In this document: positions 1 through 64,000 of the stretch, piece by piece
How the letters are laid out: the number at the start of each line of letters is the position of its first letter
Position numbering within the stretch: position 1 is the first letter of the stretch
DNA from: Pseudomonadota bacterium
GTDB lineage: Bacteria > Pseudomonadota > Gammaproteobacteria > Burkholderiales > Rhodocyclaceae
Direction of reading: 5' to 3'
NCBI GenBank assembly: GCA_018241725.1
Contig: JAFEDI010000093.1
Coordinates: 212,836-276,835 of the forward strand
Length of the DNA: 64,000 nt
The notes under the pieces: model-generated
Database searches by the model: none
Told to the model about the DNA's origin: nothing
Seen by the model: only the letters and a program-made list of their open reading frames with translations
Position numbers and translations under genes: made by a program

Positions 1-1
1 G

Positions 2-1222
2 TCCTCATTGGCACCTCTCGATGAAGGCGTTCCCACCTCCGGAAGCGTAACGATCGATACCAAGCGCAAAACCATCCAGCACTTGACCGGTGGCATCGCC
101 GCAGAGATCTTCGTCAAGGAAGGTGAGTTCGTGAAGGCTGGAGCCCCCTTAATACGCATCGACGACGCAAGCACCCAGGCCAATTTCGAATCGGTCCGCC
201 AATATTACCTGACCGTCCGTGCGATGGAAGGCCGTTTGGTTGCCGAGCAGACAGGACAAAGCAGGATCAGCTTCCATCCCGACCTGCAGAAGGTAGCTAA
301 CGATCCTCAGGTAAAGCAAACCCTGGACACCCAACAAAGTCTGTTCCAGTCGCGCCGCAATGCGCTAGCCGCCGACCAACTGGCCTACGAAGAGAGTATC
401 CGCGGCCTGGAAGCTTCTATCCAGGGCTACCAAGGCCTGCTGGCGAGCCGCAAGACTCAGCATGACAACATTCAAGAAGAACTGAGCGGCGTCCGCGACC
501 TGGTCAAGGAGGGCTACGCCCCGCGCAACAAGCAATTGGAATTGGAGCGCCTGCTGGCTGACTCCACCGGAGCCATGGCCGATCTGCAAGGGAATATCCT
601 CCGCGCACGCCAGGGTATCGCCGAGGCCCGTGCCCGTGCCCGCCAGCGTCAGGAGGAATACCGCAAAGAAGTGGACAGTCAGCTTGCAGACGTACGTCGG
701 GAAGTTCAAGCCGATGCCGACAAGCTGAAAGCATCTACCGACGAACTGACCCGCACCACCATCCGCTCTCCGGTAGAAGGGCAGGTCGTTGGCCTGACTA
801 CCCAGACTGTCGGCGGCGTCATCGGACCTGGCCAGAAGCTGATGGACATCGTGCCACGCCACGAATCCCTGCTGCTTGAGGCCCACGTGCCCCCCCACCT
901 CATCGATCGCCTCAAACCGGGTCAGGAGACCGACGTACGCTTCTCCACCTTCGCCCACTCCCCGGCGCTGGTAGTGGAGGGCAAGGTGGATTCCATTTCC
1001 ACCGACCTGATCACCGAGCCCCCCAGCGCCAATGCGCCCGCCAGCTCCTACTATCTGGCCCGCATATCGCTGACCGACAAAGGCATGAAGGAACTGGGTG
1101 ATCGCCAGATGCAGGCTGGCATGCCCGCCGAAGTCGTCATAAAGACCGGCGAACGTACCGTGCTCAACTATCTGCTACATCCGCTGATCAAGCGCCTCGC
1201 CGCGTCGATGAAAGAGGAATAA
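2..1222 (+). CDS. Type I secretion membrane-fusion protein, HlyD/AprE family (5' truncated)
   Basis: Periplasmic adaptor that links an inner-membrane ABC transporter to a TolC-type channel for one-step secretion. The reading frame is open to the left edge, so the N-terminal cytoplasmic stub and single membrane anchor are missing; the first visible residues (SSLAPLDEGVPTSGSV) normally follow that anchor. Next come the first lipoyl half (TKRKTIQHLTGG), a long alpha-helical hairpin (about residues 65-240) and the second lipoyl/beta-barrel part (SPVEGQVVGLTTQTVGG onward), the order of the AprE/PrtE/HlyD family. The tolC-like gene starts 3 bases after its stop, so they are co-transcribed. The partner ABC ATPase is presumably just outside the window. 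The likely cargo is the giant protein at 20301-29876, an inference from gene content. Confidence 0.93.
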   Translation, partial: SSLAPLDEGVPTSGSVTIDTKRKTIQHLTGGIAAEIFVKEGEFVKAGAPLIRIDDASTQANFESVRQYYLTVRAMEGRLVAEQTGQSRISFHPDLQKVANDPQVKQTLDTQQSLFQSRRNALAADQLAYEESIRGLEASIQGYQGLLASRKTQHDNIQEELSGVRDLVKEGYAPRNKQLELERLLADSTGAMADLQGNILRARQGIAEARARARQRQEEYRKEVDSQLADVRREVQADADKLKASTDELTRTTIRSPVEGQVVGLTTQTVGGVIGPGQKLMDIVPRHESLLLEAHVPPHLIDRLKPGQETDVRFSTFAHSPALVVEGKVDSISTDLITEPPSANAPASSYYLARISLTDKGMKELGDRQMQAGMPAEVVIKTGERTVLNYLLHPLIKRLAASMKEE

Positions 1223-1225
1223 GTC

Positions 1226-2605
1226 GTGTCCGTTATTCGCCCCCTCATCCGCCTCCTGCCCGGTACCAGCCTGTCACGCCTGACTGGCGCACTCAGCCTG
1301 GCGCTGGCCGCCGCGCCAGCCGGTGCCATCGATTTGATGCAAGCCTATGAGCGTGCCCTCAGCCAGGACGCCAGCTATCAAGCAGCCCGTGCCGATGCCG
1401 ACGCTCGCCGGGAAGCCGTGCCCCAGGCCCTCGCTCAATTGATGCCCAATGTCTCCAGCAATCTGTCCCGCAGCAAGAACATCACGGAACAGCGCTCCCC
1501 AAACGTCCTGGGCGTCTTAGGCAAAACCAACTACGAATACTTCAGTAGCAACTACGGTATCAGCCTGCGCCAGCCGCTGTTCCGCAAGTACAACTTCGCG
1601 CTCTACCGTCAGGCAAAATCCGACGTGGAAACCGCCGAAGCCAGTCTGGACAAGAGCTTGCAGGACCTTGTCGTTCGCATGGCCGGTAGCTATTTCGATG
1701 CACTGATGGCCAAATCCCAGTACGCATTGGTCATGGCCCAAAAGGATGCCTACGGCTTGCAGCTGGCCGCAGCCAAGCAGAGCTTTGCCAAGGGACAAGG
1801 CACTGTCATTGACGTGGACGACGCCCAGGCCCGTTACGACATGACCGTCGCCCAGGAACTGGAAGCCCTTCAAAACCTCAGCTACACCCGCCGGGCCCTG
1901 CAGGTCATCGTCAACGAGCCCGTGGAAGCCGTCGCCGATCTGGTGCCAGCCCGCATGGAACTGACCCCACCGTTCCCGGACAATGTAGAGGAATGGATCG
2001 CGCGCGCCGAGGAGACCAACCCCGAGTTGCGTGCCCTACGCGCCTCCATGGAATCAGCCAACCAGGAACTCGCCAAAGCCCGCTCTGGCCATTACCCGAC
2101 GGCGGACCTGTTCGTCCAGCGGAGCATGAGCGAAAGCGACAACAACGTGTCCATCAACAGCCGCTACCTGACCTCTCAGGCTGGCGTGCAGGTGAGCATT
2201 CCGCTGTTCTCCGGTGGCTACGTTTCCTCGCAAATGCGTCAAGCCCGCGCCAACATCCAGAAAATCGAGCAGCAATACGAAGGGCGCCGCCGGGAAATCA
2301 ACCTGCAGGTACGCAAGGAATATCAGAACATTACCGAAGGCATCGCCAAGATCCAGGCCCTGCAACAGGCCGAACGCTCCGCAGAACGGGCACTCGACTC
2401 GAACCAGAAGGGCCTCCCTGCCGGTACCCGCAGCCGGGTGGACATCCTCAACGCCCAGCAACAGTTGATCAACACCAAACGCGATCTGGTCCAGGCCCGT
2501 CTCACCTACATCCTCGCCCGCGTCCGCCTGCAGGGGCTGGTGAGCTCCCTCAACGAAAAGGAAATCCAGACCATCAACAACTGGCTGGAAACACCGCGCA
2601 GCTGA
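1226..2605 (+). CDS. TolC-family outer membrane channel of a type I secretion system
   Basis: Outer-membrane efflux/secretion duct that docks onto the adjacent HlyD-type adaptor. The 459-residue length, signal peptide (about residues 1-35, ending AAAPAGA before IDLMQAYERAL) and two alternating helix/strand repeats with many Gln/Ala/Arg-rich helical segments fit the type I secretion TolC subfamily. The start is GTG at 1226, preceded by a GAGGA ribosome-binding site inside the end of the upstream gene, which implies translational coupling. The gene ends at a strong hairpin shared with the convergent glycosyltransferase gene. A metal or drug efflux channel is possible in principle, but pairing with an AprE-type adaptor favours protein secretion. 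Confidence 0.93.
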   Translation: MSVIRPLIRLLPGTSLSRLTGALSLALAAAPAGAIDLMQAYERALSQDASYQAARADADARREAVPQALAQLMPNVSSNLSRSKNITEQRSPNVLGVLGKTNYEYFSSNYGISLRQPLFRKYNFALYRQAKSDVETAEASLDKSLQDLVVRMAGSYFDALMAKSQYALVMAQKDAYGLQLAAAKQSFAKGQGTVIDVDDAQARYDMTVAQELEALQNLSYTRRALQVIVNEPVEAVADLVPARMELTPPFPDNVEEWIARAEETNPELRALRASMESANQELAKARSGHYPTADLFVQRSMSESDNNVSINSRYLTSQAGVQVSIPLFSGGYVSSQMRQARANIQKIEQQYEGRRREINLQVRKEYQNITEGIAKIQALQQAERSAERALDSNQKGLPAGTRSRVDILNAQQQLINTKRDLVQARLTYILARVRLQGLVSSLNEKEIQTINNWLETPRS

Positions 2606-2621
2606 ACCCTACGAGCAGCCT

Positions 2622-2667
2622 GGAGGCGTGGCTCCGGGGCCCACAGGACTTGGCCCCGAACGCCTCC
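2622..2667. terminator. Two-tier hairpin between convergent genes
   Basis: GGAGGCGT (2622-2629) pairs with ACGCCTCC (2660-2667), and inside it CGGGGCC (2635-2641) pairs with GGCCCCG (2652-2658) around a 10-base loop. It fills nearly all the 67 bases between the stops of the tolC-like gene and the convergent glycosyltransferase gene. There is no good T-run on either side, so it may be a barrier hairpin rather than a classical intrinsic terminator. Confidence 0.5.
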
Positions 2668-2672
2668 TACGT

Positions 2673-3962
2673 TCACAAGAGCGCGAGGATATCCTTCAGG
2701 CTGTTACGTAGTTCGTCCGCACCAAGCGGAGACGCCGACGACACCGCAGCAAGCCCTTCGACCCAAGCCAGTTGCTGGGAAAGGCATACTGTCCGCGCAT
2801 CATGGTGCTTACGGACGAACTCCCTGGCCTGTCGCCCGAGCCGCGCCCGCTCCTCGGGTGCGTCGAGCAGGCGACACACTTCATCGGCCAGCCCCCGGCT
2901 ATCGAAAAAATCGACCAATCGCCCGGTTTCACCATCCTGGATGATCGCCTCCAATGGAGCCGTCCGGCTGCCGACGACGGCACAGCCGATCCCCATCGCC
3001 TCCAGCAGACCAGCGGGAACCGCCGAGGGATAACGCATCTGGACATGCACCGTCGACAGCTGCAACAGACCGACCCACTGGGGGGCAGTCAACTCACCGA
3101 CGAAATGCACCCGGCGCCAGTCGGCCTCAGCAGCCTGGGACCTCAACTCGGCAATCAGGGATTCCCGCCAACCCCGACCACCGGCAGTTCCTGCGACAAC
3201 CCCATCACCACCGGCAATCAGCACATGAGCGTGCGGCCGACGATTGAGGATATCGGGCAACGCACGCATGAACACATGGAAACCGACCTGGGGTGACAGT
3301 TCGCGGCAAACAAAGGTGATCACCTCGTCCTGCCGCGTCAAGCTCAACTGCCCGTTGAGGGTCAGGCTGATGTCCTCCTTAGGCCCCAGTGCATCGATGT
3401 CGATCCCCTCAGGCACCACAGTCAGGCGGTCGCGCCAGGCTTTTGGAAAGGAGTCGGCCTGCCAGCGGGTCGGTACCATGCCTTGGTCCGCCCGATCGAA
3501 CTGCAGGCGTTGAGCCAGTTGCTGCACCCGCAAGCTTCCCTCACGAAGCGGATCCTGCTCCACGAACTCTGCATCGAAATCCCCATCGGCAGACTGTCGG
3601 AAATAATCACAACAGATGCCTAAACGAGCCTCCGGCCAGACGTCCTTGACGAACAAACCCTCCCCCCAACCCGAATGAGCCAGGATCACCTGAGGCTCGA
3701 AACCCTCGGCCTTCAGGCCGACAGCTGCGCGCATACAGGCCTCGCCAACAACGATCTTGCCCTCCAGCTCAGCCAGCCACGGATGCACACCGGCCGTAGC
3801 ACTACGCTGCAATGCAAACGGAACCAGGCGGACCCCCTCCCACTGCGTTGCGGTCGAGGCCTGCAGGGTCAGTGCAACGACAGTGTGTCCAGCCTTGGCC
3901 AGTGCCGGCGCCAAATGAGAGAACTGGGCGGGGAAATGCGGATGAATGATCAGAATGTTCAT
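2673..3962 (-). CDS. Glycosyltransferase, GT4-like
   Basis: Predicted cytoplasmic retaining glycosyltransferase of GT-B fold. The N-terminal Rossmann half begins MNILIIHPHFPAQFSHLAPALAKAG, with a conserved early HFP/Q segment. The C-terminal half holds the nucleotide-sugar site: VPEGIDIDAL, a GGDG loop, and YPSAVPAGLLEAMGIGCAVVGS, equivalent to the E-x7-E region of GT4. Length is 429 residues. It is the last gene of a minus-strand run (ligase, two small unknowns, this gene). The substrate cannot be read from sequence; the context suggests a surface glycan or glycosylation of a secreted protein. Confidence 0.85.
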   Translation of the reverse strand: MNILIIHPHFPAQFSHLAPALAKAGHTVVALTLQASTATQWEGVRLVPFALQRSATAGVHPWLAELEGKIVVGEACMRAAVGLKAEGFEPQVILAHSGWGEGLFVKDVWPEARLGICCDYFRQSADGDFDAEFVEQDPLREGSLRVQQLAQRLQFDRADQGMVPTRWQADSFPKAWRDRLTVVPEGIDIDALGPKEDISLTLNGQLSLTRQDEVITFVCRELSPQVGFHVFMRALPDILNRRPHAHVLIAGGDGVVAGTAGGRGWRESLIAELRSQAAEADWRRVHFVGELTAPQWVGLLQLSTVHVQMRYPSAVPAGLLEAMGIGCAVVGSRTAPLEAIIQDGETGRLVDFFDSRGLADEVCRLLDAPEERARLGRQAREFVRKHHDARTVCLSQQLAWVEGLAAVSSASPLGADELRNSLKDILALL

Positions 3963-4095
3963 GCGGGTACAATTTCAGGAAGCACGGGAAGCGAACTCTT
4001 GGGGTCGTCGCTACGAGAGGGCAATACATCAGTGATACGAGGCGGAAGGCTGCATTATCCCCGATCACCTCATGGGGTAGTCAGCGCCCCGCGCG

Positions 4096-4614
4096 TCAAT
4101 GGAAGCTTGTCGGACTCTGCGTGCCGCCCGATGCCAACTCTGCCAACCAGGGGGGACAGGCCTCCAAGGGCCACCCTCCCACGCTACACTGACTGTGCAG
4201 GATACCCAACCATTGCCGTAGAGCCTGCGGCGGCAAGGTCAACATCACCCTTTCGCCCTCTCTTCCACGGAAGGCGAGACGTAGCGCTGCGTCGTTACCC
4301 CCGGAAATGTCCACCGCCTGCACCAACCAGCTACACCGAGCCTTCTCCGATCGCACCGGAGCCTGGGGCACGAGCGCCTGCAGCGCAGCCTGCAAGGCGA
4401 ACCCCTGCATGACATTGGCCATACTGGCGTCCATCTGCCGATTCCCGACTCCATGCTGCTTCTCAAGCCACTCGCAGAGATGAGGAAGCAGGCGGCCAAT
4501 CAATCGCCGGGTCAGCCACAGGATCTGAGCCTCACCCGGCGCAATCTCGCCACTCAGACGGATGCGGTCTTCCACGTCCACATACTCGGTGGTGAAACGC
4601 TGCAGTTCACTCAT
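4096..4614 (-). CDS. Conserved-looking protein of unknown function (172 aa)
   Basis: I do not recognise this protein. It has no signal peptide or membrane segment. The N-terminal half is helical and charged (SELQRFTTEYVDVEDRIRLS, then LTRRLIGRLLPHLCEWLEKQ), and the C-terminal half looks mixed alpha/beta (SWLVQAVDISGG, RVMLTLPPQALRQWL). Its ATG lies 6 bases after the stop of the 85-residue gene upstream, so the two are probably one transcript and perhaps functional partners. Codon use matches the neighbours. Position among secretion and glycosyltransferase genes hints at a role in the surface island, but no function is assigned. Confidence 0.7.
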   Translation of the reverse strand: MSELQRFTTEYVDVEDRIRLSGEIAPGEAQILWLTRRLIGRLLPHLCEWLEKQHGVGNRQMDASMANVMQGFALQAALQALVPQAPVRSEKARCSWLVQAVDISGGNDAALRLAFRGREGERVMLTLPPQALRQWLGILHSQCSVGGWPLEACPPWLAELASGGTQSPTSFH

Positions 4615-4620
4615 CGGAGA

Positions 4621-4878
4621 TCACACCAACAACAAAGTCGGGACACCCTCCTGGGCATCCTCGGGGAGGCCGACCACACTGATGACGGTCACACCGACGC
4701 CGGATCTGTCTACAGGATGGAAATAGGCGTCCTCACCCAAAGGCCACCAACCGATGGACTCCGCCTCGACAGCATGCAACTCGAGCACCTCATCCACGCA
4801 CGCACCTGCGGCCGTGTGCTGAGCAACGTTGACTTCGGGCACGAGCGTCGTGCCGCTGATAATAAGGGTATCGTTCAT
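4621..4878 (-). CDS. Small protein of unknown function (85 aa)
   Basis: A short acidic, cytoplasmic-looking protein beginning MNDTLIISGTTLVPEVNVAQ and ending in hydrophobic VPTLLLV. It contains a compact aromatic/acidic segment (SIGWWPLGEDAYFHPVD). It has no signal peptide and no family I recognise. The ATG at 4878 has no clear ribosome-binding site, but the 6-base gap to the next gene downstream supports a real two-gene unit. The acidic character would suit a small binding partner of the more basic 172-residue protein; that is inference only. Confidence 0.6.
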   Translation of the reverse strand: MNDTLIISGTTLVPEVNVAQHTAAGACVDEVLELHAVEAESIGWWPLGEDAYFHPVDRSGVGVTVISVVGLPEDAQEGVPTLLLV

Positions 4879-4969
4879 GGCGCCCGAAGTTTCGCGTTAG
4901 AGTCGGACAAGTGCAAGTGCCCCGTGCCCTCCACGCCCTCTCCCGACCGTTTTTCAATAGCCGTATCTT

Positions 4970-5836
4970 TCAGGGCTCCACGCGACGACGCAGATAACTC
5001 ACAAAACGCGGCACGCCATTCCTCGTTACGTCACGATACTGGTAGGTCACCACGCTGCCTACCGCCGGTGGATCACGACGTAGCGCATCGGTAAAGCCGG
5101 TGCCAATCTCAAAGCGCCGCCCCTCCGGCGTCTCGACCTGCAGCGCCCCCATCATCCCGGTCAGCCGGCCACGCCCCGGCACATGAGCGACAACGGTCGC
5201 CTCTGCGTCTCGCAGTGGCTTGAGCTTGAGGAGGACGTCGCTTCGACCGGTCAGGTACGGCGCGTCGGCCAGATGCAGCATCACGCCTTCGCCTCCTGCC
5301 GAGACGATTTCATCCAGCTTCTCTTTCAACGCCTGGCGGTCGGTTACACGGAACTGCTCGACGAGTTCCAGCCACGGAACCCCAGCCTGCTTCACCAACC
5401 CACGCAAGGCCTCGATCCGTGCGGTGAAATCACCACGCCCATTGGGCTGTTCGAAAACCATGAATTTCACCTGCAGCCAATCCTCGTCCCTGGGCTGCAG
5501 CTTCCGCACAATACCGGACAACACCTCGAAACGTCGTCGCCCCATCCACAATTCACCATCGAGTGGTTCCGGCGGCAGTGCCGCAGTGAACCACGCGGGA
5601 GCGTTGACCTGACGGCCACTACGAAAACGCAGCATCTTTCCGTCCCACACGGCGCGCACCCCGTCCAGCTTCTCGCTGACCCAGTAGCGCGTGACATCCA
5701 CGTCACCACGCATCGTCTCGGCCAGCAACAGCGGGGGCGAAGCAATCGGCTCACCAGCCCAGGCTGGCACCAGCACGCACCCCCAGCACACCGGCAGCAT
5801 CAACGCGACAAATCCGCGTCGCAGATCAGCTAACAT
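4970..5836 (-). CDS. Periplasmic-type ATP-dependent DNA ligase (LigE-like minimal ligase)
   Basis: Seals nicks in DNA using ATP. From the ATG at 5836 (good GAGAGG ribosome-binding site) the protein has 288 residues. A signal peptide (MLADLRRGF...VPAWA, about residues 1-27) suggests export to the periplasm. Motif I is EKLDGVR with nucleotidylated Lys56; motif III is LDGELWMGR (92-100), followed by EGVMLHL (motif IV) and LLKLKPL (motif V). A short OB domain completes a minimal two-domain ligase. The frame is open upstream to a GTG at 5872, but that start would overlap the divergent glycosyltransferase start and lacks a ribosome-binding site. Such ligases have been linked to DNA uptake or extracellular DNA in other proteobacteria. 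Confidence 0.88.
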   Translation of the reverse strand: MLADLRRGFVALMLPVCWGCVLVPAWAGEPIASPPLLLAETMRGDVDVTRYWVSEKLDGVRAVWDGKMLRFRSGRQVNAPAWFTAALPPEPLDGELWMGRRRFEVLSGIVRKLQPRDEDWLQVKFMVFEQPNGRGDFTARIEALRGLVKQAGVPWLELVEQFRVTDRQALKEKLDEIVSAGGEGVMLHLADAPYLTGRSDVLLKLKPLRDAEATVVAHVPGRGRLTGMMGALQVETPEGRRFEIGTGFTDALRRDPPAVGSVVTYQYRDVTRNGVPRFVSYLRRRVEP

Positions 5837-5866
5837 TCTCCGCCTCTCTCTTTTCTGGTCCATGGC

Positions 5867-7015
5867 GTGCACATTCTAATCAATGCCGATTGCATTTACC
5901 CGCCCCTTACGGGAATCGGACGATACGCATTCCGGTTGGCCACTGGCCTGCAGACCCACCCGAGAATCGCACGCCTCGAAGCACTCGCTGGCGGCCGTGA
6001 AGTCGATCTGGCAAGTCGCCTTAGGACAGAACCACGCTGGCTCCGGGTTGCCAAGAAACTACCGTTCCAGAGCCTTTTGCGGCGCACCTACGAACATGTC
6101 CGCAACGCCCGCGAACAGGGTCGTCCCGCGGTCTCCAGCAAAGACGTGATTTATCACGAACCCCGCTACATCGCAGCCCGTGTCCGTTACCCTCTGGTAG
6201 TCACCGTGCACGACCTGTCCCATGTGCGCCATCCGGAGTTTCATCGCCCGGACGCCGTCGAGCATCTCGAACGGGGCCTCGCCGACAGCCTCGAACGGGC
6301 AGCCCGCATCATCACCGTCTCGGAGTTTGTCCGTGGCGAAGTCCTGGAACATTTTGGCCTGCCGCCCGACAAGGTCGTCGCAGTCAAGAACGGCGTGGAC
6401 CCGGTTTTCCATCCGATGAATGCCACTGAAACACTGCCGGTCCGCCGCAAATTCGGCCTGGAAGAGAAGGATTACATCCTTGCCATCGGCACCCTGGAGC
6501 CGCGCAAGAACCTGCTGCGCCTGTTCGACGCGTTCTCCCGCCTCCCCGACAATGTGCGCAAGCGCCATCCCATCGTCGTCGGGGGTGCAGTCGGCTGGCT
6601 CAACGAAAACATCAGCCAGCGCCTGCGCGGCCTGGAAAGCCGGGGCGAGGTGATCCGCCTCGGCTACGTTCCGGAGGCCGACCTGCCGGCCTTATATGCC
6701 GGCGCCTGGGCCTGCGCTTATCCGTCCGTCTATGAAGGATTCGGCCTGCCGGCGCTGGAAGCCATGGCCTCAGGCATTCCTACCCTGACGAGCAATGCCT
6801 CTTCCTTGCCGGAAGTGACCGGCGACGCCGCCCTGACTTGCAACACGGCCGATGTACCTGAACTGAGCGAACAGCTTGCCCGCCTGCTCGAAGACAACAT
6901 GCTGCGCGACCGCCTGAGTCGCGACGGCCCGCTCCGAGCCATCGACATGAGCTGGGACCGCTGCGTAGACGCAACCGTGCAGGTTTATGCCGACGCCTTG
7001 AGCGCAGCGCGGTAG
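5867..7015 (+). CDS. Glycosyltransferase, GT4 family
   Basis: GT-B-fold retaining glycosyltransferase of 382 residues. The N-terminus (MHILINADCIYPPLTGIGRYA) carries the acceptor-side glycine motif typical of mannosyl/rhamnosyl GT4 enzymes. The donor site is clear: AIGTLEPRKNLLRLFDAF, then YPSVYEGFGLPALEAMASG, the E-x7-E motif (EGFGLPALE). It starts with GTG at 5867, and the divergent ligase frame has a mirror GTG in the same GTGCAC palindrome. Its 3' end overlaps the convergent glycosyltransferase gene by 31 bases. Probable role: sugar addition in assembly of the exported polysaccharide. Confidence 0.9.
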   Translation: MHILINADCIYPPLTGIGRYAFRLATGLQTHPRIARLEALAGGREVDLASRLRTEPRWLRVAKKLPFQSLLRRTYEHVRNAREQGRPAVSSKDVIYHEPRYIAARVRYPLVVTVHDLSHVRHPEFHRPDAVEHLERGLADSLERAARIITVSEFVRGEVLEHFGLPPDKVVAVKNGVDPVFHPMNATETLPVRRKFGLEEKDYILAIGTLEPRKNLLRLFDAFSRLPDNVRKRHPIVVGGAVGWLNENISQRLRGLESRGEVIRLGYVPEADLPALYAGAWACAYPSVYEGFGLPALEAMASGIPTLTSNASSLPEVTGDAALTCNTADVPELSEQLARLLEDNMLRDRLSRDGPLRAIDMSWDRCVDATVQVYADALSAAR

Positions 7016-8094
7016 ACCTCCGCATACGCCGCATTGACCTTGGTCATACGGAACAGCTCGTCGAAACGACGAGCCGCTCCTCTCCCAAGCTCTTCCGCAA
7101 GTGCGGAATCGTCGGCCAAGCGCTGCATCGCATTACGTAGCGCCAAGGGATCCTGCGGCGGAATGACCATCCCGGTTTCGCCATCCACATTGACGTAGCT
7201 CGACCCCGTTCCGATCTCGCAGCTGATCATCGGCTTGCCCAGCATGGCGGCCTCGAGCAGAAAGACGCCGAAGGCCTCGGCCCGCAAATGGGATGGAAAA
7301 ACAACCCCACGACACAGGGACAACAGGGCCATCTTGTCCTCGTCACTGATACGCCCGAGCAGATGCACATTCGGCCAACCCTGCACCTGCTCCGCAATCC
7401 CATTCCACAATGGACCTTCTCCAGCCATCGCCACCTGCAGCCCGGTACCCTTCACCGCCTCCAGCAAGAAGGGCAAGCCCTTGTAATGGCGGAACACACC
7501 GACAAAAAGGAAGAACCCCTCCCCCAGCCGGGCCCGCCAGGCCGCCTGCCGCTGTGGATCCGGCTGCGGATAGGAGTCCGGATCGATCCCCAGCGGCACG
7601 ACCTCGAGCTTGGAGGCCCAGCGCTGCAGAACCGGACTACTCATTGCGTACTGAGGAGAGGTCGCCACCACCCGGAAAGCCCGCTTGAACAGACGATTCT
7701 TCAACGGCCGATAAAACGGCATCAGACGCTGCTGGGCAACCACATCCGAGTGGTAGGTAATAACGATCGGGCGCCGCGGCCCCAGCAACGCCACCAAATC
7801 ACCGAACGGCCACGGATAATGGAGGTGGATGACATCGGCCCACCGGGCCAAACGCCTATAAACATCCATCCCTCTCCAAGTCATTGGGCAAGACGCAATT
7901 TCGACCGATTGAGGCAAACGCGTCACATGGATGCCATCAACCTCCAGCTCGCTCGGCCCGCCTTTGCGGCTCAAAGTCAGCACGCGCGACTCGATACCAT
8001 ACGCCGCCCCTCCCAGGCACAGTTGGCGAATGACCTGCTCCCCTCCACCCGTGGTGTCAGGCAGGAAGGTCTTGTAGAAATGCAATACGCGCAT
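6985..8094 (-). CDS. Glycosyltransferase, GT4 family
   Basis: GT-B glycosyltransferase of 369 residues starting MRVLHFYKTFLPDTTGGGEQVIRQL, where GGGEQ is the usual acceptor-side loop. VPLGIDPDSY marks the inter-domain segment, FLFVGVFRHYKGLPFLLEAV the donor domain, and PSHLRAEAFGVFLLEAAMLGKP the E-x7-E motif. It is a single gene on the minus strand facing the previous glycosyltransferase, with a 31-base tail-to-tail overlap. Its ATG lies about 100 bases from the start of the small membrane protein on the other strand. Substrate unknown. Confidence 0.9.
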   Translation of the reverse strand: MRVLHFYKTFLPDTTGGGEQVIRQLCLGGAAYGIESRVLTLSRKGGPSELEVDGIHVTRLPQSVEIASCPMTWRGMDVYRRLARWADVIHLHYPWPFGDLVALLGPRRPIVITYHSDVVAQQRLMPFYRPLKNRLFKRAFRVVATSPQYAMSSPVLQRWASKLEVVPLGIDPDSYPQPDPQRQAAWRARLGEGFFLFVGVFRHYKGLPFLLEAVKGTGLQVAMAGEGPLWNGIAEQVQGWPNVHLLGRISDEDKMALLSLCRGVVFPSHLRAEAFGVFLLEAAMLGKPMISCEIGTGSSYVNVDGETGMVIPPQDPLALRNAMQRLADDSALAEELGRGAARRFDELFRMTKVNAAYAEVYRAALKASA

Positions 8095-8195
8095 TGAATA
8101 TCCGAAAGTCGCAAACGGGCCCGCCGTTCAGGCAGCCGCATATTAATGGACTTCATAATATAATGCTGCCTTTGCTCCAGCATCGAGCAAAGGCA

Positions 8196-8516
8196 ATGGC
8201 TCATCCAGAAGTCGTTCAACGGCCCTCCACCTCCTTGCCCCGCAGACTCATCACCTATCTGAAGGTTCGTGCAGGCGAAGAAGACAAACAGAAGCACTTC
8301 CTCTATAGCCTCGCCATCCAGCTCTTCTTCATGGTCGCCGGCTTCGATGCCTGGACCAGCGCCGTCCTGACCCTGAGCGTCGGCTACGCCAAGGAGATCT
8401 GGGACGAACACTTCGGCAGCGGCTTCTGCTGGCACGACCAGTTCGCCAACCTCCTTGGAGCCCTGTACGCGATCGGCCTCTGGCACATTCCCGCACTGGG
8501 CCATTGGGCGACCTAG
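8196..8516 (+). CDS. Small membrane protein, YfiM-like
   Basis: A 106-residue protein when started at the ATG at 8196, which has an AAAGG ribosome-binding site 5 bases upstream; longer starts (ATG 8163, TTG 8094) lack one. It shows the pattern DKQKHFLYS, a hydrophobic stretch, YAKEIWDEHFGSGFCWHDQFANLLG and a second hydrophobic stretch. This resembles the YfiM/VanZ-like group of short membrane proteins with conserved His, Asp and Glu. Two transmembrane segments are likely. It precedes the ABC exporter permease. Function is unknown. Confidence 0.65.
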   Translation: MAHPEVVQRPSTSLPRRLITYLKVRAGEEDKQKHFLYSLAIQLFFMVAGFDAWTSAVLTLSVGYAKEIWDEHFGSGFCWHDQFANLLGALYAIGLWHIPALGHWAT

Positions 8517-8536
8517 CCTTCCTACCCGACCCATCC

Positions 8537-9337
8537 ATGCAAATACATCTGCACGCCAAGGAAATCTGGCGCCATCGGGGTTTCATCCTCGCCAGCGTCC
8601 TGCGGGAATTCCACCTGCGCTACCGGGGCTCCATCCTCGGCGCAACCTGGCTCCTGATCCCGCCGATCACGATGATCCTGGTCTACACGCTGGTCTTCTC
8701 CAACGTGATGCACTCGCGCCTGCCCGGCAACAACACGCCCTTCGCGTACAGCATCTACCTGTGCTCGGGACTGCTGCTGTGGAACCTGTTCACCGAGATC
8801 ACCCAGCGCTGCCAGTCCATCTTCATCGACAACGGCGGACTGCTCAAGAAGACCCGCTTTCCACGTCTGGCCCTGCCGGCCATCGTAGTCATCTCGGGCA
8901 GTATCAACTGGGCCATCATCACGGCCCTGTTCGTACTATTCCTCGCCGCATCCTCGCAGCTGTCCGTCGCGGGGCTACTCGCCCTGCTGATCGGCTGGCT
9001 GCTGACGACGGCGATCGCCGGCAGCCTCGGCTACGCGCTATCCTTCCTGTTCGTGTTCTTCCGCGATCTGGGGCCGTTCCTGGGGACCGGGCTGCAGCTG
9101 CTGTTCTGGTGCACGCCGATCGTCTACCCTGCGTCGGTCCTGCCGGAATGGGCTCTCCCGGTGGTCCGCGCCAATCCCTTCTTCCATATCGCCGGCTTCA
9201 CCCAGCGTGCGCTGCTTGAAATGACGCTCCCGCCTCTCAGCGAGCTGACCGCGCCCTGCCTGTGGGTCGTCGCACTGGCCATGCTCGCCACGCTGATCCA
9301 TCGCCGCCTTCAATTCGAGATCCTGGACGAACTATGA
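8537..9337 (+). CDS. ABC-2 type polysaccharide exporter permease (Wzm-like)
   Basis: Inner-membrane subunit that, with the ATPase encoded next, exports an undecaprenyl-linked glycan from cytoplasm to periplasm. The 266-residue protein (ATG at 8537; a TTG at 8504 is possible) opens with an amphipathic helix (HAKEIWRHRGFILASVLREF) and RYRGSILGATW, hallmarks of O-antigen/teichoic-acid ABC-2 permeases, followed by about six transmembrane helices. The stop overlaps the ATPase start (ATGA at 9334), so the two subunits are translationally coupled. Confidence 0.92.
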   Translation: MQIHLHAKEIWRHRGFILASVLREFHLRYRGSILGATWLLIPPITMILVYTLVFSNVMHSRLPGNNTPFAYSIYLCSGLLLWNLFTEITQRCQSIFIDNGGLLKKTRFPRLALPAIVVISGSINWAIITALFVLFLAASSQLSVAGLLALLIGWLLTTAIAGSLGYALSFLFVFFRDLGPFLGTGLQLLFWCTPIVYPASVLPEWALPVVRANPFFHIAGFTQRALLEMTLPPLSELTAPCLWVVALAMLATLIHRRLQFEILDEL

Positions 9338-10581
9338 AAGGTGCCATCAGCGTCAGCAGCCTGGGCAAGTGCTTCAAGCACTACCCTGCGCCCCATCACC
9401 GCCTGATCGAATGGCTCGGCCTCAGCCGGCATGCCCAGCACCAGACCCGCTGGGTGCTGCGCGACCTGAACTTCCGCATCCGCCCGGGTGAGTCCGTCGG
9501 CATCATCGGCCGTAACGGCGCGGGCAAGAGCACCCTGCTGAAGGTCCTGACCGGCACCACCAAGGCCAACGAAGGACAGGTCGAGCTGGAAGGACGCGTC
9601 GCCGCCCTGCTCGAACTCGGCATGGGCTTCCATCCGGATTTTTCCGGGCGCCAGAACGTCTTCATGGCCGGCTACATGCTGGGCCTGCAGCGCGACGAGA
9701 TCATCCGCCTGATGCCAGAGATCGAAGCCTTCGCCGAGATCGGCGAAGCCATCGACCACCCGGTCCGCACCTATTCCAGCGGCATGCAGGTCCGGCTGGC
9801 GTTCAGCGTCGCCACTGCCGCCCAACCCGACATCCTGATCGTCGATGAAGCCCTGTCGGTCGGCGACGCCTATTTCCAGCACAAGTGCTTCAAACGGATC
9901 CGGCGCTTCCGCGAGCAAGGCGTCACCCTGCTGTTCGTGTCCCACGATCCGCTGGCGATCAAGAGCCTGTGCGACCGCGCCATCCTGATCGAAAAGGGCG
10001 GCATCGCAATGGACGCCTCGCCCGACGAGATCTTCGACTACTACAACGCGCTGATCGCGCTGGACGAGGCGCGCGCCGACGAGCATGGCGAACACATCGC
10101 CCAGCAGGGCGGGCAGACCCGCTCCGGCACCGGCGAAGCCAAGCTGCTGGACGGGCAGATCCTGATCAATGGTCAACCTGCGACGATCTTCACGGCCGGC
10201 ACGCCGATCACCCTCGAGGTGGATTTCAGGATCGACGCACCGCTTGAAGAATTGACCCTGGGCATGATGATCCGCGACCGTCTGGGCAACGACATCTTCG
10301 GCACCAACACCTTCCACCTCGGCCTGCCGCTCCCGGTGGAACCGGGCCCGACCCGCCACCGCCTGGCCTTCCGCCTACCGGCCTGCAACCTCGGTCCCGG
10401 CAGCTACAGCGTCACCCTGGCGCTGCACAGCGCCCACACCCACATCGGCGACAACTACGACTGGTGGGATCAAGCCATCACCTTCCAGGTAGCCGAACGC
10501 AGCGATTACCACTTCGCCGGCGTGGCGATGCTGGAGGTCCATCCCGAACTGCTGACGACCGAAACCCGTACCTCAGCCTGA
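9334..10581 (+). CDS. ABC polysaccharide exporter ATPase with C-terminal glycan-binding domain (Wzt-like)
   Basis: ATP-hydrolysing subunit of the glycan exporter. The 415-residue protein has Walker A GRNGAGKS (59-66), signature YSSGM (147-151) and Walker B ending in Asp171-Glu172. After about residue 245 it continues into a second domain of beta-strand character (EVDFRIDAPLEELTLGMMIRDRLG, LPACNLGPGSYSVTLALHSA). This matches the Wzt C-terminal carbohydrate-binding domain, which in known systems recognises the finished, capped non-reducing end of the O-polysaccharide. The ATG at 9334 overlaps the permease stop. The coiled-coil methyltransferase nearby is a plausible maker of that cap. Confidence 0.94.
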   Translation: MKGAISVSSLGKCFKHYPAPHHRLIEWLGLSRHAQHQTRWVLRDLNFRIRPGESVGIIGRNGAGKSTLLKVLTGTTKANEGQVELEGRVAALLELGMGFHPDFSGRQNVFMAGYMLGLQRDEIIRLMPEIEAFAEIGEAIDHPVRTYSSGMQVRLAFSVATAAQPDILIVDEALSVGDAYFQHKCFKRIRRFREQGVTLLFVSHDPLAIKSLCDRAILIEKGGIAMDASPDEIFDYYNALIALDEARADEHGEHIAQQGGQTRSGTGEAKLLDGQILINGQPATIFTAGTPITLEVDFRIDAPLEELTLGMMIRDRLGNDIFGTNTFHLGLPLPVEPGPTRHRLAFRLPACNLGPGSYSVTLALHSAHTHIGDNYDWWDQAITFQVAERSDYHFAGVAMLEVHPELLTTETRTSA

Positions 10582-10601
10582 ACACCGACGAGCTCAGGAC
10601 A

Positions 10602-10626
10602 GACGGCCCGGCCATGCCGGGCCGTC
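10602..10626. terminator. Perfect 11-bp hairpin between convergent genes
   Basis: GACGGCCCGGC (10602-10612), CAT loop, GCCGGGCCGTC (10616-10626). It lies in the 55-base gap between the ATPase stop and the stop of the convergent acyltransferase gene, so it probably ends transcription from both sides. No T-run follows. Confidence 0.6.
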
Positions 10627-10636
10627 GCCCTGCACC

Positions 10637-11728
10637 TCAGGCCGCCCCTTCGCCGTAGCGGCGACGCAGGGTCAGGAAAGGCTTCTCGATGGCCTGGTAG
10701 CTCAGGTTGGCCACAATCCACACCAGCGGATAGGCAATCAGCACCAGCACACCGCCATCCAGCCAGACCCTGCCGGTGATCTTCAACTCCCCGAGCAACT
10801 CGTGGAGGATGAACAGCACCAGGCCATGCAGCAGGTAGAACGAGAAGCTGATCTCGCCCCCGCGACACAAGGCCCGATCAAGCCACACGGGGATGCGAAG
10901 CGGTGCCGCCAGCCAGGCGCAGATGAACAACGCCCAGCAACCGGATTCGATGAATGACCAGAAGATCCAGAACACCTGTTTCGGCTGCGGCAGGAAATAG
11001 CTGGCATAACGGGCCTGGGCCGTACATGCCGCAACAACGAGGATCGCCGCCAAAACCAGTAGGGGCGTGCCGTAGCGCACCATCTGCTGCTTCCAGCGCG
11101 CAGACAGCATGGCGGCAAGCATGCCGATCAGGAACTGATCGAAACGCCCCACCAGCGTCGAATAAAACATGTGGGTACTGCGCTCGGTGACAAAATAGGC
11201 GCCCACCTTGAACACCAGCATCAAGGCCAGCAAGCGGAGTAGATAAGGCACCCCCTGCTCCTTGGCAAACCGCCCAAGGAAGGGAAACACGAGATAAAAG
11301 GTGAACTCCACCGAGATCGTCCACGCCGCCCCCGTGATGAATGAATTCGAGGTCGGCGCCTGCCCCAGATTGGAAAAGAACAGGTACAGCACATCTTGCG
11401 CATTGAAGCGGTCACGGCTCACCGAGATGGCGATGAAATACACCGTAACGAAAAGCGGGAAGATACGCAGGAACCGGTTGCGCACGAAATCCGCATAATT
11501 CAGATGGTCATAATGCAGTGCAATCGACATGAACAGGAAGCCAGACAGCGTGAAGAACAGGCCCACGCCGGTATGCCCCTCGACCAACAGCCCCAGCCAT
11601 GGCCGATCCGATGCGGGCTGCCAGTGCAAATAGTTCAAATGATAAAGATGAAACAGGAACAACATCGACGCAGCCAAACAGCGGATGTGATCCAGCCTGG
11701 GCTCATAAGCCAGATTGAGTGAACGCAT
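10637..11728 (-). CDS. Acyltransferase 3 family membrane protein
   Basis: Polytopic inner-membrane O-acyltransferase that acetylates or otherwise acylates surface sugars. The N-terminal LDHIRCLAASMLFLFHLYHL is the family's first helix. VGLFFTLSGFLFMSI and AWTISVEFTFYLVFPFL, with its conserved E-F-x-F/Y pattern, are the usual OafA-type signatures. About ten transmembrane helices follow. The ATG at 11728 gives 363 residues; the frame extends to a GTG at 11767. It is convergent to the exporter ATPase, and its likely substrate is the exported glycan. Confidence 0.88.
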   Translation of the reverse strand: MRSLNLAYEPRLDHIRCLAASMLFLFHLYHLNYLHWQPASDRPWLGLLVEGHTGVGLFFTLSGFLFMSIALHYDHLNYADFVRNRFLRIFPLFVTVYFIAISVSRDRFNAQDVLYLFFSNLGQAPTSNSFITGAAWTISVEFTFYLVFPFLGRFAKEQGVPYLLRLLALMLVFKVGAYFVTERSTHMFYSTLVGRFDQFLIGMLAAMLSARWKQQMVRYGTPLLVLAAILVVAACTAQARYASYFLPQPKQVFWIFWSFIESGCWALFICAWLAAPLRIPVWLDRALCRGGEISFSFYLLHGLVLFILHELLGELKITGRVWLDGGVLVLIAYPLVWIVANLSYQAIEKPFLTLRRRYGEGAA

Positions 11729-11936
11729 GAAGATCCCATACTTGTCATAATCCGGCGGACACACCACAAACGCCGGCCGACAGCTCGAAACAGTCGGTTA
11801 TCAAGGTCGCCCAGACTATATCAAATCGATTCTCCAACAAGCCCGTCGAGTGCGACAAGGCCGGGTGGCGGGTTATCATCGCAGCCGACGAAAAGGCGCA
11901 TGCCGGCACAAGCCGAAATGCCAAGAGAATTTATCA

Positions 11937-13328
11937 ATGCGCAACGATGAACTGAAGCAACAAGCCGAACAGGCATTCCTGCAAGCCTTCGAGCAACGCA
12001 AGCGGAGCCCCGGCCAGGAAAGCAGCCGGCTGACCGCTCCAGACATGGAGCGGCTGATCGCACTGATCGAATCCCACCTGGAACAAGCCGCCAGCAAGTA
12101 CCAGGTTCGTAGCAGCCTGCCCGGCCGGCTTGAGCAGCTACCGCTGTTGCGCTTCAGAGCCGTCAGAAAATTCGTACTTCGCATCTATGAACTGCTTTTC
12201 CGGGAGCAACGCACCGCCGGTCTGGCCCAGATCAATGCATGGCGCGACTTCCTGCAGCTCTATACCCGCAACCAGTGGTTCATGAGTCACGAACTGACCC
12301 ATGCCCGCGACCACCTGCAGGAACGCATCGACGAGACCTTCCGCCACACAGAGCGTCTGGACTCCAGGCTCACCGAACTCACCACGCAGCAGCAGGATCT
12401 GCGGCAGCTGTCCGCAACCCTCGCCCTGCAGGAACAGGAACACCGTCACCGGGAAGAACGGCTGCAACAGGACATCCGCTACCTGCAACGCATGGAGGCC
12501 CGCATTGCAAGCCTCGAGGATGACCTGCGAGTCAGTCGCAGCACCATCCAGATGCAGACCCAGTGGATCCAGTTCCTGATCGACCGCGGCGCGGCGCTCC
12601 CCCAGACGAGCCTGCCGGCCACACCCGCTGCGCCCGCAGGTCCGCTCCCCGAGGCCCCCACGACAGCCAGCGACGCCGCCCGCTACGTCGCCTTCGAAGA
12701 TCACTTCCGCGGCCATCCGGCCAAGGTCCGCGACCAGTTCGCCGAGGACTACCTGCCGCGGCTGGCCGATGCCGGCCTGCAAGCCGGCGCCAAGGTGCTC
12801 GACATCGGCTGCGGCCGCGGCGAATGGCTCGAACTCATGCGCGACCAAGGCTTCGATGGCCATGGCGTCGACCTCAACCCGGTGGTCTGCGAGTTGTGCC
12901 AACACAAAGGGCTCGACGTCCTGCACGACGATGCCGTCGCCTACATGGCCCGCCAGCCAGCAGGCAGCCTGGACCTGATCACCGCCTTCCACCTGATCGA
13001 GCACATCCCCGGCGAACTGCTCGACCGGCTGATTGCCTCGGCACTGCACGCCCTGCGCCCAGGCGGACTACTCATCCTGGAAACACCGAACCCCGAGAAC
13101 TTCATCGTCGGCAGCTGCAACTTCTACAACGATCCGACCCACCTCAGCCCACTGCCGCCCGAACCGACGCGCTTCCGTGTGCAAAGCCACGGCTTTGCCA
13201 ACGTAGACATCCTGCGCCTGCATCCCCGCGGCACCGTCGATTACGACGCGCTGCCGCCTGGCATCCCGGCCGAACTGCTCGAACGCCTGTTCGTCGGCCA
13301 GGACTACGCCCTCGTCGCCCGCCGCTGA
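11937..13328 (+). CDS. Coiled-coil SAM-dependent methyltransferase of the glycan cluster
   Basis: A 463-residue protein from the ATG at 11937 (AAGAGA upstream). The N-terminal part is helical, and about residues 115-215 form a long Gln/Glu/Arg-rich coiled coil (HARDHLQERIDETFRHTERL and onward). A Pro/Ala linker follows, then a class I methyltransferase domain with motif I VLDIGCGRGEWLELM near residue 288 and DLITAFHLIEHIPGELLDRL as motif IV/V. A YVAFEDHFRG lead-in is common in methyltransferases of O-antigen loci. It heads a run of three plus-strand genes. A chain-capping or chain-length role like WbdD is a reasonable hypothesis, but no kinase domain is visible. Confidence 0.85.
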   Translation: MRNDELKQQAEQAFLQAFEQRKRSPGQESSRLTAPDMERLIALIESHLEQAASKYQVRSSLPGRLEQLPLLRFRAVRKFVLRIYELLFREQRTAGLAQINAWRDFLQLYTRNQWFMSHELTHARDHLQERIDETFRHTERLDSRLTELTTQQQDLRQLSATLALQEQEHRHREERLQQDIRYLQRMEARIASLEDDLRVSRSTIQMQTQWIQFLIDRGAALPQTSLPATPAAPAGPLPEAPTTASDAARYVAFEDHFRGHPAKVRDQFAEDYLPRLADAGLQAGAKVLDIGCGRGEWLELMRDQGFDGHGVDLNPVVCELCQHKGLDVLHDDAVAYMARQPAGSLDLITAFHLIEHIPGELLDRLIASALHALRPGGLLILETPNPENFIVGSCNFYNDPTHLSPLPPEPTRFRVQSHGFANVDILRLHPRGTVDYDALPPGIPAELLERLFVGQDYALVARR

Positions 13329-13358
13329 ACCGCCGCCAACCCGAACGCCAGACCCGCC

Positions 13359-14408
13359 ATGAAAGTCGTTGTTGCCACCACCCAGGTCCCCTTCATCCGC
13401 GGCGGCGCCGAAATCCACGCCGAAAACCTCCTCGCCGCCCTGCGTCAGAACGGCGTGGAAGCCGAAATGGTTTCCATACCCTTCAAGTGGTACCCGGCCC
13501 CCAAGATTCTCGACCACATTCTCGCCTGCCGCCTGCTCGACCTGGAGGAAGCCAACGGGGAGAAGATCGACCGGGTCATCGGCCTCAAGTTTCCGGCCTA
13601 CCTGATCCCACATCCCAACAAGGTGTTGTGGATCCTGCATCAGCACCGCACCGCCTATGACCTGAAAAACCACCCCCAGTACGCCGACCTGATCCACCAG
13701 GAACATGGCAGCGCCGTCATCGGGGCGATCGAACAGGCCGACCGCCGCTACATCCCGGAAGCCAAGGCGATCTACGCCAACTCCCGCAACGTGGCCGGCC
13801 GCCTCAAGCACTTCTGCGATATCGACAGCCAGCCGCTGTACCACCCGCCCGGCAACGCCGAGGCCTTCTACAGCGCCGATGCGGAGCCCTACCTGTACTT
13901 CCCGAGCCGCCTCAATCCGCTCAAGCGGCAGTCGCTGGTGATCGAAGCACTGGCCCACACCCGGCAGCCAATCAGCGTGGTCTTCGCCGGCGCCGCCGAC
14001 AACCCGGCCTACGGCGACGAGCTCAAGGCACTCGCCGAGCGCCTCGGCGTCGCTGCGCGGATCACCTGGGCTGGCCGCGTCAGCGAAGAAGAAAAGCTCA
14101 GCCTCTATGCCCGCTGCCTCGGCGTGGTCTACCCCCCGATCGACGAAGACTACGGCTACATCACGCTCGAAGCGATGCTGGCCGCCAAACCCGTCATCAC
14201 CACCGAGGATGCCGGCGGACCGCTGGAGTTCGTCGAGAACGGACACACCGGCCTGTCCTGCGCACCGACCGCTCAGGCTCTCGCCGCCGCCATGGACGAG
14301 CTATGGTCCGACAAGGCCCGCGCCCAGCGCTGGGGCCGGGAAGGGAAAGCCCTTTACGCAGCGCGCAACGTGAGCTGGCGCAACGTCGTGGACACGCTTC
14401 TCGCATGA
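13359..14408 (+). CDS. Glycosyltransferase, GT4 family
   Basis: A 349-residue GT-B glycosyltransferase. MKVVVATTQVPFIRGGAEIH contains the GGAE acceptor-side loop. YFPSRLNPLKRQSLVIEAL marks the donor domain start, and IDEDYGYITLEAMLAAKPVI holds the E-x7-E motif. The ATG is 31 bases after the methyltransferase stop, and the TGA overlaps the next gene's ATG (ATGA at 14405). It probably acts on the same lipid-linked glycan as its neighbours; donor and linkage cannot be read. Confidence 0.9.
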   Translation: MKVVVATTQVPFIRGGAEIHAENLLAALRQNGVEAEMVSIPFKWYPAPKILDHILACRLLDLEEANGEKIDRVIGLKFPAYLIPHPNKVLWILHQHRTAYDLKNHPQYADLIHQEHGSAVIGAIEQADRRYIPEAKAIYANSRNVAGRLKHFCDIDSQPLYHPPGNAEAFYSADAEPYLYFPSRLNPLKRQSLVIEALAHTRQPISVVFAGAADNPAYGDELKALAERLGVAARITWAGRVSEEEKLSLYARCLGVVYPPIDEDYGYITLEAMLAAKPVITTEDAGGPLEFVENGHTGLSCAPTAQALAAAMDELWSDKARAQRWGREGKALYAARNVSWRNVVDTLLA

Positions 14409-15691
14409 TGAAGATCCACTGGTTTTCTCCGCTGCCACCGGCCCGCACCGACATCGCCAACTACACGGCACGACTGGCCCCTCACCTGGCAGCGCATGCC
14501 GAGGTCGTCTTCTGCCACGATCAGGCAGAAACCCCCGAAGACTTTCCCTACCCCGTTCGGGCGATCCGCGACCTCAGCCGCACCGAGCTCAACCAGGCGG
14601 ACCTCAACATCTACCACATCGGCAACAACGCCGACTTCCACGGCGCCATCTGGAGCACGGCCCAGCGCCATCCCGGACTCGTCGTCCTGCATGACTTCGC
14701 CGTCCACGAATTCGTCTGCGGCATGCTGAACGTCAGCGGCAATCGGGACACACCGCAGCAAGGCCAGCACTACATCAGGCTGATGACAGCGCTGTATGGC
14801 GACGCCGGCTACCAGGCCGCCCTTGCCGTCAACGCCGGCCGCCTCTCACCTGCCATCGCCGCCGAGCAGTTCCCGCTCTGCGAAGCCGTAGCAGACGGAG
14901 CCCTGGCCATACTGACCCACAACCCGCGGCTCGAACCCGACCTGCGCCAGCGCCTACCCCTGCTCCCGGTCCATAGCCTCCCCCTGCCCTATCCCGCACC
15001 AGCCACCCCGGCCCCGGCCCACCGCGCCACGAACACCAGCCTGCGTCTGGTCTCGTTCGGCTTCACCGGCCCGAACCGCCGGCTGCTCGAATTCATCGAA
15101 GCCTGGGCCGCCAGCCTTGTTCGCGCCCAAATCCGGCTCGACGTATGTGGCGAACTCTGGGATGCCGCCCTCGTCCGGCACAAGCTGGCGGAACATGGCC
15201 TCACCGATCAGGCCCACCTGCATGGCTTCGTCAGCGCCCAGGCCCTCGACAGCCTGCTCGACCAAGCCCATCTGGCCCTCAACCTGCGCTATCCCAGCAT
15301 GGGCGAAGCCTCCGGCAGCCAGTTGCGCATCTGGTCGCGTGCCCTCGCCTCGGTCGTCACCGACACCGGTTGGTATGCAAGCCTCCCGGACGAATGCGTC
15401 TTCAAGATCCGCCCTGAGCACGAAGCCGAGGATCTCGGCCGGCTGCTCCAGCGTCTCGTCGCCCAACCTGAACAGGTGCAGCAGGTCGGCGCCGCAGGAG
15501 CCCGGCAACTCGCCGTCCACGCCCCCGAACACTACGCACATCGCCTGATCGGCCTGTGCGCCGCCGAGCACCAGGAATGGCACCTGCGCTGGCTGGCCGG
15601 ACAGATGGCACGCCGCGCCGGCACCCTGCTGGCCGACTTCATCCCCGGCCAGGCCCTGGTACCCGAAGCGGTAGGGGACCTGTTCTCATGA
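14405..15691 (+). CDS. Glycosyltransferase, GT4-like
   Basis: A 428-residue protein starting MMKIHWFSPLPPARTDIANYTARLAPHL, an acceptor-side loop of the GT4/GT1 superfamily. VSFGFTGPNRRLLEFIEAW starts the donor domain. YPSMGEASGSQLRIWSRALAS takes the place of the usual E-x7-E motif, so the active-site pattern is divergent. The ATG overlaps the previous stop. An Ala/Pro-rich linker joins the two lobes. It is translated with the preceding glycosyltransferase, suggesting consecutive sugar transfers. Confidence 0.82.
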   Translation: MMKIHWFSPLPPARTDIANYTARLAPHLAAHAEVVFCHDQAETPEDFPYPVRAIRDLSRTELNQADLNIYHIGNNADFHGAIWSTAQRHPGLVVLHDFAVHEFVCGMLNVSGNRDTPQQGQHYIRLMTALYGDAGYQAALAVNAGRLSPAIAAEQFPLCEAVADGALAILTHNPRLEPDLRQRLPLLPVHSLPLPYPAPATPAPAHRATNTSLRLVSFGFTGPNRRLLEFIEAWAASLVRAQIRLDVCGELWDAALVRHKLAEHGLTDQAHLHGFVSAQALDSLLDQAHLALNLRYPSMGEASGSQLRIWSRALASVVTDTGWYASLPDECVFKIRPEHEAEDLGRLLQRLVAQPEQVQQVGAAGARQLAVHAPEHYAHRLIGLCAAEHQEWHLRWLAGQMARRAGTLLADFIPGQALVPEAVGDLFS

Positions 15692-15713
15692 TCAGTGAAC
15701 CTCGGAACACCCA

Positions 15714-17339
15714 ATGACCCTATTGAATCGGACAGCCATCGCCTTGTGGGCAATCGCAGTGATCGCCCTCCTGCTGACCAGCATCTCAAGAGGCACACTG
15801 ACGGGTGACGGCCGGGAATACCTCCTCGGCGCCCATGCCTTTGCGAGCCACGCATCCCCCGATCTGCGGGCCGGGGACATCGCGTTCTTCAACACCGAAA
15901 TCGCCCCGAGCCGCGGCGAAGCCAAACTGGATTTCTCCACCCTCGGCGAAGGGCACGCGTATCCGGGCGGTGGCGCACAGTTCGACGCAAAGGGATTCGT
16001 CCGGGCCACGGGAGGGCAGGTTTATGCCTGGCACTTCTGGCTGTATTCCTTATTCGTTGCCCCCTTCCTCGCCGCTGTCACTGCAATCGGCGGCAAGCCG
16101 GAGACGGCATTCGTCCTTTGCAACGGGGCCTTCGTCGGATTGGCACTGGTTTACCTGTGCCGCTTCTGGGCCGGAACCGCCCTCCAGAAGCAGCTTCTTG
16201 CCAGCCTGTTCCTGCTGGGAGGAACGACGTATTACGTTTGGTGGACTCATCCTGAAGTCTTTACCGCATCCCTCGTACTGCTCGGATTGATGGCCTTCGA
16301 CGACAAGCGCTACGGGCTGGCGATGGGGGCTACGGCGGCGGCTGCCACCCAGAATCCGCCCCTGATGTTCCTTGTGTTGGGCATGGGCGTCTGGTCCATC
16401 TGGCAGTCCCTGCCTGCAACCGGCAACAGTACCCGGCGGCTCCGCTCGGTGATCCGCCCTATCGTCGGCACGGGGCTCGCGCTCGCCTTTGCAATACTGC
16501 CGGTCGCGTTCTATTGGCTCACCAGCCGGGTGACCAACCCCATCGCGGCCGCCGGCTGGGCCGACACATCCATGATCAGCCTTGAACGCCTGATCTCTTT
16601 ATTCCTCGATCTGAATATGGGCATGGTCACCGCTCTACCGGCCGTGCTGCTTGCCAGCGCCCTTCTACTCGGCCTCTGGATGATCGGCATGCTCACTCCG
16701 CGCAGCCGCGCGGTACAGACCCAGCGTAGTTGGGGGCTGCCCCTCCTCCTCGGTGTCGGTGCCAGCGTCGTCATGGCCATCCCGGCATTGGGCGCACCCA
16801 ACTGGAATCACGGCCAGACAATCTTCGCCCGCTATGCCTATTGGCTTGCCATCCCGATCACCTTCGGACTGGTCGTGACCATCGGCCGGTTGGGCCGGAA
16901 ACGGGCCCTGCTCCTGACAACGCTTCTTCTGGCGTGCCAGATCGCCACAGTCTCCTACTACGGGCTCTGGGGACGGCGAGCGGCATTCAACTATGTCGCG
17001 TTCAAGCCGTTCGTCATCCCCGTCATGCTCCACCATCCGGAACTCTACAACCCACTGCCCGAGATCTTCGCCGAACGCCTGCAGGGCATCGACACCTTTC
17101 ACCCGGGCAACATGGAAGGCTCCGGCGTCTACGCATTTCCCAACCCCGAGCAACCGACCAAGATCCTCGTCCGTTCAGATGTCATTGCCGGCGAAATCGC
17201 CACCCGCAAGGCACACTGCCCCGATATCACCACACACCGCGTCGAATTCGGCTGGGTCTATATCAACATCCCGCGATCCTGCTATCACCAAGAGCAAGCA
17301 GGTCGGCCCGCAACCGGTTCCGCAACCAGCAGGCCGTAA
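15714..17339 (+). CDS. Polytopic membrane protein, possible GT-C-type glycosyltransferase
   Basis: A 541-residue integral membrane protein with about ten hydrophobic helices. The first helix (ALWAIAVIALLLTSI) is followed by an acidic loop (RGTLTGDGREYLLGAH) in the place where GT-C enzymes carry catalytic acidic residues. A soluble C-terminal tail of about 110 residues follows. There is no clear match to a named family, and the GT-C assignment rests on topology and locus. It starts 22 bases after the preceding glycosyltransferase and overlaps the convergent gene by 55 bases. A polyprenyl-phosphate-sugar-dependent transferase acting in the periplasm would fit. Confidence 0.7.
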   Translation: MTLLNRTAIALWAIAVIALLLTSISRGTLTGDGREYLLGAHAFASHASPDLRAGDIAFFNTEIAPSRGEAKLDFSTLGEGHAYPGGGAQFDAKGFVRATGGQVYAWHFWLYSLFVAPFLAAVTAIGGKPETAFVLCNGAFVGLALVYLCRFWAGTALQKQLLASLFLLGGTTYYVWWTHPEVFTASLVLLGLMAFDDKRYGLAMGATAAAATQNPPLMFLVLGMGVWSIWQSLPATGNSTRRLRSVIRPIVGTGLALAFAILPVAFYWLTSRVTNPIAAAGWADTSMISLERLISLFLDLNMGMVTALPAVLLASALLLGLWMIGMLTPRSRAVQTQRSWGLPLLLGVGASVVMAIPALGAPNWNHGQTIFARYAYWLAIPITFGLVVTIGRLGRKRALLLTTLLLACQIATVSYYGLWGRRAAFNYVAFKPFVIPVMLHHPELYNPLPEIFAERLQGIDTFHPGNMEGSGVYAFPNPEQPTKILVRSDVIAGEIATRKAHCPDITTHRVEFGWVYINIPRSCYHQEQAGRPATGSATSRP

Positions 17340-19279
17340 CGGGATTGCTGCTCGGCCTGCGCCGCAGGCCCTATCAACAGGATGCGGACACGATAGTCCA
17401 GTGCGGTAAGCCAGGACTCGAAGGCCTCGAACTCACCCTGTTCGAGCACGCCGATCAACACAACCGGTCGCAGACGGACCAGGGTGTCCCGCGCCCCCTC
17501 GAGGACAGCGCAAAGCGCCAGCGGCGAATAGATCACCAGCAATGCACAGACATCCAGGTTCAGGGTATCGAGCGGCCAACAAACGACGGGCTCGGGTTGC
17601 CGGCTATTCGCGAACATCAGCGGCCGATACTCATCCATCGTCCGCAGGGACTGGATCTCACGCAAGGCAAGTCCCGCCCCCTCGGGCAAGGCGAGATGGA
17701 CTTCGGCCCACCCACACCCCGCCTGGACAAGCCGGGCACAGAGTTGCTGGTGCAGGACACGACGCGGCTCGATCGCAATCAGACGCCCGTGATGGCCCAC
17801 AGCCTGAGCCAGACCCAGCGTCGCCACGCCTTCCCCCGGCCCGAGATGCACCACCGTGTCGCCGGCCCGCAAGACCTGGGCAGCCAGATCGCCGAGTACC
17901 TCGTCGAGCACGCCGGCCAGCGGATCCTCCCGCCGACGCTGGGGAAGCGCGACGGCGGCAGCGGCAGCCGCCACCGAACGGAAGCGGGGAGCCCAGGCCT
18001 CCGGATCAGCCGCCTTCCGTGCCATGACACGCCGTAGCGCCTCGAGGAGAATCCCCGGCTCCAGTTCCTGCCAGGCACACGCATAGTCTTCGGCCATTCC
18101 AGGCCACTCCGCGTCCGGGACCTTGGGCCGCCCCCAACCCGCCAAGGCTTCAGCGCGGGGCAGGAGCTGTACGGCATGGAGGGGGTAATAGGGAAAAAGC
18201 TCGGCGCCCATCGTCGTACAAATGGTCACCGCTGGCGTCGCCGTAGCATCGGCGAGATGCTGGGTATAGGTATCGACCCCAATCAAGGCATCCACCGCCG
18301 CAGTCAGGGCAGCCAGCCGACCGGGGGTGTTCACCACATCATCCAGGACATGAATCCGCGGATGCTCCACGTCAAACGACTGGACGAGCACGATCTGAGC
18401 CGTCGGCCAATCGGAGAGAATCCGGGCGACAAGTCGATGCAACGCGGGCTCCGGCATGCTGCGCAAGGGCACGGACGCCTTCGGGTTGATCAGAATTCGT
18501 GGCCCCGCATCGATCTGCGCCAGACGCGCCGCGACAACCCCGCGATCCGCGTCCCGCAGGGCGAGCATGTTGCGCTTGGCCTCCGGTGCAATCCCACCGT
18601 AATCCACGCCCATCCACCACAAATACCAGTCGACCATCGGCAGCTCGCCGTAGCGCGGCGCTTCGATCAGATTGCTGGTATCGAACAGAGCCTGGTAGCG
18701 CCCGAGTTCGGCCAGCGTGAGCCCCTGTGTATGCACGGTATCGACACCCTGCAGGCCCTGAAACTGGTAAGCCAGCTCATCGTGACTGTGCCACCCCAAC
18801 AGCACATCCACCGAGAAATCGGGTAGATGTGCCTGCAGCACCGGCAGCACGTGACGAAAAGCGGTGAGGCCGACGAGATTGTCGCCCAGGTTGGCACCGA
18901 AGCCATTCACCAGCAGAAGGCGGAAATGCCGGCGATCGGGCTGGGCAGCCCGCAACGCCTGCAACTGTCCGGTCAGGCAATCCGCCCCCGCCTTTCCATC
19001 CGCGATCAGCCCTTCGGCGCCAAGACGCGGCGGAACGCCCGGCAACAAGCCCTGCATGGCGGGCGCCAGCAAACGCACTATGTCGCCCGGCGGCGTATCC
19101 GGATAAGTCTGGCGTATCGCCTGGTGGATCAACTTCACTTCCCGCTGGGCCGCGACATACACCTCGGTAGCGGCCGGCGCACCCGGCTTTGCCGCCGCGG
19201 GCAGATACTTGCTTTGTTCCCGCGTGCGCAATTGCAGCGGACGAGTCAGATAGTAGAAATACACGGGGCTCTCCGGCAA
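17285..19279 (-). CDS. Fusion of a GT9-like (heptosyltransferase-like) domain and a SAM methyltransferase-like domain
   Basis: A 664-residue two-domain protein. Residues about 120-400 look like a GT9 enzyme: LLLVNGFGANLGDNLVGLTA at the start, then ILINPKASVPLRSMPE and ALIGVDTYTQHLADATATPAVTI, the usual donor-site region. Residues about 430-660 show a class I methyltransferase-like glycine motif (VVHLGPGEGVATLGLAQ near 478) and IAIEPRRVLHQQL, reminiscent of the FkbM type. The N-terminal 120 residues are unassigned. The start is TTG at 19279. The tail overlaps the membrane-protein gene by 55 bases. It could add and methylate one sugar in sequence, but this is inference. Confidence 0.75.
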   Translation of the reverse strand: MPESPVYFYYLTRPLQLRTREQSKYLPAAAKPGAPAATEVYVAAQREVKLIHQAIRQTYPDTPPGDIVRLLAPAMQGLLPGVPPRLGAEGLIADGKAGADCLTGQLQALRAAQPDRRHFRLLLVNGFGANLGDNLVGLTAFRHVLPVLQAHLPDFSVDVLLGWHSHDELAYQFQGLQGVDTVHTQGLTLAELGRYQALFDTSNLIEAPRYGELPMVDWYLWWMGVDYGGIAPEAKRNMLALRDADRGVVAARLAQIDAGPRILINPKASVPLRSMPEPALHRLVARILSDWPTAQIVLVQSFDVEHPRIHVLDDVVNTPGRLAALTAAVDALIGVDTYTQHLADATATPAVTICTTMGAELFPYYPLHAVQLLPRAEALAGWGRPKVPDAEWPGMAEDYACAWQELEPGILLEALRRVMARKAADPEAWAPRFRSVAAAAAAVALPQRRREDPLAGVLDEVLGDLAAQVLRAGDTVVHLGPGEGVATLGLAQAVGHHGRLIAIEPRRVLHQQLCARLVQAGCGWAEVHLALPEGAGLALREIQSLRTMDEYRPLMFANSRQPEPVVCWPLDTLNLDVCALLVIYSPLALCAVLEGARDTLVRLRPVVLIGVLEQGEFEAFESWLTALDYRVRILLIGPAAQAEQQSRYGLLVAEPVAGRPACSW

Positions 19280-19341
19280 ACCCGTCCGGCTGCCACGGCA
19301 GGTGACCGTTCAACCACCGCAACGCCGTCGAGTAAGGTGGT

Positions 19342-20169
19342 CTACCAGTTGAATTTCAACGTATCCGACTGCGTCAGATCGAAAAGCTTCTGCGGCAAGT
19401 CAAGATCAACAGCAGGCGGCACCTTCACGTGCTTCCGGTGCTCCTGCTGCAGGCGCTGCAGCACAACAATCCTGCTCATCGAGAAAAGGTGAGCATAAGC
19501 CAGACTCAATGCATGCAGCTTATGCAATGAGTCGAGTTGTGCGCCGTCCAGTTGCTGAAGCCGGGTCTCATCCACCCGATATAAGCCTTTCGGCAATTGT
19601 TGTTCGCTCTCTGCGGGCAATTGCCAGGGCGTCAGCAATTCTGCCTTCTCCAATGCTTGTACAGCCTGCTCCGTCACCTCCTGGGCCACCGCCATCCGGG
19701 TCAGGAAGTCCGATATCCCCTGGATCATGGGCTGCGGCTGTCCCTCATCGTCAAAGAAGCGAACCTCGCCTGCCGCCAGGCTCGGAGTCTCGCGATAAAG
19801 ACCACTGGCGCGATCAAAACAGAGGACGAACCGCCTCTCCGGATCGCTCTGTCCCTCCGTACCGGCAAGCGAGACCTGCAGGCTGAACGGATAGGCCCGG
19901 AACTGATTGGGGAGATACAAGCCGCCCCAGCGCCCCTCCTCATTGACCATCAAGTTCCGCCCATCGTCAAAACCGGTCACCGCAACCAGCATGAACCGAC
20001 CACCCGGCAGTTTGGCAAAGGCGAGCGGCAGGGTTGGGACCAGGGTGCTGAGTTCGACCAGTTGCACCGCAATTACAGGCTGATGGAGGGCAAAGCGGTA
20101 GTGCTCGACACGACGGAAACCGTGCATGCGGTGCTCATCGGAGCGCAAAGCCACAAGCGTTGTATTCAT
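19342..20169 (-). CDS. SapC family protein
   Basis: A 275-residue soluble protein resembling SapC, a family named from a Campylobacter S-layer locus and often found next to secreted surface-protein genes. Supporting features are the N-terminal EHRMHGFRRVEHYRFALHQP block, VELSTLVPTLPLAFAKLPGG, a central YLPNQFRAYPFSL segment and a C-terminal helix ending KLFDLTQSDTLKFNW. Its ATG lies 34 bases downstream of the T-run of the terminator that ends the giant protein gene, so it is probably expressed by read-through at a lower level. No strong ribosome-binding site is visible. Molecular function is unknown. Confidence 0.85.
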   Translation of the reverse strand: MNTTLVALRSDEHRMHGFRRVEHYRFALHQPVIAVQLVELSTLVPTLPLAFAKLPGGRFMLVAVTGFDDGRNLMVNEEGRWGGLYLPNQFRAYPFSLQVSLAGTEGQSDPERRFVLCFDRASGLYRETPSLAAGEVRFFDDEGQPQPMIQGISDFLTRMAVAQEVTEQAVQALEKAELLTPWQLPAESEQQLPKGLYRVDETRLQQLDGAQLDSLHKLHALSLAYAHLFSMSRIVVLQRLQQEHRKHVKVPPAVDLDLPQKLFDLTQSDTLKFNW

Positions 20170-20202
20170 GACAGAAGATTCAGCTAAGAAAAATACCCAT
20201 TA

Positions 20203-20256
20203 CCAAAAAAAGAAACCCTCGGGATCCTTGTGAGACCCGAGGGTTGTATTTTTTGA
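20203..20256 (-). terminator. Strong, near-symmetric intrinsic terminator after the giant protein gene
   Basis: AACCCTCGGG (20214-20223) and CCCGAGGGTT (20236-20245) form a perfect 10-bp stem with a 12-base loop. On the minus strand the stem is followed by T3-C-T7; on the plus strand by GTATTTTTT, so it can work both ways. A weaker hairpin (ACCCG 20261-20265 with CGGGT 20275-20279) lies just before it in the giant gene transcript. The sapC start is only 34 bases beyond the T-run. Confidence 0.85.
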
Positions 20257-20300
20257 CTGAACCCGACTGTGAATCGGGTCCAGTCCGTTAGCACGCTCGT

Positions 20301-23300
20301 TTAGGCAACGATATCCGCGTGATCAAGCTTGGTGCCATCAACCCCAACCAGGCGGACAGCCATATCGGCCGTACCATCCTTGTTGGAATCGACAAACAGC
20401 ACACCAACGGTATCGCCTTCCTTGATCGTGGTGCCGGAAGTGGTGCCATCCACCGCGTGAGCAGTGACCCAACCCAGGTAGTACTGGACCGTGCCAGCGC
20501 CAGCCGCGAAGTTCAAATTCGCATTGATCAACGCAGTGCTGATGTCGGTCGCAGCCGCCGCTTCCTTGTAGTTGGCGCTGGTACCCGCCGCCACATTCAG
20601 CTTGAGGTGATCCGTACCGCTGGTGAAGTCGGTGACGATATCTGCACTCTGATAGAGATCAAGCGCGTCGACATAATTAGCCGGATTCGGAAGAGCGGCC
20701 GGTTGGAACTTCGATGCACCGGAACCATCGATAGCGCCCGTCGAGCTGAAGCTCAGCGTGTAACCACCGTCGTCGGCGACCAGATCAGCGAAGTGAATTC
20801 CGGTAGCAGTCGCAGTTGCCAGAATCTTGCCAGCTGCCAGGGTGTTGAACTTGAGTGCGATATCAGCGTTCAACGCGAGCGGGAGAGTCATGTCCAATGC
20901 GTTTGCCGCGTAGTCCGCAACGATCGTGGTGCCATCGGCCAGCGTCGCCGTGATGTTGTAGACCTCACCGATCGCATTGGCAGGGCCCGAAATCGCAATG
21001 TCATTCTGCTGGGCAACATCGCCAGTGGCGTGATCGACCGCGTTGAACGTCAAAGCACCGATGTCAGCGCCGCCCGGAGTCAAGGAATTGATGTCGAGCT
21101 TACCGCCCGTCGTTCCTTGCGCCGTCACCTGCCAGACACCAGCAACTTGTTCGGCCTTGGCATCCACACCCGGGATCGCATCCAGTGCGGCGGCGATCGA
21201 AGTGGTCACAGCCTGCTTGCTGGTCAGATCCACATGGGACAAGTCGACCACCACTGCTGCAATCGTCGAATTGACCGTGTAGTTGATCGTGACGTTTGCC
21301 TGGGTCGGATTGTTGTTCAGCCCGTCGGTGTTGATGGTGATGGTTTCCTGATCCACCGCAGCAACCGGAGCCGGAGCAGCGGCCGTCGTCAACGTGGCCG
21401 GCGTGGAGGTATGGACATCGAACACAAAAGTATCCGCACCACCGCTACCGGTCAGCGTATCGAAACCGCCGAGATAGCCCTTGTTGCCGCCGTTGATGAC
21501 ATCAGCCTGAGCGCTGCCGATCAAGACGCTGGGTGCAAGCCCAGTGCCAAGCACGGTGAAGCCGTTGGAACCCGTGGCGTGGCTCACATCGATAGCCGTC
21601 CCCGTGATGGTCGCGGTGCCGTTATTCGAGGTGGCAGAGCTGGCGATGAAGGGGCCACTGGCGGTGACGTTAGCCGTTGCGCCGGAAGACACAACCAGCA
21701 CATCACCGGTCTGGACGCCAACAACAGCATCCGTACCCGACGTCACGTTGATGGTGTTGTGGTGATCGGTAGCGGAGACATTGATCGTGTCGTTGCCGCC
21801 GTTACCGGAGATCACATTGGCACCATTGGCCGTGGTGGAGATCAGATCATCGCTCGGCGAACCGACGATGGTCTGGGGCAGGAAGGCAGGATCAGCAGCG
21901 GTCAGCTTGGAGCCAGCCAGCGCGGTCAGATCGACTGCGTTGTCTGCGTCAGCACCCACCGCCGGAGCTGCCACCAGGGTCACGCCGGAGATATCCACCG
22001 TTGCGGTGTGGATGTTGGCACCCAGGGTGAGGTTGGAGGCATCGCCCGTCAGCTTCAGCGTACCGGCACCGTAGATCTGCACACCAGCAGCGCGCAGAAC
22101 ATCCGCCTGAGCGGCCGTCAGGGTCAGGGTAGCACCGGCGATAACCGTGATGGAACCACCCGTGACCTGCAGACCTTCGGTGACGGAAGCGGTCGCGGCA
22201 TCGTCGATCAGCTGGCTCAGATCCACCGCCCCGTCGATGATCAACGGCACGTTGATCAGGTCAAGGGTGGAGTACTGCTGCAGGCTGGCCGTGGAGGTCA
22301 GCGTCAGGGAGCTGCCCACCGCTGCGCTCGTGTAGTCGAACACCCACTCGCTATGTGCGTTCAGCGTCGGGGTCAGGCCGTTGGCGGCGCCCACCTTGGC
22401 CTTCGTCACAGAACCAACGCCAGCCGTCAGCGTGAAAGCAGCATCACCGAAGTCGGTGGTGTCACCATCGTGGTTGCGGTCGTCGTTGGTGCTGTCGATT
22501 TGAGCCAGGGTGCCCAGATCCACAGTGCCAGCAGTATTGATGAAGCTCACTTCCTGGCCCGCAACACCGGCGTTGATGACCGCGCCAGTCGTGGCATCGA
22601 CCTTGCCCAGCGTGATGGTACCGCCGTTGGTAGCAGCGACATTCAGGGTCTCGACTGCAGTACCCAGCTGAACGGCCGGGCTGGCACCCGTCACGGTCAG
22701 ATCAGCAGTACCCGCATTGATGACATTCACGACGGTCAGGTCGGTATCGGTCGCATCCACCGACTTGACCGTCACGTCCTTGGAACCATCCACCACCAAA
22801 CCGGCAGTCGAATTTTTCGTCGGGTTGGTCGTCGCGTTCGTCGTTTCGTTGAACTTGACGGTACCCGTATCCAGTTCCACACCGGTCGCATGGATCACGA
22901 CACTGGTCAGCTCGCCACGGCTTGCACCGCTGGAGATATCGCCCACCACGTTGTGCGCGGTCGGATAGGTGTTCTTCAGCGGATCGAAACCTTGCGGCAG
23001 CAAGTAGGTATCGGTCACCGGCCCAGCCAGCTTGGAGTTGATGGTCAGCGTGCCGAAGCTGTTGTTGTTGGCGATATTCGCCGCAACGATGTCATCCACG
23101 GAGATGGCACCCAGCGTCACTGCACCGCCCAGATCCAGGGTCAGGTTCTGCACGCCCACCAGCTTGTCGGCGTTGTTGAAGACCAGGCCAGCCGGCAGCG
23201 AAGTGAAGGCATCGACTTCCACCGTACGATTAACGTTCTCGTTATTCGTGAAGGTGCTCAGATCGGCAGTGTTGGCAATACGGATGATCGTGGTGCTGTT

Positions 23301-26300
23301 CAGGTTGATGATGCCCTGGGTCGGGTTGGTTTGAACGGCGCTCGGACTGGAGAAGATGTCCTCGACGTTCTTGCCATTGACCAGTGCGTCATTCACCCAC
23401 ACACGGCCCAGCGATGCAGCGTAGCCGCTGGTGTCGATCTTGCCGTTGGCGGTGTTGATGGTGTTGAAGTTCCACACCACGTTGGTGTCGCGCTCGAGAG
23501 AGCCATCACCCGCGCCAGTCCAAGGAGTACCGGCATCGCTATCAGCACCGACGACGATGATCTTGCGCTGGGCCTGCGTCGCCGTGGCGAAGCGGATGGT
23601 CTGGCCAGCCATCTCATTGTCAGTACCGACGAGGGAGTCGACGTCGTTCAGGGTCACCGAGAAGGAGCCCAGATCGGTTGCTGCAGCAAGCGCCACATCC
23701 GCCTGGTGAGCGTAGGTGGGGTTCGCAGCTTCCTTCAGCGTGACCGTACCCGCGATGTGGGACTCGATGCCGCTGAGATCGGTGGCAGCCGTATCCAGGT
23801 TGACGATATCGACGACCGGCACCTTGCTTGCGTCGTAGCCAACAGCGTTCTTGTCGAGAACGATGCTCGGATCGGCAACGATGTGCAGACCGTTGGCTTC
23901 GGCAGCCGTCAGGACCAGGTGGACACCGGCAGCCAGAACGATGGACTTCGCACCGGTGATGGAAACGCTGTCCAGCGCGGTCAGATCAACCGTGGAGCCA
24001 GGCAGACCATCGATGTAGAGGGTCGCGTTGGCACCGAGCTTGACGTTCAGCGCACCACCCTGGAAGTTCAGGGGAATCGCCGCGGTGGAGGAGCCGAGGT
24101 GCAGTTCGCTACCCGCCGCCGCATTGGTCAGGTCGAAGCTCCAGCCGGTGTCGGTGGGCTTGATCTTGTCCAGAACGTCGTTGGTCAGCGTCAGCTTGGT
24201 TACGCCGGTACCGGAAGTGAAGGCGAAGTTCTCGGAATTGATATCCGTGATCTGGCCCAGATTCAGGTTGCCGGACAGAGCCGAAGCGTCGATCTTGGAC
24301 AGATTGTCGCCTTCGATACCGAACTGCGGCGTGGAGGTGTCGGCATCACCCAGCACAACATTACCGGTGCCCGAGAACACCAGGTTGGCGAAGTGATTGG
24401 TCACCGGGCCCATGGCGAACGGACCAACGCTCTCACCCAGAAGGGCGGCGGAACCACCCGTCACCGTCAGCGTACCCGTGCTGGTGGTGTTGATGGCCAG
24501 CGTGCTGACTTCGGTGTCCGTCACGTCCAAGTGCGCGATCGTCACGTCGGCGGAGCCAGTGACATTCAGGGTGGCGGTGGCTTGGTAGTCATCGTTACCG
24601 GTGACCGCATCGTCGCCGACAACCGACGAGAACTTGATGCTGCCGCCAACTTGCAGCGCCTGGGTGGCGTTGATGGTGACGTTCAGCAGGTTGTTATCGA
24701 CAGTGCCCAAACCAGCGAACGGATCGATGTCACCCGCGATGATGTTGGTGCTCTTGCCGGACAGGATGTTGGTAGCCGTGCCGGTCGAGTTGATCGTCAG
24801 GCTCTGCAGGTGGGTGTGCAGCAGCGGATCCTTGGACACGGAAGCAATGCCCAGGTCACCGCTGATGTCGGTACCGCCCAGCAGATTCACCGTCAGATTC
24901 TGCACTTCGACGTTGTTTTCGGTCTTGAAGACATCCAGACCCTGCGGCACGGTGGTACCCGCCGTGACATTGACCGTCTGGTCGACTTCAAGGACGTTGC
25001 CTTCGCCGTTGGTGACCGTCTTGATCACGCGTGCCGACAGACCTGCGAAGATCTCGTCGATGTTGTGGCCACCCACCAGCGTGTTGAGCACCTGGAGGCT
25101 GTCCACATCGAAGCCGGAAGCATCGATGCTGCTAGTCAGGCCCAGGGTCGCATCGTGGATCACCACGGTGCTGTTGGTGCCACCGACGATCTTGACACCG
25201 CTGCCGTCTTCGACGTGCGGCAGGCCGAGGGTCAGGTTGTCACCGACGTTGATGGTATCCACACCGGCCAGGTTGGTCAGAACCTTGGCAACCGGGACGG
25301 TCTGGTCGAGCGGGAAGTTGACATCTTCAGCCAGGGTCAGGCTGAGGTCGATCTGGCTGGAGATATGGCTGGTATCGAAGCCCTTGGCCACATCGGCCTG
25401 GGTCAGGCCGGTGATGTTGACCGTGGCCTTCTCGCCATTTTCAACCGTGATGAGGTTGACGTTGCCGCTCTTAACCAGCTCCTGATACTGAGCCGCGGTC
25501 AGGTTCAGCACCTGATCCTTGTGCAGCACCAGAGCATCCACACCGGTCAGATCGGTAGCGGGATCCAGGGTCACGACAGCGTCGGTCGCCAGGGTCACGG
25601 TGCCGAGGTTAACACCGGTGGTCAGGTTGGTCACAGAGAACGGCTGGTTGCTCAGACCAACGAGGTTCAGCGTGCCAGCCGGGTGGGGGAGATCAAAGGT
25701 TCCCGCAACGACGGTGATATTGGCAGCGCCGATGGCCGCGAACTCGGTGAAGTTCAGGGAGAGATCAGCACCATTCGCCAGAACCACGTGGGCGACGTTG
25801 GCCAGCGTAGCGTTGTCGAGTTCGACATCGCCGGAAACCTTCAACGTGGCGCCCAGCGGGCCGCCGTCGATGGAAGTTTGGGTACCGGCAACGACGTCGT
25901 CCAGCGACAACACCGTGCCACCCGCACCACCCACAAAGGTGAAGTCGACGGGGTGAGCAACCTCGGAATGGTCGATGGTCGCGGTGAAGACACCGGTCAC
26001 GGCAGAAGCGTCGATCTTGTTCAGCGAATCCGGCAGATCGGCGGTCACGGTGACGTCTTCGGTCGCGGTGATCGTCAGGGTCTTCAGGGTCGGCGTGACG
26101 GCCACATCAGCGATGGATGCGATCACGGCATCGCCGTCGGTCACGTTGACCGTTGCGGAGACAGCGTTCAGCAGCTTGATGCCATCGATCGCGAACTTGC
26201 GCTCGCCACCGGTAGAGGTCGTGCCCAGGGCCACGCCACCATTGTTGATGTCGATGATTGCCGGCGCACCTGCGGCGAAGTAATCAACTTCAACGGTACC

Positions 26301-29300
26301 GATGTTGGACGTATCCGGGTTGCCGTTGGCCTTGACTTCATCGCTCCAGTTGGCGAGATGATCGCCTTCCAGCAGGATGTGCGGAGCAACGACGCCCCAA
26401 GGCACACCGGTGATCTTCAGGGTGTTGCCGACGTTCCCTTGCAGACCGATGGTGGTGACGTCCTTGGTCAGGTCGCACAGATTGACGACGACGGTGCTGC
26501 CAGAATCCTTGGCACCATCCTGGTCGGTGTCGATCGAGGTGACGACGTACTCGGCCACACCGCTGGTGTTCAGACCCTTGCCAACGCCCGGAGCGCCGAC
26601 GTCGGCATTGAGCTTGACATCGATGCGGGTGCCGGTGTTGTTACCGATGATCTGCTTGACGTCCTGGAAGTGATCCAGGGTCAGGCCGGTCATGGTGCCG
26701 GTCAGCGCGGAGAAATCGACCGTGAAACCATCGCTTTCGGCCTTGAGGTCACCGGTAGCAACGATGTAGGTACCGTTCGGCGTGCTTTGGGTCACACCGT
26801 TGATGGTTTGACCAAAGACGTTGTCAGCACCCTTGAGCGCGGCTTCGCCGCCCAGATCCACAACCTTGTTGAAGGTGAGGTTCTGGCCACCGACGATCTT
26901 CAGGGTCTGGGCTTCGCTGATGACAGCGGAGCCGACGACCGGGGTTCCGTCGGAGTCGATGGTCAGGGTGTCGGTCGAGGCAGCGGGAGCCGGACGCTCG
27001 TAACCATTGGCAGTACGCACGATCGTGACATTGACGCCGAGGTTGTCGAGCGAACCGCCCGCAACCGTGCCGCCGGTAATCACTTGGTAGCTGTCACCGC
27101 TGTTGAACGGGTCGAAATTCTCGCCCGCGCTGGTGATCACGACCTTGCCATTCAGGCCGTCGTCAGCATGGATGCCGTTGACAGCCACGTACTTGGACAG
27201 CTCTTCAGCCGACAGGGTCAGCGTAGCGCCGTTGTGCAGTTCGAAGCTCAGACGGACGTTGGTGCTGAGCTTGGTCAGGTCGACCAGGCTGCTCAGCGTG
27301 GTGTCGCTGCTCACAACGATGTGCAGGTCTTCGGTTGCACCGAAGGCGGCGTGGTACACGTTGAACGCAGCAGCGCCGATGCTGGAGAACTGATCAGCAG
27401 TGATGGTCAGCTCTTGCTTCAGCGTCACGTTGGTGATGCCGGTCAGCGTGGCCTGGGTCAGGTTGCTGTTGTTCTCGACGAACAGGGAGATGTTCGAACC
27501 CGTGATGCTGGAACCTTCCAGCGCGGTGATGCCGAATTGAGCACCGGTATCAACGCCGAACGGATCGCGGCCGAGGACGATGGTGTTGGTGCCGCCACCG
27601 ACATCGATGTTCAGCAGCGCGCCCGGTTGGGTGACACCGTTGATGACCACCGGGTAGTTATCGGTGTTGTCGCCGGAAACGTTGTCGCCTTGCGGGAACA
27701 CGGTATCCATGCCGGAGAGCACGAGCTTGTCGTTGCCGGCACCGGTGGTGATGTTGATGGTGTTGGCGCTGACTTCGATCTTGTTGGCGCCGTCACCCGC
27801 ATTGATGGTCACCGAATCGTTACGGACCGCGGTGATGACGTCATTGCCGCTGCCGGTGGTGATGGAGACATTCCCGGCACCGAAGTGGCTGCTATTGACG
27901 TCCTGGCTTGCGTCGATGACGTTGTTGCCACCCTGCGCATCGATCACGACGGTCTCGCCGTTCTTCGCGGAGATGGTGTCAGCACCGGTACCCGCAGTGA
28001 TGCTGACGGTTTGGCTGCCGTCGGTCTTGATGGTGTTGTCGCCATTGCCGGCGGCGATGACAACCTTGGTGCTGCCAGTGGCGATGATTTCGTCATCAGC
28101 CTGGGTACCAGTGACCTTCAGGTTGTAGTGGCCGTCGAGTTCGATGTCCAGGCCGCCGGTGTTGGCGCTGGCATCGATGATGGCGGGGCGGCCAGCATTG
28201 AAGCTCGAGGCGATATTGCCATCAGCACTGAAAACGCCGGTACCGGTCACGATCATGCGGCTGATGTTGCCACCCGCGAAGAAGTGGTTCAGGTGGTTTT
28301 CGACGCCTTGGGAGTCGATGTTCAACACCGAGGCGTTTTGCAGCAGGTTGATGGTGCCATCAACGGTACCGACAGCCAGCTCGAGGTTGAGCGTGCCGGT
28401 CTGGCCTTGGCCGTATTGCACGGTCAGGGAGTTGTCACCACCAGCAAAACCACCTTCCAGGCGCAGGGTCGCCGCATTGCGGACACCAACGATGGTCAGA
28501 TTGCCGCTGTTGGCGCTCTCGTCGGTCACGACCAGGCGCTTGATCGCGGTGGCACGGCTCAGGTCGAGCCAGCTGTCGTTGTTGGTCGGATCCAGCTGGT
28601 TGGTCAGATCCGGGTAGTGGTCGTTGCCGCTCGCGTCGGTGTAGAAGTTCGGCAGATCGTTGACGCGGACTTCCTGGATGTTCAGGAGTTGCAGCGGTTG
28701 TGCGTACTGGCCCTTGGCATCGACTTCAAGGATGTTGTAGCCAGCGCCGCCGTCGATGTACGCGCCGTGCAGCAGATCCAGACGGCCCGCAACGATGGTG
28801 TCATCGCCAGCGGTGGTGAAGCCTTGTTCCACGGTGCCGCCGTTGTTAACGGAACCGGTCAGCTTGATCGCCGGAGCGGTTTCGCCGCTGGAACCCGAGG
28901 AAATGACCTTCTCGTAAAGACGAGTATTGCCGTTCTTGTCGAACAGCAGGCCATTCAGGAAATCGAAGTACTCGGTGCCGAGCTTGGCTTCGGTGGTCAG
29001 CGTCGTGCCATCGGCGTAGGTGATGGTCAGCTGGTTGGAGCCGCCGTTATTGGCGTTTTGACCGCCAGTCGAGCTCAGGGGGTTGCTCAACGTCAGGTTG
29101 GTGACGTTCTGGAACGGATTACCGGTATTCGGATCGATAACACCCAGTTCGGCGAAGGTCAGGCCGGTGATGCTGGTCAGGAACTTGAGCAGATCGGCAA
29201 CCGGAATGCCGCCATCAGCCGGAGCACCAGAGGCGCTGGTGTTGTCGTGGGGGTTGTAGCCCCAGTAGATGGCCGTGGTCGGGGGAACATATGCAACGTC

Positions 29301-29876
29301 AACATTCTTCAGCGTGAAGACATGCTCGACCGAGCCATTGACGATTTGCTGAATGGCGTTATCGACACCGTAGAAGGTCGCGGGATTGGTGGTCGAAACC
29401 ACCGACGCGAGCAGGTCACGGGCGGTTTGAGCAGCGGCATCACCAGCGTAGGCATTAACTTCAACAGGAGTATCGAGGGCTGCAGCAAAAGCCTGAGCAA
29501 CCGCCACCTTGTTGTTGATAGCGGCCTGGTCGGAGTTCTGCGCGCCGTTCAGAACGGCAAGGGCGATCGAGCCAGCGGTGAAGTCACCTTTCGCGAAGCC
29601 ATCCACGTAGAACTGCTTACCAGCAGCATCCGGAGCCCGATTAAAAAGCGCCATGTAGATGCTGTCAATGACACCGCCGATGGTGGTGTTATTGATCGGC
29701 CCGTAGAGAGCCGTGGTTTCAGCGGACGTTGCAAAGCTATTGATGATCGAAGCAACGTTCCCGTGTGCAGCATCCAATTGCTGCGCCCAGTAGGTCAGAC
29801 CTGTAGGATCAGCGGGCCGCTGATAAAATGCAATATAAATCTTTTGAACAGTACTGATGTAATCAGCGACAGCCAT
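20301..29876 (-). CDS. Giant secreted surface protein: DUF4214 start, RTX-like repeats, type I secretion C-terminus
   Basis: A 3191-residue protein from the ATG at 29876, which has a perfect GAGGAG ribosome-binding site; an upstream in-frame extension lacks one. Residues about 8-150 match DUF4214 (QKIYIAFYQRPADPTGLTYW, IDSIYMALFNRAPDAAGKQF), often found at the N-terminus of type I-secreted proteins. The body is Thr/Val/Asn/Asp/Gly-rich with repeated beta-strand blocks (LTGITNVTL-like). RTX-like calcium-binding motifs lie near 596-700 (AGTGADTISA, TGSGNDVITA) and about 2690-2830 (GNGGNDTINV, TGSGGADTFVFD). The C-terminus (LFVDSNKDGTADMAVRLVGV... to DIVA) looks like an uncleaved type I signal. 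No Sec signal; I noticed only one cysteine (NLCDL). S-layer is more likely than adhesin, given sapC. Confidence 0.9.
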   Translation of the reverse strand: MAVADYISTVQKIYIAFYQRPADPTGLTYWAQQLDAAHGNVASIINSFATSAETTALYGPINNTTIGGVIDSIYMALFNRAPDAAGKQFYVDGFAKGDFTAGSIALAVLNGAQNSDQAAINNKVAVAQAFAAALDTPVEVNAYAGDAAAQTARDLLASVVSTTNPATFYGVDNAIQQIVNGSVEHVFTLKNVDVAYVPPTTAIYWGYNPHDNTSASGAPADGGIPVADLLKFLTSITGLTFAELGVIDPNTGNPFQNVTNLTLSNPLSSTGGQNANNGGSNQLTITYADGTTLTTEAKLGTEYFDFLNGLLFDKNGNTRLYEKVISSGSSGETAPAIKLTGSVNNGGTVEQGFTTAGDDTIVAGRLDLLHGAYIDGGAGYNILEVDAKGQYAQPLQLLNIQEVRVNDLPNFYTDASGNDHYPDLTNQLDPTNNDSWLDLSRATAIKRLVVTDESANSGNLTIVGVRNAATLRLEGGFAGGDNSLTVQYGQGQTGTLNLELAVGTVDGTINLLQNASVLNIDSQGVENHLNHFFAGGNISRMIVTGTGVFSADGNIASSFNAGRPAIIDASANTGGLDIELDGHYNLKVTGTQADDEIIATGSTKVVIAAGNGDNTIKTDGSQTVSITAGTGADTISAKNGETVVIDAQGGNNVIDASQDVNSSHFGAGNVSITTGSGNDVITAVRNDSVTINAGDGANKIEVSANTINITTGAGNDKLVLSGMDTVFPQGDNVSGDNTDNYPVVINGVTQPGALLNIDVGGGTNTIVLGRDPFGVDTGAQFGITALEGSSITGSNISLFVENNSNLTQATLTGITNVTLKQELTITADQFSSIGAAAFNVYHAAFGATEDLHIVVSSDTTLSSLVDLTKLSTNVRLSFELHNGATLTLSAEELSKYVAVNGIHADDGLNGKVVITSAGENFDPFNSGDSYQVITGGTVAGGSLDNLGVNVTIVRTANGYERPAPAASTDTLTIDSDGTPVVGSAVISEAQTLKIVGGQNLTFNKVVDLGGEAALKGADNVFGQTINGVTQSTPNGTYIVATGDLKAESDGFTVDFSALTGTMTGLTLDHFQDVKQIIGNNTGTRIDVKLNADVGAPGVGKGLNTSGVAEYVVTSIDTDQDGAKDSGSTVVVNLCDLTKDVTTIGLQGNVGNTLKITGVPWGVVAPHILLEGDHLANWSDEVKANGNPDTSNIGTVEVDYFAAGAPAIIDINNGGVALGTTSTGGERKFAIDGIKLLNAVSATVNVTDGDAVIASIADVAVTPTLKTLTITATEDVTVTADLPDSLNKIDASAVTGVFTATIDHSEVAHPVDFTFVGGAGGTVLSLDDVVAGTQTSIDGGPLGATLKVSGDVELDNATLANVAHVVLANGADLSLNFTEFAAIGAANITVVAGTFDLPHPAGTLNLVGLSNQPFSVTNLTTGVNLGTVTLATDAVVTLDPATDLTGVDALVLHKDQVLNLTAAQYQELVKSGNVNLITVENGEKATVNITGLTQADVAKGFDTSHISSQIDLSLTLAEDVNFPLDQTVPVAKVLTNLAGVDTINVGDNLTLGLPHVEDGSGVKIVGGTNSTVVIHDATLGLTSSIDASGFDVDSLQVLNTLVGGHNIDEIFAGLSARVIKTVTNGEGNVLEVDQTVNVTAGTTVPQGLDVFKTENNVEVQNLTVNLLGGTDISGDLGIASVSKDPLLHTHLQSLTINSTGTATNILSGKSTNIIAGDIDPFAGLGTVDNNLLNVTINATQALQVGGSIKFSSVVGDDAVTGNDDYQATATLNVTGSADVTIAHLDVTDTEVSTLAINTTSTGTLTVTGGSAALLGESVGPFAMGPVTNHFANLVFSGTGNVVLGDADTSTPQFGIEGDNLSKIDASALSGNLNLGQITDINSENFAFTSGTGVTKLTLTNDVLDKIKPTDTGWSFDLTNAAAGSELHLGSSTAAIPLNFQGGALNVKLGANATLYIDGLPGSTVDLTALDSVSITGAKSIVLAAGVHLVLTAAEANGLHIVADPSIVLDKNAVGYDASKVPVVDIVNLDTAATDLSGIESHIAGTVTLKEAANPTYAHQADVALAAATDLGSFSVTLNDVDSLVGTDNEMAGQTIRFATATQAQRKIIVVGADSDAGTPWTGAGDGSLERDTNVVWNFNTINTANGKIDTSGYAASLGRVWVNDALVNGKNVEDIFSSPSAVQTNPTQGIINLNSTTIIRIANTADLSTFTNNENVNRTVEVDAFTSLPAGLVFNNADKLVGVQNLTLDLGGAVTLGAISVDDIVAANIANNNSFGTLTINSKLAGPVTDTYLLPQGFDPLKNTYPTAHNVVGDISSGASRGELTSVVIHATGVELDTGTVKFNETTNATTNPTKNSTAGLVVDGSKDVTVKSVDATDTDLTVVNVINAGTADLTVTGASPAVQLGTAVETLNVAATNGGTITLGKVDATTGAVINAGVAGQEVSFINTAGTVDLGTLAQIDSTNDDRNHDGDTTDFGDAAFTLTAGVGSVTKAKVGAANGLTPTLNAHSEWVFDYTSAAVGSSLTLTSTASLQQYSTLDLINVPLIIDGAVDLSQLIDDAATASVTEGLQVTGGSITVIAGATLTLTAAQADVLRAAGVQIYGAGTLKLTGDASNLTLGANIHTATVDISGVTLVAAPAVGADADNAVDLTALAGSKLTAADPAFLPQTIVGSPSDDLISTTANGANVISGNGGNDTINVSATDHHNTINVTSGTDAVVGVQTGDVLVVSSGATANVTASGPFIASSATSNNGTATITGTAIDVSHATGSNGFTVLGTGLAPSVLIGSAQADVINGGNKGYLGGFDTLTGSGGADTFVFDVHTSTPATLTTAAAPAPVAAVDQETITINTDGLNNNPTQANVTINYTVNSTIAAVVVDLSHVDLTSKQAVTTSIAAALDAIPGVDAKAEQVAGVWQVTAQGTTGGKLDINSLTPGGADIGALTFNAVDHATGDVAQQNDIAISGPANAIGEVYNITATLADGTTIVADYAANALDMTLPLALNADIALKFNTLAAGKILATATATGIHFADLVADDGGYTLSFSSTGAIDGSGASKFQPAALPNPANYVDALDLYQSADIVTDFTSGTDHLKLNVAAGTSANYKEAAAATDISTALINANLNFAAGAGTVQYYLGWVTAHAVDGTTSGTTIKEGDTVGVLFVDSNKDGTADMAVRLVGVDGTKLDHADIVA

Positions 29877-29913
29877 GAAATTCTCCTCAATTAGTGAATC
29901 CGCTGCAAAGATA

Positions 29914-29944
29914 CAACCCTCAACCGCTTTCAGTATCAGGGTTG
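29914..29944 (-). other. 5'-terminal mRNA stem-loop of the giant gene leader
   Basis: In the transcript CAACCC (29944-29939) pairs with GGGTTG (29919-29914), placing a hairpin at the predicted very 5' end. Hairpins in this place protect long-lived mRNAs such as ompA from decay. That would suit an abundantly made surface protein; the role here is inferred. Confidence 0.4.
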
Positions 29945-29951
29945 GACGCAA

Positions 29952-29979
29952 GGTATCCGTGCCCCAACCTGCGTGTCAA
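29952..29979 (-). promoter_or_regulatory. Putative sigma-70 promoter of the giant protein gene
   Basis: On the minus strand a perfect -35 hexamer TTGACA (29979-29974) is followed after 16 bases by GATACC (29957-29952), a mediocre -10. Transcription would start near 29945, giving a leader of about 69 bases. Confidence 0.5.
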
Positions 29980-30215
29980 GCTACTCTAGGAAGCAAAACA
30001 CACGGAAGCCGACGTGTTGCACAAACACAACATCCCTCGTGATTATCACACACAACTAGAACTTGGGGAAACGACGCATCATTTTTTTATATCCCAATGG
30101 GGCAGGGAATAAAACTGCACTTTTTTCGCAATTTGGCGCATATGAATCCTATTGCCGTGAGGCAAATCGCCCCCTTCCAACTCAAGCCTCGGTATGCGCC
30201 GACGCCTGCTTACAG

Positions 30216-31223
30216 TTAAAGACCGAAATAAGACCGGTACCACTCCACGAAGCGGCCAACGCCCTGCACCACCGGCGTTGCCGGCGCGAAACCGGTCCAG
30301 GCGTTGAGTTCGTCCGTATTGGCGTAGGTCGCGGGCACGTCGCCGTCCTGCAACGGCAGGAAGTTCTTCTCGGCCTTCACCCCGACAGCAGCTTCGATCG
30401 CTTCGATAAAGGCCATCAGTTCTACTGGATCGTTGTTACCGATATTAAAGACTCGGTAAGGCACGTTGCTGCGCCCCGGGTCGGGCTGGTCAGCGTCATA
30501 GGCCGGGTCGGCAGCAGCGGTGTGGTCGAGGGTCTTGATCACGCCTTGCACGATGTCGTCGATATAGGTGAAGTCGCGCTTCATCTTGCCGTGGTTGAAC
30601 ACGTCGATGGCGCGCCCTTCAAGGATGGCCTTGGTGAACAGGAACAGGGCCATGTCGGGCCGGCCCCACGGGCCATACACCGTGAAGAAGCGCAGCCCGG
30701 TGGTGGGCAGGCCGTACAGATGGCTGTAGGTATGAGCCATCAGTTCGTTGGCCTTCTTGGTGGCGGCGTAAATGCTGACCGGATGATCCACGCTGTCATG
30801 CTCGGAGAATGGCATCTTGGTGTTGCCGCCATACACGCTGGAACTGCTGGCATACACCAGATGCTGCACCTTGTTATGGCGACAGCCTTCGAGGATATTC
30901 ATGAAGCCGACCAGGTTGCTCTCCACGTAGGCGTGGGGATTGACCAGCGAGTAGCGCACGCCGGCCTGGGCCGCCAGGTGGATGACGCGGTCGAACTTCT
31001 CTTCGGCGAACAGCTTCTCCATGCCTTCCCGGTCGGCCACGTCCATCTTCACGAAACGGAAGTTCTCGTGGGGCGTGAGGCGGGCCAGGCGGTCGAGCTT
31101 GAGCTGGACATCGTAATAGTCGTTGAGGTTGTCGATGCCGACGACCTGATCGCCACGGCCCAGCAGAACCTGGGAGGTATGCATGCCGATGAAACCTGCG
31201 GCACCGGTTACGAGGATTTTCAT
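30216..31223 (-). CDS. NAD-dependent epimerase, probable UDP-glucuronate 4-epimerase
   Basis: Interconverts UDP-glucuronate and UDP-galacturonate, supplying acidic sugars for surface glycans. The 335-residue extended SDR protein starts at ATG 31223 with [20 protein letters not shown] ([11 protein letters not shown] motif). It has [20 protein letters not shown] and [16 protein letters not shown], a feature of the UDP-glucuronate epimerase subgroup, and the YAATKKANE catalytic Tyr/Lys motif. [17 protein letters not shown] and [11 protein letters not shown] complete the match. It is divergent from waaA across a 176-base gap. UDP-glucose 4-epimerase activity is less likely. Confidence 0.92.
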
Positions 31224-31399
31224 GGTTGCGGAAACGCCTGGGTAGTTGAAAGCGGGTTCGGCCTGCGCAGAAAAAACGACGCGCGAATAAACCGGCCAAG
31301 AGACTGGCATTTTCGCACGGCCTAATGACAGGGTAAATCGGCGCTCTGCCCTATCCGTGCTTTCCGCGACGACTTTATACTGCCTCCTCCGCACAACCC

Positions 31400-32686
31400 T
31401 TGCGCCCCTTGATCCTTCGCTTCCTGTACACCGCCGTCTGGTACCTGGCCGCACCGCTGATCGTGCTGCGCCTGGCCTGGCGTGCACGCCGCCAACCCGA
31501 GTACCTGCGCCACCTGGGCGAGCGCGTCGGCAGCTACCGCACACGTACCGCCGGGCCGCTGATCTGGCTCCACGCGGTGTCGGTCGGCGAAACCCGCGCC
31601 TGCGCGCCCTTGCTGCGCGCACTGCTCGACGCCTACCCGGAACACGGCGTGCTGCTGACCCACATGACGCCCACCGGCCGCGCCACCGCCGTCGAACTGT
31701 TCGGTGAGCTGGCGCCGCGCGTTCAAAGCGTCTACCTGCCCTACGACTTCCCGTGGGCGGTGCGGCGCTTCCTGCGCCGCTACCACCCGGACATCGGCAT
31801 CCTGATGGAAACCGAACTGTGGCCCAACTTGGTGGAAGCCTGCCGGCGCAGCGGCACGCCACTGGCGATGGTCAACGCGCGCCTGTCGGAGCGCTCCGCC
31901 CGCGGCTACCGGCGCATCGGCCGGCTGGCCAGCGACGCCTTCGCCCACCTCACCAAGGTGGGCGCCCAGAGCGAAGGCGACCGCCGCCGGCTGGCCGAGC
32001 TCGGCGCCGCCACCGCGGCGGTCACCGGCAACATCAAGTTCGACATCGAGGCCCCGGCGGCCCTGCTGGAACTGAGCCAGCGCTTCCGCGCCGGCTTCGG
32101 CCAGCGCCGCGTGCTGCTCGCCGCCAGCACGCGCGACGGCGAGGAAGGCCCGCAGCTGGAAGCCTTCGCACGGCTGGCGCCACCGGACACGCTGCTGGTG
32201 ATCGTGCCCCGCCATCCGCAGCGCTTCGACGAGGTGGCCCGTCTGATCAAACGCAGCGGCCTCACGATGCAGCGCCGCTCGGAAGACACGCCGCTTGCCG
32301 CCGATACCCGCGTGTGGCTCGGTGACTCGATGGGCGAGATGTATGCGTATTACGCCGCCGCCGACGTGGCGCTGATCGGCGGTTCGTGGGAAAAGCTCGG
32401 CGGGCAGAACCCCATCGAGGCCAGCGCGGTCGGCTGCCCGGTGATCGTCGGCCCGCACACCTTCAACTTCACGGCGGTCTGCGAGCAGGCCATCGAGGCC
32501 GGCGCCGCGCTGCGCGCAACTGACATCGAAGCCGGGCTACGGGATGCTGTCGAACTCCTCGATGACGCGCCGCGCCGTCAGGCCATCGGCGAGGCCGGGC
32601 GCGCCTTTGCCCGCGCCCACCGGGGCGCCACTGCGCGTACGGTGGAACTACTGGCGCCCCTCATCGAGGCACGCCAGCGCCACTGA
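31400..32686 (+). CDS. waaA: 3-deoxy-D-manno-octulosonic acid (Kdo) transferase
   Basis: Transfers Kdo from CMP-Kdo onto the lipid A precursor, joining lipid A to the LPS core on the inner face of the cytoplasmic membrane. The 428-residue protein has an N-terminal membrane helix ([20 protein letters not shown]) and [13 protein letters not shown] with catalytic Glu64. Also present are [33 protein letters not shown], and the donor lobe [21 protein letters not shown]. The start is TTG at 31400. A TATACT -10 at 31376-31381 lies so close that the leader would be about a dozen bases, with no ribosome-binding site. It ends 3 bases from the convergent ubiA stop. Confidence 0.95.
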
Positions 32687-32689
32687 GGC

Positions 32690-33571
32690 TTACTGAACGG
32701 ACACCAACAAGTAGTCCAGTGCCCAACCGGCGAAGATCGCCCCACCCACCCAGTTGTTGTGCAGGAAAGCCTTGAAGCACTTGGGCCGGTCGCGCTCGCG
32801 GATCAGCGTGTAGTGATAAACCATGATGCCCGCGGCCACCGCCAGCCCGGCCAGGAACACCGCGCCGCGGCCGGTGTGCAGGCCGGACCAGCCGATCAGC
32901 GCCAGCGTCACCGCGTAACAGCTCATCACCGCGGCCACGTCGTAACGGCCGAAGGTGATCGCCGAGGTCTTGATGCCGATCTTCAAGTCGTCCGGACGGT
33001 CCACCATCGCATACTCGGTGTCGTAGGCCACCGCCCAGAACACGTTGGCCACCAGCATCACCCAGGCCACCACCGGCACATCGCCCTGCAACGCGGCAAA
33101 GCCCATCGGGATGCCAAAGCCGAAGGCGATGCCCAGGTAGGCCTGCGGAATTGCTAGGAAACGCTTGGTATAAGGATAGCTGCCGGCCAGGAACAGGGCC
33201 GGCACGCTGAGGGCGATGGTCAGCCCGTTGAGCGGCAGGATCAGCAGCAAGGACACCAGCGACAAGCCGGCAGCCAGCATCAGCGCCTCCTTCGGCGTCA
33301 CCCGTCGCGCCGCGAGGGGCCGATTGCGGGTGCGCTCCACATGACCATCGAAGTCCTTGTCGGCGTAGTCGTTGATCACGCAGCCGGCTGAGCGCATCAG
33401 GAAGGTGCCAATCACGAAGATGGCCACGACGAGCAGCGACGGCCGCCCCTCCCCTGCCACCCACAGGGCCCACAGCGTCGGCCACAGCAGCAGCAGGGTG
33501 CCGATCGGCTTGTCGATGCGCATCAGCTTGCCGTACTCGGAGACTCGTTCGGAAAAGGTCAGACTCATCAT
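32690..33571 (-). CDS. ubiA: 4-hydroxybenzoate polyprenyltransferase
   Basis: Attaches the polyprenyl tail to 4-hydroxybenzoate in ubiquinone synthesis, in the inner membrane. The 293-residue protein has about eight transmembrane helices and both Asp-rich motifs: [19 protein letters not shown] and [39 protein letters not shown] is the standard N-terminus. The ATG at 33571 overlaps the ubiC stop by 4 bases, so substrate-forming and prenylating enzymes are translated together. A GGGAG ribosome-binding site precedes it. Confidence 0.97.
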
Positions 33572-34122
33572 GGCGCCAGGCTCCCGATTGCAGGCAGAAA
33601 AACTTCGGTGATCAACAGCGGCGAGCCGCTGCGCTGAAAGGCCGAGCGGCGTGCCCACAGCGGCGGCAGATCCGGCCGGCCGGTGGCTTGCCGCACATCG
33701 TGCCAGCGCGGATCGCGGGCATCCAGGCGGGCCGCCTCCAGCGGCGAACGGCGCACCCGAGGGTCGTCGAACAGCACCGCCGCCAGCGGCCTCCCGCCCA
33801 GCTGGCGCAGCAGATGCCAAGCGGCGGGAATCGCCGTGCCGGCCACCAGCGAGCGGGCAAACACCACCGGCTCCCCATCGGCCAGCAACAGGACCTCCCG
33901 CTGCCACAGGTCGCCGTGGCGATGCACGCCCAGCGCCGCCATCTCGTCGGGCAGCACGACGCCCTTGCCCTGGCTCACTACCTGGAGGGAGAAGCGCCCG
34001 CAGCGGGCACGGATGCGGGCTGTCAGCGAGCTGTCGTCGGTCAGCCAGCCGCGCATGCCGCGCGGCGCGCGCCACGCAGCCATGCGAAAAGGGTCGCGGC
34101 CCGGAAAATGGGCGAGGGTCAT
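33568..34122 (-). CDS. ubiC: Chorismate pyruvate-lyase
   Basis: Converts chorismate to 4-hydroxybenzoate and pyruvate, the first committed ubiquinone step, feeding UbiA directly. The start was chosen as ATG 34122 ([17 protein letters not shown]), giving 184 residues, near the family length. Recognisable parts are [38 protein letters not shown] (with a catalytic-pocket Arg) and an R-S-P-L-E segment; the C-terminal [12 protein letters not shown] is typical of UbiC. It lies 220 bases downstream of recG on the same strand and overlaps ubiA. Confidence 0.92.
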
Positions 34123-34342
34123 CGGAAAGCAGGGATACGAAGGAAAGCGGCCGTATTGTAGTGGCCGATCCCCGTGGGGGCTATTGCCATTAACCCCGGC
34201 AACCGGACAGACGCGCAAGGGCGTGACCCGCGATGCGCCCCATGTCGCGGGCCTACCGTGCCGACGCCATTGGGTTGTACGTGGGGAAAGTCATCCGCCT
34301 TCTGCTGACTGGATCGAAGTCCGCAGGCAGATGACTGCGCCC

Positions 34343-36442
34343 TCACGCCTTCAGCAGCGCCGCCCGACCGCCGAACCAGCGCGCGGTGACGGCATCGGCG
34401 ACGCGCGGGGCATCGCGCAGGATCTCCTCGGCCAGCTCGCGGGCGATGTCCACCAGCACCGCATCGTCTTCCAGGTCGGCGTAGCGCAGCAGCGGCACAC
34501 CGCTCTGGCGGGCACCGATGAACTCGCCGGGGCCGCGGATGCGCAGATCCTCACGGGCGATCACGAAGCCGTCGGTGTTCTCGTAGATCGCCTTCAGGCG
34601 CTCGCGGCCGGTCTGCGACAGGGGCTGAGCGAACATCAGGATGCACACCGATTCATGCACACCGCGGCCGACCCGCCCACGCAACTGGTGCAACTGGGCG
34701 AGGCCGAAGCGCTCAGCATGCTCGATGACCATCAGGCTGGCGTTGGGCACATCGACGCCGACCTCGATGACCGTGGTGGCCACCAGCACCTTGATGTCGC
34801 CGGCCACGAAGGCGGCCATCGTCGCCGACTTCTCGTCGTTCTTCAGCCGTCCATGCACCAGCCCCACCGGCAGGTCGGGCAGCGCCGCCGACAGCATCTC
34901 GTAGGTTTCCTGAGCGGTCTTCAGCTGCAACGCCTCGGACTCCTCGATCAGCGGGCACACCCAGTAGGCCTGGCGGCCGGCCAGGCAGGCGTGGCGGACC
35001 CGCGCGATCACCTCGTCGCGGCGCTCCTCCTTGATCAGCTTGGTGACGATCGGCGTACGGCCGGGCGGCAGTTCGTCCAGCACCGATACGTCCAGGTCGG
35101 CGTAATAGCTCATCGCCAGCGTGCGCGGGATCGGCGTGGCCGACATCATCAGCATGTGCGGCGACTCGCCGGCCTGCCCCTTCTCACGCAGGGCCAGGCG
35201 CTGGCGCACGCCGAAGCGGTGCTGCTCGTCCACCACCGCCAGAGCCAGCAGCGGCAGGACCACGGGGTCCTCGATCAGCGCGTGGGTGCCAACGGCGAGC
35301 AGGATCTCGCCGCTGGCGAGGCGGGCCATCGTCGCCTCGCGTTCCTTCTTCTTGCGGCTACCGGACAGCCACGCCACCTCGATGCCCAGCGGCGCCAGCC
35401 AGGCGGCGAGCTTGCGGTAATGCTGCTCGGCGAGAATCTCAGTCGGCGCCATCAGCACCGCCTGGCGGCCGTTCTCGGCGGCCTGCAGCATGGCCAGCGC
35501 GGCGACACAGGTCTTGCCGGAGCCCACGTCGCCCTGCAGCAGACGCTGCATCGGGTGATCGGAAGCCAGATCGCGGGCGATCTCGGCAAAGGCGCGATTC
35601 TGGGCGCCGGTCAGCGCGAAAGGCAACTGACCCAGCAGGTCGCGGGTCAGGGTGTCGAGCAGCGGCAGGCTGGGCGCATTCTTGGCGCGCCGCGCGGCGT
35701 AGGCGCGGCGCAGGGAAATCTGCTGGGCCAGCAACTCGTCCAGTTTGACCCGTTGCCAGGCCGGGTGGCCGCGGTCCTCGATGTCGAGGATGGACACCGA
35801 CGGCGGCGGCGCGTGCAGCAGGTGCAGCGCATCGGGCAGGGACGGCAGATCAAGGCGGCGGCGCAGTTCGTCCGGCATCTCGTCACGGATGCCGTTGTGG
35901 CGCAGCGCCCCACCGATCAGCTTGCGCAGCGCCGACTGGGCCAGCCCGGCAGTGGTCGGATAGACCGGCGTGAGGCTCTCCGGCAGCGGCTCGCCGGCGG
36001 CCACCGGCTTGATGCGCGGGTGGATCATCTCGGCGCCGAAGAAGCCGTCGCGCAGCTCTCCGAAGATGCGCAGGCGGGCACCGACTGCCAGCTGCTTCTG
36101 CTGGCTCGGGTAGAAATGCACGAAGCGCAGCATCACCTCGCCGCTGGCGTCGGTCGCGTGCGCCACCAGCTGGCGGCGCGGCGGCGGCGTGACCTCGCAG
36201 GAGCGCACCTCGACCTCGCACTGCACCGGCACGCCGGGGCGCGCATCGGCCAGCATGGTCAGGCGGGTTTCGTCCTCGTAGCGCAGCGGCAGGTGGAAGA
36301 TCAGGTCGGCCGGCGAGAAGATGTCGATCTTCGCCAGCCGTTCGGCCAGTTGCGGCCCGACGCCCGGCCAGCCGCGGGCAACCGGCTTCTTCGCCGGAGC
36401 GGCAGAAGGCGGCGGCGTGGCGGCGGCGGACTCCACGGGCAA
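34343..36442 (-). CDS. recG: ATP-dependent DNA helicase RecG
   Basis: Superfamily 2 helicase that regresses stalled replication forks and processes branched DNA. The 699-residue length is normal. The N-terminal wedge/OB domain (LPLRYEDETRLTMLADARPG) is followed by Walker A GDVGSGKTCVAALAM (near residue 305), motif Ia MLMAPTEILAEQHY, the DEQH box VVDEQHRFGV (near 404), MSATPIPRTLAMSYYADLDVS and HGRLKNDEK. GRVGRGVHESVC is motif VI. The start appears to be TTG at 36442. The stop of ridA lies 8 bases upstream, so ridA-recG are one transcript. Confidence 0.97.
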   Translation of the reverse strand: MPVESAAATPPPSAAPAKKPVARGWPGVGPQLAERLAKIDIFSPADLIFHLPLRYEDETRLTMLADARPGVPVQCEVEVRSCEVTPPPRRQLVAHATDASGEVMLRFVHFYPSQQKQLAVGARLRIFGELRDGFFGAEMIHPRIKPVAAGEPLPESLTPVYPTTAGLAQSALRKLIGGALRHNGIRDEMPDELRRRLDLPSLPDALHLLHAPPPSVSILDIEDRGHPAWQRVKLDELLAQQISLRRAYAARRAKNAPSLPLLDTLTRDLLGQLPFALTGAQNRAFAEIARDLASDHPMQRLLQGDVGSGKTCVAALAMLQAAENGRQAVLMAPTEILAEQHYRKLAAWLAPLGIEVAWLSGSRKKKEREATMARLASGEILLAVGTHALIEDPVVLPLLALAVVDEQHRFGVRQRLALREKGQAGESPHMLMMSATPIPRTLAMSYYADLDVSVLDELPPGRTPIVTKLIKEERRDEVIARVRHACLAGRQAYWVCPLIEESEALQLKTAQETYEMLSAALPDLPVGLVHGRLKNDEKSATMAAFVAGDIKVLVATTVIEVGVDVPNASLMVIEHAERFGLAQLHQLRGRVGRGVHESVCILMFAQPLSQTGRERLKAIYENTDGFVIAREDLRIRGPGEFIGARQSGVPLLRYADLEDDAVLVDIARELAEEILRDAPRVADAVTARWFGGRAALLKA

Positions 36443-36450
36443 GCTCAGGC

Positions 36451-36831
36451 TCAGCCGAGCACCAGCACCGCGTCGGCCTCGACGACCGCGCCGCGGGGCA
36501 GTTCCTTCACGCCGACGGCGGCGCGCGCCGGGTAGGGCTCGGCAAAGTAACGGGACATGACTTCGTTCACCTTGGCGAAGTTGGCCAGGTCGGTCAGGTA
36601 GATGTTCAGTTTGACGGCGTCGGCCAGGGAGCCGCCGGCTGCCTCGGCCACTGCCTTGAGGTTCTCGAAGACTCGTACGGTCTGGGCTTCGAAGCCTTCC
36701 ACCAGCTGCATGGAAACCGGGTCAAGGCCGATCTGGCCAGACATATAGACGGTATTGCCGGCCTTCACTGCCTGAGAATAGGTGCCGATGGCTGCGGGGG
36801 CGTTGGGGGTGGCGATGATCTGCTTGGACAT
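36451..36831 (-). CDS. ridA: RidA family enamine/imine deaminase
   Basis: Hydrolyses reactive 2-aminoacrylate and related enamines released by PLP enzymes; a cytoplasmic homotrimer. The 126-residue protein from ATG 36831 (CGGAG ribosome-binding site) has the signature [23 protein letters not shown] in two adjoining parts, [13 protein letters not shown]-like central strands, and [20 protein letters not shown] with the conserved substrate-binding Arg. It precedes recG by 8 bases. It is divergent from the chemoreceptor-like gene across a 241-base gap in which I see no firm promoter. Confidence 0.95.
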
Positions 36832-37072
36832 GGGGGCGCTCCGAAAAAGTGCCGGCAAGCCGGCGAAAAGTCACACGGAGCGGAGTTTACCCTGCCGAAG
36901 CGCCACACATGTCTCCAGGCAATGAGGGACACCCAAACATTCCGACGCGAGCTATAACAGACAGAGATCCGGCAAAAGGTAAAAATTTGAGCCAGATCTA
37001 TGCCTTACGTCATAGTCAGCTTTAAAGTCGCCATCCTACGCACACTGTCCGCATGCCACGCCGGCTTATCCC

Positions 37073-38299
37073 ATGCACGCATCCGCTCTCCGCGCCGACG
37101 ATATCGCCACCTTCTCGGGTATCGCCCTGTCCGTCGCCAGTATGGCCTCGGTCGCACTGGGCGGCCCATCGGAGCTCAACTATGCGCTGGGTTGCGGCAC
37201 CATCGTCGCGCTGATCGCGGCCGCCATGATCAGCCACGGCGCCCGCGCCCGTGCCCGCGCCGGCAAACTCGCACAGAACAAACTGATCGATGACAGCGTG
37301 CGCGAATACGATGCGCTATGTGCCCGCATTGCCGGCAACAGCGAAACCCAGTACCTGCGCCTGCGGGAATCCCTCGAACAGATGCAGGACGTGTTCGGCA
37401 GCGCGGTCGGCGACCTGCACCGCAGCCTGACCGGTGACGGCAAGAACCAGCAGGACTCCCTGCGCAACCTGGCCGATGAGCTGGTCGCCCTCGCCGCCAC
37501 CCAGGACGAAGCCACCCGCGACGGCGGCATCGAGCGTTTCAGCACCGAAACGCAGGCCGCCATCGGCGGCTTCGTCGCCACGGTCCAGCAGTTGCAGGCC
37601 AGCGGCGCAGACATCGCCCGCCGCTTTGCCGACATGCGTGCCAAGGTGGATGCGGTCACCCGTCTGATGACCGAGGTGAACCAGATCAACAGCCAGACCG
37701 AGCTGCTGGCCCTCAATGCGGCTATCGAGGCCGCTCGCGCCGGGGAGGCCGGACGCGGCTTCGCGGTGGTCGCCGACGAAGTGCGCAAGCTGGCCCAACG
37801 CACCGAGAATTTCAGCGATCAGATCGACGGCTTGCTGCGGGAAATCCACACCGCGATCGACGATGTGGGAGCCGCGGTGGATGTCACTGCTTCCACCGAC
37901 ATCAGCCATGCGGAAAGCTCCCAGGCCAATGTGGCCGCGTTGGGCGCCGAGATGCGCGAACTCACCGCCCGCGCCGCCGAGCAGTCGCGCCGCATCAACG
38001 AGGTGTCCGAGGCGATCCACCGGCTGGTCATGCAGGGCGTGCTGTCGATGCAGTTCGAGGACATCGTCAGCCAGGTGCTCGACAAGCTGCGCCAGCACAC
38101 CGACTTCATGAGCCGCTACGCCCACGGCTTCTTCGACGCTCATCGGGACGTGGAGGAACGGAACGGCGTGGCACGCATCCAGCGCCGCAACAGCACCCTC
38201 AATCTGCTGCTCGAAGACTCGACCCGTTCGGAGCAGGAGATCCGCTTCGACGCGCTCCGCCAGACCGCCGTCAGCGCCGGCGACGTGGATCTGTTCTGA
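37073..38299 (+). CDS. Methyl-accepting chemotaxis-type signalling protein without a sensor domain
   Basis: A 408-residue protein with two hydrophobic helices near the N-terminus ([17 protein letters not shown] and [14 protein letters not shown]) separated by only a few residues, so there is almost no periplasmic sensor. The rest is helical coiled coil with the chemoreceptor hairpin tip near residues 203-244 ([38 protein letters not shown]), which contacts CheW and Che[21 protein letters not shown] after the tip resembles proteins tied to division or surface sensing. No other chemotaxis genes are present. It probably senses an intracellular or membrane cue. Confidence 0.85.
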
Positions 38300-38462
38300 C
38301 GAGGCCCCGCCCGCGGAGCAGGAGACAAATTTTCACCCTTTCGATTCACCAGGCAATGCGGTAAGGCGTACGCTCTGAACGACCGGCGAGAGTCCGCGGC
38401 ACACGACACAACAGAACCCGGACCTCCGGAACCAAGTCCATATCACCCTGGGGGAGGGCGTC

Positions 38463-40496
38463 ATGGCATCTCTGGTTTCTCTAGTCCGAAACGACAGCTA
38501 TGCGCCGGACAGGTTGCGCGCTGTCATCGAACATGCCCTGGAGTTGATCGGGCAACCACTGACAGCACTGATCCGGCCTGGAGACAAGGTTCTCGTCAAA
38601 CCCTACCTGCGCCACGGCAGCGTACGGCTTCCCGAGACCCGGATGGTTTCCCACCCGGCCTTCGTCGAGGCCATGCTGGGGCTGGTTCGTGATAGCGGCG
38701 GACGGCCGCTGCTCGGTGACGAAGGCTCCCGCTGCCCCGGCAAACCACAGTTACACCACGAGGCCCTGTGGCTGCATGAGCTCGCAGAACGTTTCGACAC
38801 CGAACTGGTGAGCTTCGCCACCTCCGGCGGAAGGGTTCTGCAGAGCGGGATCCCTCGCCCTGCAAGCTATCTGCTCAGCACCGCGGTTCTGGACACCGAC
38901 GTCGTGATCAGCCTCGTCAATGCCCAGCCGCATCCGTCCCTGGTCTGGAGCGGCGCGCTGAAGAACATGTTCAACGCGATCATCGGCGCCGGCAACACAC
39001 AACTCTCCTCCCTGCTGCCCAGCGCCGCCGAGTTGGCCAGCGCAGTCGCCGACGTCTGCCGTCTGGCCCGGCCCACGATCTCGGTCGCAGACATGACCAC
39101 CGTCTGTCCGGGCTTCAAGCAGGCGCTCTGGCGGGTCGGCCTGATCGGCGCATCCACCGACCCGGTCGCCCTCGACAGTGCCTGCCTGCAAGCACTGGGC
39201 TGGGAGCCCGCGACGATACCAAGCCTGACCTGGGGCGCCCACCTGGGTGTCGGCGAATGGCAGCGGGAGCGCATCGTACTGCGCGGACTGGATTGGAAGG
39301 ACCTGCCGGTCATCACCCCGACATGCCCCGCGCCATCGCCCGAACCACCGGAGCCCCGCTTGGCGAGGGCCATGCGAATTCTCAACAAGACCCACCTTCG
39401 ACCACGCCCACACATCGACAGGGCGCGCTGCAGCGATTGCAGCACCTGCCTGCAGGTCTGCCCGCTCCACGCCATCGGCCGCGACGCTGCCGGCCGGCTG
39501 CGGATCGACTACCGGACCTGTGCCGACTGCATGGTGTGCGCCGACGCCTGCCATGAGAAGGCGATCCAACTACGCCCCCGCGGCTTGCGGGCCGTGCTGG
39601 AGGCGCCGCGTATCCTGGCACGCCACCTGTGGCGAAAGGGCAAGGCCGGACATGTCTGGCAAATCGGCGGGCTGGCGGTGCGCTGGCACCTGGAACGCAC
39701 CCATCCGGTACGTCCCCCGCGACAGCTGACGCGCCGGGATTCCAAGCAGGAGGCAACAACCGTGAATCCATTCGGAAAGGAAGCCAATCCCCAGAATGGC
39801 GTCGCCCTTGTCGTCGGTGCCGGCCCCGGCCTCGGCAGCGCCCTTGCACGCCGGTTCGCACAGGCCGGCATGGACGTGGCCGTCATCGCACGTAACGGCC
39901 GGCGGCTCGACGCGCTGGTCGCCGAACTCGATGCCCTCGGGGTTACCGCCCGCGCCTACGCGTGTGACATCACGGACGACGGCGCGGTGAGCCATATGGT
40001 CCGCGCGGTCTGCGGTGAGCTGGGCGTTCCGCAGCTGGCGGTATACAACGTCGAGCACTTCGGCCCCGGCCATGTGGTTGACATCGAAACCGCCGCCTTT
40101 CTCGAATGCTGGCGGGTGAACTGCCTGGGTGCCTTCCTGGTCGGCCGCGAGGTTGCCAAGGCAATGCTGACACGCGGCTGCGGCACCCTGATTTTCACGG
40201 GAGCCACAGCCGCCACCCGCGGCCGCGATGGATACGCCAACATGGCTGTCGGCAAGTGGGGGCAGCGGGCCCTGGCCCAATGCATGGCACGAGAGCTTGG
40301 GCCCAAAGGCATCCACGTCGCCCATGTGATCCTCGACGGCGGCATCCTGAAGGACACCGCCCCAACCTTCATGCAGGAGCGCATGCTCGGCCTGTTCCCC
40401 GATCAGATCGCCGAGAACTACCTCGCCCTGCATCGCCAGCACCCGAGCACCTGGACGCAGGAACTGGATCTGCGCCCATGGCTGGAGAAGTTCTGA
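38463..40496 (+). CDS. Fusion: DUF362 domain, 2x[4Fe-4S] ferredoxin domain and atypical short-chain dehydrogenase
   Basis: A 677-residue frame starting at ATG 38463 (GGGGGAGGG upstream). Residues 1-290 are DUF362-like (VKPYLRHGS, LKNMFNAIIGAGNTQLSS). Two ferredoxin clusters follow: C323-x2-C326-x2-C329-x3-C333 and C353-x2-C356-x2-C359-x3-C363. From about 445 there is an SDR domain (VVGAGPGLGSALARRF; RALAQCMARELGPKGIHVAH). The usual YxxxK Tyr position is Met (MAVGK). Right at the junction an AGGAGG sits 8 bases before an in-frame GTG (39762), so the SDR may also be made alone (244 residues). Natural fusion, dual product or a lost stop are all possible. Confidence 0.8.
   Translation: MASLVSLVRNDSYAPDRLRAVIEHALELIGQPLTALIRPGDKVLVKPYLRHGSVRLPETRMVSHPAFVEAMLGLVRDSGGRPLLGDEGSRCPGKPQLHHEALWLHELAERFDTELVSFATSGGRVLQSGIPRPASYLLSTAVLDTDVVISLVNAQPHPSLVWSGALKNMFNAIIGAGNTQLSSLLPSAAELASAVADVCRLARPTISVADMTTVCPGFKQALWRVGLIGASTDPVALDSACLQALGWEPATIPSLTWGAHLGVGEWQRERIVLRGLDWKDLPVITPTCPAPSPEPPEPRLARAMRILNKTHLRPRPHIDRARCSDCSTCLQVCPLHAIGRDAAGRLRIDYRTCADCMVCADACHEKAIQLRPRGLRAVLEAPRILARHLWRKGKAGHVWQIGGLAVRWHLERTHPVRPPRQLTRRDSKQEATTVNPFGKEANPQNGVALVVGAGPGLGSALARRFAQAGMDVAVIARNGRRLDALVAELDALGVTARAYACDITDDGAVSHMVRAVCGELGVPQLAVYNVEHFGPGHVVDIETAAFLECWRVNCLGAFLVGREVAKAMLTRGCGTLIFTGATAATRGRDGYANMAVGKWGQRALAQCMARELGPKGIHVAHVILDGGILKDTAPTFMQERMLGLFPDQIAENYLALHRQHPSTWTQELDLRPWLEKF
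39762..40496 (+). CDS. Alternative internal product: stand-alone SDR-like protein (244 aa)
   Basis: In-frame internal start inside the fusion above. AGGAGG (39748-39753) is a perfect anti-Shine-Dalgarno match with 8-base spacing to GTG 39762. The resulting protein, from VNPFGKEANPQNGVALVVGA, has the normal length of a single-domain SDR. The matching homologue group ends in the same ELGPKGIHVAHVI block. It is listed separately because a reader may need both products; I cannot tell from sequence which dominates. Confidence 0.5.
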   Translation: MNPFGKEANPQNGVALVVGAGPGLGSALARRFAQAGMDVAVIARNGRRLDALVAELDALGVTARAYACDITDDGAVSHMVRAVCGELGVPQLAVYNVEHFGPGHVVDIETAAFLECWRVNCLGAFLVGREVAKAMLTRGCGTLIFTGATAATRGRDGYANMAVGKWGQRALAQCMARELGPKGIHVAHVILDGGILKDTAPTFMQERMLGLFPDQIAENYLALHRQHPSTWTQELDLRPWLEKF

Positions 40497-40656
40497 ATCC
40501 TGTCCGGCCGGAACCCCAGTCGGCGCCAACAATCCAACGATCGAGTTGCGCAACATTCTGGCGCATCCAGGCTTGCCCTGCAGTACCTCGGCGGCACGGC
40601 CCACAAGGCTCAGGCCGCGAGCGGATCAAGAACACGATTTTTGCGAGGAAACCACC

Positions 40657-43600
40657 ATGGCCGAGCAAGATCCCGTCCGCACGCTATCCACTTCCGGCGC
40701 CCCCACGGCGCAGCTGGACGACAAATACACCGCCGCCTCCGGGCGGGTCTATCTCACCGGCTACCAGGCGCTGGTGCGCCTGCTGATGATCCAGCGCGAC
40801 CGCGACCGGTCCGCCGGTCTCGACACCGCCGGCTTCGTGTCCGGCTATCGCGGCTCGCCGCTGGGCGGCCTCGATCTGGCCCTGTGGAAGGCCAAGGACC
40901 ACCTCGCCGAGCACGACATCGTCTTCCAGCCCGGCATCAATGAAGACATGGCCGCCACCGCGTTGTGGGGCACCCAGCAGGTGGCCCTGTCGCCCAAGGC
41001 CCGCGTGCAGGGGGTATTCGGCATGTGGTACGGCAAGGGGCCGGGGGTGGACCGCTGCGGCGATGTGTTCCGCCACGCCAACGCAGCCGGCAGCTCCAAA
41101 TACGGTGGCGTGCTGGTGATCGCCGGCGACGACCACGCCGCCAAGTCGTCTACGCTGCCGCACCAGACCGACCACTTCTTCAAGTCGATGATGATGCCGG
41201 TGCTGGCACCGGCCGGCGTGCAGGAATATCTCGACTTCGGCGTGCACGGCTGGGCCATGTCGCGTTACTCGGGCTGCTGGGTGGCCTTCAAGGCACTGGC
41301 CGACACGGTGGAAACCTCAGCCTCGGTGGACGTGGATCCGCTGCGCGTGCAGACGCGGGAGCCCTCCGACTTCGCTCTGCCGCCGGACGGCCTCAACATC
41401 CGCTGGCCGGACCCGCCGCTGGTGCAGGAGAAGCGCCTGCTCCACGCCAAGCTGTACGCGGCGTTGGCCTACTGCCGCGCCAACGGGCTCAACCGGGTGA
41501 TCATCGACTCCCCGCAGCCGCGGCTGGGCATCATCACCGCCGGCAAGAGCTACCTGGACGTACGCCAGGCCTTCGACGACCTGGGCATCGACGAAGCCCT
41601 CGCCGCCCAGATCGGCATCCGCCTCTACAAGGTCGGCATGGTGTGGCCGCTGGAAGCCGAGGGCGTGCGCCACTTCGCCGAGGGGCTGGAAGAAATCCTG
41701 GTCGTCGAGGAGAAGCGCCAGCTGATCGAATACCAGCTCAAGGAAGAGCTCTACAACTGGCGCGAGGACGTACGCCCGCGGGTCATCGGCAAGTTCGACG
41801 AGAAGGGCGAATGGGCGATCCTCACCACCCTCGGCGCCGACGGCCGCGCCACCGTGGACCACGGCGAATGGCTGCTGCCGGCAGCCGGCGAGCTGACGCC
41901 GGCGATGATCGCCCAGGTGATCGCCGGCCGCATCGAACGCTTCTTCACGTCCGAACGCATCCGCGCCCGCCTGGCCTTCCTGCAGGCCAAGGAGGCGACG
42001 CTGTCCCAGCGGGTCTTCGCGATCGACCGGGTGCCGACCTTCTGCCCCGGCTGTCCGCACAACACCTCTACCGTGGTGCCGGACGGCAGCCGCGCGATGG
42101 CCGGCATCGGCTGCCACTACATGGCCACCTTCATGCCGGACCGCAAGACCGGCACCTTCACCCACATGGGCGGTGAAGGCGTGCCATGGGTCGGTCAGGC
42201 GCCCTTCACCGACGAGCCGCACATCTTCGCCAACCTCGGCGACGGTACCTATTTCCACTCCGGCCTGCTGGCCATCCGCCAGGCGGTGGCGGCTTTCAAT
42301 CAGCCGGGAGTGACGAGCGGCATCACCTACAAGATCCTCTATAACGACGCGGTGGCGATGACCGGTGGCCAGCCTGTGGACGGCTCCCTCAGCGTACCCA
42401 AGCTGCTGCACCAGCTACAGGCCGAAGGTGTGAGCAACATCGTCCTCGTCACCGACGGTACCGACCGGCCCTGGCACGTGGCGGACATTCCCCACGGCGT
42501 GCCGATCCGCCACCGGGATGAGCTGGAGGTGATCCAGCGCGAGCTGCGTACGCTGGCCGGCGTGTCGGCGCTGGTCTTCGACCAGACCTGTGCGGCCGAG
42601 AAGCGCCGGCGCAGGAAGCGCGGCCGCTACCCCGACCCGCAGACCCGCGTCTTCATCAACGAAGCGGTGTGCGAAGGTTGCGGCGACTGCGGGCGCGAGT
42701 CCAACTGCATGGCGATCCTGCCGGTGGAGACCGACTTCGGCCGCAAGCGCCAGATCGACCAGTCGGCCTGCAACAAGGACTACTCGTGCATGAACGGTTT
42801 CTGCCCGAGCTTCGTCACCGTCGAGGGCGGCCAGCTCCGCAAGGGCAAGGCCACGCAGACCGACGACAGCCGCTTCGGCCCCCTGCCGGCCCCGACACTG
42901 CCGGCCACCCGCGAGCCCTGGGGCATCCTGGTCACCGGCGTCGGCGGCACCGGCGTGGTCACCATCGGCGCGCTGATCGGCATGGCCGCCCACCTGGACG
43001 GCAAGGGCGTCACCGTGCTCGACATGACCGGCCTGGCCCAGAAGGGCGGCTCGGTGTTCAGCCATGTGCGCATCGCCGACCGGCCGGAGGACCTGCACGC
43101 GGTGCGCATCGCCGCCGGCGAGGCCAACGCCGTGATCGGCGGCGATCTGGTGGTCACCGCGAGCGTGGACGCCCTCTCGAAGATGGCCGTCGGGCGCACC
43201 CGCGGCGTGGTGAATTGCACCGAGACGCCGACCTCCGAATTCACCCGCAACCCGAACTGGCAGTTCCCCCTCGACAAGATGGAGGCTGCCATCGCCGAGG
43301 CCGTCGGGCGGGACGGCTGCGATTTTCTCAACGCCCAGCAGCTGGCCATCCGCCTGCTCGGAGACGCCATCGCCACCAACCTGTTCCTGCTCGGCTACGC
43401 CTGGCAGAAGGGCTGGGTGCCGGTCAGCGAGGCCAGCCTCGACAAGGCCATCGAACTCAACGGCGCCGCCGTGGCGATGAACCGTCGGGCCCTGCTGTGG
43501 GGCCGCCGCGCCGCAGTGGACCTGGCCGCCGTGCAGCGCGAGGTGATCCCGGCACCGGTGATCCCGATCCGCCCGGAAACCCTGGACGAACGCATCGCCC

Positions 43601-44232
43601 GCCGGGCGGCGATCCTCACCGACTACCAGGACGCCGCCTACGCGCGCCGCTACACCGGGCTGCTGGCCCGCGTGCGCGCCGCCGAAGCCCCGCTGGGCGG
43701 CGAACGGCTGGCCCGCGCGGTCACCGACAACTACTTCAAGCTGCTGGCCTACAAGGACGAGTACGAAGTGGCCCGTTTGTACGGCGACCCGGCCTTCTGG
43801 GACGCCATCGGGGCCGCCTTCGACGGCGACTACGCGGTGCGCTTCCACCTCGCCCCGACCTTCCTGGCCCGCCCCGACCCGGCCTCCGGCCGCATCGCCA
43901 AGCGCGTGTTCGGACCGTGGATGCGTAGCTGCTTCAAGTGGCTGGCCAAGCTGCGCCGCTTGCGCGGCACGCCATTCGACGTGTTCGGCTACCACCCGGA
44001 CCGCAAGACCGAGCGGGCGCTGATCGTGGAGTACGAACAGGACGTGGCCCGCCTGCTCGAAGGCCTTGCAGCGGAAAAGCTGGGCTTGGCCACACAGATC
44101 GCCGCGTGGCCCGATCACGTGCGCGGCTACGGCCACATCAAGACCACGTCGATCGGCTGGGCGGAGAAGGAACGCCACGGACTGTGGGCCCAATGGGACG
44201 GCAAGACGGGCAGCGGCGCACGGGCGGCGTGA
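40657..44232 (+). CDS. Indolepyruvate ferredoxin oxidoreductase, single-chain alpha-beta-gamma type
   Basis: Oxidatively decarboxylates aryl-2-oxoacids such as indolepyruvate to acyl-CoA with reduced ferredoxin, in aromatic amino-acid breakdown. The 1191-residue protein starts at ATG 40657 (GAGGAA upstream). The N-terminal domain has SGYRGSPLGGLD. FCPGCPHNTS (near 463) and LGDGTYFHSG (near 529) belong to the thiamine-diphosphate domain. A cysteine-rich segment starts at Cys672 (CEGCGDCGRESNC, then CNKDYSCMNGFCP). VTGVGGTGVVTIGALIG (near 760) begins the gamma domain. The large C-terminus is typical of the fused proteobacterial form. The Fe-S/SDR gene upstream may be functionally linked. Confidence 0.94.
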   Translation: MAEQDPVRTLSTSGAPTAQLDDKYTAASGRVYLTGYQALVRLLMIQRDRDRSAGLDTAGFVSGYRGSPLGGLDLALWKAKDHLAEHDIVFQPGINEDMAATALWGTQQVALSPKARVQGVFGMWYGKGPGVDRCGDVFRHANAAGSSKYGGVLVIAGDDHAAKSSTLPHQTDHFFKSMMMPVLAPAGVQEYLDFGVHGWAMSRYSGCWVAFKALADTVETSASVDVDPLRVQTREPSDFALPPDGLNIRWPDPPLVQEKRLLHAKLYAALAYCRANGLNRVIIDSPQPRLGIITAGKSYLDVRQAFDDLGIDEALAAQIGIRLYKVGMVWPLEAEGVRHFAEGLEEILVVEEKRQLIEYQLKEELYNWREDVRPRVIGKFDEKGEWAILTTLGADGRATVDHGEWLLPAAGELTPAMIAQVIAGRIERFFTSERIRARLAFLQAKEATLSQRVFAIDRVPTFCPGCPHNTSTVVPDGSRAMAGIGCHYMATFMPDRKTGTFTHMGGEGVPWVGQAPFTDEPHIFANLGDGTYFHSGLLAIRQAVAAFNQPGVTSGITYKILYNDAVAMTGGQPVDGSLSVPKLLHQLQAEGVSNIVLVTDGTDRPWHVADIPHGVPIRHRDELEVIQRELRTLAGVSALVFDQTCAAEKRRRRKRGRYPDPQTRVFINEAVCEGCGDCGRESNCMAILPVETDFGRKRQIDQSACNKDYSCMNGFCPSFVTVEGGQLRKGKATQTDDSRFGPLPAPTLPATREPWGILVTGVGGTGVVTIGALIGMAAHLDGKGVTVLDMTGLAQKGGSVFSHVRIADRPEDLHAVRIAAGEANAVIGGDLVVTASVDALSKMAVGRTRGVVNCTETPTSEFTRNPNWQFPLDKMEAAIAEAVGRDGCDFLNAQQLAIRLLGDAIATNLFLLGYAWQKGWVPVSEASLDKAIELNGAAVAMNRRALLWGRRAAVDLAAVQREVIPAPVIPIRPETLDERIARRAAILTDYQDAAYARRYTGLLARVRAAEAPLGGERLARAVTDNYFKLLAYKDEYEVARLYGDPAFWDAIGAAFDGDYAVRFHLAPTFLARPDPASGRIAKRVFGPWMRSCFKWLAKLRRLRGTPFDVFGYHPDRKTERALIVEYEQDVARLLEGLAAEKLGLATQIAAWPDHVRGYGHIKTTSIGWAEKERHGLWAQWDGKTGSGARAA

Positions 44233-44329
44233 GTCATCACGGGAGAGTCGCCAGCGAGGTGCGGCAGCGGTCAGGAGGGGCCGCCGCGCGGTATGCTGCC
44301 GGCTTGTGCCCTTACCGCGGACCGTTCCG

Positions 44330-44839
44330 ATGCTGACGCTAAGCCCCCTCCTGCCCACCGATGCCGCGGCGCTGTCGGCCGCCGCGCTGGAGTCGATCGC
44401 CACCGTCGGGCGCTGGATGCCCTGGTGCACGCCGGACTACACGCCGGAACGGGCCGCGGAATGGATAGAGCACTGCGCGCTGATGCGTGGGGAGCACAGC
44501 GCCTACGAGTTCGGTATCTTCAGTGCAGACGGCCGCGAACTCTTCGGGCTGGCCGGCCTCAACCAGTTCAACCGCCTGCACAACTTCTGCAACCTCGGCT
44601 ACTGGGTGCGCGAATCCCGCCAGCGCCAGGGCATTGCGGTCACCACCGTGCGACGCCTGACCGAATTCGGCTTCCGCGAGCTCGGCCTCAGCCGCATCGA
44701 GATCGTCATCGCAGAGGGCAACACCGGCAGCGAAGCGGTCGCCCGCAAAGCCGGCGCCCATTTCGAGGGCGTGGCCCGCAATCGCCTGAAGCTGGCCCAC
44801 GGCCCGGTGGCCGCCTCCGTCTATTCGCTGATTCCGTGA
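44330..44839 (+). CDS. GNAT acetyltransferase, RimJ/RimL-like
   Basis: A 169-residue acetyltransferase, cytoplasmic, using acetyl-CoA. The fold markers are LFGLAGLNQFNRLHNFCNLG, YWVRESRQRQGIAVTTVRRL (with an R-Q-x-x-G-I CoA-binding motif), GFRELGLSRIEIVIAEGN and SEAVARKAGAHFEGVARNRL, the usual RimJ/RimL ending. The ATG at 44330 follows the oxidoreductase by about 100 bases, and the next acetyltransferase gene begins 4 bases after its stop. Substrate unknown: protein N-terminus or small amine. Confidence 0.88.
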   Translation: MLTLSPLLPTDAAALSAAALESIATVGRWMPWCTPDYTPERAAEWIEHCALMRGEHSAYEFGIFSADGRELFGLAGLNQFNRLHNFCNLGYWVRESRQRQGIAVTTVRRLTEFGFRELGLSRIEIVIAEGNTGSEAVARKAGAHFEGVARNRLKLAHGPVAASVYSLIP

Positions 44840-44843
44840 ACCG

Positions 44844-45239
44844 ATGATCGACTATCGCCTGCATACCCCCCTCGCTGCGGCGGACATCGCCCGCCTGTTC
44901 GACGCCTCCGGCATCAAGCGGCCAACCGGCGACCCGTCACGTATCGCCCGCATGTTCGCCAATGCCAACCTGGTCGTGTCGGCCTGGTCCGGTGAGCAAC
45001 TGGTAGGCGTGTGCCGAGCACTGACCGACTTCAGCTACTGCTGCTACCTGTCCGATCTGGCGGTGGACCGCGCCTTCCAGCATCAGGGCATCGGCCGCGA
45101 GCTGATCGCCCGCGTGCAGGCCGCCGTCGGCGAAGAGGTCTCCATCGTGCTGCTGTCCGCTCCCGATGCACTGGACTACTACCCGAAGCTCGGCTTCGAG
45201 AGGCTGGACAACGGCTTCGTGCTGCGCCGCCGGCGCTGA
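44844..45239 (+). CDS. GNAT family N-acetyltransferase
   Basis: A compact 131-residue GNAT enzyme. LVGVCRALTDFSYCCYLSDLAVDRAFQHQGIG carries the acetyl-CoA pyrophosphate loop in HQGIGRELI, and VLLSAPDALDYYPKLGFERL is the C-terminal strand/helix with the Y-x-x-x-G-F pattern. It starts 4 bases after the preceding acetyltransferase gene, so the pair is co-translated. It resembles small GNATs often annotated as acting on antibiotics or amino acids; the substrate is not predictable. Confidence 0.88.
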   Translation: MIDYRLHTPLAAADIARLFDASGIKRPTGDPSRIARMFANANLVVSAWSGEQLVGVCRALTDFSYCCYLSDLAVDRAFQHQGIGRELIARVQAAVGEEVSIVLLSAPDALDYYPKLGFERLDNGFVLRRRR

Positions 45240-45311
45240 CGACGACCTGCGGCCTGTTTCATTCACCCCCGGTCGACGGGGCAAAGCCCTGAGGAGAGTA
45301 GATTTGTCCTC

Positions 45312-45329
45312 GCAGGAGGCACCTCCTGC
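45312..45329. other. Palindrome in the gap before the membrane methyltransferase gene
   Basis: GCAGGAGG (45312-45319) and CCTCCTGC (45322-45329) are separated by 2 bases, in a 216-base gene-free gap. It could be a protein-binding site or an RNA hairpin with a GGAGG-like arm. Nothing else in the gap is convincing. Confidence 0.3.
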
Positions 45330-45455
45330 TCCTGTCCTTGCCCGTCCCCATTCATCTGTCCCGACGAACGCAACCTGAGCCACCCGTCACGGGCAGCTGA
45401 CGCAGGGCTCGGCTACACTCCGGCCTGTCGCGCCTGTCTCCACCCCGCGCCTGCC

Positions 45456-46232
45456 ATGCCTGCCTTCTTGAAAGCCCTTCTCGCCCAACTCGCCGGCACC
45501 GCCGTGGCCTACGGCAGTGCCCAGGCTGGCCTCTTGCCGGCCGGCCTCGCCCCAGTGGTGGCGGTACAGGCCGTGGCTGCTGCCGGCACGGCGAACCTGC
45601 TGCGCAGTGCACCGTGGTGGCGCTGGATTCACCTGGGCTTCGCACCGCTGGTGTTCGGCGCCCTCAGCCTGGGCATCGCCCCAGCGTGGTACCTGGCGGC
45701 CTTCCTGCTCTGTGCGCTGGTCTATTGGAGCAGCTTCCGCACCCAGGTGCCGCTGTACCTGTCCAACCGCCACACAGCCGCAGCCGTGGCCGAGCTGCTG
45801 CCCCGCGGCCGCCCGGCGATGCTGCTCGACCTGGGCAGCGGCACCGGCGCGCTGCTGCGCCCGCTGGCCCGCCTGCGCCCCGACTGCCGCTTCGAGGGGC
45901 TGGAATCGGCGCCCGCGCCCTACGTTTTGTCCCGCCTGCTGTCGCGCCGCCAGCCCAACGTCAGCCTGGCCCGCGGCGACTTCTGGAAAATCCCGTGGGC
46001 GGACTACGATGTGGTGTACGCTTTCCTGTCCCCGGTGCCGATGGCCGCCGTCTGGCAGAAAGCCAGCGCCGAAATGCGCCCCGGCAGCTTGCTGGTCAGC
46101 AACAGCTTCCCGGTGCCTGGCGTGGAGCCCGAAACGGTCGTCGAGGTGGACGACCGGCGGCGCACACAGCTGTATTGCTACCTGCCAGCCGGCCCCGGGC
46201 TGAGCGGAAAATTCCGAAATGCCGGCCGATGA
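45456..46232 (+). CDS. Membrane-anchored class I SAM methyltransferase
   Basis: A 258-residue protein. About the first 90 residues are hydrophobic and form three likely membrane helices (LLAQLAGTAVAYGSAQAGLL, VVAVQAVAAAGTANLL, HLGFAPLVFGALSLGIAPAW and on to LVYW). The rest is a class I methyltransferase: MLLDLGSGTGALLRPLARL is motif I, FEGLESAPAPYVLSRLL the acidic second strand, and YDVVYAFLSPVPMAAVW motif IV. It is a single-gene unit before the ParA-like gene. The anchor suggests a lipid or membrane-protein substrate, but none is indicated. Confidence 0.78.
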   Translation: MPAFLKALLAQLAGTAVAYGSAQAGLLPAGLAPVVAVQAVAAAGTANLLRSAPWWRWIHLGFAPLVFGALSLGIAPAWYLAAFLLCALVYWSSFRTQVPLYLSNRHTAAAVAELLPRGRPAMLLDLGSGTGALLRPLARLRPDCRFEGLESAPAPYVLSRLLSRRQPNVSLARGDFWKIPWADYDVVYAFLSPVPMAAVWQKASAEMRPGSLLVSNSFPVPGVEPETVVEVDDRRRTQLYCYLPAGPGLSGKFRNAGR

Positions 46233-46316
46233 ACCCTCAATTCCGGCCGCATCTTTCCCGTTAATGCGCGAATAATGGCGCCATTGCGCCTGGCTTCATT
46301 GCGAGAGGTTTCAACC

Positions 46317-47024
46317 ATGTCCCCGATCATCTGCATCATCGGCAACAAGGGCGGTACCGGCAAGACCACCCTGTCCCATCTCCTGTGCCAGGGCTTCGGC
46401 CTGCTCGGCCAGCGCTCGGCCTGCGTGCTGACCGACACCTCCCGCGAGCCGCTGGCACCGGAAGGCCGTCGCTATGCGATCGCTGATGCGCGCACCCCCG
46501 AATCCCTCAACCGGGTCGTCGGCAAGCTGCGGGCGATGGAGCACTGGGTCGGCGTGGTGGACGGCGGCGGCAACCGGGCCGACGTGGACCGCATGCTTGA
46601 TGGCCTGGCCGACATCGTGCTTCTGCCCTTCCGTGACTCCCACGAAGACCTGCGCACCGTGCTGCGCGACCTGGAGACCTTCCCGCGCGCCTACGCGCTG
46701 CCGTCCCAATGGCCGACCAACGCCTGGCAGCGCGACGCCGCCGACCGCAACGTGGCGCAGATCCTCGGTGCCCACAAGCACCGCATCCTCAACCCGGTCA
46801 TCAGCCTGTCGGCGTCCAAGCTGCTGCTTCAGAAGAACGTCCCGGACGGCCTGCCGACCAATCTGGGCAACGCCTGCCGTGCACTGGCCCGCCAGGTGAT
46901 CGAGGTCCTCGAGCTCGGCGATGCCGACGGCACCCCGTCCACCGGGCCGGAAACAAGCGAGGAAGCCGGCGCCACGCCATCCACCATGGTCCCCGACGAC
47001 TACGCCAGCACCGCCCGCCACTGA
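46317..47024 (+). CDS. Orphan ParA/MinD-like P-loop ATPase
   Basis: A 235-residue protein from ATG 46317 (GAGAGG ribosome-binding site). The deviant Walker A motif GNKGGTGKTT (residues 9-18) places it in the ParA/MinD/ArsA family. VGVVDGGGNRADVDRMLDGL occupies the Walker B region, with V-V-D-G in place of the common D-x-P. No ParB or centromere-like repeats are nearby. It sits 113 bases upstream of ccmA. It could position a cargo or be an accessory ATPase; the C-terminal 30 residues are a flexible Thr/Ser/Glu tail. Confidence 0.75.
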   Translation: MSPIICIIGNKGGTGKTTLSHLLCQGFGLLGQRSACVLTDTSREPLAPEGRRYAIADARTPESLNRVVGKLRAMEHWVGVVDGGGNRADVDRMLDGLADIVLLPFRDSHEDLRTVLRDLETFPRAYALPSQWPTNAWQRDAADRNVAQILGAHKHRILNPVISLSASKLLLQKNVPDGLPTNLGNACRALARQVIEVLELGDADGTPSTGPETSEEAGATPSTMVPDDYASTARH

Positions 47025-47137
47025 TCCTTCCGCCGTACCCGCTGCGCCATCGGCGCTTCTGCTCGACGTAACCGGTTTACCCACTCCGGGCGGTCGGGCA
47101 GAATGCGCCGACTCGATTTCCCGGTTTCACCCTTCCG

Positions 47138-47752
47138 ATGCTTCAAGCCCACGGCCTCGCCTGTGTCCGCGGTGACCGCCGCCTGTTTTCCGGTGTGGAT
47201 CTCTCCGTCGCGCCAGGCCAATGGCTGCAGGTCGAAGGCGCCAACGGGGCCGGCAAGACCAGCCTGCTGCGCATCCTGGCCGGCCTGTCGCCTGCCGCAG
47301 AAGGGCGCATCGAATGGGAAGGCCAGCCCGTCGCCGAGGGGCGCGATGACTTCCACGCCCGCCTGCTCTACCTGGGCCATGCGCCGGCCATCAAGGACGA
47401 CCTGTCGGCCCTCGAAAACCTGCAGACCAGCGCCGCGGTTAGCGGCCGCCCCCTCGATGAAGCTACCGCCCTCACCGCACTGCGCCGCATCGGCCTGAAG
47501 GGCCGCGAGGATCTCCCCAGCCGCGTGCTGTCCCAGGGCCAGAAGCGCCGCGTCGCGCTGGCCCGCCTGCTGTGCGGCCAGGCCCGCCTGTGGATCCTCG
47601 ACGAGCCCTTCGTGGCCCTCGACGTGGGTGCCGTAGACATGCTGTGCGGCATCCTCGACGAACACATCGGCCGCGGCGGCATGCTGATCTTCACCAGCCA
47701 CCAGGCCGTGCAACTGCAGGGCAACGGCGCCCGCCTGGAACTTACCAAATGA
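47138..47752 (+). CDS. ccmA: Cytochrome c biogenesis heme exporter ATPase CcmA
   Basis: ATPase of the CcmABCD complex that releases holo-CcmE from the heme-loading site. The 204-residue protein has Walker A GANGAGKTS (34-42), VLSQGQKRRVALARLL as signature and LWILDEPFVALD as Walker B, with FTSHQAVQL containing the switch His. It is the first gene of the ccm operon. Its TGA overlaps the ccmB ATG. Confidence 0.96.
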   Translation: MLQAHGLACVRGDRRLFSGVDLSVAPGQWLQVEGANGAGKTSLLRILAGLSPAAEGRIEWEGQPVAEGRDDFHARLLYLGHAPAIKDDLSALENLQTSAAVSGRPLDEATALTALRRIGLKGREDLPSRVLSQGQKRRVALARLLCGQARLWILDEPFVALDVGAVDMLCGILDEHIGRGGMLIFTSHQAVQLQGNGARLELTK

Positions 47753-48414
47753 ACGCCTTCGTCGCCATCCTGCGCCGCGACCTGCTGCTGGCCATGCGGC
47801 GCAAGAGCGAGATGCTCACCGCGCTGTTCTTCTTCATGATCGTGGTCAGCCTGTTCCCCCTCGGCATCGGGCCGGAGACCGCACTGCTCAGGCGCATCGC
47901 TCCCGGCGTGCTGTGGGTGGCGGCGCTGCTCGCCGCGATGCTATCCCTCAACCGCCTGTTCGCAGCCGACCACCAGGACGGCACGCTGGAACAGATGGCC
48001 CTGTCCCCCACTCCACTGGCCCTGCTGGTCAGCGGCAAGGTACTGGCCCACTGGCTGACCGCCGGCCTGCCGCTGGTGCTGCTGGCACCGGTGCTGGGCC
48101 TGCAGTTCGATCTGTCGTCACGGGCGCTGGGTATCCTGATGCTCTCGCTGCTGCTCGGTACCCCGCTGCTGTCGCTGATCGGCGCCATCGGTGCGGCACT
48201 GACCCTCGGCGTGCGCGGGGGCGGCGTACTGCTGTCGCTGCTGGTGCTGCCCCTGTATATTCCGGCGCTGATTTTCGGTGCTGGTGCCGTCGAGGCCGAC
48301 ATGGCCGGCCTGGGTGCCGGCGGTCATCTGTCCCTACTCGGCGCGCTGCTCGCCCTCGGCCTGTTCTTCGCGCCGTGGGCGACCACCGCGGCGCTGCGCA
48401 TCGCCCTCGAATAA
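47749..48414 (+). CDS. ccmB: Heme exporter permease CcmB
   Basis: Membrane subunit paired with CcmA. The 221-residue protein has six hydrophobic helices. The N-terminal AILRRDLLLAMRRKSEMLTALFFF and the FAADHQDGTLEQMALSPTPL loop are family hallmarks. The ATGA overlap with ccmA at 47749 implies coupled synthesis of the two subunits. The C-terminal helix ends WATTAALRIALE. Confidence 0.96.
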   Translation: MNAFVAILRRDLLLAMRRKSEMLTALFFFMIVVSLFPLGIGPETALLRRIAPGVLWVAALLAAMLSLNRLFAADHQDGTLEQMALSPTPLALLVSGKVLAHWLTAGLPLVLLAPVLGLQFDLSSRALGILMLSLLLGTPLLSLIGAIGAALTLGVRGGGVLLSLLVLPLYIPALIFGAGAVEADMAGLGAGGHLSLLGALLALGLFFAPWATTAALRIALE

Positions 48415-48442
48415 CACCCGAACCTTCCCAACGGATTCGCCC

Positions 48443-49192
48443 ATGAGTCAGCCCCTGATCAACTGGTTCAAGTTCGCCTCGCCGGCCAGCTTCTACCCCC
48501 TCGCCGGCAAGCTGTGGCCATGGTTCGCCGCACTGGCCACAGCTTTTGCCGCCGCCGGCCTGTGGATCAGCTTCTTCGTCGCGCCCACCGACTTCCAGCA
48601 GGGCGAGGGCTACCGGATCATCTTCATCCACGTGCCCGCCTCGTGGATGTCCATGTTCATCTACTGCGTGATGGCCTTCTGGTCGGCCATCGGCATCGGC
48701 TTCAACACCCGCCTGTCGGGCATGATGAGTTCGGCGCTGGCCCCCACCGGCGCGCTGTTCGCCTTCCTGTCCCTATGGACCGGCGCCCTGTGGGGCAAGC
48801 CCATGTGGGGCGCCTGGTGGGTGTGGGACGCGCGCCTCACCTCCGAACTGATCCTGCTGTTCCTTTATCTCGGCTACATCGCCCTCACCGCCGCCATCGA
48901 TGATCCGCGCCGGGCCGACAAGGCCGGCGCCATTGTGTCGCTGGTGGGCGTCATCAACGTGCCGATCATCTATTTTTCGGTGAAGTGGTGGAACACCCTG
49001 CACCAGGGCGCCTCTGTATCGATGACCAAGGCCCCGACGATGGCCGCCACGATGCTGTGGGGCATGCTGCTGATGGCCCTGGCCTTCTGGATGTACAGCA
49101 TCGCCGTGGCCCTATACCGGGTGCGCGCCATCATCCTCGAACGGGAACGCCACGCCACCTGGGTGGCCGAACTGCCGGAGATGCAGCGATGA
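48443..49192 (+). CDS. ccmC: Heme handling protein CcmC
   Basis: Presents heme to CcmE at the periplasmic face. The 249-residue protein has six transmembrane helices. The tryptophan-rich WWD loop is [20 protein letters not shown]. The flanking conserved His are in [14 protein letters not shown] and [11 protein letters not shown]. It overlaps ccmD by 4 bases. Upstream, the 28-base spacing to ccmB contains no strong ribosome-binding site. Confidence 0.96.
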
Positions 49193-49371
49193 ACTGGGGC
49201 AGCGCGAGCGAATTCTTCGCGATGGGAGGCTACGGCTTCTACGTGTGGGGCAGTTTCGGCGTCACCGCCGCGGCCCTGCTGATCGAAACCCTGCTGGTCA
49301 GGAAGCGCTTCGGCGACACCCGCCGCCTGCTGCGCCGGGAACTGGCGGCCGACAGAGAGAGTCAGGACTAA
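49189..49371 (+). CDS. ccmD: CcmD, small subunit of the heme exporter complex
   Basis: A 60-residue membrane protein that helps release holo-CcmE. It has the conserved opening [20 protein letters not shown], one transmembrane helix ([13 protein letters not shown]) and a basic cytoplasmic tail ([15 protein letters not shown]). Small size and position between ccmC and ccmE are diagnostic. The ATG at 49189 overlaps the ccmC stop. Confidence 0.92.
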
Positions 49372-49373
49372 CC

Positions 49374-49814
49374 ATGAAAGCACGACACAAACGTTTCGCC
49401 ATCGTCCTCGGTGGCCTGGCCGCCCTCGGCATCGCCGCGACGCTGATCCTCAACGCCTTCCAGAGCAACCTGGTGTTCTTCTTCACGCCGACCCAGGTAG
49501 CCAACGGCGAGGCACCGAAAGACCGGGCCTTCCGCATCGGCGGTCTGGTGAAGGAAGGAAGCCTGCAACGCACCGACATCACCGCCCGCTTCATCGTCAC
49601 CGATACGGCCAAGGAGATCCCGGTGGCCTACACCGGCATCCTTCCGGACCTGTTCAGCGAGGGCAAGGGCGTCGTCGCCCAGGGTGCCCTCGGCGCGGAC
49701 GGCAAGTTCACCGCCACCGAAGTGCTCGCCAAGCACGACGAGAACTACATGCCGCCGGAAGCCAAGCATGCCGTCGATCAGGCCCACGAGGCCGCCAAGA
49801 CCCTCAAGCAGTGA
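49374..49814 (+). CDS. ccmE: Periplasmic heme chaperone CcmE
   Basis: Binds heme covalently and carries it to CcmF. The 146-residue protein has an N-terminal membrane anchor ([19 protein letters not shown]), an OB-fold core ([14 protein letters not shown]) and the heme-binding [10 protein letters not shown] motif. His121 is the covalent heme ligand, with Tyr125 as axial ligand. It starts 2 bases after ccmD. A 117-base gap separates it from ccmF, the largest gap within ccmB-ccmI. Confidence 0.96.
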
Positions 49815-49931
49815 ATCGGTGATGCAAGGAAAAGCCTGTAGCGTTCCTGCAATCCGCTTCGCCCCTCGCGATGCGGACAGACTGCGCGCCATCCGACGTC
49901 TCCTTGTCACCTCCAACCGGGCATCCCAGCC

Positions 49932-51887
49932 ATGATCCCTGAAATCGGAACCTTCGCCCTCATCCTCGCCCTGCTGGTCGCCCTGGTGCAGGGCAGCCTG
50001 CCGCTGATCGGCGCCCAGCGCGGCATCCCGGCCTGGATCGGGCTGGCGCGGCCGGCCTCGGCAACGCTGTTCCTGCTGGTCGCGGTGTCCTTCGGCTGCC
50101 TCACGGCGAGCTTCATCAACAACGACTTCTCGGTGCTCTACGTCGTCCAGCACTCAAACTCCAAGCTGCCGCTGCAGTACCGGATCGCCGGCGTGTGGGG
50201 CGGCCATGAAGGCTCCCTGCTGCTGTGGGTGCAGATGCTCTCCCTGTGGGCACTGGCGGTGGCGGCCTTCTCCCGCAGCCTGCCGGACGATATGGTGGCG
50301 CGTGTGCAGGGCGTACTCGGCCTCGTCGCCGCCGGCTTCATCCTGTTCATCCTGAGCACCTCCAACCCCTTCGAGCGCCTGCTGCCGGGCGCCGACGACG
50401 GGCGCGACCTCAACCCGCTGCTGCAGGACCCGGGCCTGATCTTCCACCCGCCGATGCTCTACATGGGTTACGTGGGCTTCTCGGTGGCCTTCGCCTTCGC
50501 CATCGCGGCGCTGCTGTCGGGCCGCCTCGACGCCGCCTGGGCGCGCTGGTCGCGGCCCTGGACCACCGCCGCGTGGATCTTCCTGACCCTCGGCATCGGC
50601 CTCGGCTCGATCTGGGCCTACTACGAGCTGGGCTGGGGCGGCTGGTGGTTCTGGGACCCGGTGGAAAACGCCTCCTTCATGCCCTGGCTGGTCGGCACCG
50701 CTCTGATCCACTCCCTGGCGGTCACCGAGAAGCGCGGCAGCTTCAAGAACTGGACCGTGCTGCTGGCCATCGGCGCCTTCTCCCTGTCCCTGCTCGGCAC
50801 CTTCCTGGTCCGTTCCGGTGTGCTGAGCTCGGTGCACGCCTTCGCGTCCGATCCGAAGCGCGGCATCTTCATCCTGCTGTTCCTGGCCACCGTCGTCGGT
50901 TCGTCCCTGACCCTGTTCGCCTGGCGCGCACCGAAGGTCAGCCTCGGCGGCGCCTTCGCGCTGGTGTCACGGGAAACCTTCCTGCTGATCAACAACGTGC
51001 TGCTGCTGTCCGCCGCCGGCGCGGTGCTGCTCGGCACCCTCTACCCGCTGGTCATCGACGCCCTCAATCTGGGCAAGCTGTCGGTCGGCCCTCCGTACTT
51101 CAACGCGGTGTTCGCGCCGCTGATGGTGCCGGTGCTGTTCCTGATGGCCGTCGGCCCGGTGGCACGCTGGAAACAGGCTGATCTGGCCGACATCGCACGG
51201 CCGCTGCGCTGGGCCTTCACCGTCGCTGTAGTGGCAGGCGTCGGCGTGCCCTTCCTGGCCGGTGCCTGGTCGGCCGGCGTGGCGCTGGGCATCGGTCTGG
51301 CGATCTGGATCGTCGGCGCCTCGGTGGTGCAGATCCTCGCCCGGCGCAAGACCGGCACACCGCCGCGGGCTTTCTGGGGCATGCACCTGGCTCACGTCGG
51401 CATTGCCGTGACGGTGATCGGCATCGTGATGGTCAAGCACTACGAGACCGAGCGTGATGTGCGCATGGCGCCTGGCGATACCGTCAAGATCGGCGGCTAC
51501 GAGATCCGCTTCCAGGGCGTCAGCGACGTACCCGGCCCCAACTACGTGGCCGCCCGTGGCGACCTGGAACTGCTGAAGGACGGCCAGGTGGTAATGCCGC
51601 TGCACCCCGAGAAGCGCAAGTACTTCTCGTCGGCGATGCCGATGACCGAGGCCTTCATCGACCCGGGCCTGACCCGCGATATCTACGTGTCCCTCGGCGA
51701 TCCGCTGGAGGGCGGCGATGGCGCGTGGAGCGTCCGCGTCTATCACAAACCCTTCGTCGACTGGATCTGGGCCGGTGCCGTGTGCATGGCCCTCGGCGGC
51801 CTGCTCGCCGCCAGCGACCGTCGTTACCGCATCACGTCCAAAGCGGCCAAGGCCGCGCGCCTGGCCGCCGAAGGAGCCGCATCTTGA
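49932..51887 (+). CDS. ccmF: Heme lyase subunit CcmF
   Basis: Attaches heme to apocytochrome c with CcmH/CcmI. The 651-residue, many-helix membrane protein has GGHEGSLLLWVQ, DPGLIFHPPMLYMGYVGFSV (conserved His) and the WWD loop WGGWWFWDPVENASFMPWL. The C-terminal periplasmic domain includes GYEIRFQGVSDVPGPNYVA. Its TGA overlaps the ccmG TTG start. Confidence 0.97.
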   Translation: MIPEIGTFALILALLVALVQGSLPLIGAQRGIPAWIGLARPASATLFLLVAVSFGCLTASFINNDFSVLYVVQHSNSKLPLQYRIAGVWGGHEGSLLLWVQMLSLWALAVAAFSRSLPDDMVARVQGVLGLVAAGFILFILSTSNPFERLLPGADDGRDLNPLLQDPGLIFHPPMLYMGYVGFSVAFAFAIAALLSGRLDAAWARWSRPWTTAAWIFLTLGIGLGSIWAYYELGWGGWWFWDPVENASFMPWLVGTALIHSLAVTEKRGSFKNWTVLLAIGAFSLSLLGTFLVRSGVLSSVHAFASDPKRGIFILLFLATVVGSSLTLFAWRAPKVSLGGAFALVSRETFLLINNVLLLSAAGAVLLGTLYPLVIDALNLGKLSVGPPYFNAVFAPLMVPVLFLMAVGPVARWKQADLADIARPLRWAFTVAVVAGVGVPFLAGAWSAGVALGIGLAIWIVGASVVQILARRKTGTPPRAFWGMHLAHVGIAVTVIGIVMVKHYETERDVRMAPGDTVKIGGYEIRFQGVSDVPGPNYVAARGDLELLKDGQVVMPLHPEKRKYFSSAMPMTEAFIDPGLTRDIYVSLGDPLEGGDGAWSVRVYHKPFVDWIWAGAVCMALGGLLAASDRRYRITSKAAKAARLAAEGAAS

Positions 51888-52477
51888 AACGTTTCCTGAT
51901 TCCCCTCGGACTGTTCCTGGTCCTCGTCGTGTTCCTGGCCATCGGCCTCAACCGTGACCCACACGAAGTCCCGTCGCCGCTGGTCGGCAAGCCGGCCCCG
52001 GACTTCAAGCTGGCGCAACTCGCCGAACCGGGCAAGACCTTCTCGCCGGCCGACATGCGCGGCCAGGTGTGGCTGCTCAACGTGTGGGCATCCTGGTGCG
52101 TGTCCTGCCGCGCCGAGCACCCACTGCTGGTGGCCTTCGCGCGCCAGGGCGGCGGCCTGCCCATCGTCGGCCTGAACTACAAGGAAGTGCGTGGCGACGG
52201 CGAGACCGACGTGAAGAAACTGGGCGCCGACGAGGAAAGCACGCTGACCCGCCAGCGCGCCTCCGCCTGGCTGTCCCAGCATGGCAACCCCTACGTTCTG
52301 TCGGCCCTCGACATGGACGGCCGGGTCGGCATCGACTATGGCGTGTATGGCGTGCCGGAAACCTATCTGATCGACAAGAAGGGCGTGATCCGCTACAAGC
52401 AGATCGGCCCGATCACTCCCGAGGCGCTGGAACAGAAGATCCTGCCGCTGGCCAAGCAACTGGCCGGGGAGTCCTGA
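51884..52477 (+). CDS. ccmG: Thiol:disulfide oxidoreductase CcmG/DsbE
   Basis: Membrane-anchored thioredoxin-fold protein that keeps apocytochrome cysteines or CcmH reduced. The 197-residue protein has one N-terminal helix (FLIPLGLFLVLVVFLAIGL), KPAPDFKLAQL, and the active site WASWCVSCRAEHP (Cys72, Cys75). YGVPETYLIDKKG contains the cis-Pro region. The start is TTG at 51884, supported by an AAGGAG ribosome-binding site and the TTGA overlap with ccmF. Confidence 0.95.
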   Translation: MKRFLIPLGLFLVLVVFLAIGLNRDPHEVPSPLVGKPAPDFKLAQLAEPGKTFSPADMRGQVWLLNVWASWCVSCRAEHPLLVAFARQGGGLPIVGLNYKEVRGDGETDVKKLGADEESTLTRQRASAWLSQHGNPYVLSALDMDGRVGIDYGVYGVPETYLIDKKGVIRYKQIGPITPEALEQKILPLAKQLAGES

Positions 52478-52478
52478 G

Positions 52479-52973
52479 ATGAAGCAGCGTCTGGCCACCC
52501 TCGCCACCGCCATGCTGATCGGCCTGGCCCCCGTTGCCCATGCCGGTGAAGCCGCCCCGCTGGCCGCCGACCCGGCGGTCGAAGCGCGCATGATCAGCAT
52601 CTCCGAAGAACTGCGCTGCCTGGTGTGCCAGAACGAAAGCCTGGCCGCCTCCCACGCCGAACTCGCCGAAGACCTGCGCCGGGAAGTGCGCAGCCTGATC
52701 CGTGAAGGCAAGAGCGACGCGGAGATCCGCGACTACCTCGTCAGCCGCTACGGCGACTTCGTGCTCTACCGCCCGCCGGTCAAGCCAACCACCTGGCTGC
52801 TGTGGTTCGGCCCCTTCGTGATCCTCGCCGGCGCCATCATCGGCCTGATCGCCTACCTGCGCCGCCGCGCCGGCCTGATCACGCCGCCGACGCTGTCCGC
52901 CGCCGACCGCGCCGCCGCCGAAGCCCTGCTCGCCGGCGACCCGAAACCCACCCAACCGAAAGACCAGGCATGA
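52479..52973 (+). CDS. ccmH: Cytochrome c maturation protein CcmH (CcmL-type)
   Basis: Periplasmic-facing thioreductase that receives electrons from CcmG. The 164-residue protein has a signal peptide (to about residue 22), the LRCLVCQNESLAASHAELA motif with Cys47 and Cys50, and a single helix near TWLLWFGPFVILAGAIIGLI. It lacks the TPR domain of E. coli CcmH, which is encoded separately by the next gene, the usual non-enteric arrangement. It starts 1 base after ccmG and overlaps ccmI by 4 bases. Confidence 0.95.
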   Translation: MKQRLATLATAMLIGLAPVAHAGEAAPLAADPAVEARMISISEELRCLVCQNESLAASHAELAEDLRREVRSLIREGKSDAEIRDYLVSRYGDFVLYRPPVKPTTWLLWFGPFVILAGAIIGLIAYLRRRAGLITPPTLSAADRAAAEALLAGDPKPTQPKDQA

Positions 52974-54211
52974 CCGCCTTCTGGATTGCCGCCGGGCTGC
53001 TCACCGCCCTCGTCCTCGCCCTGATCAGCCGTCCGCTGCTACGCCAACGCCAAGTCAGCCACGCCTCCCGCAAGGCCCTCAACACCGCCATCTACCGCGA
53101 CCAGATGGCCGAGCTGGAACGTGACCTGGCCAGCGGTGCGCTATCCGCCGCCGACCACGCCACCGCCCGCGACGAACTGGAACGGCGCATCCTCGAAGAC
53201 CTGGCCGACGACGGCGCCGAAGCCGTCGCGGAGCAGCGCCGCCTGCCGCGCACCGCCATTGCCCTCGGCCTCGCGCTGCCCGCCGCGGCCGTCCTCCTCT
53301 ACCTGGTACTCGGCACGCCGGCCGCCCTAAACCCGGCCGCATTGCAGGCGGACAACGGAGCCGCGCCGACCCAGGCTGAAGTCGAGAAGATGGTCGCCTC
53401 CCTGGCCGCCAAGCTTGAGAAGGAACCGGACAATCCCAAGGGCTGGGTGATGCTCGGCCGCAGCTACAAGGTCATGGGCCGTCTCGACGAAGCCGCCCAC
53501 GCCTTCGAGAAGGCCGGCCCGGTGATGGAAACCGAACCGGAACTGATGCTGGAGATGGCCGAGCTGTCCGCCGCACAGAACGAAGGCAAGGTGGAAGGCA
53601 AGGGCCTGGAACTTCTCAAACGCGTGCTGGCCGACCAGCCGGACAACCCGCAGGCCCTGGTGCTGGCCGGCACTGACGCCTACTTCCGCAAGAACTACGC
53701 GGATGCGGCCCGTTACTGGGAAAAGGTGCTGGCCCAGGTACCGCCGGACTCAGAGGACGCCCGCAACCTGACGGCCGGCATCGAAAAGGTCCGCCAGCTG
53801 ATGGGAGACGGCTCCGGCGCCAAACCGGCACCGCGGGAAGCCGCCCAGAAGGCCGCCGCCGCCGGCGCCACCTCGGTCAGCGGCCGGGTCAGCCTGGCGC
53901 CGGCCTTGAAGGACAAGGCCGGTCCGGACGACACCCTGTTCATCTTTGCCCGCCACGCCAACGGCCCGCGCATGCCCCTGGCCGTGCTGCGCCTCAAGGC
54001 CGCCGAGCTGCCGAAGGAGTTCACCCTCGACGACAGCATGGCAATGAGCCCGGAAATGAAGCTGTCGTCCGCAGCTGAACTGCGCATCGAGGCTCGCATC
54101 TCCAGGTCCGGCGATGCGATCCCGAAGTCTGGCGACCTCGCCGGCGAGATCACTCCGGTCAAGCCCGGCGCCAAGGGACTGAAGCTGGTCATCGACAAGC
54201 TCGTACCGTAA
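52970..54211 (+). CDS. ccmI: Cytochrome c maturation TPR protein CcmI
   Basis: Apocytochrome c chaperone that delivers substrate to CcmF/CcmH. The 413-residue protein has two N-terminal helices (FWIAAGLLTALVLALI; TAIALGLALPAAAVLLYLVL) flanking a coiled-coil loop with NTAIYRDQMAELERDLASG, typical of CcmI. TPR repeats follow (PKGWVMLGRSYKVMGRLDEA; PQALVLAGTDAYFRKNYADA). A C-terminal beta-domain (VSGRVSLAPALKDK) completes the gene, the last of the ccm operon, which ends at a hairpin shared with the convergent cyclase gene. Confidence 0.95.
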   Translation: MTAFWIAAGLLTALVLALISRPLLRQRQVSHASRKALNTAIYRDQMAELERDLASGALSAADHATARDELERRILEDLADDGAEAVAEQRRLPRTAIALGLALPAAAVLLYLVLGTPAALNPAALQADNGAAPTQAEVEKMVASLAAKLEKEPDNPKGWVMLGRSYKVMGRLDEAAHAFEKAGPVMETEPELMLEMAELSAAQNEGKVEGKGLELLKRVLADQPDNPQALVLAGTDAYFRKNYADAARYWEKVLAQVPPDSEDARNLTAGIEKVRQLMGDGSGAKPAPREAAQKAAAAGATSVSGRVSLAPALKDKAGPDDTLFIFARHANGPRMPLAVLRLKAAELPKEFTLDDSMAMSPEMKLSSAAELRIEARISRSGDAIPKSGDLAGEITPVKPGAKGLKLVIDKLVP

Positions 54212-54216
54212 CACCC

Positions 54217-54244
54217 GCGGGGCTGGACGTCCGTCCGGCCCCGC
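54217..54244. terminator. 13-bp hairpin between ccmI and the cyclase gene
   Basis: GCGGGGCTGGACG (54217-54229) and CGTCCGGCCCCGC (54232-54244) pair with one T-G wobble. It lies between two convergent stops (54211 and 54254), so it probably serves both. There is no T-run. Confidence 0.55.
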
Positions 54245-54253
54245 TCGACGCCC

Positions 54254-56695
54254 TCACCCCACCGTCAGCGGCACCGGCAGTCGCCGCGGATCGAAGAAAC
54301 GCACCGCATTGCGGCCGGCGGCCTTGGCCCGGTACATCGCAATATCGGCCCGCTTGATCAACTCGTCCCGGCTCTCCTCGTGACCAAGGAACATGCACAC
54401 GCCGACACTGGCGGTGCATTGGTGAATCACACTGTCGCTACCGCCCGGCACGCTGAGGTGGTAGGGCCTGGCCAGTTCCTCGCGCAGTTTTTCGGCCACC
54501 CGCCCGGCATGGGACTCGGCATCACGTTCCTCCTCGTCGAGGTTCTCGAGGATCACCACGAACTCGTCGCCGCCCAGGCGGGCCACGGTGTCCGACTCAC
54601 GCAGGCTGACCACCAGGCGATGGGCCACCTCCACCAGCAAGGCGTCACCCATCACATGGCCGTGGGTGTCGTTGAGGCCTTTGAAACCATCCAGGTCGAG
54701 GAACAGCAATGCCCCGCCATGACGGCTGCGGGCACTGGCCACCAGCGCCTGTTCGAGCCTGTCGTGGAACAGGCGGCGGTTCGGCAACTGGGTCAGCGGA
54801 TCGTAGAAAGCCAGCTGATGGACCTGCTCCTCAGCCTTCTTGTGCTCGGTGATGTCGGAAAACGCCGCCACGTAATGGGTGACCTGGCCCGCATCGTCGC
54901 GCACCGCAGAGATCGTCACCCACTCGACGAACACCTCGCCGTTCTTGCGACGGTTCCAGATCTCGCCCTGCCAGAAACCATCGCGCTCGAGCCCCGCATA
55001 GAGGCGCCGGTAAAACTCCTGCCCATGACGACCGGAGCGCAGCATGGCGGGTGTCTGGCCGATCGCCTCCCGCGCGGAGTAGCCGGTCATCGCAGTGAAC
55101 GCCTGATTAACCTGCACGATGCGGCCTTCCGCATCGGTGATGAAGATCCCCTCCTGGCCTTCGAAGGTCGCCGCCGCGATGCGCAGCTTGAGTTCGGTCT
55201 CCTTGGCCTCGGTGATGTCGGTGGCAAAGCCCTGCCAGGTCACGCCACCGCTGTCCGCCGCCTCGGGCAGCGCATCGAAGCGCATCCAGCGCACCCCGCG
55301 TGCCGGATGGGCGATGCGGAACTCCCGGTGCAGGCGGCTCAACTGGCGGGCTGATTCGCCGATCGCGGCGAGCAGCGCCGGCAGGTCCTCGGGCAGCACC
55401 CGTGCGTGCAAGTCTTTGGCCGACGCCAGCAGACAGTCCGGCTCGAGACCGAACAGCTCGCGCAGCGCATCGCTGGCGAACGGCACGCTGTGATGCCCGT
55501 CGCCATCCAGCCGGTACTGGAAGACCAGGCCGGGGATCTGCGACACGATACCTCGCAAGCGCTGGTTGAGCGCATGCTCGGCAGCGCGCGCCTCGCCCTC
55601 CATGATGGTCGTCAGCAGGCCATTGAAGGCCCCGGTCAGGGCACCGATCTCGTCGTCCCGCCGTACCGGCAGGGCCTGACGGGAGATCAAGCCATCGCGC
55701 ATGCGGCCGAGCTGTTCAGCCGCTTCGCCAAGAGGCCGCAACTGGCGGCGCAACCACCACCAGACAAGCACGCTGGCCAGCAGCGTGAGCGCAGCGGCTG
55801 AGCCCAGCAGGCGCCACTGCATCGCATACAGCGGTGCGAAAGCTTCTTCCACCGGCAGTACCGACTGCATCAACCAGCCCGTGGATTTCACGCGGCGGCT
55901 CGATGACAGCTCCACCACACCGCGGGAACTGCGCGCGAGGCCCGAGCCGTCATGGCCCTCAAGGTAGCGGTCATAAACCGGATTGACGCCCGGCGGTGGC
56001 CCCGGCGTCATCACCCGGCTCTTGTCGGTGGCGGCAATGAACAGGTGCTGAACCGGATCGGTGATCAGGTAGCCGCCCTGGCGGCCGAAACGGTTAGCGC
56101 CGATCTCATCGAGGAAGTTGGCATTAGCCAGATTGATCAGGCCGATCACCGAACCCAGCACCGCGCCGCCCGGACCACGGATCGGCACGATTATCGGCAC
56201 TACCGGTTGGTGGGTCGTCTTGCCGATCAGTGCCGGCCCCACCCGCGCCTCGCCGCTCTCCAGGGTCTGGCGGACCGCCGGCACATCCATGTAATTGACG
56301 CCGCCGCGACCGAGTTCATCGGGCAGGCTGACCAGCGTGGTGCCCTGACGATCAGTGAGCAGCACGCCCCAGTTGAAGAGGGTCAACAACACGTGCTGGT
56401 CGCGCAGCTCCTTCTCCAGCACCGCCGGGGATGCCAGCTTCGCGGCATCGATGTCGTCTGCGACAGCCTTCAGCGCCCGCATGCGTTCCGACACCGAACG
56501 GTCGATCTCGTCCGCCAGCAGCGTCACTACCGAAAATTGCTGGGCGGCCAGCGTGGCTTGCATTTCCTGGCGCAGCACATAGCCCACCAGCAGCGTGGCG
56601 CCCCACAGGGCCAGCAGCAAGCCCAGCAGAACCCCTGCCGCAATGCGTATCCGCAAGGAGCGAAGCGGTGATCCCCAATGGCCCAGCCTGCCCAT
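54254..56695 (-). CDS. Membrane-bound diguanylate cyclase: Cache, HAMP, two PAS, GGDEF
   Basis: Makes cyclic di-GMP in response to an extracytoplasmic signal. From ATG 56695 (GGGAGGG upstream) the protein has 813 residues. The order is helix (about 15-40), periplasmic double-Cache region with PALIGKTTHQPVVPIIVPIRG (to about 280), a second helix (ALTLLASVLVWWWLR), HAMP, PAS (about 385-500), and PAS with GQEGIFITDAEGRIVQVNQA and its PAC segment. The cyclase domain follows: YDPLTQLPNRRLFHDRLEQA and active-site RLGGDEFVVIL (near 708). RESD, five residues before GGDEF, is an intact product-inhibition site. It is the only cyclic di-GMP gene in the window and has no EAL domain. Confidence 0.94.
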   Translation of the reverse strand: MGRLGHWGSPLRSLRIRIAAGVLLGLLLALWGATLLVGYVLRQEMQATLAAQQFSVVTLLADEIDRSVSERMRALKAVADDIDAAKLASPAVLEKELRDQHVLLTLFNWGVLLTDRQGTTLVSLPDELGRGGVNYMDVPAVRQTLESGEARVGPALIGKTTHQPVVPIIVPIRGPGGAVLGSVIGLINLANANFLDEIGANRFGRQGGYLITDPVQHLFIAATDKSRVMTPGPPPGVNPVYDRYLEGHDGSGLARSSRGVVELSSSRRVKSTGWLMQSVLPVEEAFAPLYAMQWRLLGSAAALTLLASVLVWWWLRRQLRPLGEAAEQLGRMRDGLISRQALPVRRDDEIGALTGAFNGLLTTIMEGEARAAEHALNQRLRGIVSQIPGLVFQYRLDGDGHHSVPFASDALRELFGLEPDCLLASAKDLHARVLPEDLPALLAAIGESARQLSRLHREFRIAHPARGVRWMRFDALPEAADSGGVTWQGFATDITEAKETELKLRIAAATFEGQEGIFITDAEGRIVQVNQAFTAMTGYSAREAIGQTPAMLRSGRHGQEFYRRLYAGLERDGFWQGEIWNRRKNGEVFVEWVTISAVRDDAGQVTHYVAAFSDITEHKKAEEQVHQLAFYDPLTQLPNRRLFHDRLEQALVASARSRHGGALLFLDLDGFKGLNDTHGHVMGDALLVEVAHRLVVSLRESDTVARLGGDEFVVILENLDEEERDAESHAGRVAEKLREELARPYHLSVPGGSDSVIHQCTASVGVCMFLGHEESRDELIKRADIAMYRAKAAGRNAVRFFDPRRLPVPLTVG

Positions 56696-57090
56696 GGCGC
56701 CGGCCCTCCCGCACTCATCCGGCAAGCTGCTGCCGTTGTTTTGGATTGTTCTAATATCAGTGCTAGCTTAAGCGCGTCCCCCGCCCTCGCCTAGTCCGCG
56801 CAAGCAATTCGAATGCAAAGCAGTGTGAAACAATAGGCAAGCACTATTCAATTCATGCCTACATTCAATTGGCTGCATCGTGGCGGGCGGCGTAGCATGC
56901 AAACCATTCAAGATGGTCGGGTAACTGAACATCCAATCGCTTAAACGGCGCGCCGGGGCACACAAGACCCCCAAAAACCCTGACAGAGATTTTCCCGGCG
57001 TCGCCCCTTTCTTGCAGCCATACCGATGGCCAGCGCAGCCGCCCCTGGCGCTGAGGCATACTGGCCGGTCCTCCAGCTGGACTCGCCGGT
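56696..57090. other. 395-base intergenic region, no gene seen
   Basis: The region lies between the divergent cyclase and cupin genes. It is AT-richer around 56800-56960 than the flanks, as expected for promoters. Frames running through it are short and lack ribosome-binding sites. I see no strong -35/-10 pair, no terminator and no structured RNA that I recognise. Confidence 0.5.
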
Positions 57091-57414
57091 ATGCCTCCTC
57101 CCTACAATCTGCTGAAGAACCTCCCCGTCCCCGGCCCCGACGAAGCCTTCGAGACCCTCTTCGAAGCCGGCGGCACGCGCATCGAACGCATCGTCTCCCA
57201 CCGCCACGCCAGCCCACCCGGCTTCTGGTACGACCAGGCCGGCGACGAATGGGTGATGCTCGTCCAGGGTAGCGCCGAACTGGAATTCGAAGACGGCCGC
57301 CGCGTGGCGCTCACGGCAGGCGACTGGCTGGTGATCCCCGCCGGCTGCCGCCACCGCGTCGCTGCTACCGGCCCGGACAGCGTGTGGCTGGCCGTCCATA
57401 CCACGAACGCGTGA
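57091..57414 (+). CDS. Small cupin-domain protein
   Basis: A 107-residue single cupin barrel. VSHRHASPPGFWYDQAGDEWVMLVQGSAELEFEDG is cupin motif 1 with His and Glu metal ligands, and GDWLVIPAGCRHRVAAT is motif 2 with the last His. It starts MPPPYNLLKNLPVPGPDEAFET, like many stand-alone proteobacterial cupins. It has no signal peptide. Function is unknown: sugar or small-molecule binding, or dioxygenase. It is followed 45 bases later by the exported hydrolase gene on the same strand, possibly in one operon. Confidence 0.85.
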   Translation: MPPPYNLLKNLPVPGPDEAFETLFEAGGTRIERIVSHRHASPPGFWYDQAGDEWVMLVQGSAELEFEDGRRVALTAGDWLVIPAGCRHRVAATGPDSVWLAVHTTNA

Positions 57415-57459
57415 TCCGGATTATCCTGCTGTCCTTTTCAGTCCTCCGGAGATGCCCCC

Positions 57460-58431
57460 ATGATCCGCCGCAGTCTCAGCGCCCTTGCCTTTGCCGTCAG
57501 TGCCAGCCTGCTTCCCGTCGCGCCAACCTTCGCCGAAGCACCGGCCGTGAAGACCCAGGTGCCTGGCTACTACCGCCTGAACGTCGGCGACTATGAACTC
57601 ACAGCCCTCTACGACGGCTACGTGGACCTGGACGCCAAGCTGCTGACCGACGCCAGCCAGGCCGAAATCCAGCGCCTGCTGGCGCGCCTGTTCATCGCCG
57701 GCGAAAAGGTGCAGACCGCCGTCAATACCTACCTGATCAATGCCGGCGGCAAGCTGATCCTCGTCGATACCGGCACTGCCAAGGTCTTCGGCCCGACCCT
57801 CGGCTACGTCGCCGAGCACATCCGCGCCGCTGGCTACAAACCGGAACAGGTGGATCTGGTGCTGCTGACCCATCTGCACCCCGATCATGTCGCCGGCCTC
57901 CTGGACGCCGACGGCAAGCCCCTGTTCCCCAACGCTGAAATCCGCGTGAATCAGACGGAAAGCGATTTCTGGCTGTCCGAGGACAACGCCGCCAAGGCCC
58001 CGAAGGACAGACAGGGAATGTTCGCGATTGCCCGCAAGGCCGCTGCGCCCTATCAGGCTGCCGGGAAGTGGAAGCCATTCAGCGGCGACGCCGAACTGGC
58101 GCCGGGCATCAAGCCGGTGGCAGCGGTCGGCCACACGCCGGGCCACAGCGCCTACTTGGTCGAATCGAAAGGCCAGCGCCTGCTGATTCTCGGCGACTCG
58201 GTACACAGCTACGCGGTGCAGTTCGCCCGCCCCGAGGTTGCCATCGAATTCGACAGCGACAAGAAGCAGGCCGTCGCGACCCGCAAGAAGCTGTTCTCCT
58301 GGGCGGCGAAGGAAAAGATGACCGTTGCCGGCATGCACCTGCCCTTCCCCGGCCTCGGCCACATCCGCGCCGACGGCAAGGCCTTCGGCTGGGTGCCCGT
58401 GGAGTACAGCCCACTGCGCAGCGACAAGTGA
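57460..58431 (+). CDS. Exported metallo-beta-lactamase-fold hydrolase
   Basis: A 323-residue periplasmic MBL-fold protein. A signal peptide (about residues 1-25, ending TFAEA) precedes NTYLINAGGKLILVDTGTA, the metal-binding motif LLTHLHPDHVAGLLDA, VGHTPGHSAYLVES with a second-metal His, LLILGDSVHS and MTVAGMHLPFPGLG. The pattern is that of lactonase-like or arylsulfatase-side MBL proteins; no specific substrate is indicated. CCGGAG upstream of ATG 57460 is a good ribosome-binding site. It ends at a perfect palindromic terminator shared with metK. Confidence 0.9.
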   Translation: MIRRSLSALAFAVSASLLPVAPTFAEAPAVKTQVPGYYRLNVGDYELTALYDGYVDLDAKLLTDASQAEIQRLLARLFIAGEKVQTAVNTYLINAGGKLILVDTGTAKVFGPTLGYVAEHIRAAGYKPEQVDLVLLTHLHPDHVAGLLDADGKPLFPNAEIRVNQTESDFWLSEDNAAKAPKDRQGMFAIARKAAAPYQAAGKWKPFSGDAELAPGIKPVAAVGHTPGHSAYLVESKGQRLLILGDSVHSYAVQFARPEVAIEFDSDKKQAVATRKKLFSWAAKEKMTVAGMHLPFPGLGHIRADGKAFGWVPVEYSPLRSDK

Positions 58432-58448
58432 TGCGCAGCTGAGCAAAC

Positions 58449-58478
58449 AAAAATGGCGCTCCGCGGAGCGCCATTTTT
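58449..58478. terminator. Perfect 30-base palindromic bidirectional terminator
   Basis: AAAAATGGCGCTCCG is followed directly by its reverse complement, which ends in TTTTT (58474-58478). The A-run on one side is the T-run of the other strand. It lies between the hydrolase stop (58431) and the convergent metK stop (58498), so it ends both transcripts. Confidence 0.92.
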
Positions 58479-58497
58479 ACTGACCAGCGATCAGGAA

Positions 58498-59664
<1,167 letters not shown>

Positions 59665-59680
59665 GGAAGCGCTCCTGAAA

Positions 59681-59724
59681 AACAAAAATCCCCTTGACTG
59701 ACGGCGTTGCCGTCTCGGGGGATT
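59681..59724 (-). terminator. Intrinsic terminator/attenuator in the metK leader
   Basis: In the minus-strand transcript AATCCCC (59724-59718) pairs with GGGGATT (59693-59687). Enclosed is a second hairpin GACGGC (59714-59709), AAC, GCCGTC (59705-59700). TTTTTGTTTTT follows (59688-59678). It ends about 15 bases before the metK ATG, a placement that makes sense only as a regulated terminator. CGCTCC (59733-59728) is also complementary to GGAGCG at the ribosome-binding site (59675-59670). Confidence 0.85.
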
Positions 59725-59739
59725 CTCGGAGCGGCGACG

Positions 59740-59822
59740 CTTTAGCAGTATTTTTGCCGGCACATCCGTAGCTGATCTACGGACCGCCACCGCCCTGCAA
59801 GTTGTCGGATTAACTCGGCGGA
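59740..59822 (-). ncRNA. Candidate SAM-II-like riboswitch aptamer in the metK leader
   Basis: On the minus strand CCGCC (59821-59817) pairs with GGCGG (59794-59790), enclosing a loop with GAGTTAA and CTTGCAG. Downstream come an A-rich strand (GGCAAAAATA) and CTGCTAAAG (59748-59740), whose CTGC (59748-59745) can pair with loop GCAG (59798-59795) to make an H-type pseudoknot. SAM-II aptamers have this arrangement with conserved CTTGCA and GCTAAA. Unlike classical SAM-II there is an extra hairpin (TCCGTAG, 59783-59777, with CTACGGA, 59771-59765). It begins at the predicted transcript start. The match was judged by eye from remembered consensus. Confidence 0.55.
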
Positions 59823-59828
59823 ATCACA

Positions 59829-59856
59829 ATTATAGCTTTGCCTTCCGGCCCGTCAA
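59829..59856 (-). promoter_or_regulatory. metK promoter
   Basis: On the minus strand TTGACG (59856-59851), a 16-base spacer and a perfect TATAAT (59834-59829). The predicted transcription start near 59822 falls exactly at the first stem of the candidate riboswitch. Confidence 0.85.
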
Positions 59857-59877
59857 TTCGGCCACCACACAGCCCCA

Positions 59878-60756
59878 ATGGCGTCACTCATTTTTTCCCT
59901 TCTGGCCCGCCTTCCCCTCGGACTCCTGCAACGTCTCGGCGGCTTCGCGGGCTGGCTGACCTACGCTGGCTCGCCCACCTACCGGCGGCGCCTGCGCGAC
60001 AATCTGACCCGAGCCCTGGGCCAGGATGAAGCGGCGCGGACCTGGCGGCGAACTGTGGGCGAGACCGGCAAGCAGGCACTCGAACTGCCGTGGCTGCTGC
60101 TGCGCCCACAGGCAGAGATCGTCACCAAGGTCGTCCGCGTCAGCGGCTGGGAACACGTGGAAGCCGCCGAGGCCAGCGGCGGCGGCATCCTGTTCATCAC
60201 ACCGCACCTGGGCTGCTTCGAGATCACTGCCCAGTATTTCTCCACCCACAAACCGATCACCGTGCTGTACCGGGCGCCGCGCAAGACGGTACTGCAACCC
60301 CTCATCAACGCCGGGCGCAGCCGCGGCAACATGCGCCTGGCGCCCGCCGACGTAGGCGGCGTACGGCGCCTGATCAAGGCCCTGCGTGCCGGCGAGGCGG
60401 TCGGCATGCTGCCGGATCAGGTACCCGGCGCCGGTGAAGGCGCCTGGCTGCCCTTCTTCGGCCGCCCGGCCTACACGATGACTCTGGCCGCCCGCCTGTC
60501 CGAGGTATCCGGCGTCAGCACGATCTTCGCGTGGGCCGAACGCCTGCCCGGCGGCGCCGGCTTCCACCTGCGTCTGCGCCCGGCCTTTGAAGCACTGACT
60601 GGCGACACGGAAACCCGCGCCGCCGCCATCAACCGCGAGATGGAAGCCCTGATCCGCGAGAACCCGTCCCAGTACCTGTGGGGTTACAACCGCTACAAGC
60701 GCCCCCGCGGCGCCCCTCCCACCCCACCTCCCACCTCCCGAGAAAACCAACAATGA
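59878..60756 (+). CDS. Lysophospholipid/lipid A acyltransferase (LpxL/HtrB family)
   Basis: Adds a secondary acyl chain to Kdo2-lipid IVA at the inner membrane. The 292-residue protein has a short N-terminal hydrophobic region (LIFSLLARLPLGLLQRLGGF), the H-x4-E active site in ITPHLGCFEI, and MLPDQVPGAGEGAWLPFFGRPAYTM, the family's substrate-binding block. The C-terminal ENPSQYLWGYNRYKRP is typical. It is divergent from metK and translationally coupled (ATGA at 60753) to the next acyltransferase. Confidence 0.92.
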   Translation: MASLIFSLLARLPLGLLQRLGGFAGWLTYAGSPTYRRRLRDNLTRALGQDEAARTWRRTVGETGKQALELPWLLLRPQAEIVTKVVRVSGWEHVEAAEASGGGILFITPHLGCFEITAQYFSTHKPITVLYRAPRKTVLQPLINAGRSRGNMRLAPADVGGVRRLIKALRAGEAVGMLPDQVPGAGEGAWLPFFGRPAYTMTLAARLSEVSGVSTIFAWAERLPGGAGFHLRLRPAFEALTGDTETRAAAINREMEALIRENPSQYLWGYNRYKRPRGAPPTPPPTSRENQQ

Positions 60757-61625
60757 GCCGTATCGTCGTCGCCCTGCTGTGGCTGCTCCACTGGCTGCCC
60801 CTGTCCCTGCAGGCCCCCATCGGCCGCGGCCTCGGCCTGCTGCTGTACTGGATCATCACGCCGCGCCGCAAGGTGGTACTGACCAACCTGCGTCTGTGCT
60901 TTCCCGAACAATCCGAAGCCGCACGCCGCGCGCTGGCCAGGGAGCACTTCGCACTGGCCGGACGCAGCCTGATCGAGCGGGGCATCGCATGGTTCGCATC
61001 CGAAGAGCGGGTCCGCCGCATCGTCCGCATCCAAGGTGAAGAGAAGCTCGCCAGGCTGATCGAGGCCCGCCAGCCCGTGATCCTGCTGACACCACACTTC
61101 CTCGGCCTCGACTTGGGCGGGACACGCATCGCAGCATCCTTCGACAGCGTCAGCATCTACGCCCGCCAGAAGGACCCGGTCATCGACCGCTGGCTCTACC
61201 ACGGCCGCAGCCGCTTCGGCAGCCAGGTGCTGCTGCGCCGCGACGAGAGCGTGCGGGCATCGATCAAGGCGATGAAGGAGATCCGCCCCTTCTACTACCT
61301 GCCAGACATGGACAATGGCCCCGAGGACTCGGTCTTCGTGCCCTTCTTCGGCGTGAAGGCTGCAACCTTGTCAGCGCTGCCGCGCCTGGCCAAGCTCGGT
61401 GGCGCGGTGGTCGTTCCCTGCGTAACGCGCATGCTGCCCGGCGGCGAAGGTTATGTGGTGGAGTTTGGCGAACCGTGGACGAACTTCCCCGGCAGCGACG
61501 TGGAGGCTGACACCCGCCGCATGAACGCCTGCATCGAGGATCTGGTGCGCACAATGCCCGCCCAGTATTACTGGGTGCACCGCCGCTTCAAGACCCGCCC
61601 GCCCGGCGAGCCGAAGATCTACTGA
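60753..61625 (+). CDS. Lipid A biosynthesis acyltransferase (LpxL/LpxM family), second copy
   Basis: Second secondary acyltransferase of 290 residues. The active site here is H-x4-D (LLTPHFLGLD) instead of H-x4-E, which occurs in some family members. YLPDMDNGPEDSVFVPFFGVKAAT is the pocket segment, and MPAQYYWVHRRFKTRPPGE the C-terminal block. The ATG overlaps the previous stop, and the two enzymes probably acylate different positions of lipid A. The 3' end overlaps the convergent small membrane gene by 7 bases. Confidence 0.92.
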   Translation: MSRIVVALLWLLHWLPLSLQAPIGRGLGLLLYWIITPRRKVVLTNLRLCFPEQSEAARRALAREHFALAGRSLIERGIAWFASEERVRRIVRIQGEEKLARLIEARQPVILLTPHFLGLDLGGTRIAASFDSVSIYARQKDPVIDRWLYHGRSRFGSQVLLRRDESVRASIKAMKEIRPFYYLPDMDNGPEDSVFVPFFGVKAATLSALPRLAKLGGAVVVPCVTRMLPGGEGYVVEFGEPWTNFPGSDVEADTRRMNACIEDLVRTMPAQYYWVHRRFKTRPPGEPKIY

Positions 61626-61846
61626 GCTTCATCCTTTGCCGCCAGTTCCGCCAACACCAGCGGAAAGGCGGCGCTGCCGACCAGCGCCACGCCGGACACG
61701 ATCAGCACCAAGCCGGCGCCGGACTCCTGCAGCAGCGGATGCAGATCGGTGCCGAAACCGGCCAGCAGCAACGCGCCGGCGAGCAGGCACAACAGACCGG
61801 GAATGCCCATCAACCAGGCGCCGGCGGGCAGTCGCTTGAGGGCCAT
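61619..61846 (-). CDS. Small two-helix membrane protein
   Basis: A 75-residue protein with two hydrophobic segments (WLMGIPGLLCLLAGALLLAG and AGLVLIVSGVALVGSAAF) and a short charged tail (AELAAKDEAQ). It starts 3 bases after trmB ends and is therefore part of that transcript. I recognise no family. The tail overlaps the acyltransferase gene on the other strand. Confidence 0.6.
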   Translation of the reverse strand: MALKRLPAGAWLMGIPGLLCLLAGALLLAGFGTDLHPLLQESGAGLVLIVSGVALVGSAAFPLVLAELAAKDEAQ

Positions 61847-61849
61847 CCG

Positions 61850-62587
61850 TCAGACCCGCTTGAAGACAACGTCCCAGACGCCATGGCCGAGCTTGAGGCC
61901 ACGGTTCTCGAACTTGGTCAGTGGCCGGTAGTCCGGCTTCGGAGCGAAACCATCGGCGGTGTTGGCGAGCAGCGGCTCGGCGGACAGCACCTCCAGCATC
62001 TGGTGGGCGTATTCCTCCCAGTCGGTGGCGCAGTGCAGGTAGCCGCCAGGCGCCAGCCGCGAGGCGATCAGCTTGACGAAAGGACCCTGCACCAGGCGCC
62101 GCTTGTGGTGGCGCTTTTTCGGCCACGGGTCGGGAAAGTAGATATGCACGCCTGCCAGCGAACCTTCGGGAATCATGTCGCGCAGCACTTCCACCGCATC
62201 GTGCTGGACGATGCGCAGGTTGGTGAGACCGCCCTCATCGATCAGCTTGCACAACCCACCAACGCCTGGCGCATGCACCTCGATGCCGACGAAGTCGTCG
62301 CCTGGGCGCACCTGCGCGATCTGCGCGGTGGCCTGGCCCATGCCGAAGCCGATCTCGACGATGTGCGGCGCCTTGCGCCCGAAGACCGCGTCGAGATCCA
62401 CCGGCTCCGGCCGGTACGGCAGACCAACCTTGGGCATCATCTCGTCGAGGAAACGGTGCTGGGCCTCCGACATGCGCCCCTGGCGGAGCACGAAGCTGCG
62501 GATGGACTGGGACGTGAGACGGCCGCCCGGCGTGGACGGCTGGTCGGCGGATTCGTCGGACTGGGACGTTTGCTGTTCTTCGCTCAT
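61850..62587 (-). CDS. trmB: tRNA (guanine-N7)-methyltransferase
   Basis: Makes m7G46 in the tRNA variable loop using SAM. The 245-residue protein has [36 protein letters not shown] (SAM motif I), [37 protein letters not shown] (the catalytic PDPWPKKRH segment) and [14 protein letters not shown], all diagnostic. A terminator separates it from thiG upstream, so it likely has its own promoter, though I could not identify one. An acidic, Ser/Gln-rich N-terminal tail of about 25 residues is unconserved in character. Confidence 0.96.
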
Positions 62588-62601
62588 GGCGGATTCCGGA
62601 A

Positions 62602-62628
62602 TGCAAAACGGCGCGCCTCAGCGCGCCG
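62602..62628 (-). terminator. Intrinsic terminator after thiG
   Basis: CGGCGCGC (62609-62616), 4-base loop, GCGCGCCG (62621-62628). On the minus strand the stem is followed by TTTTGCATT. It lies between the thiG stop and the trmB start. Confidence 0.75.
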
Positions 62629-62648
62629 CGGGTCGATCGAAAAGCGGC

Positions 62649-63434
62649 TCAGCTGCCGATCAGCCCGCTGGTCGGCGAGCTCGGGCTGGCGGTGTAGTAC
62701 TTCTTGGGCATGCGGCCGGCCAGGAAGGCCTCGCGGCCGGCCTCGACACCCTTCTTCATGGCACCGGCCATCTTCACCGGGTCCTTGGCCAGCGCGATCG
62801 CGGTGTTCATCAGAACGCCGTCGCAGCCCAGCTCCATCGCGATGGCCGCGTCGGATGCAGTGCCTACACCGGCATCGACCAGCACGGGCACTTTCACGGC
62901 GTCGCGCACCAGCTGCACGTTCCACGGGTTGAGGATGCCCATGCCGGAACCGATCAGTGAGGCCAGCGGCATCACCGCCACACAGCCGATGTCTTCGAGC
63001 ATTTTGGCCTGGATCGGATCGTCGGCGCAGTAGACCATCACCTCGAAACCCTCCTTCACCAGCACTTCGGCGGCCTTCAGGGTTTCAGGCATGTTGGGGA
63101 ACAGCGTGTGCGGATCGCCGAGCACTTCCAGCTTGACCAGCTTGTGGTCGTCCAGCAGCTCGCGCGCCAGGCGCAGCGTGCGCACCGCATCGTCGGCGGT
63201 GTAGCAACCGGCGGTGTTGGGCAGGTAGGTGAATTCGGACGGCGGCAGCGCATCCAGCAGGCTCGGCGCCTTCGGGTCCTGCCCAATATTCGTACGGCGG
63301 ATCGCCACGGTGACGATCTGTGCGCCACTGGCCACGATGGCCTCGCGGGTCTCGGTGAAATCCTTGTACTTGCCGGTTCCCACCAGCAGCCGGGAGGAAT
63401 AGCTCTTGCCAGCAATCGTCAGCAAATCGTCCAT
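62649..63434 (-). CDS. thiG: Thiazole synthase
   Basis: Forms the thiazole phosphate of thiamine from deoxyxylulose phosphate, a glycine-derived imine and ThiS thiocarboxylate. The 261-residue TIM-barrel protein from ATG 63434 has [36 protein letters not shown] (Schiff-base Lys region), [18 protein letters not shown] and [24 protein letters not shown] start 4 codons upstream is possible. It follows thiS by 80 bases; the two are partners in one reaction and share a transcript. Confidence 0.96.
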
Positions 63435-63514
63435 GGGGAAAGCCAACCTGAAAAATGAATTGAACGTAGGAAGCGGAGAAATTGCGCGGATCTGGTAATA
63501 AGGCGCGTGGGCTC

Positions 63515-63742
63515 TCAGCCGCCGCCGACGGCGACGACGATCTCGAGGCGGTCACCATCGGCCAGCTCGGCCGCGGCATGCAAGCCCTTCGGCACGATCT
63601 CGCCGTTGCGCTCCACCGCCAGGCGCTTGCCTGTCAGGCCCATGCCGTCCAGCAGGGCCGCCACACTGAGGGGTGCAGCAAAGCTGCGCGTTTCGCCGTT
63701 TACGGTCAGAACCAGGGGGGTGGAAGAGGCTTGGGAAGACAT
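63515..63742 (-). CDS. thiS: Sulfur carrier protein ThiS
   Basis: Ubiquitin-like sulfur carrier whose C-terminal Gly-Gly is thiocarboxylated and donates sulfur to ThiG. The 75-residue protein ends VAVGGG and has [20 protein letters not shown] and [14 protein letters not shown], normal for the family. The N-terminal MSSQASSTP is a short extension. It is the first gene of the thiS-thiG unit, on the opposite strand from the tRNA gene 68 bases away. Confidence 0.93.
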
Positions 63743-63768
63743 GAACGCAGTTTACCACGCCTCGCCGG

Positions 63769-63797
63769 TTGCCCTCCGCCCTCAGCATAAGTACAAT
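63769..63797 (+). promoter_or_regulatory. Promoter of the tRNA-Gly gene
   Basis: TTGCCC (63769-63774), 17-base spacer, TACAAT (63792-63797). The predicted start near 63804 lies about 7 bases upstream of the mature tRNA. Confidence 0.75.
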
Positions 63798-63810
63798 CAC
63801 GGTCCTTCGA

Positions 63811-63884
63811 GCGGGCGTCGTATAATGGTAATACCCTAGCTTCCCAAGCTAGAGCCGTGGGTTCGATTCCCATCGCCCGCTCCA
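63811..63884 (+). tRNA. tRNA-Gly, anticodon CCC
   Basis: A 74-base cloverleaf with encoded CCA. The acceptor GCGGGCG pairs with CGCCCGC. The anticodon stem CTAGC/GCTAG encloses TTCCCAA with anticodon CCC, reading GGG. The T-arm is GTGGG-TTCGATT-CCCAT. The discriminator base before CCA is T, normal for tRNA-Gly. Confidence 0.96.
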
Positions 63885-63932
63885 CTGCATCTTTCTGCGG
63901 AGGTCCGCTGAAATCCAAGGGAGTCTGCAAGT

Positions 63933-63962
63933 CGTTGTCACGCAACGGTTTTCTCTCTCTTT
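63933..63962 (+). terminator. Weak intrinsic terminator after the tRNA-Gly gene
   Basis: CGTTG (63933-63937) and CAACG (63943-63947) form a 5-bp stem followed by a pyrimidine-rich tail (GTTTTCTCTCTCTTT). The stem is short, so this is only a candidate. Confidence 0.35.
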
Positions 63963-64000
63963 GATGTTCTGCTGTCATCCACGGAAATCCGCCTGAAGCC

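Follow-up and report, generated by a model that had tools for sequence, protein, structure and literature searches.

The leader of metK on the minus strand of the window, by which we mean the whole 64,000-nucleotide stretch of DNA analysed here, very probably encodes a cis-acting switch of the SAM-II/SAM-V superfamily, a metK subtype that carries P3 as an additional hairpin and represses metK at high SAM. The RNA lies outside every Rfam family tested; by its build it is a relative of SAM-II and SAM-V, and it is most probably a SAM-off switch. Comparison of related leaders supports a predicted pseudoknot, the P3 hairpin, two alternative pairings downstream of it, the promoter and the terminator. 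Promoter, conserved RNA, intrinsic terminator, Shine-Dalgarno (SD) sequence and the start of metK follow one another within fewer than 200 bases (Table 1).

Table 1. Predicted elements of the metK leader, listed in the direction of transcription (positions of the window).
Feature	Position	Strand	Basis
−35 box TTGACG	59851–59856	−	promoter scan and sequence
−10 box TATAAT	59829–59834	−	promoter scan
P1 5′ strand CCGCC	59817–59821	−	covariation
Third strand of the expected triplex, GAGUUAA	59810–59816	−	comparison with SAM-V
P2b 5′ strand CGAC (partner GUCG, 59735–59738)	59804–59807	−	covariation
Pseudoknot 5′ strand CUUGCAG (DNA CTTGCAG)	59795–59801	−	conservation and covariation
P1 3′ strand GGCGG	59790–59794	−	covariation
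P3, extra hairpin between P1 and the pseudoknot 3′ strand	59759–59788	−	linker folding
A-rich strand AAAAAUA linking P3 to the pseudoknot strand	59749–59755	−	alignment
Pseudoknot 3′ strand CUGCUAAAG (DNA CTGCTAAAG)	59740–59748	−	conservation
Switch strand GCGUCGCCGCUC, common to P2b, antiterminator and anti-SD helix	59729–59740	−	folding and permutation
Anti-SD CGCUCC, perfect complement of GGAGCG (59670–59675)	59728–59733	−	folding and permutation
GAGACGGCAACGC, antiterminator partner of the switch strand, inside the terminator	59704–59716	−	folding and permutation
Intrinsic terminator hairpin with nested inner hairpin (−17.6 kcal/mol)	59687–59724	−	folding
U tract TTTTTGTTTTT	59678–59688	−	sequence
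Shine-Dalgarno AGGAGCG	59670–59676	−	sequence
metK, methionine adenosyltransferase, 388 aa	58498–59664	−	Pfam and TIGR01034

An earlier note on this DNA had proposed the TTGACG/TATAAT promoter and metK as the target gene, and both proposals hold. The two boxes are separated by a 16-nt spacer and match 11 of 12 consensus letters, with one promoter-like site observed against 0.1 expected from shuffles. The identity of metK is certain from its protein-family matches, which comprise Pfam PF00438, PF02772 and PF02773 and TIGR01034 at 621.2 bits (searched without the initial methionine). The transcript is expected to start at about 59821–59824, just 5′ of P1, and 76 of the 85 distinct metK leaders have a −10-like box (at least four of six letters in the matching stretch), compared with 17% of shuffles. 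The metK reading frame continues upstream without a stop over a large part of the leader, as far as a GTG at 59790 (59662–59790); the ATG at 59664–59662 is the likelier start codon. The leader folds more stably than most of its shuffles (z −2.62), 5 of 200 shuffles being equally good.

Alignment of 110 distinct related leaders supports an H-type pseudoknot as the predicted fold of the metK leader RNA. Over P1, P2b and the pseudoknot helix, 96.4% of cells were paired compared with 29–51% for slid partners, and changes on both sides occurred in 9 of 16 pairs (P1, 5 of 6; P2b, 2 of 3; pseudoknot, 2 of 7), a level of covariation matched by none of 500 shuffles. The alignment used (A3) was fitted to P1, so that the P1 counts lean towards P1; the pseudoknot was absent from its model. 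Within the pseudoknot, the pairs of the last two 5′-strand letters covary and the other five are invariant, and P2b is paired in 91.0% of cells over its three pairs, two of which have both-sided changes. The outermost pair of P1 is unpaired in 28 of the 110 rows, being U–U in the window, and two P2b pairs fail, in 13 and 15 rows. The earlier note had placed CTTGCAG inside a stem, had suggested that it pairs with a downstream strand and had asked for covariation among related metK leaders; the motif (59801–59795) does lie within CCGCC/GGCGG, both helices of the pseudoknot covary, and the comparison leaves the proposal unrefuted.

With one exception, the letters expected to contact the ligand are strictly conserved. 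We mapped the contact positions of SAM-V, taken from the available part of PMC6061858, onto the alignment, and on this mapping of ours G59814, U59813 and U59812 correspond to SAM-V U8, U9 and U10, and U59744, A59743, A59742 and A59741 to U47, A48, A49 and A50. The rows fall into two subtypes, type A, to which the window RNA belongs, and type B, described below. Apart from the first third-strand letter, the contacts (U at the second and third places of the third strand, UUG of the 5′ strand, UAAA of the 3′ strand) are the same in every one of the 87 distinct type A and 23 type B rows. The two sulfonium-flanking uridines, the uridine paired with the adenine of SAM and the next three adenosines are accordingly invariant. 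In longer blocks, third-strand UU and CUUGC are found in all 87 type A rows and GCUAAAG in all 87 type A and all 23 type B rows. The first third-strand letter varies: 66 of the 87 type A rows have G, 18 have U, 2 have A and 1 has a gap, whereas 21 of the 23 type B rows have U. The window thus has G, not U, at the position of SAM-V U8, which is bonded to U47 in SAM-V (PMC6061858, available part); the sources compared do not give a first U as a defining letter of the family. At the position of SAM-V A18 the window has C, as do most of the SAM-II loci compared.

A further signature of SAM-II is a homopurine pair, G–G or A–A, predicted in the accessible portion of PMC2258182 for the region of P1 and the 5′ pseudoknot strand, and on our matching of positions to that paper the window RNA carries this pair of the SAM-II superfamily. 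Columns 13 and 23 of the alignment are A–A in 82 and G–G in 24 rows, hence homopurine in 106 of 110, and have the third-highest mutual information, behind two Watson–Crick pairs, a correlation that may reflect one subtype split. Types A and B were separated by columns 13, 22 and 23, which is circular for those columns taken singly and not for the joint 13/23 count. SAM-II loci read G–G at these positions in 15 of 18 cases, C–G in 2 and U–G in 1 (18 parsed of 20), with at least one of the non-G–G readings (L036) due to a misplaced pattern match.

The extra hairpin that the earlier note saw between the first stem and the 3′ strand is real and recurs among relatives. Of the 87 type A rows, 37 have a linker of 9 nt from P1 to the 3′ strand and 34 have one of at least 20 nt, and these longer linkers tend to form a hairpin (mean folding z −2.27, with 3 of 34 above −0.5). 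Adenosine occupies alignment columns 92, 93 and 94 in 101, 116 and 116 of 128 rows. A P3 hairpin after P1, followed by adenosines, is a trait of SAM-V and is present in the window at 59788–59749; according to the part of PMC6061858 available, the SAM-V P3 sits at the corresponding place and SAM-II is without P3.

Downstream of the pseudoknot, the two-hairpin terminator of the earlier note survives as a terminator, not as two separate hairpins: folding gives one hairpin with a nested inner one. A simple terminator scan found none against 0.6 expected, and folding was used instead; we think that the scan missed it because it permits only loops of 3–8 nt. In prediction, the switch strand has two alternative partners, the 5′ half of the terminator (antiterminator) and the SD. 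The duplex of the switch strand with GAGACGGCAACGC has −15.9 kcal/mol and the antiterminator hairpin −15.5 kcal/mol, and over 85 distinct metK leaders the antiterminator was stronger with a leader’s own partner than with permuted ones (−16.05 versus −14.35 kcal/mol; 0 of 5000 permutations). The anti-SD helix, between the other end of the switch strand and the SD region, behaved likewise in the same 85 leaders (−13.16 versus −9.70 kcal/mol; 0 of 5000). Shared ancestry inflates all of these counts and is not removed by permutation, and its effect is reduced in a run on 29 representatives, in which the tracking of both pairings held (0 of 20000 permutations). For each alternative pairing, 17 of 85 rows were no better than the cross mean, and composition shuffles were clearly beaten in only 42 and 49 of the 85 rows.

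Transcripts of the window that end before the 3′ arm of the terminator fold with the antiterminator, and longer ones with the terminator. When the pseudoknot strands are treated as occupied and P1 is imposed, the predicted fold contains both the terminator and the anti-SD helix. If the complete leader is folded without constraints, a calculation that leaves out pseudoknot energy, the minimum-energy structure keeps the terminator and melts P1, and switching must therefore be kinetic. A terminator was recognised in 34 of the 85 metK leaders, namely in 26 of the 28 retrieved because they resemble the window and in only 8 of the remaining 57, and in leaders elsewhere the same switch strand seems to act on translation. 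Covering of the SD is a trait of SAM-V, and here anti-SD complementarity tracks between species; the window has a terminator as well.

From these elements we infer that the ligand is SAM, that binding lowers expression and that the alternative pairings exclude one another in the cell. RNA polymerase would start a few bases 5′ of P1. At high SAM, the ligand would be bound in a triplex of the GUU third strand and the CUUGC/GCUAAAG pseudoknot, and the bound pseudoknot would lock P2b (CGAC/GUCG). With P2b locked, the switch strand GCGUCGCCGCUC would be unavailable to GAGACGGCAACGC and the terminator would form before metK, while the leftover CGCUCC could mask the SD. At low SAM, the switch strand would instead form the antiterminator and metK would be transcribed.

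Rfam 15 does not recognise this RNA. Its SAM-II, SAM-II long loops and SAM-V models matched nowhere in the window, even with the E threshold relaxed to 10, the aptamer alone had no match in Rfam 15, and for type A nothing above chance was found in the window or in 20 scanned loci. Short-linker copies of type A among those 20 loci were missed too, so the P3 insert is not the sole reason for the miss. At gathering score, Rfam matches nothing in the window except a tRNA gene at 63811–63881. Within 59500–60000 a single family came up at E up to 10, namely rnk_pseudo (17 bits, E 2.5), whose match overlaps the leader and was rejected as chance. In the window’s own genome, searched at E up to 1, the SAM-II model (RF00521, gathering score 36 bits) found the metX leader at 27.1 bits and one chance-level place at 16.2 bits, the metK leader being absent. 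SAM-II long loops (RF01726, gathering score 44 bits) matched nothing in the window or its genome and 1 of 40 relatives at 22.7 bits, and SAM-V (RF01826) matched nothing in the window and none of 40 relatives, the own genome included, in a search in which the positive control was also silent.

The connection to SAM-II runs through type B, a sister subtype found before metX, metZ and metH, including metX of the window’s own genome, where type B with a terminator lies directly upstream of the gene (L181:537–1777). The Rfam SAM-II model finds type B in 6 of 20 scanned loci at 28.9–40.0 bits, two of them over the cut-off. Our covariance model R1, built from 24 leaders with P1 only, finds type B copies at 21.0–52.3 bits, and R2, built from type B, finds the window RNA at 26.8 bits in its own genome, 52 of 60 relatives, and 7 of 8 Rfam SAM-II loci from other classes at 16.5–38.5 bits. 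Our guess is that the Rfam SAM-II loci used for comparison are alphaproteobacterial. Because type B is an intermediate that matches both, type A joins the SAM-II superfamily. The suggestion of a SAM-II-like variant or related class is thereby supported, by covariation, by the contact letters bar one, by the homopurine pair and by the intermediate type B. As a side observation, the Burkholderia sRNA family Bp2_287 (RF02424) matches the antisense strand of type B, below its cut-off, at three loci (L062, L063, L136), and this family may be a misoriented riboswitch.

The leader is widespread. A DNA search found it in 20 of 22 other genomes of the same genus at E 3.2e-35 or better, the two without it being 72% and 77% complete; 92 of 100 related genomes matched at E up to 1, weak matches included, and shorter conserved blocks of the leader occur in many other genomes of the family and order. 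In the order, 255 of 399 genomes had an R1 match (E up to 0.1), as did 80 of 274 in the class and 31 of 299 in the phylum (E up to 0.01), all counts that include type B copies and so are not a census of type A. Among 100 chosen loci, 64 precede metK; the others comprise 26 tandem and 1 single arrangement before a MYDC/MFDC gene, 4 before an AAA ATPase gene, 1 before metZ and 4 other. These loci are not a random sample, since L071–L100 are the 30 loci for the best R1 matches in the order, L101–L160 are 60 chosen across families from the matches listed, and L061–L070 are 10 of 14 from the DNA search. With a search pattern that required a linker of 20–50 nt, at least 115 of at least 119 stretches lay before metK, 3 reached a contig edge and 1 was unassigned; these long-linker stretches include those of Burkholderia, Paraburkholderia, Cupriavidus, Ralstonia, Achromobacter, Bordetella, Thauera, Azoarcus and Accumulibacter.

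Several other settings were observed. Type A precedes AAA ATPase genes at L085, L086, L090, L092, L313 and L317 (in tandem at L317), the assignment at L085 drawing on a RavA model match of 20.2 bits, far under the cut-off, and that of the remaining loci being by eye. At L063, as judged by eye, type A precedes a gene for an HD-like protein, behind which comes a second MetK-like protein, and the AAA ATPase and HD-like loci are possibly operons tied to SAM use. In one family of the same class (f47), type A-like RNAs with a long linker precede a short protein at L329–L334, with an MTCP start in 4 of 6. An SAH riboswitch (RF01057, 51–62 bits) lies up to about 1.4 kb downstream of the metK leader at L060, L066 and L079.

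In 26 of the 100 loci, type B and then type A, 31–145 nt apart, precede a protein of about 95–115 aa with MYDC/MFDC and a MatE transporter (among them L062, L064, L077, L078, L101–L106, L133–L136 and L144–L146). A MatE-like motif was found by pattern in all 27 MYDC/MFDC loci (26 tandem and 1 single), with Pfam MatE confirmed for one, and two of the small proteins had no match in Pfam or NCBIfam. The part of PMC9481103 available reports 44 tandem SAM-II cases and does not name this setting. There is an outside chance that the RNA before metK forms a riboswitch class of its own, whose distinct ligand preference would be signalled by the third-strand G and A–A, and that the tandem before MYDC/MFDC and MatE is a natural two-input gate on the state of the SAM cycle.

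A slim chance attaches to the reading that the same pseudoknot senses SAH, or SAM and SAH, so that metK would answer the methylation ratio and not SAM itself. SAM/SAH riboswitches precede metK in Rhodobacterales (PMC2864571 and PMC4239095, available parts), and type A departs from type B at the first third-strand letter and the homopurine pair. However, the two uridines next to the sulfonium, credited in the accessible text of PMC6061858 with exclusion of SAH, are invariant, two SAH riboswitches in the window’s own genome score above the Rfam cut-off, and the three loci with an SAH riboswitch downstream of metK (L060, L066, L079) nevertheless keep the type A leader. Slimmer still is the prospect that the two subtypes are separate classes that bind different ligands, with type A responding to some other SAM-cycle compound: the coexistence of the subtypes in one genome (before metK and metX) and in tandem leaders, each with its subtype letters, would fit this idea, but the contact letters are otherwise common to both, metK makes SAM, and the available part of PMC2258182 allows either G–G or A–A as the homopurine pair of SAM-II. 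Least credible is a conserved leader that binds no metabolite, a constitutive attenuator or protein-binding RNA, which the preference of the unconstrained fold for the terminator and the inferential footing of SAM binding would allow, but for which a strictly conserved triplex core and covarying helices in many families, mostly before metK, would be unexpected in a plain attenuator.

Set beside known systems, the SAM-off switch proposed here resembles SAM-II (RF00521, SAM_alpha) in having an H-type pseudoknot with a UU third strand, in its CUUGC and GCUAAA blocks and in its homopurine pair and pathway, and a terminator often lies downstream of SAM-II as well. It differs in that type A is unmatched by the SAM-II model, P3 is added, the first third-strand letter is G, A–A stands for G–G, and the target is metK. 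The SAM-II targets named in the literature available are metY, metX, metA, metZ and a few others; at one class-level locus (L052) a SAM-II model match of 34.1 bits, below the cut-off, precedes metK (by eye). SAM-II in beta-proteobacteria was noted in 2007. With SAM-V (RF01826) the metK RNA shares the core contacts and a P3 followed by adenosines in the corresponding place (PMC6061858, available part), although the SAM-V model has no match and SAM-V is described as translational and from marine bacteria, whereas the metK RNA has a terminator. SAM-II long loops (RF01726), by its name a lengthened SAM-II and given in the sources available for Bacteroidetes and marine samples, is without a match in the window or its genome. 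The SAM/SAH riboswitch (RF01727) is likewise an H-type pseudoknot before metK but is confined to Rhodobacterales in the portions of the literature compared, and its Rfam model has no match in the window.

The closest published relative is the metXZ element of Leyn 2014 (PMC4239095, available part), a beta-proteobacterial pseudoknot of regions 1–4 and 2–6 with a terminator behind it; it was described for metX and metZ with no named ligand, whereas the window RNA precedes metK. Compared by description only, its architecture of six conserved regions agrees with ours and type B stands before metX and metZ, so that type B is probably this element. For the metK element we found no description in the literature within reach, which left out most subscription papers and preprints, save a table footnote in the accessible part of PMC8814607, in which the metK, metX and metZ 5′ UTRs of B. 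thailandensis are suspected to be regulatory, ‘confirmed (unpublished data)’. The metK RNA is new as a variant of the SAM-II superfamily and partly foreshadowed in print.

The available part of PMC4239095 also reports that beta-proteobacterial metK is without a known methionine regulator and that a search for one was unsuccessful. If our reading is correct, a widespread aptamer missed by Rfam 15 would fill this gap and extend the SAM-II superfamily, uniting a SAM-V-like P3, a SAM-II-like core and a transcription terminator in one leader. With a covariance model of the R1 kind, annotators could find the element in many genomes. The metK leaders would then form a natural series in which one aptamer seemingly drives terminators in some lineages and SD masking in others.
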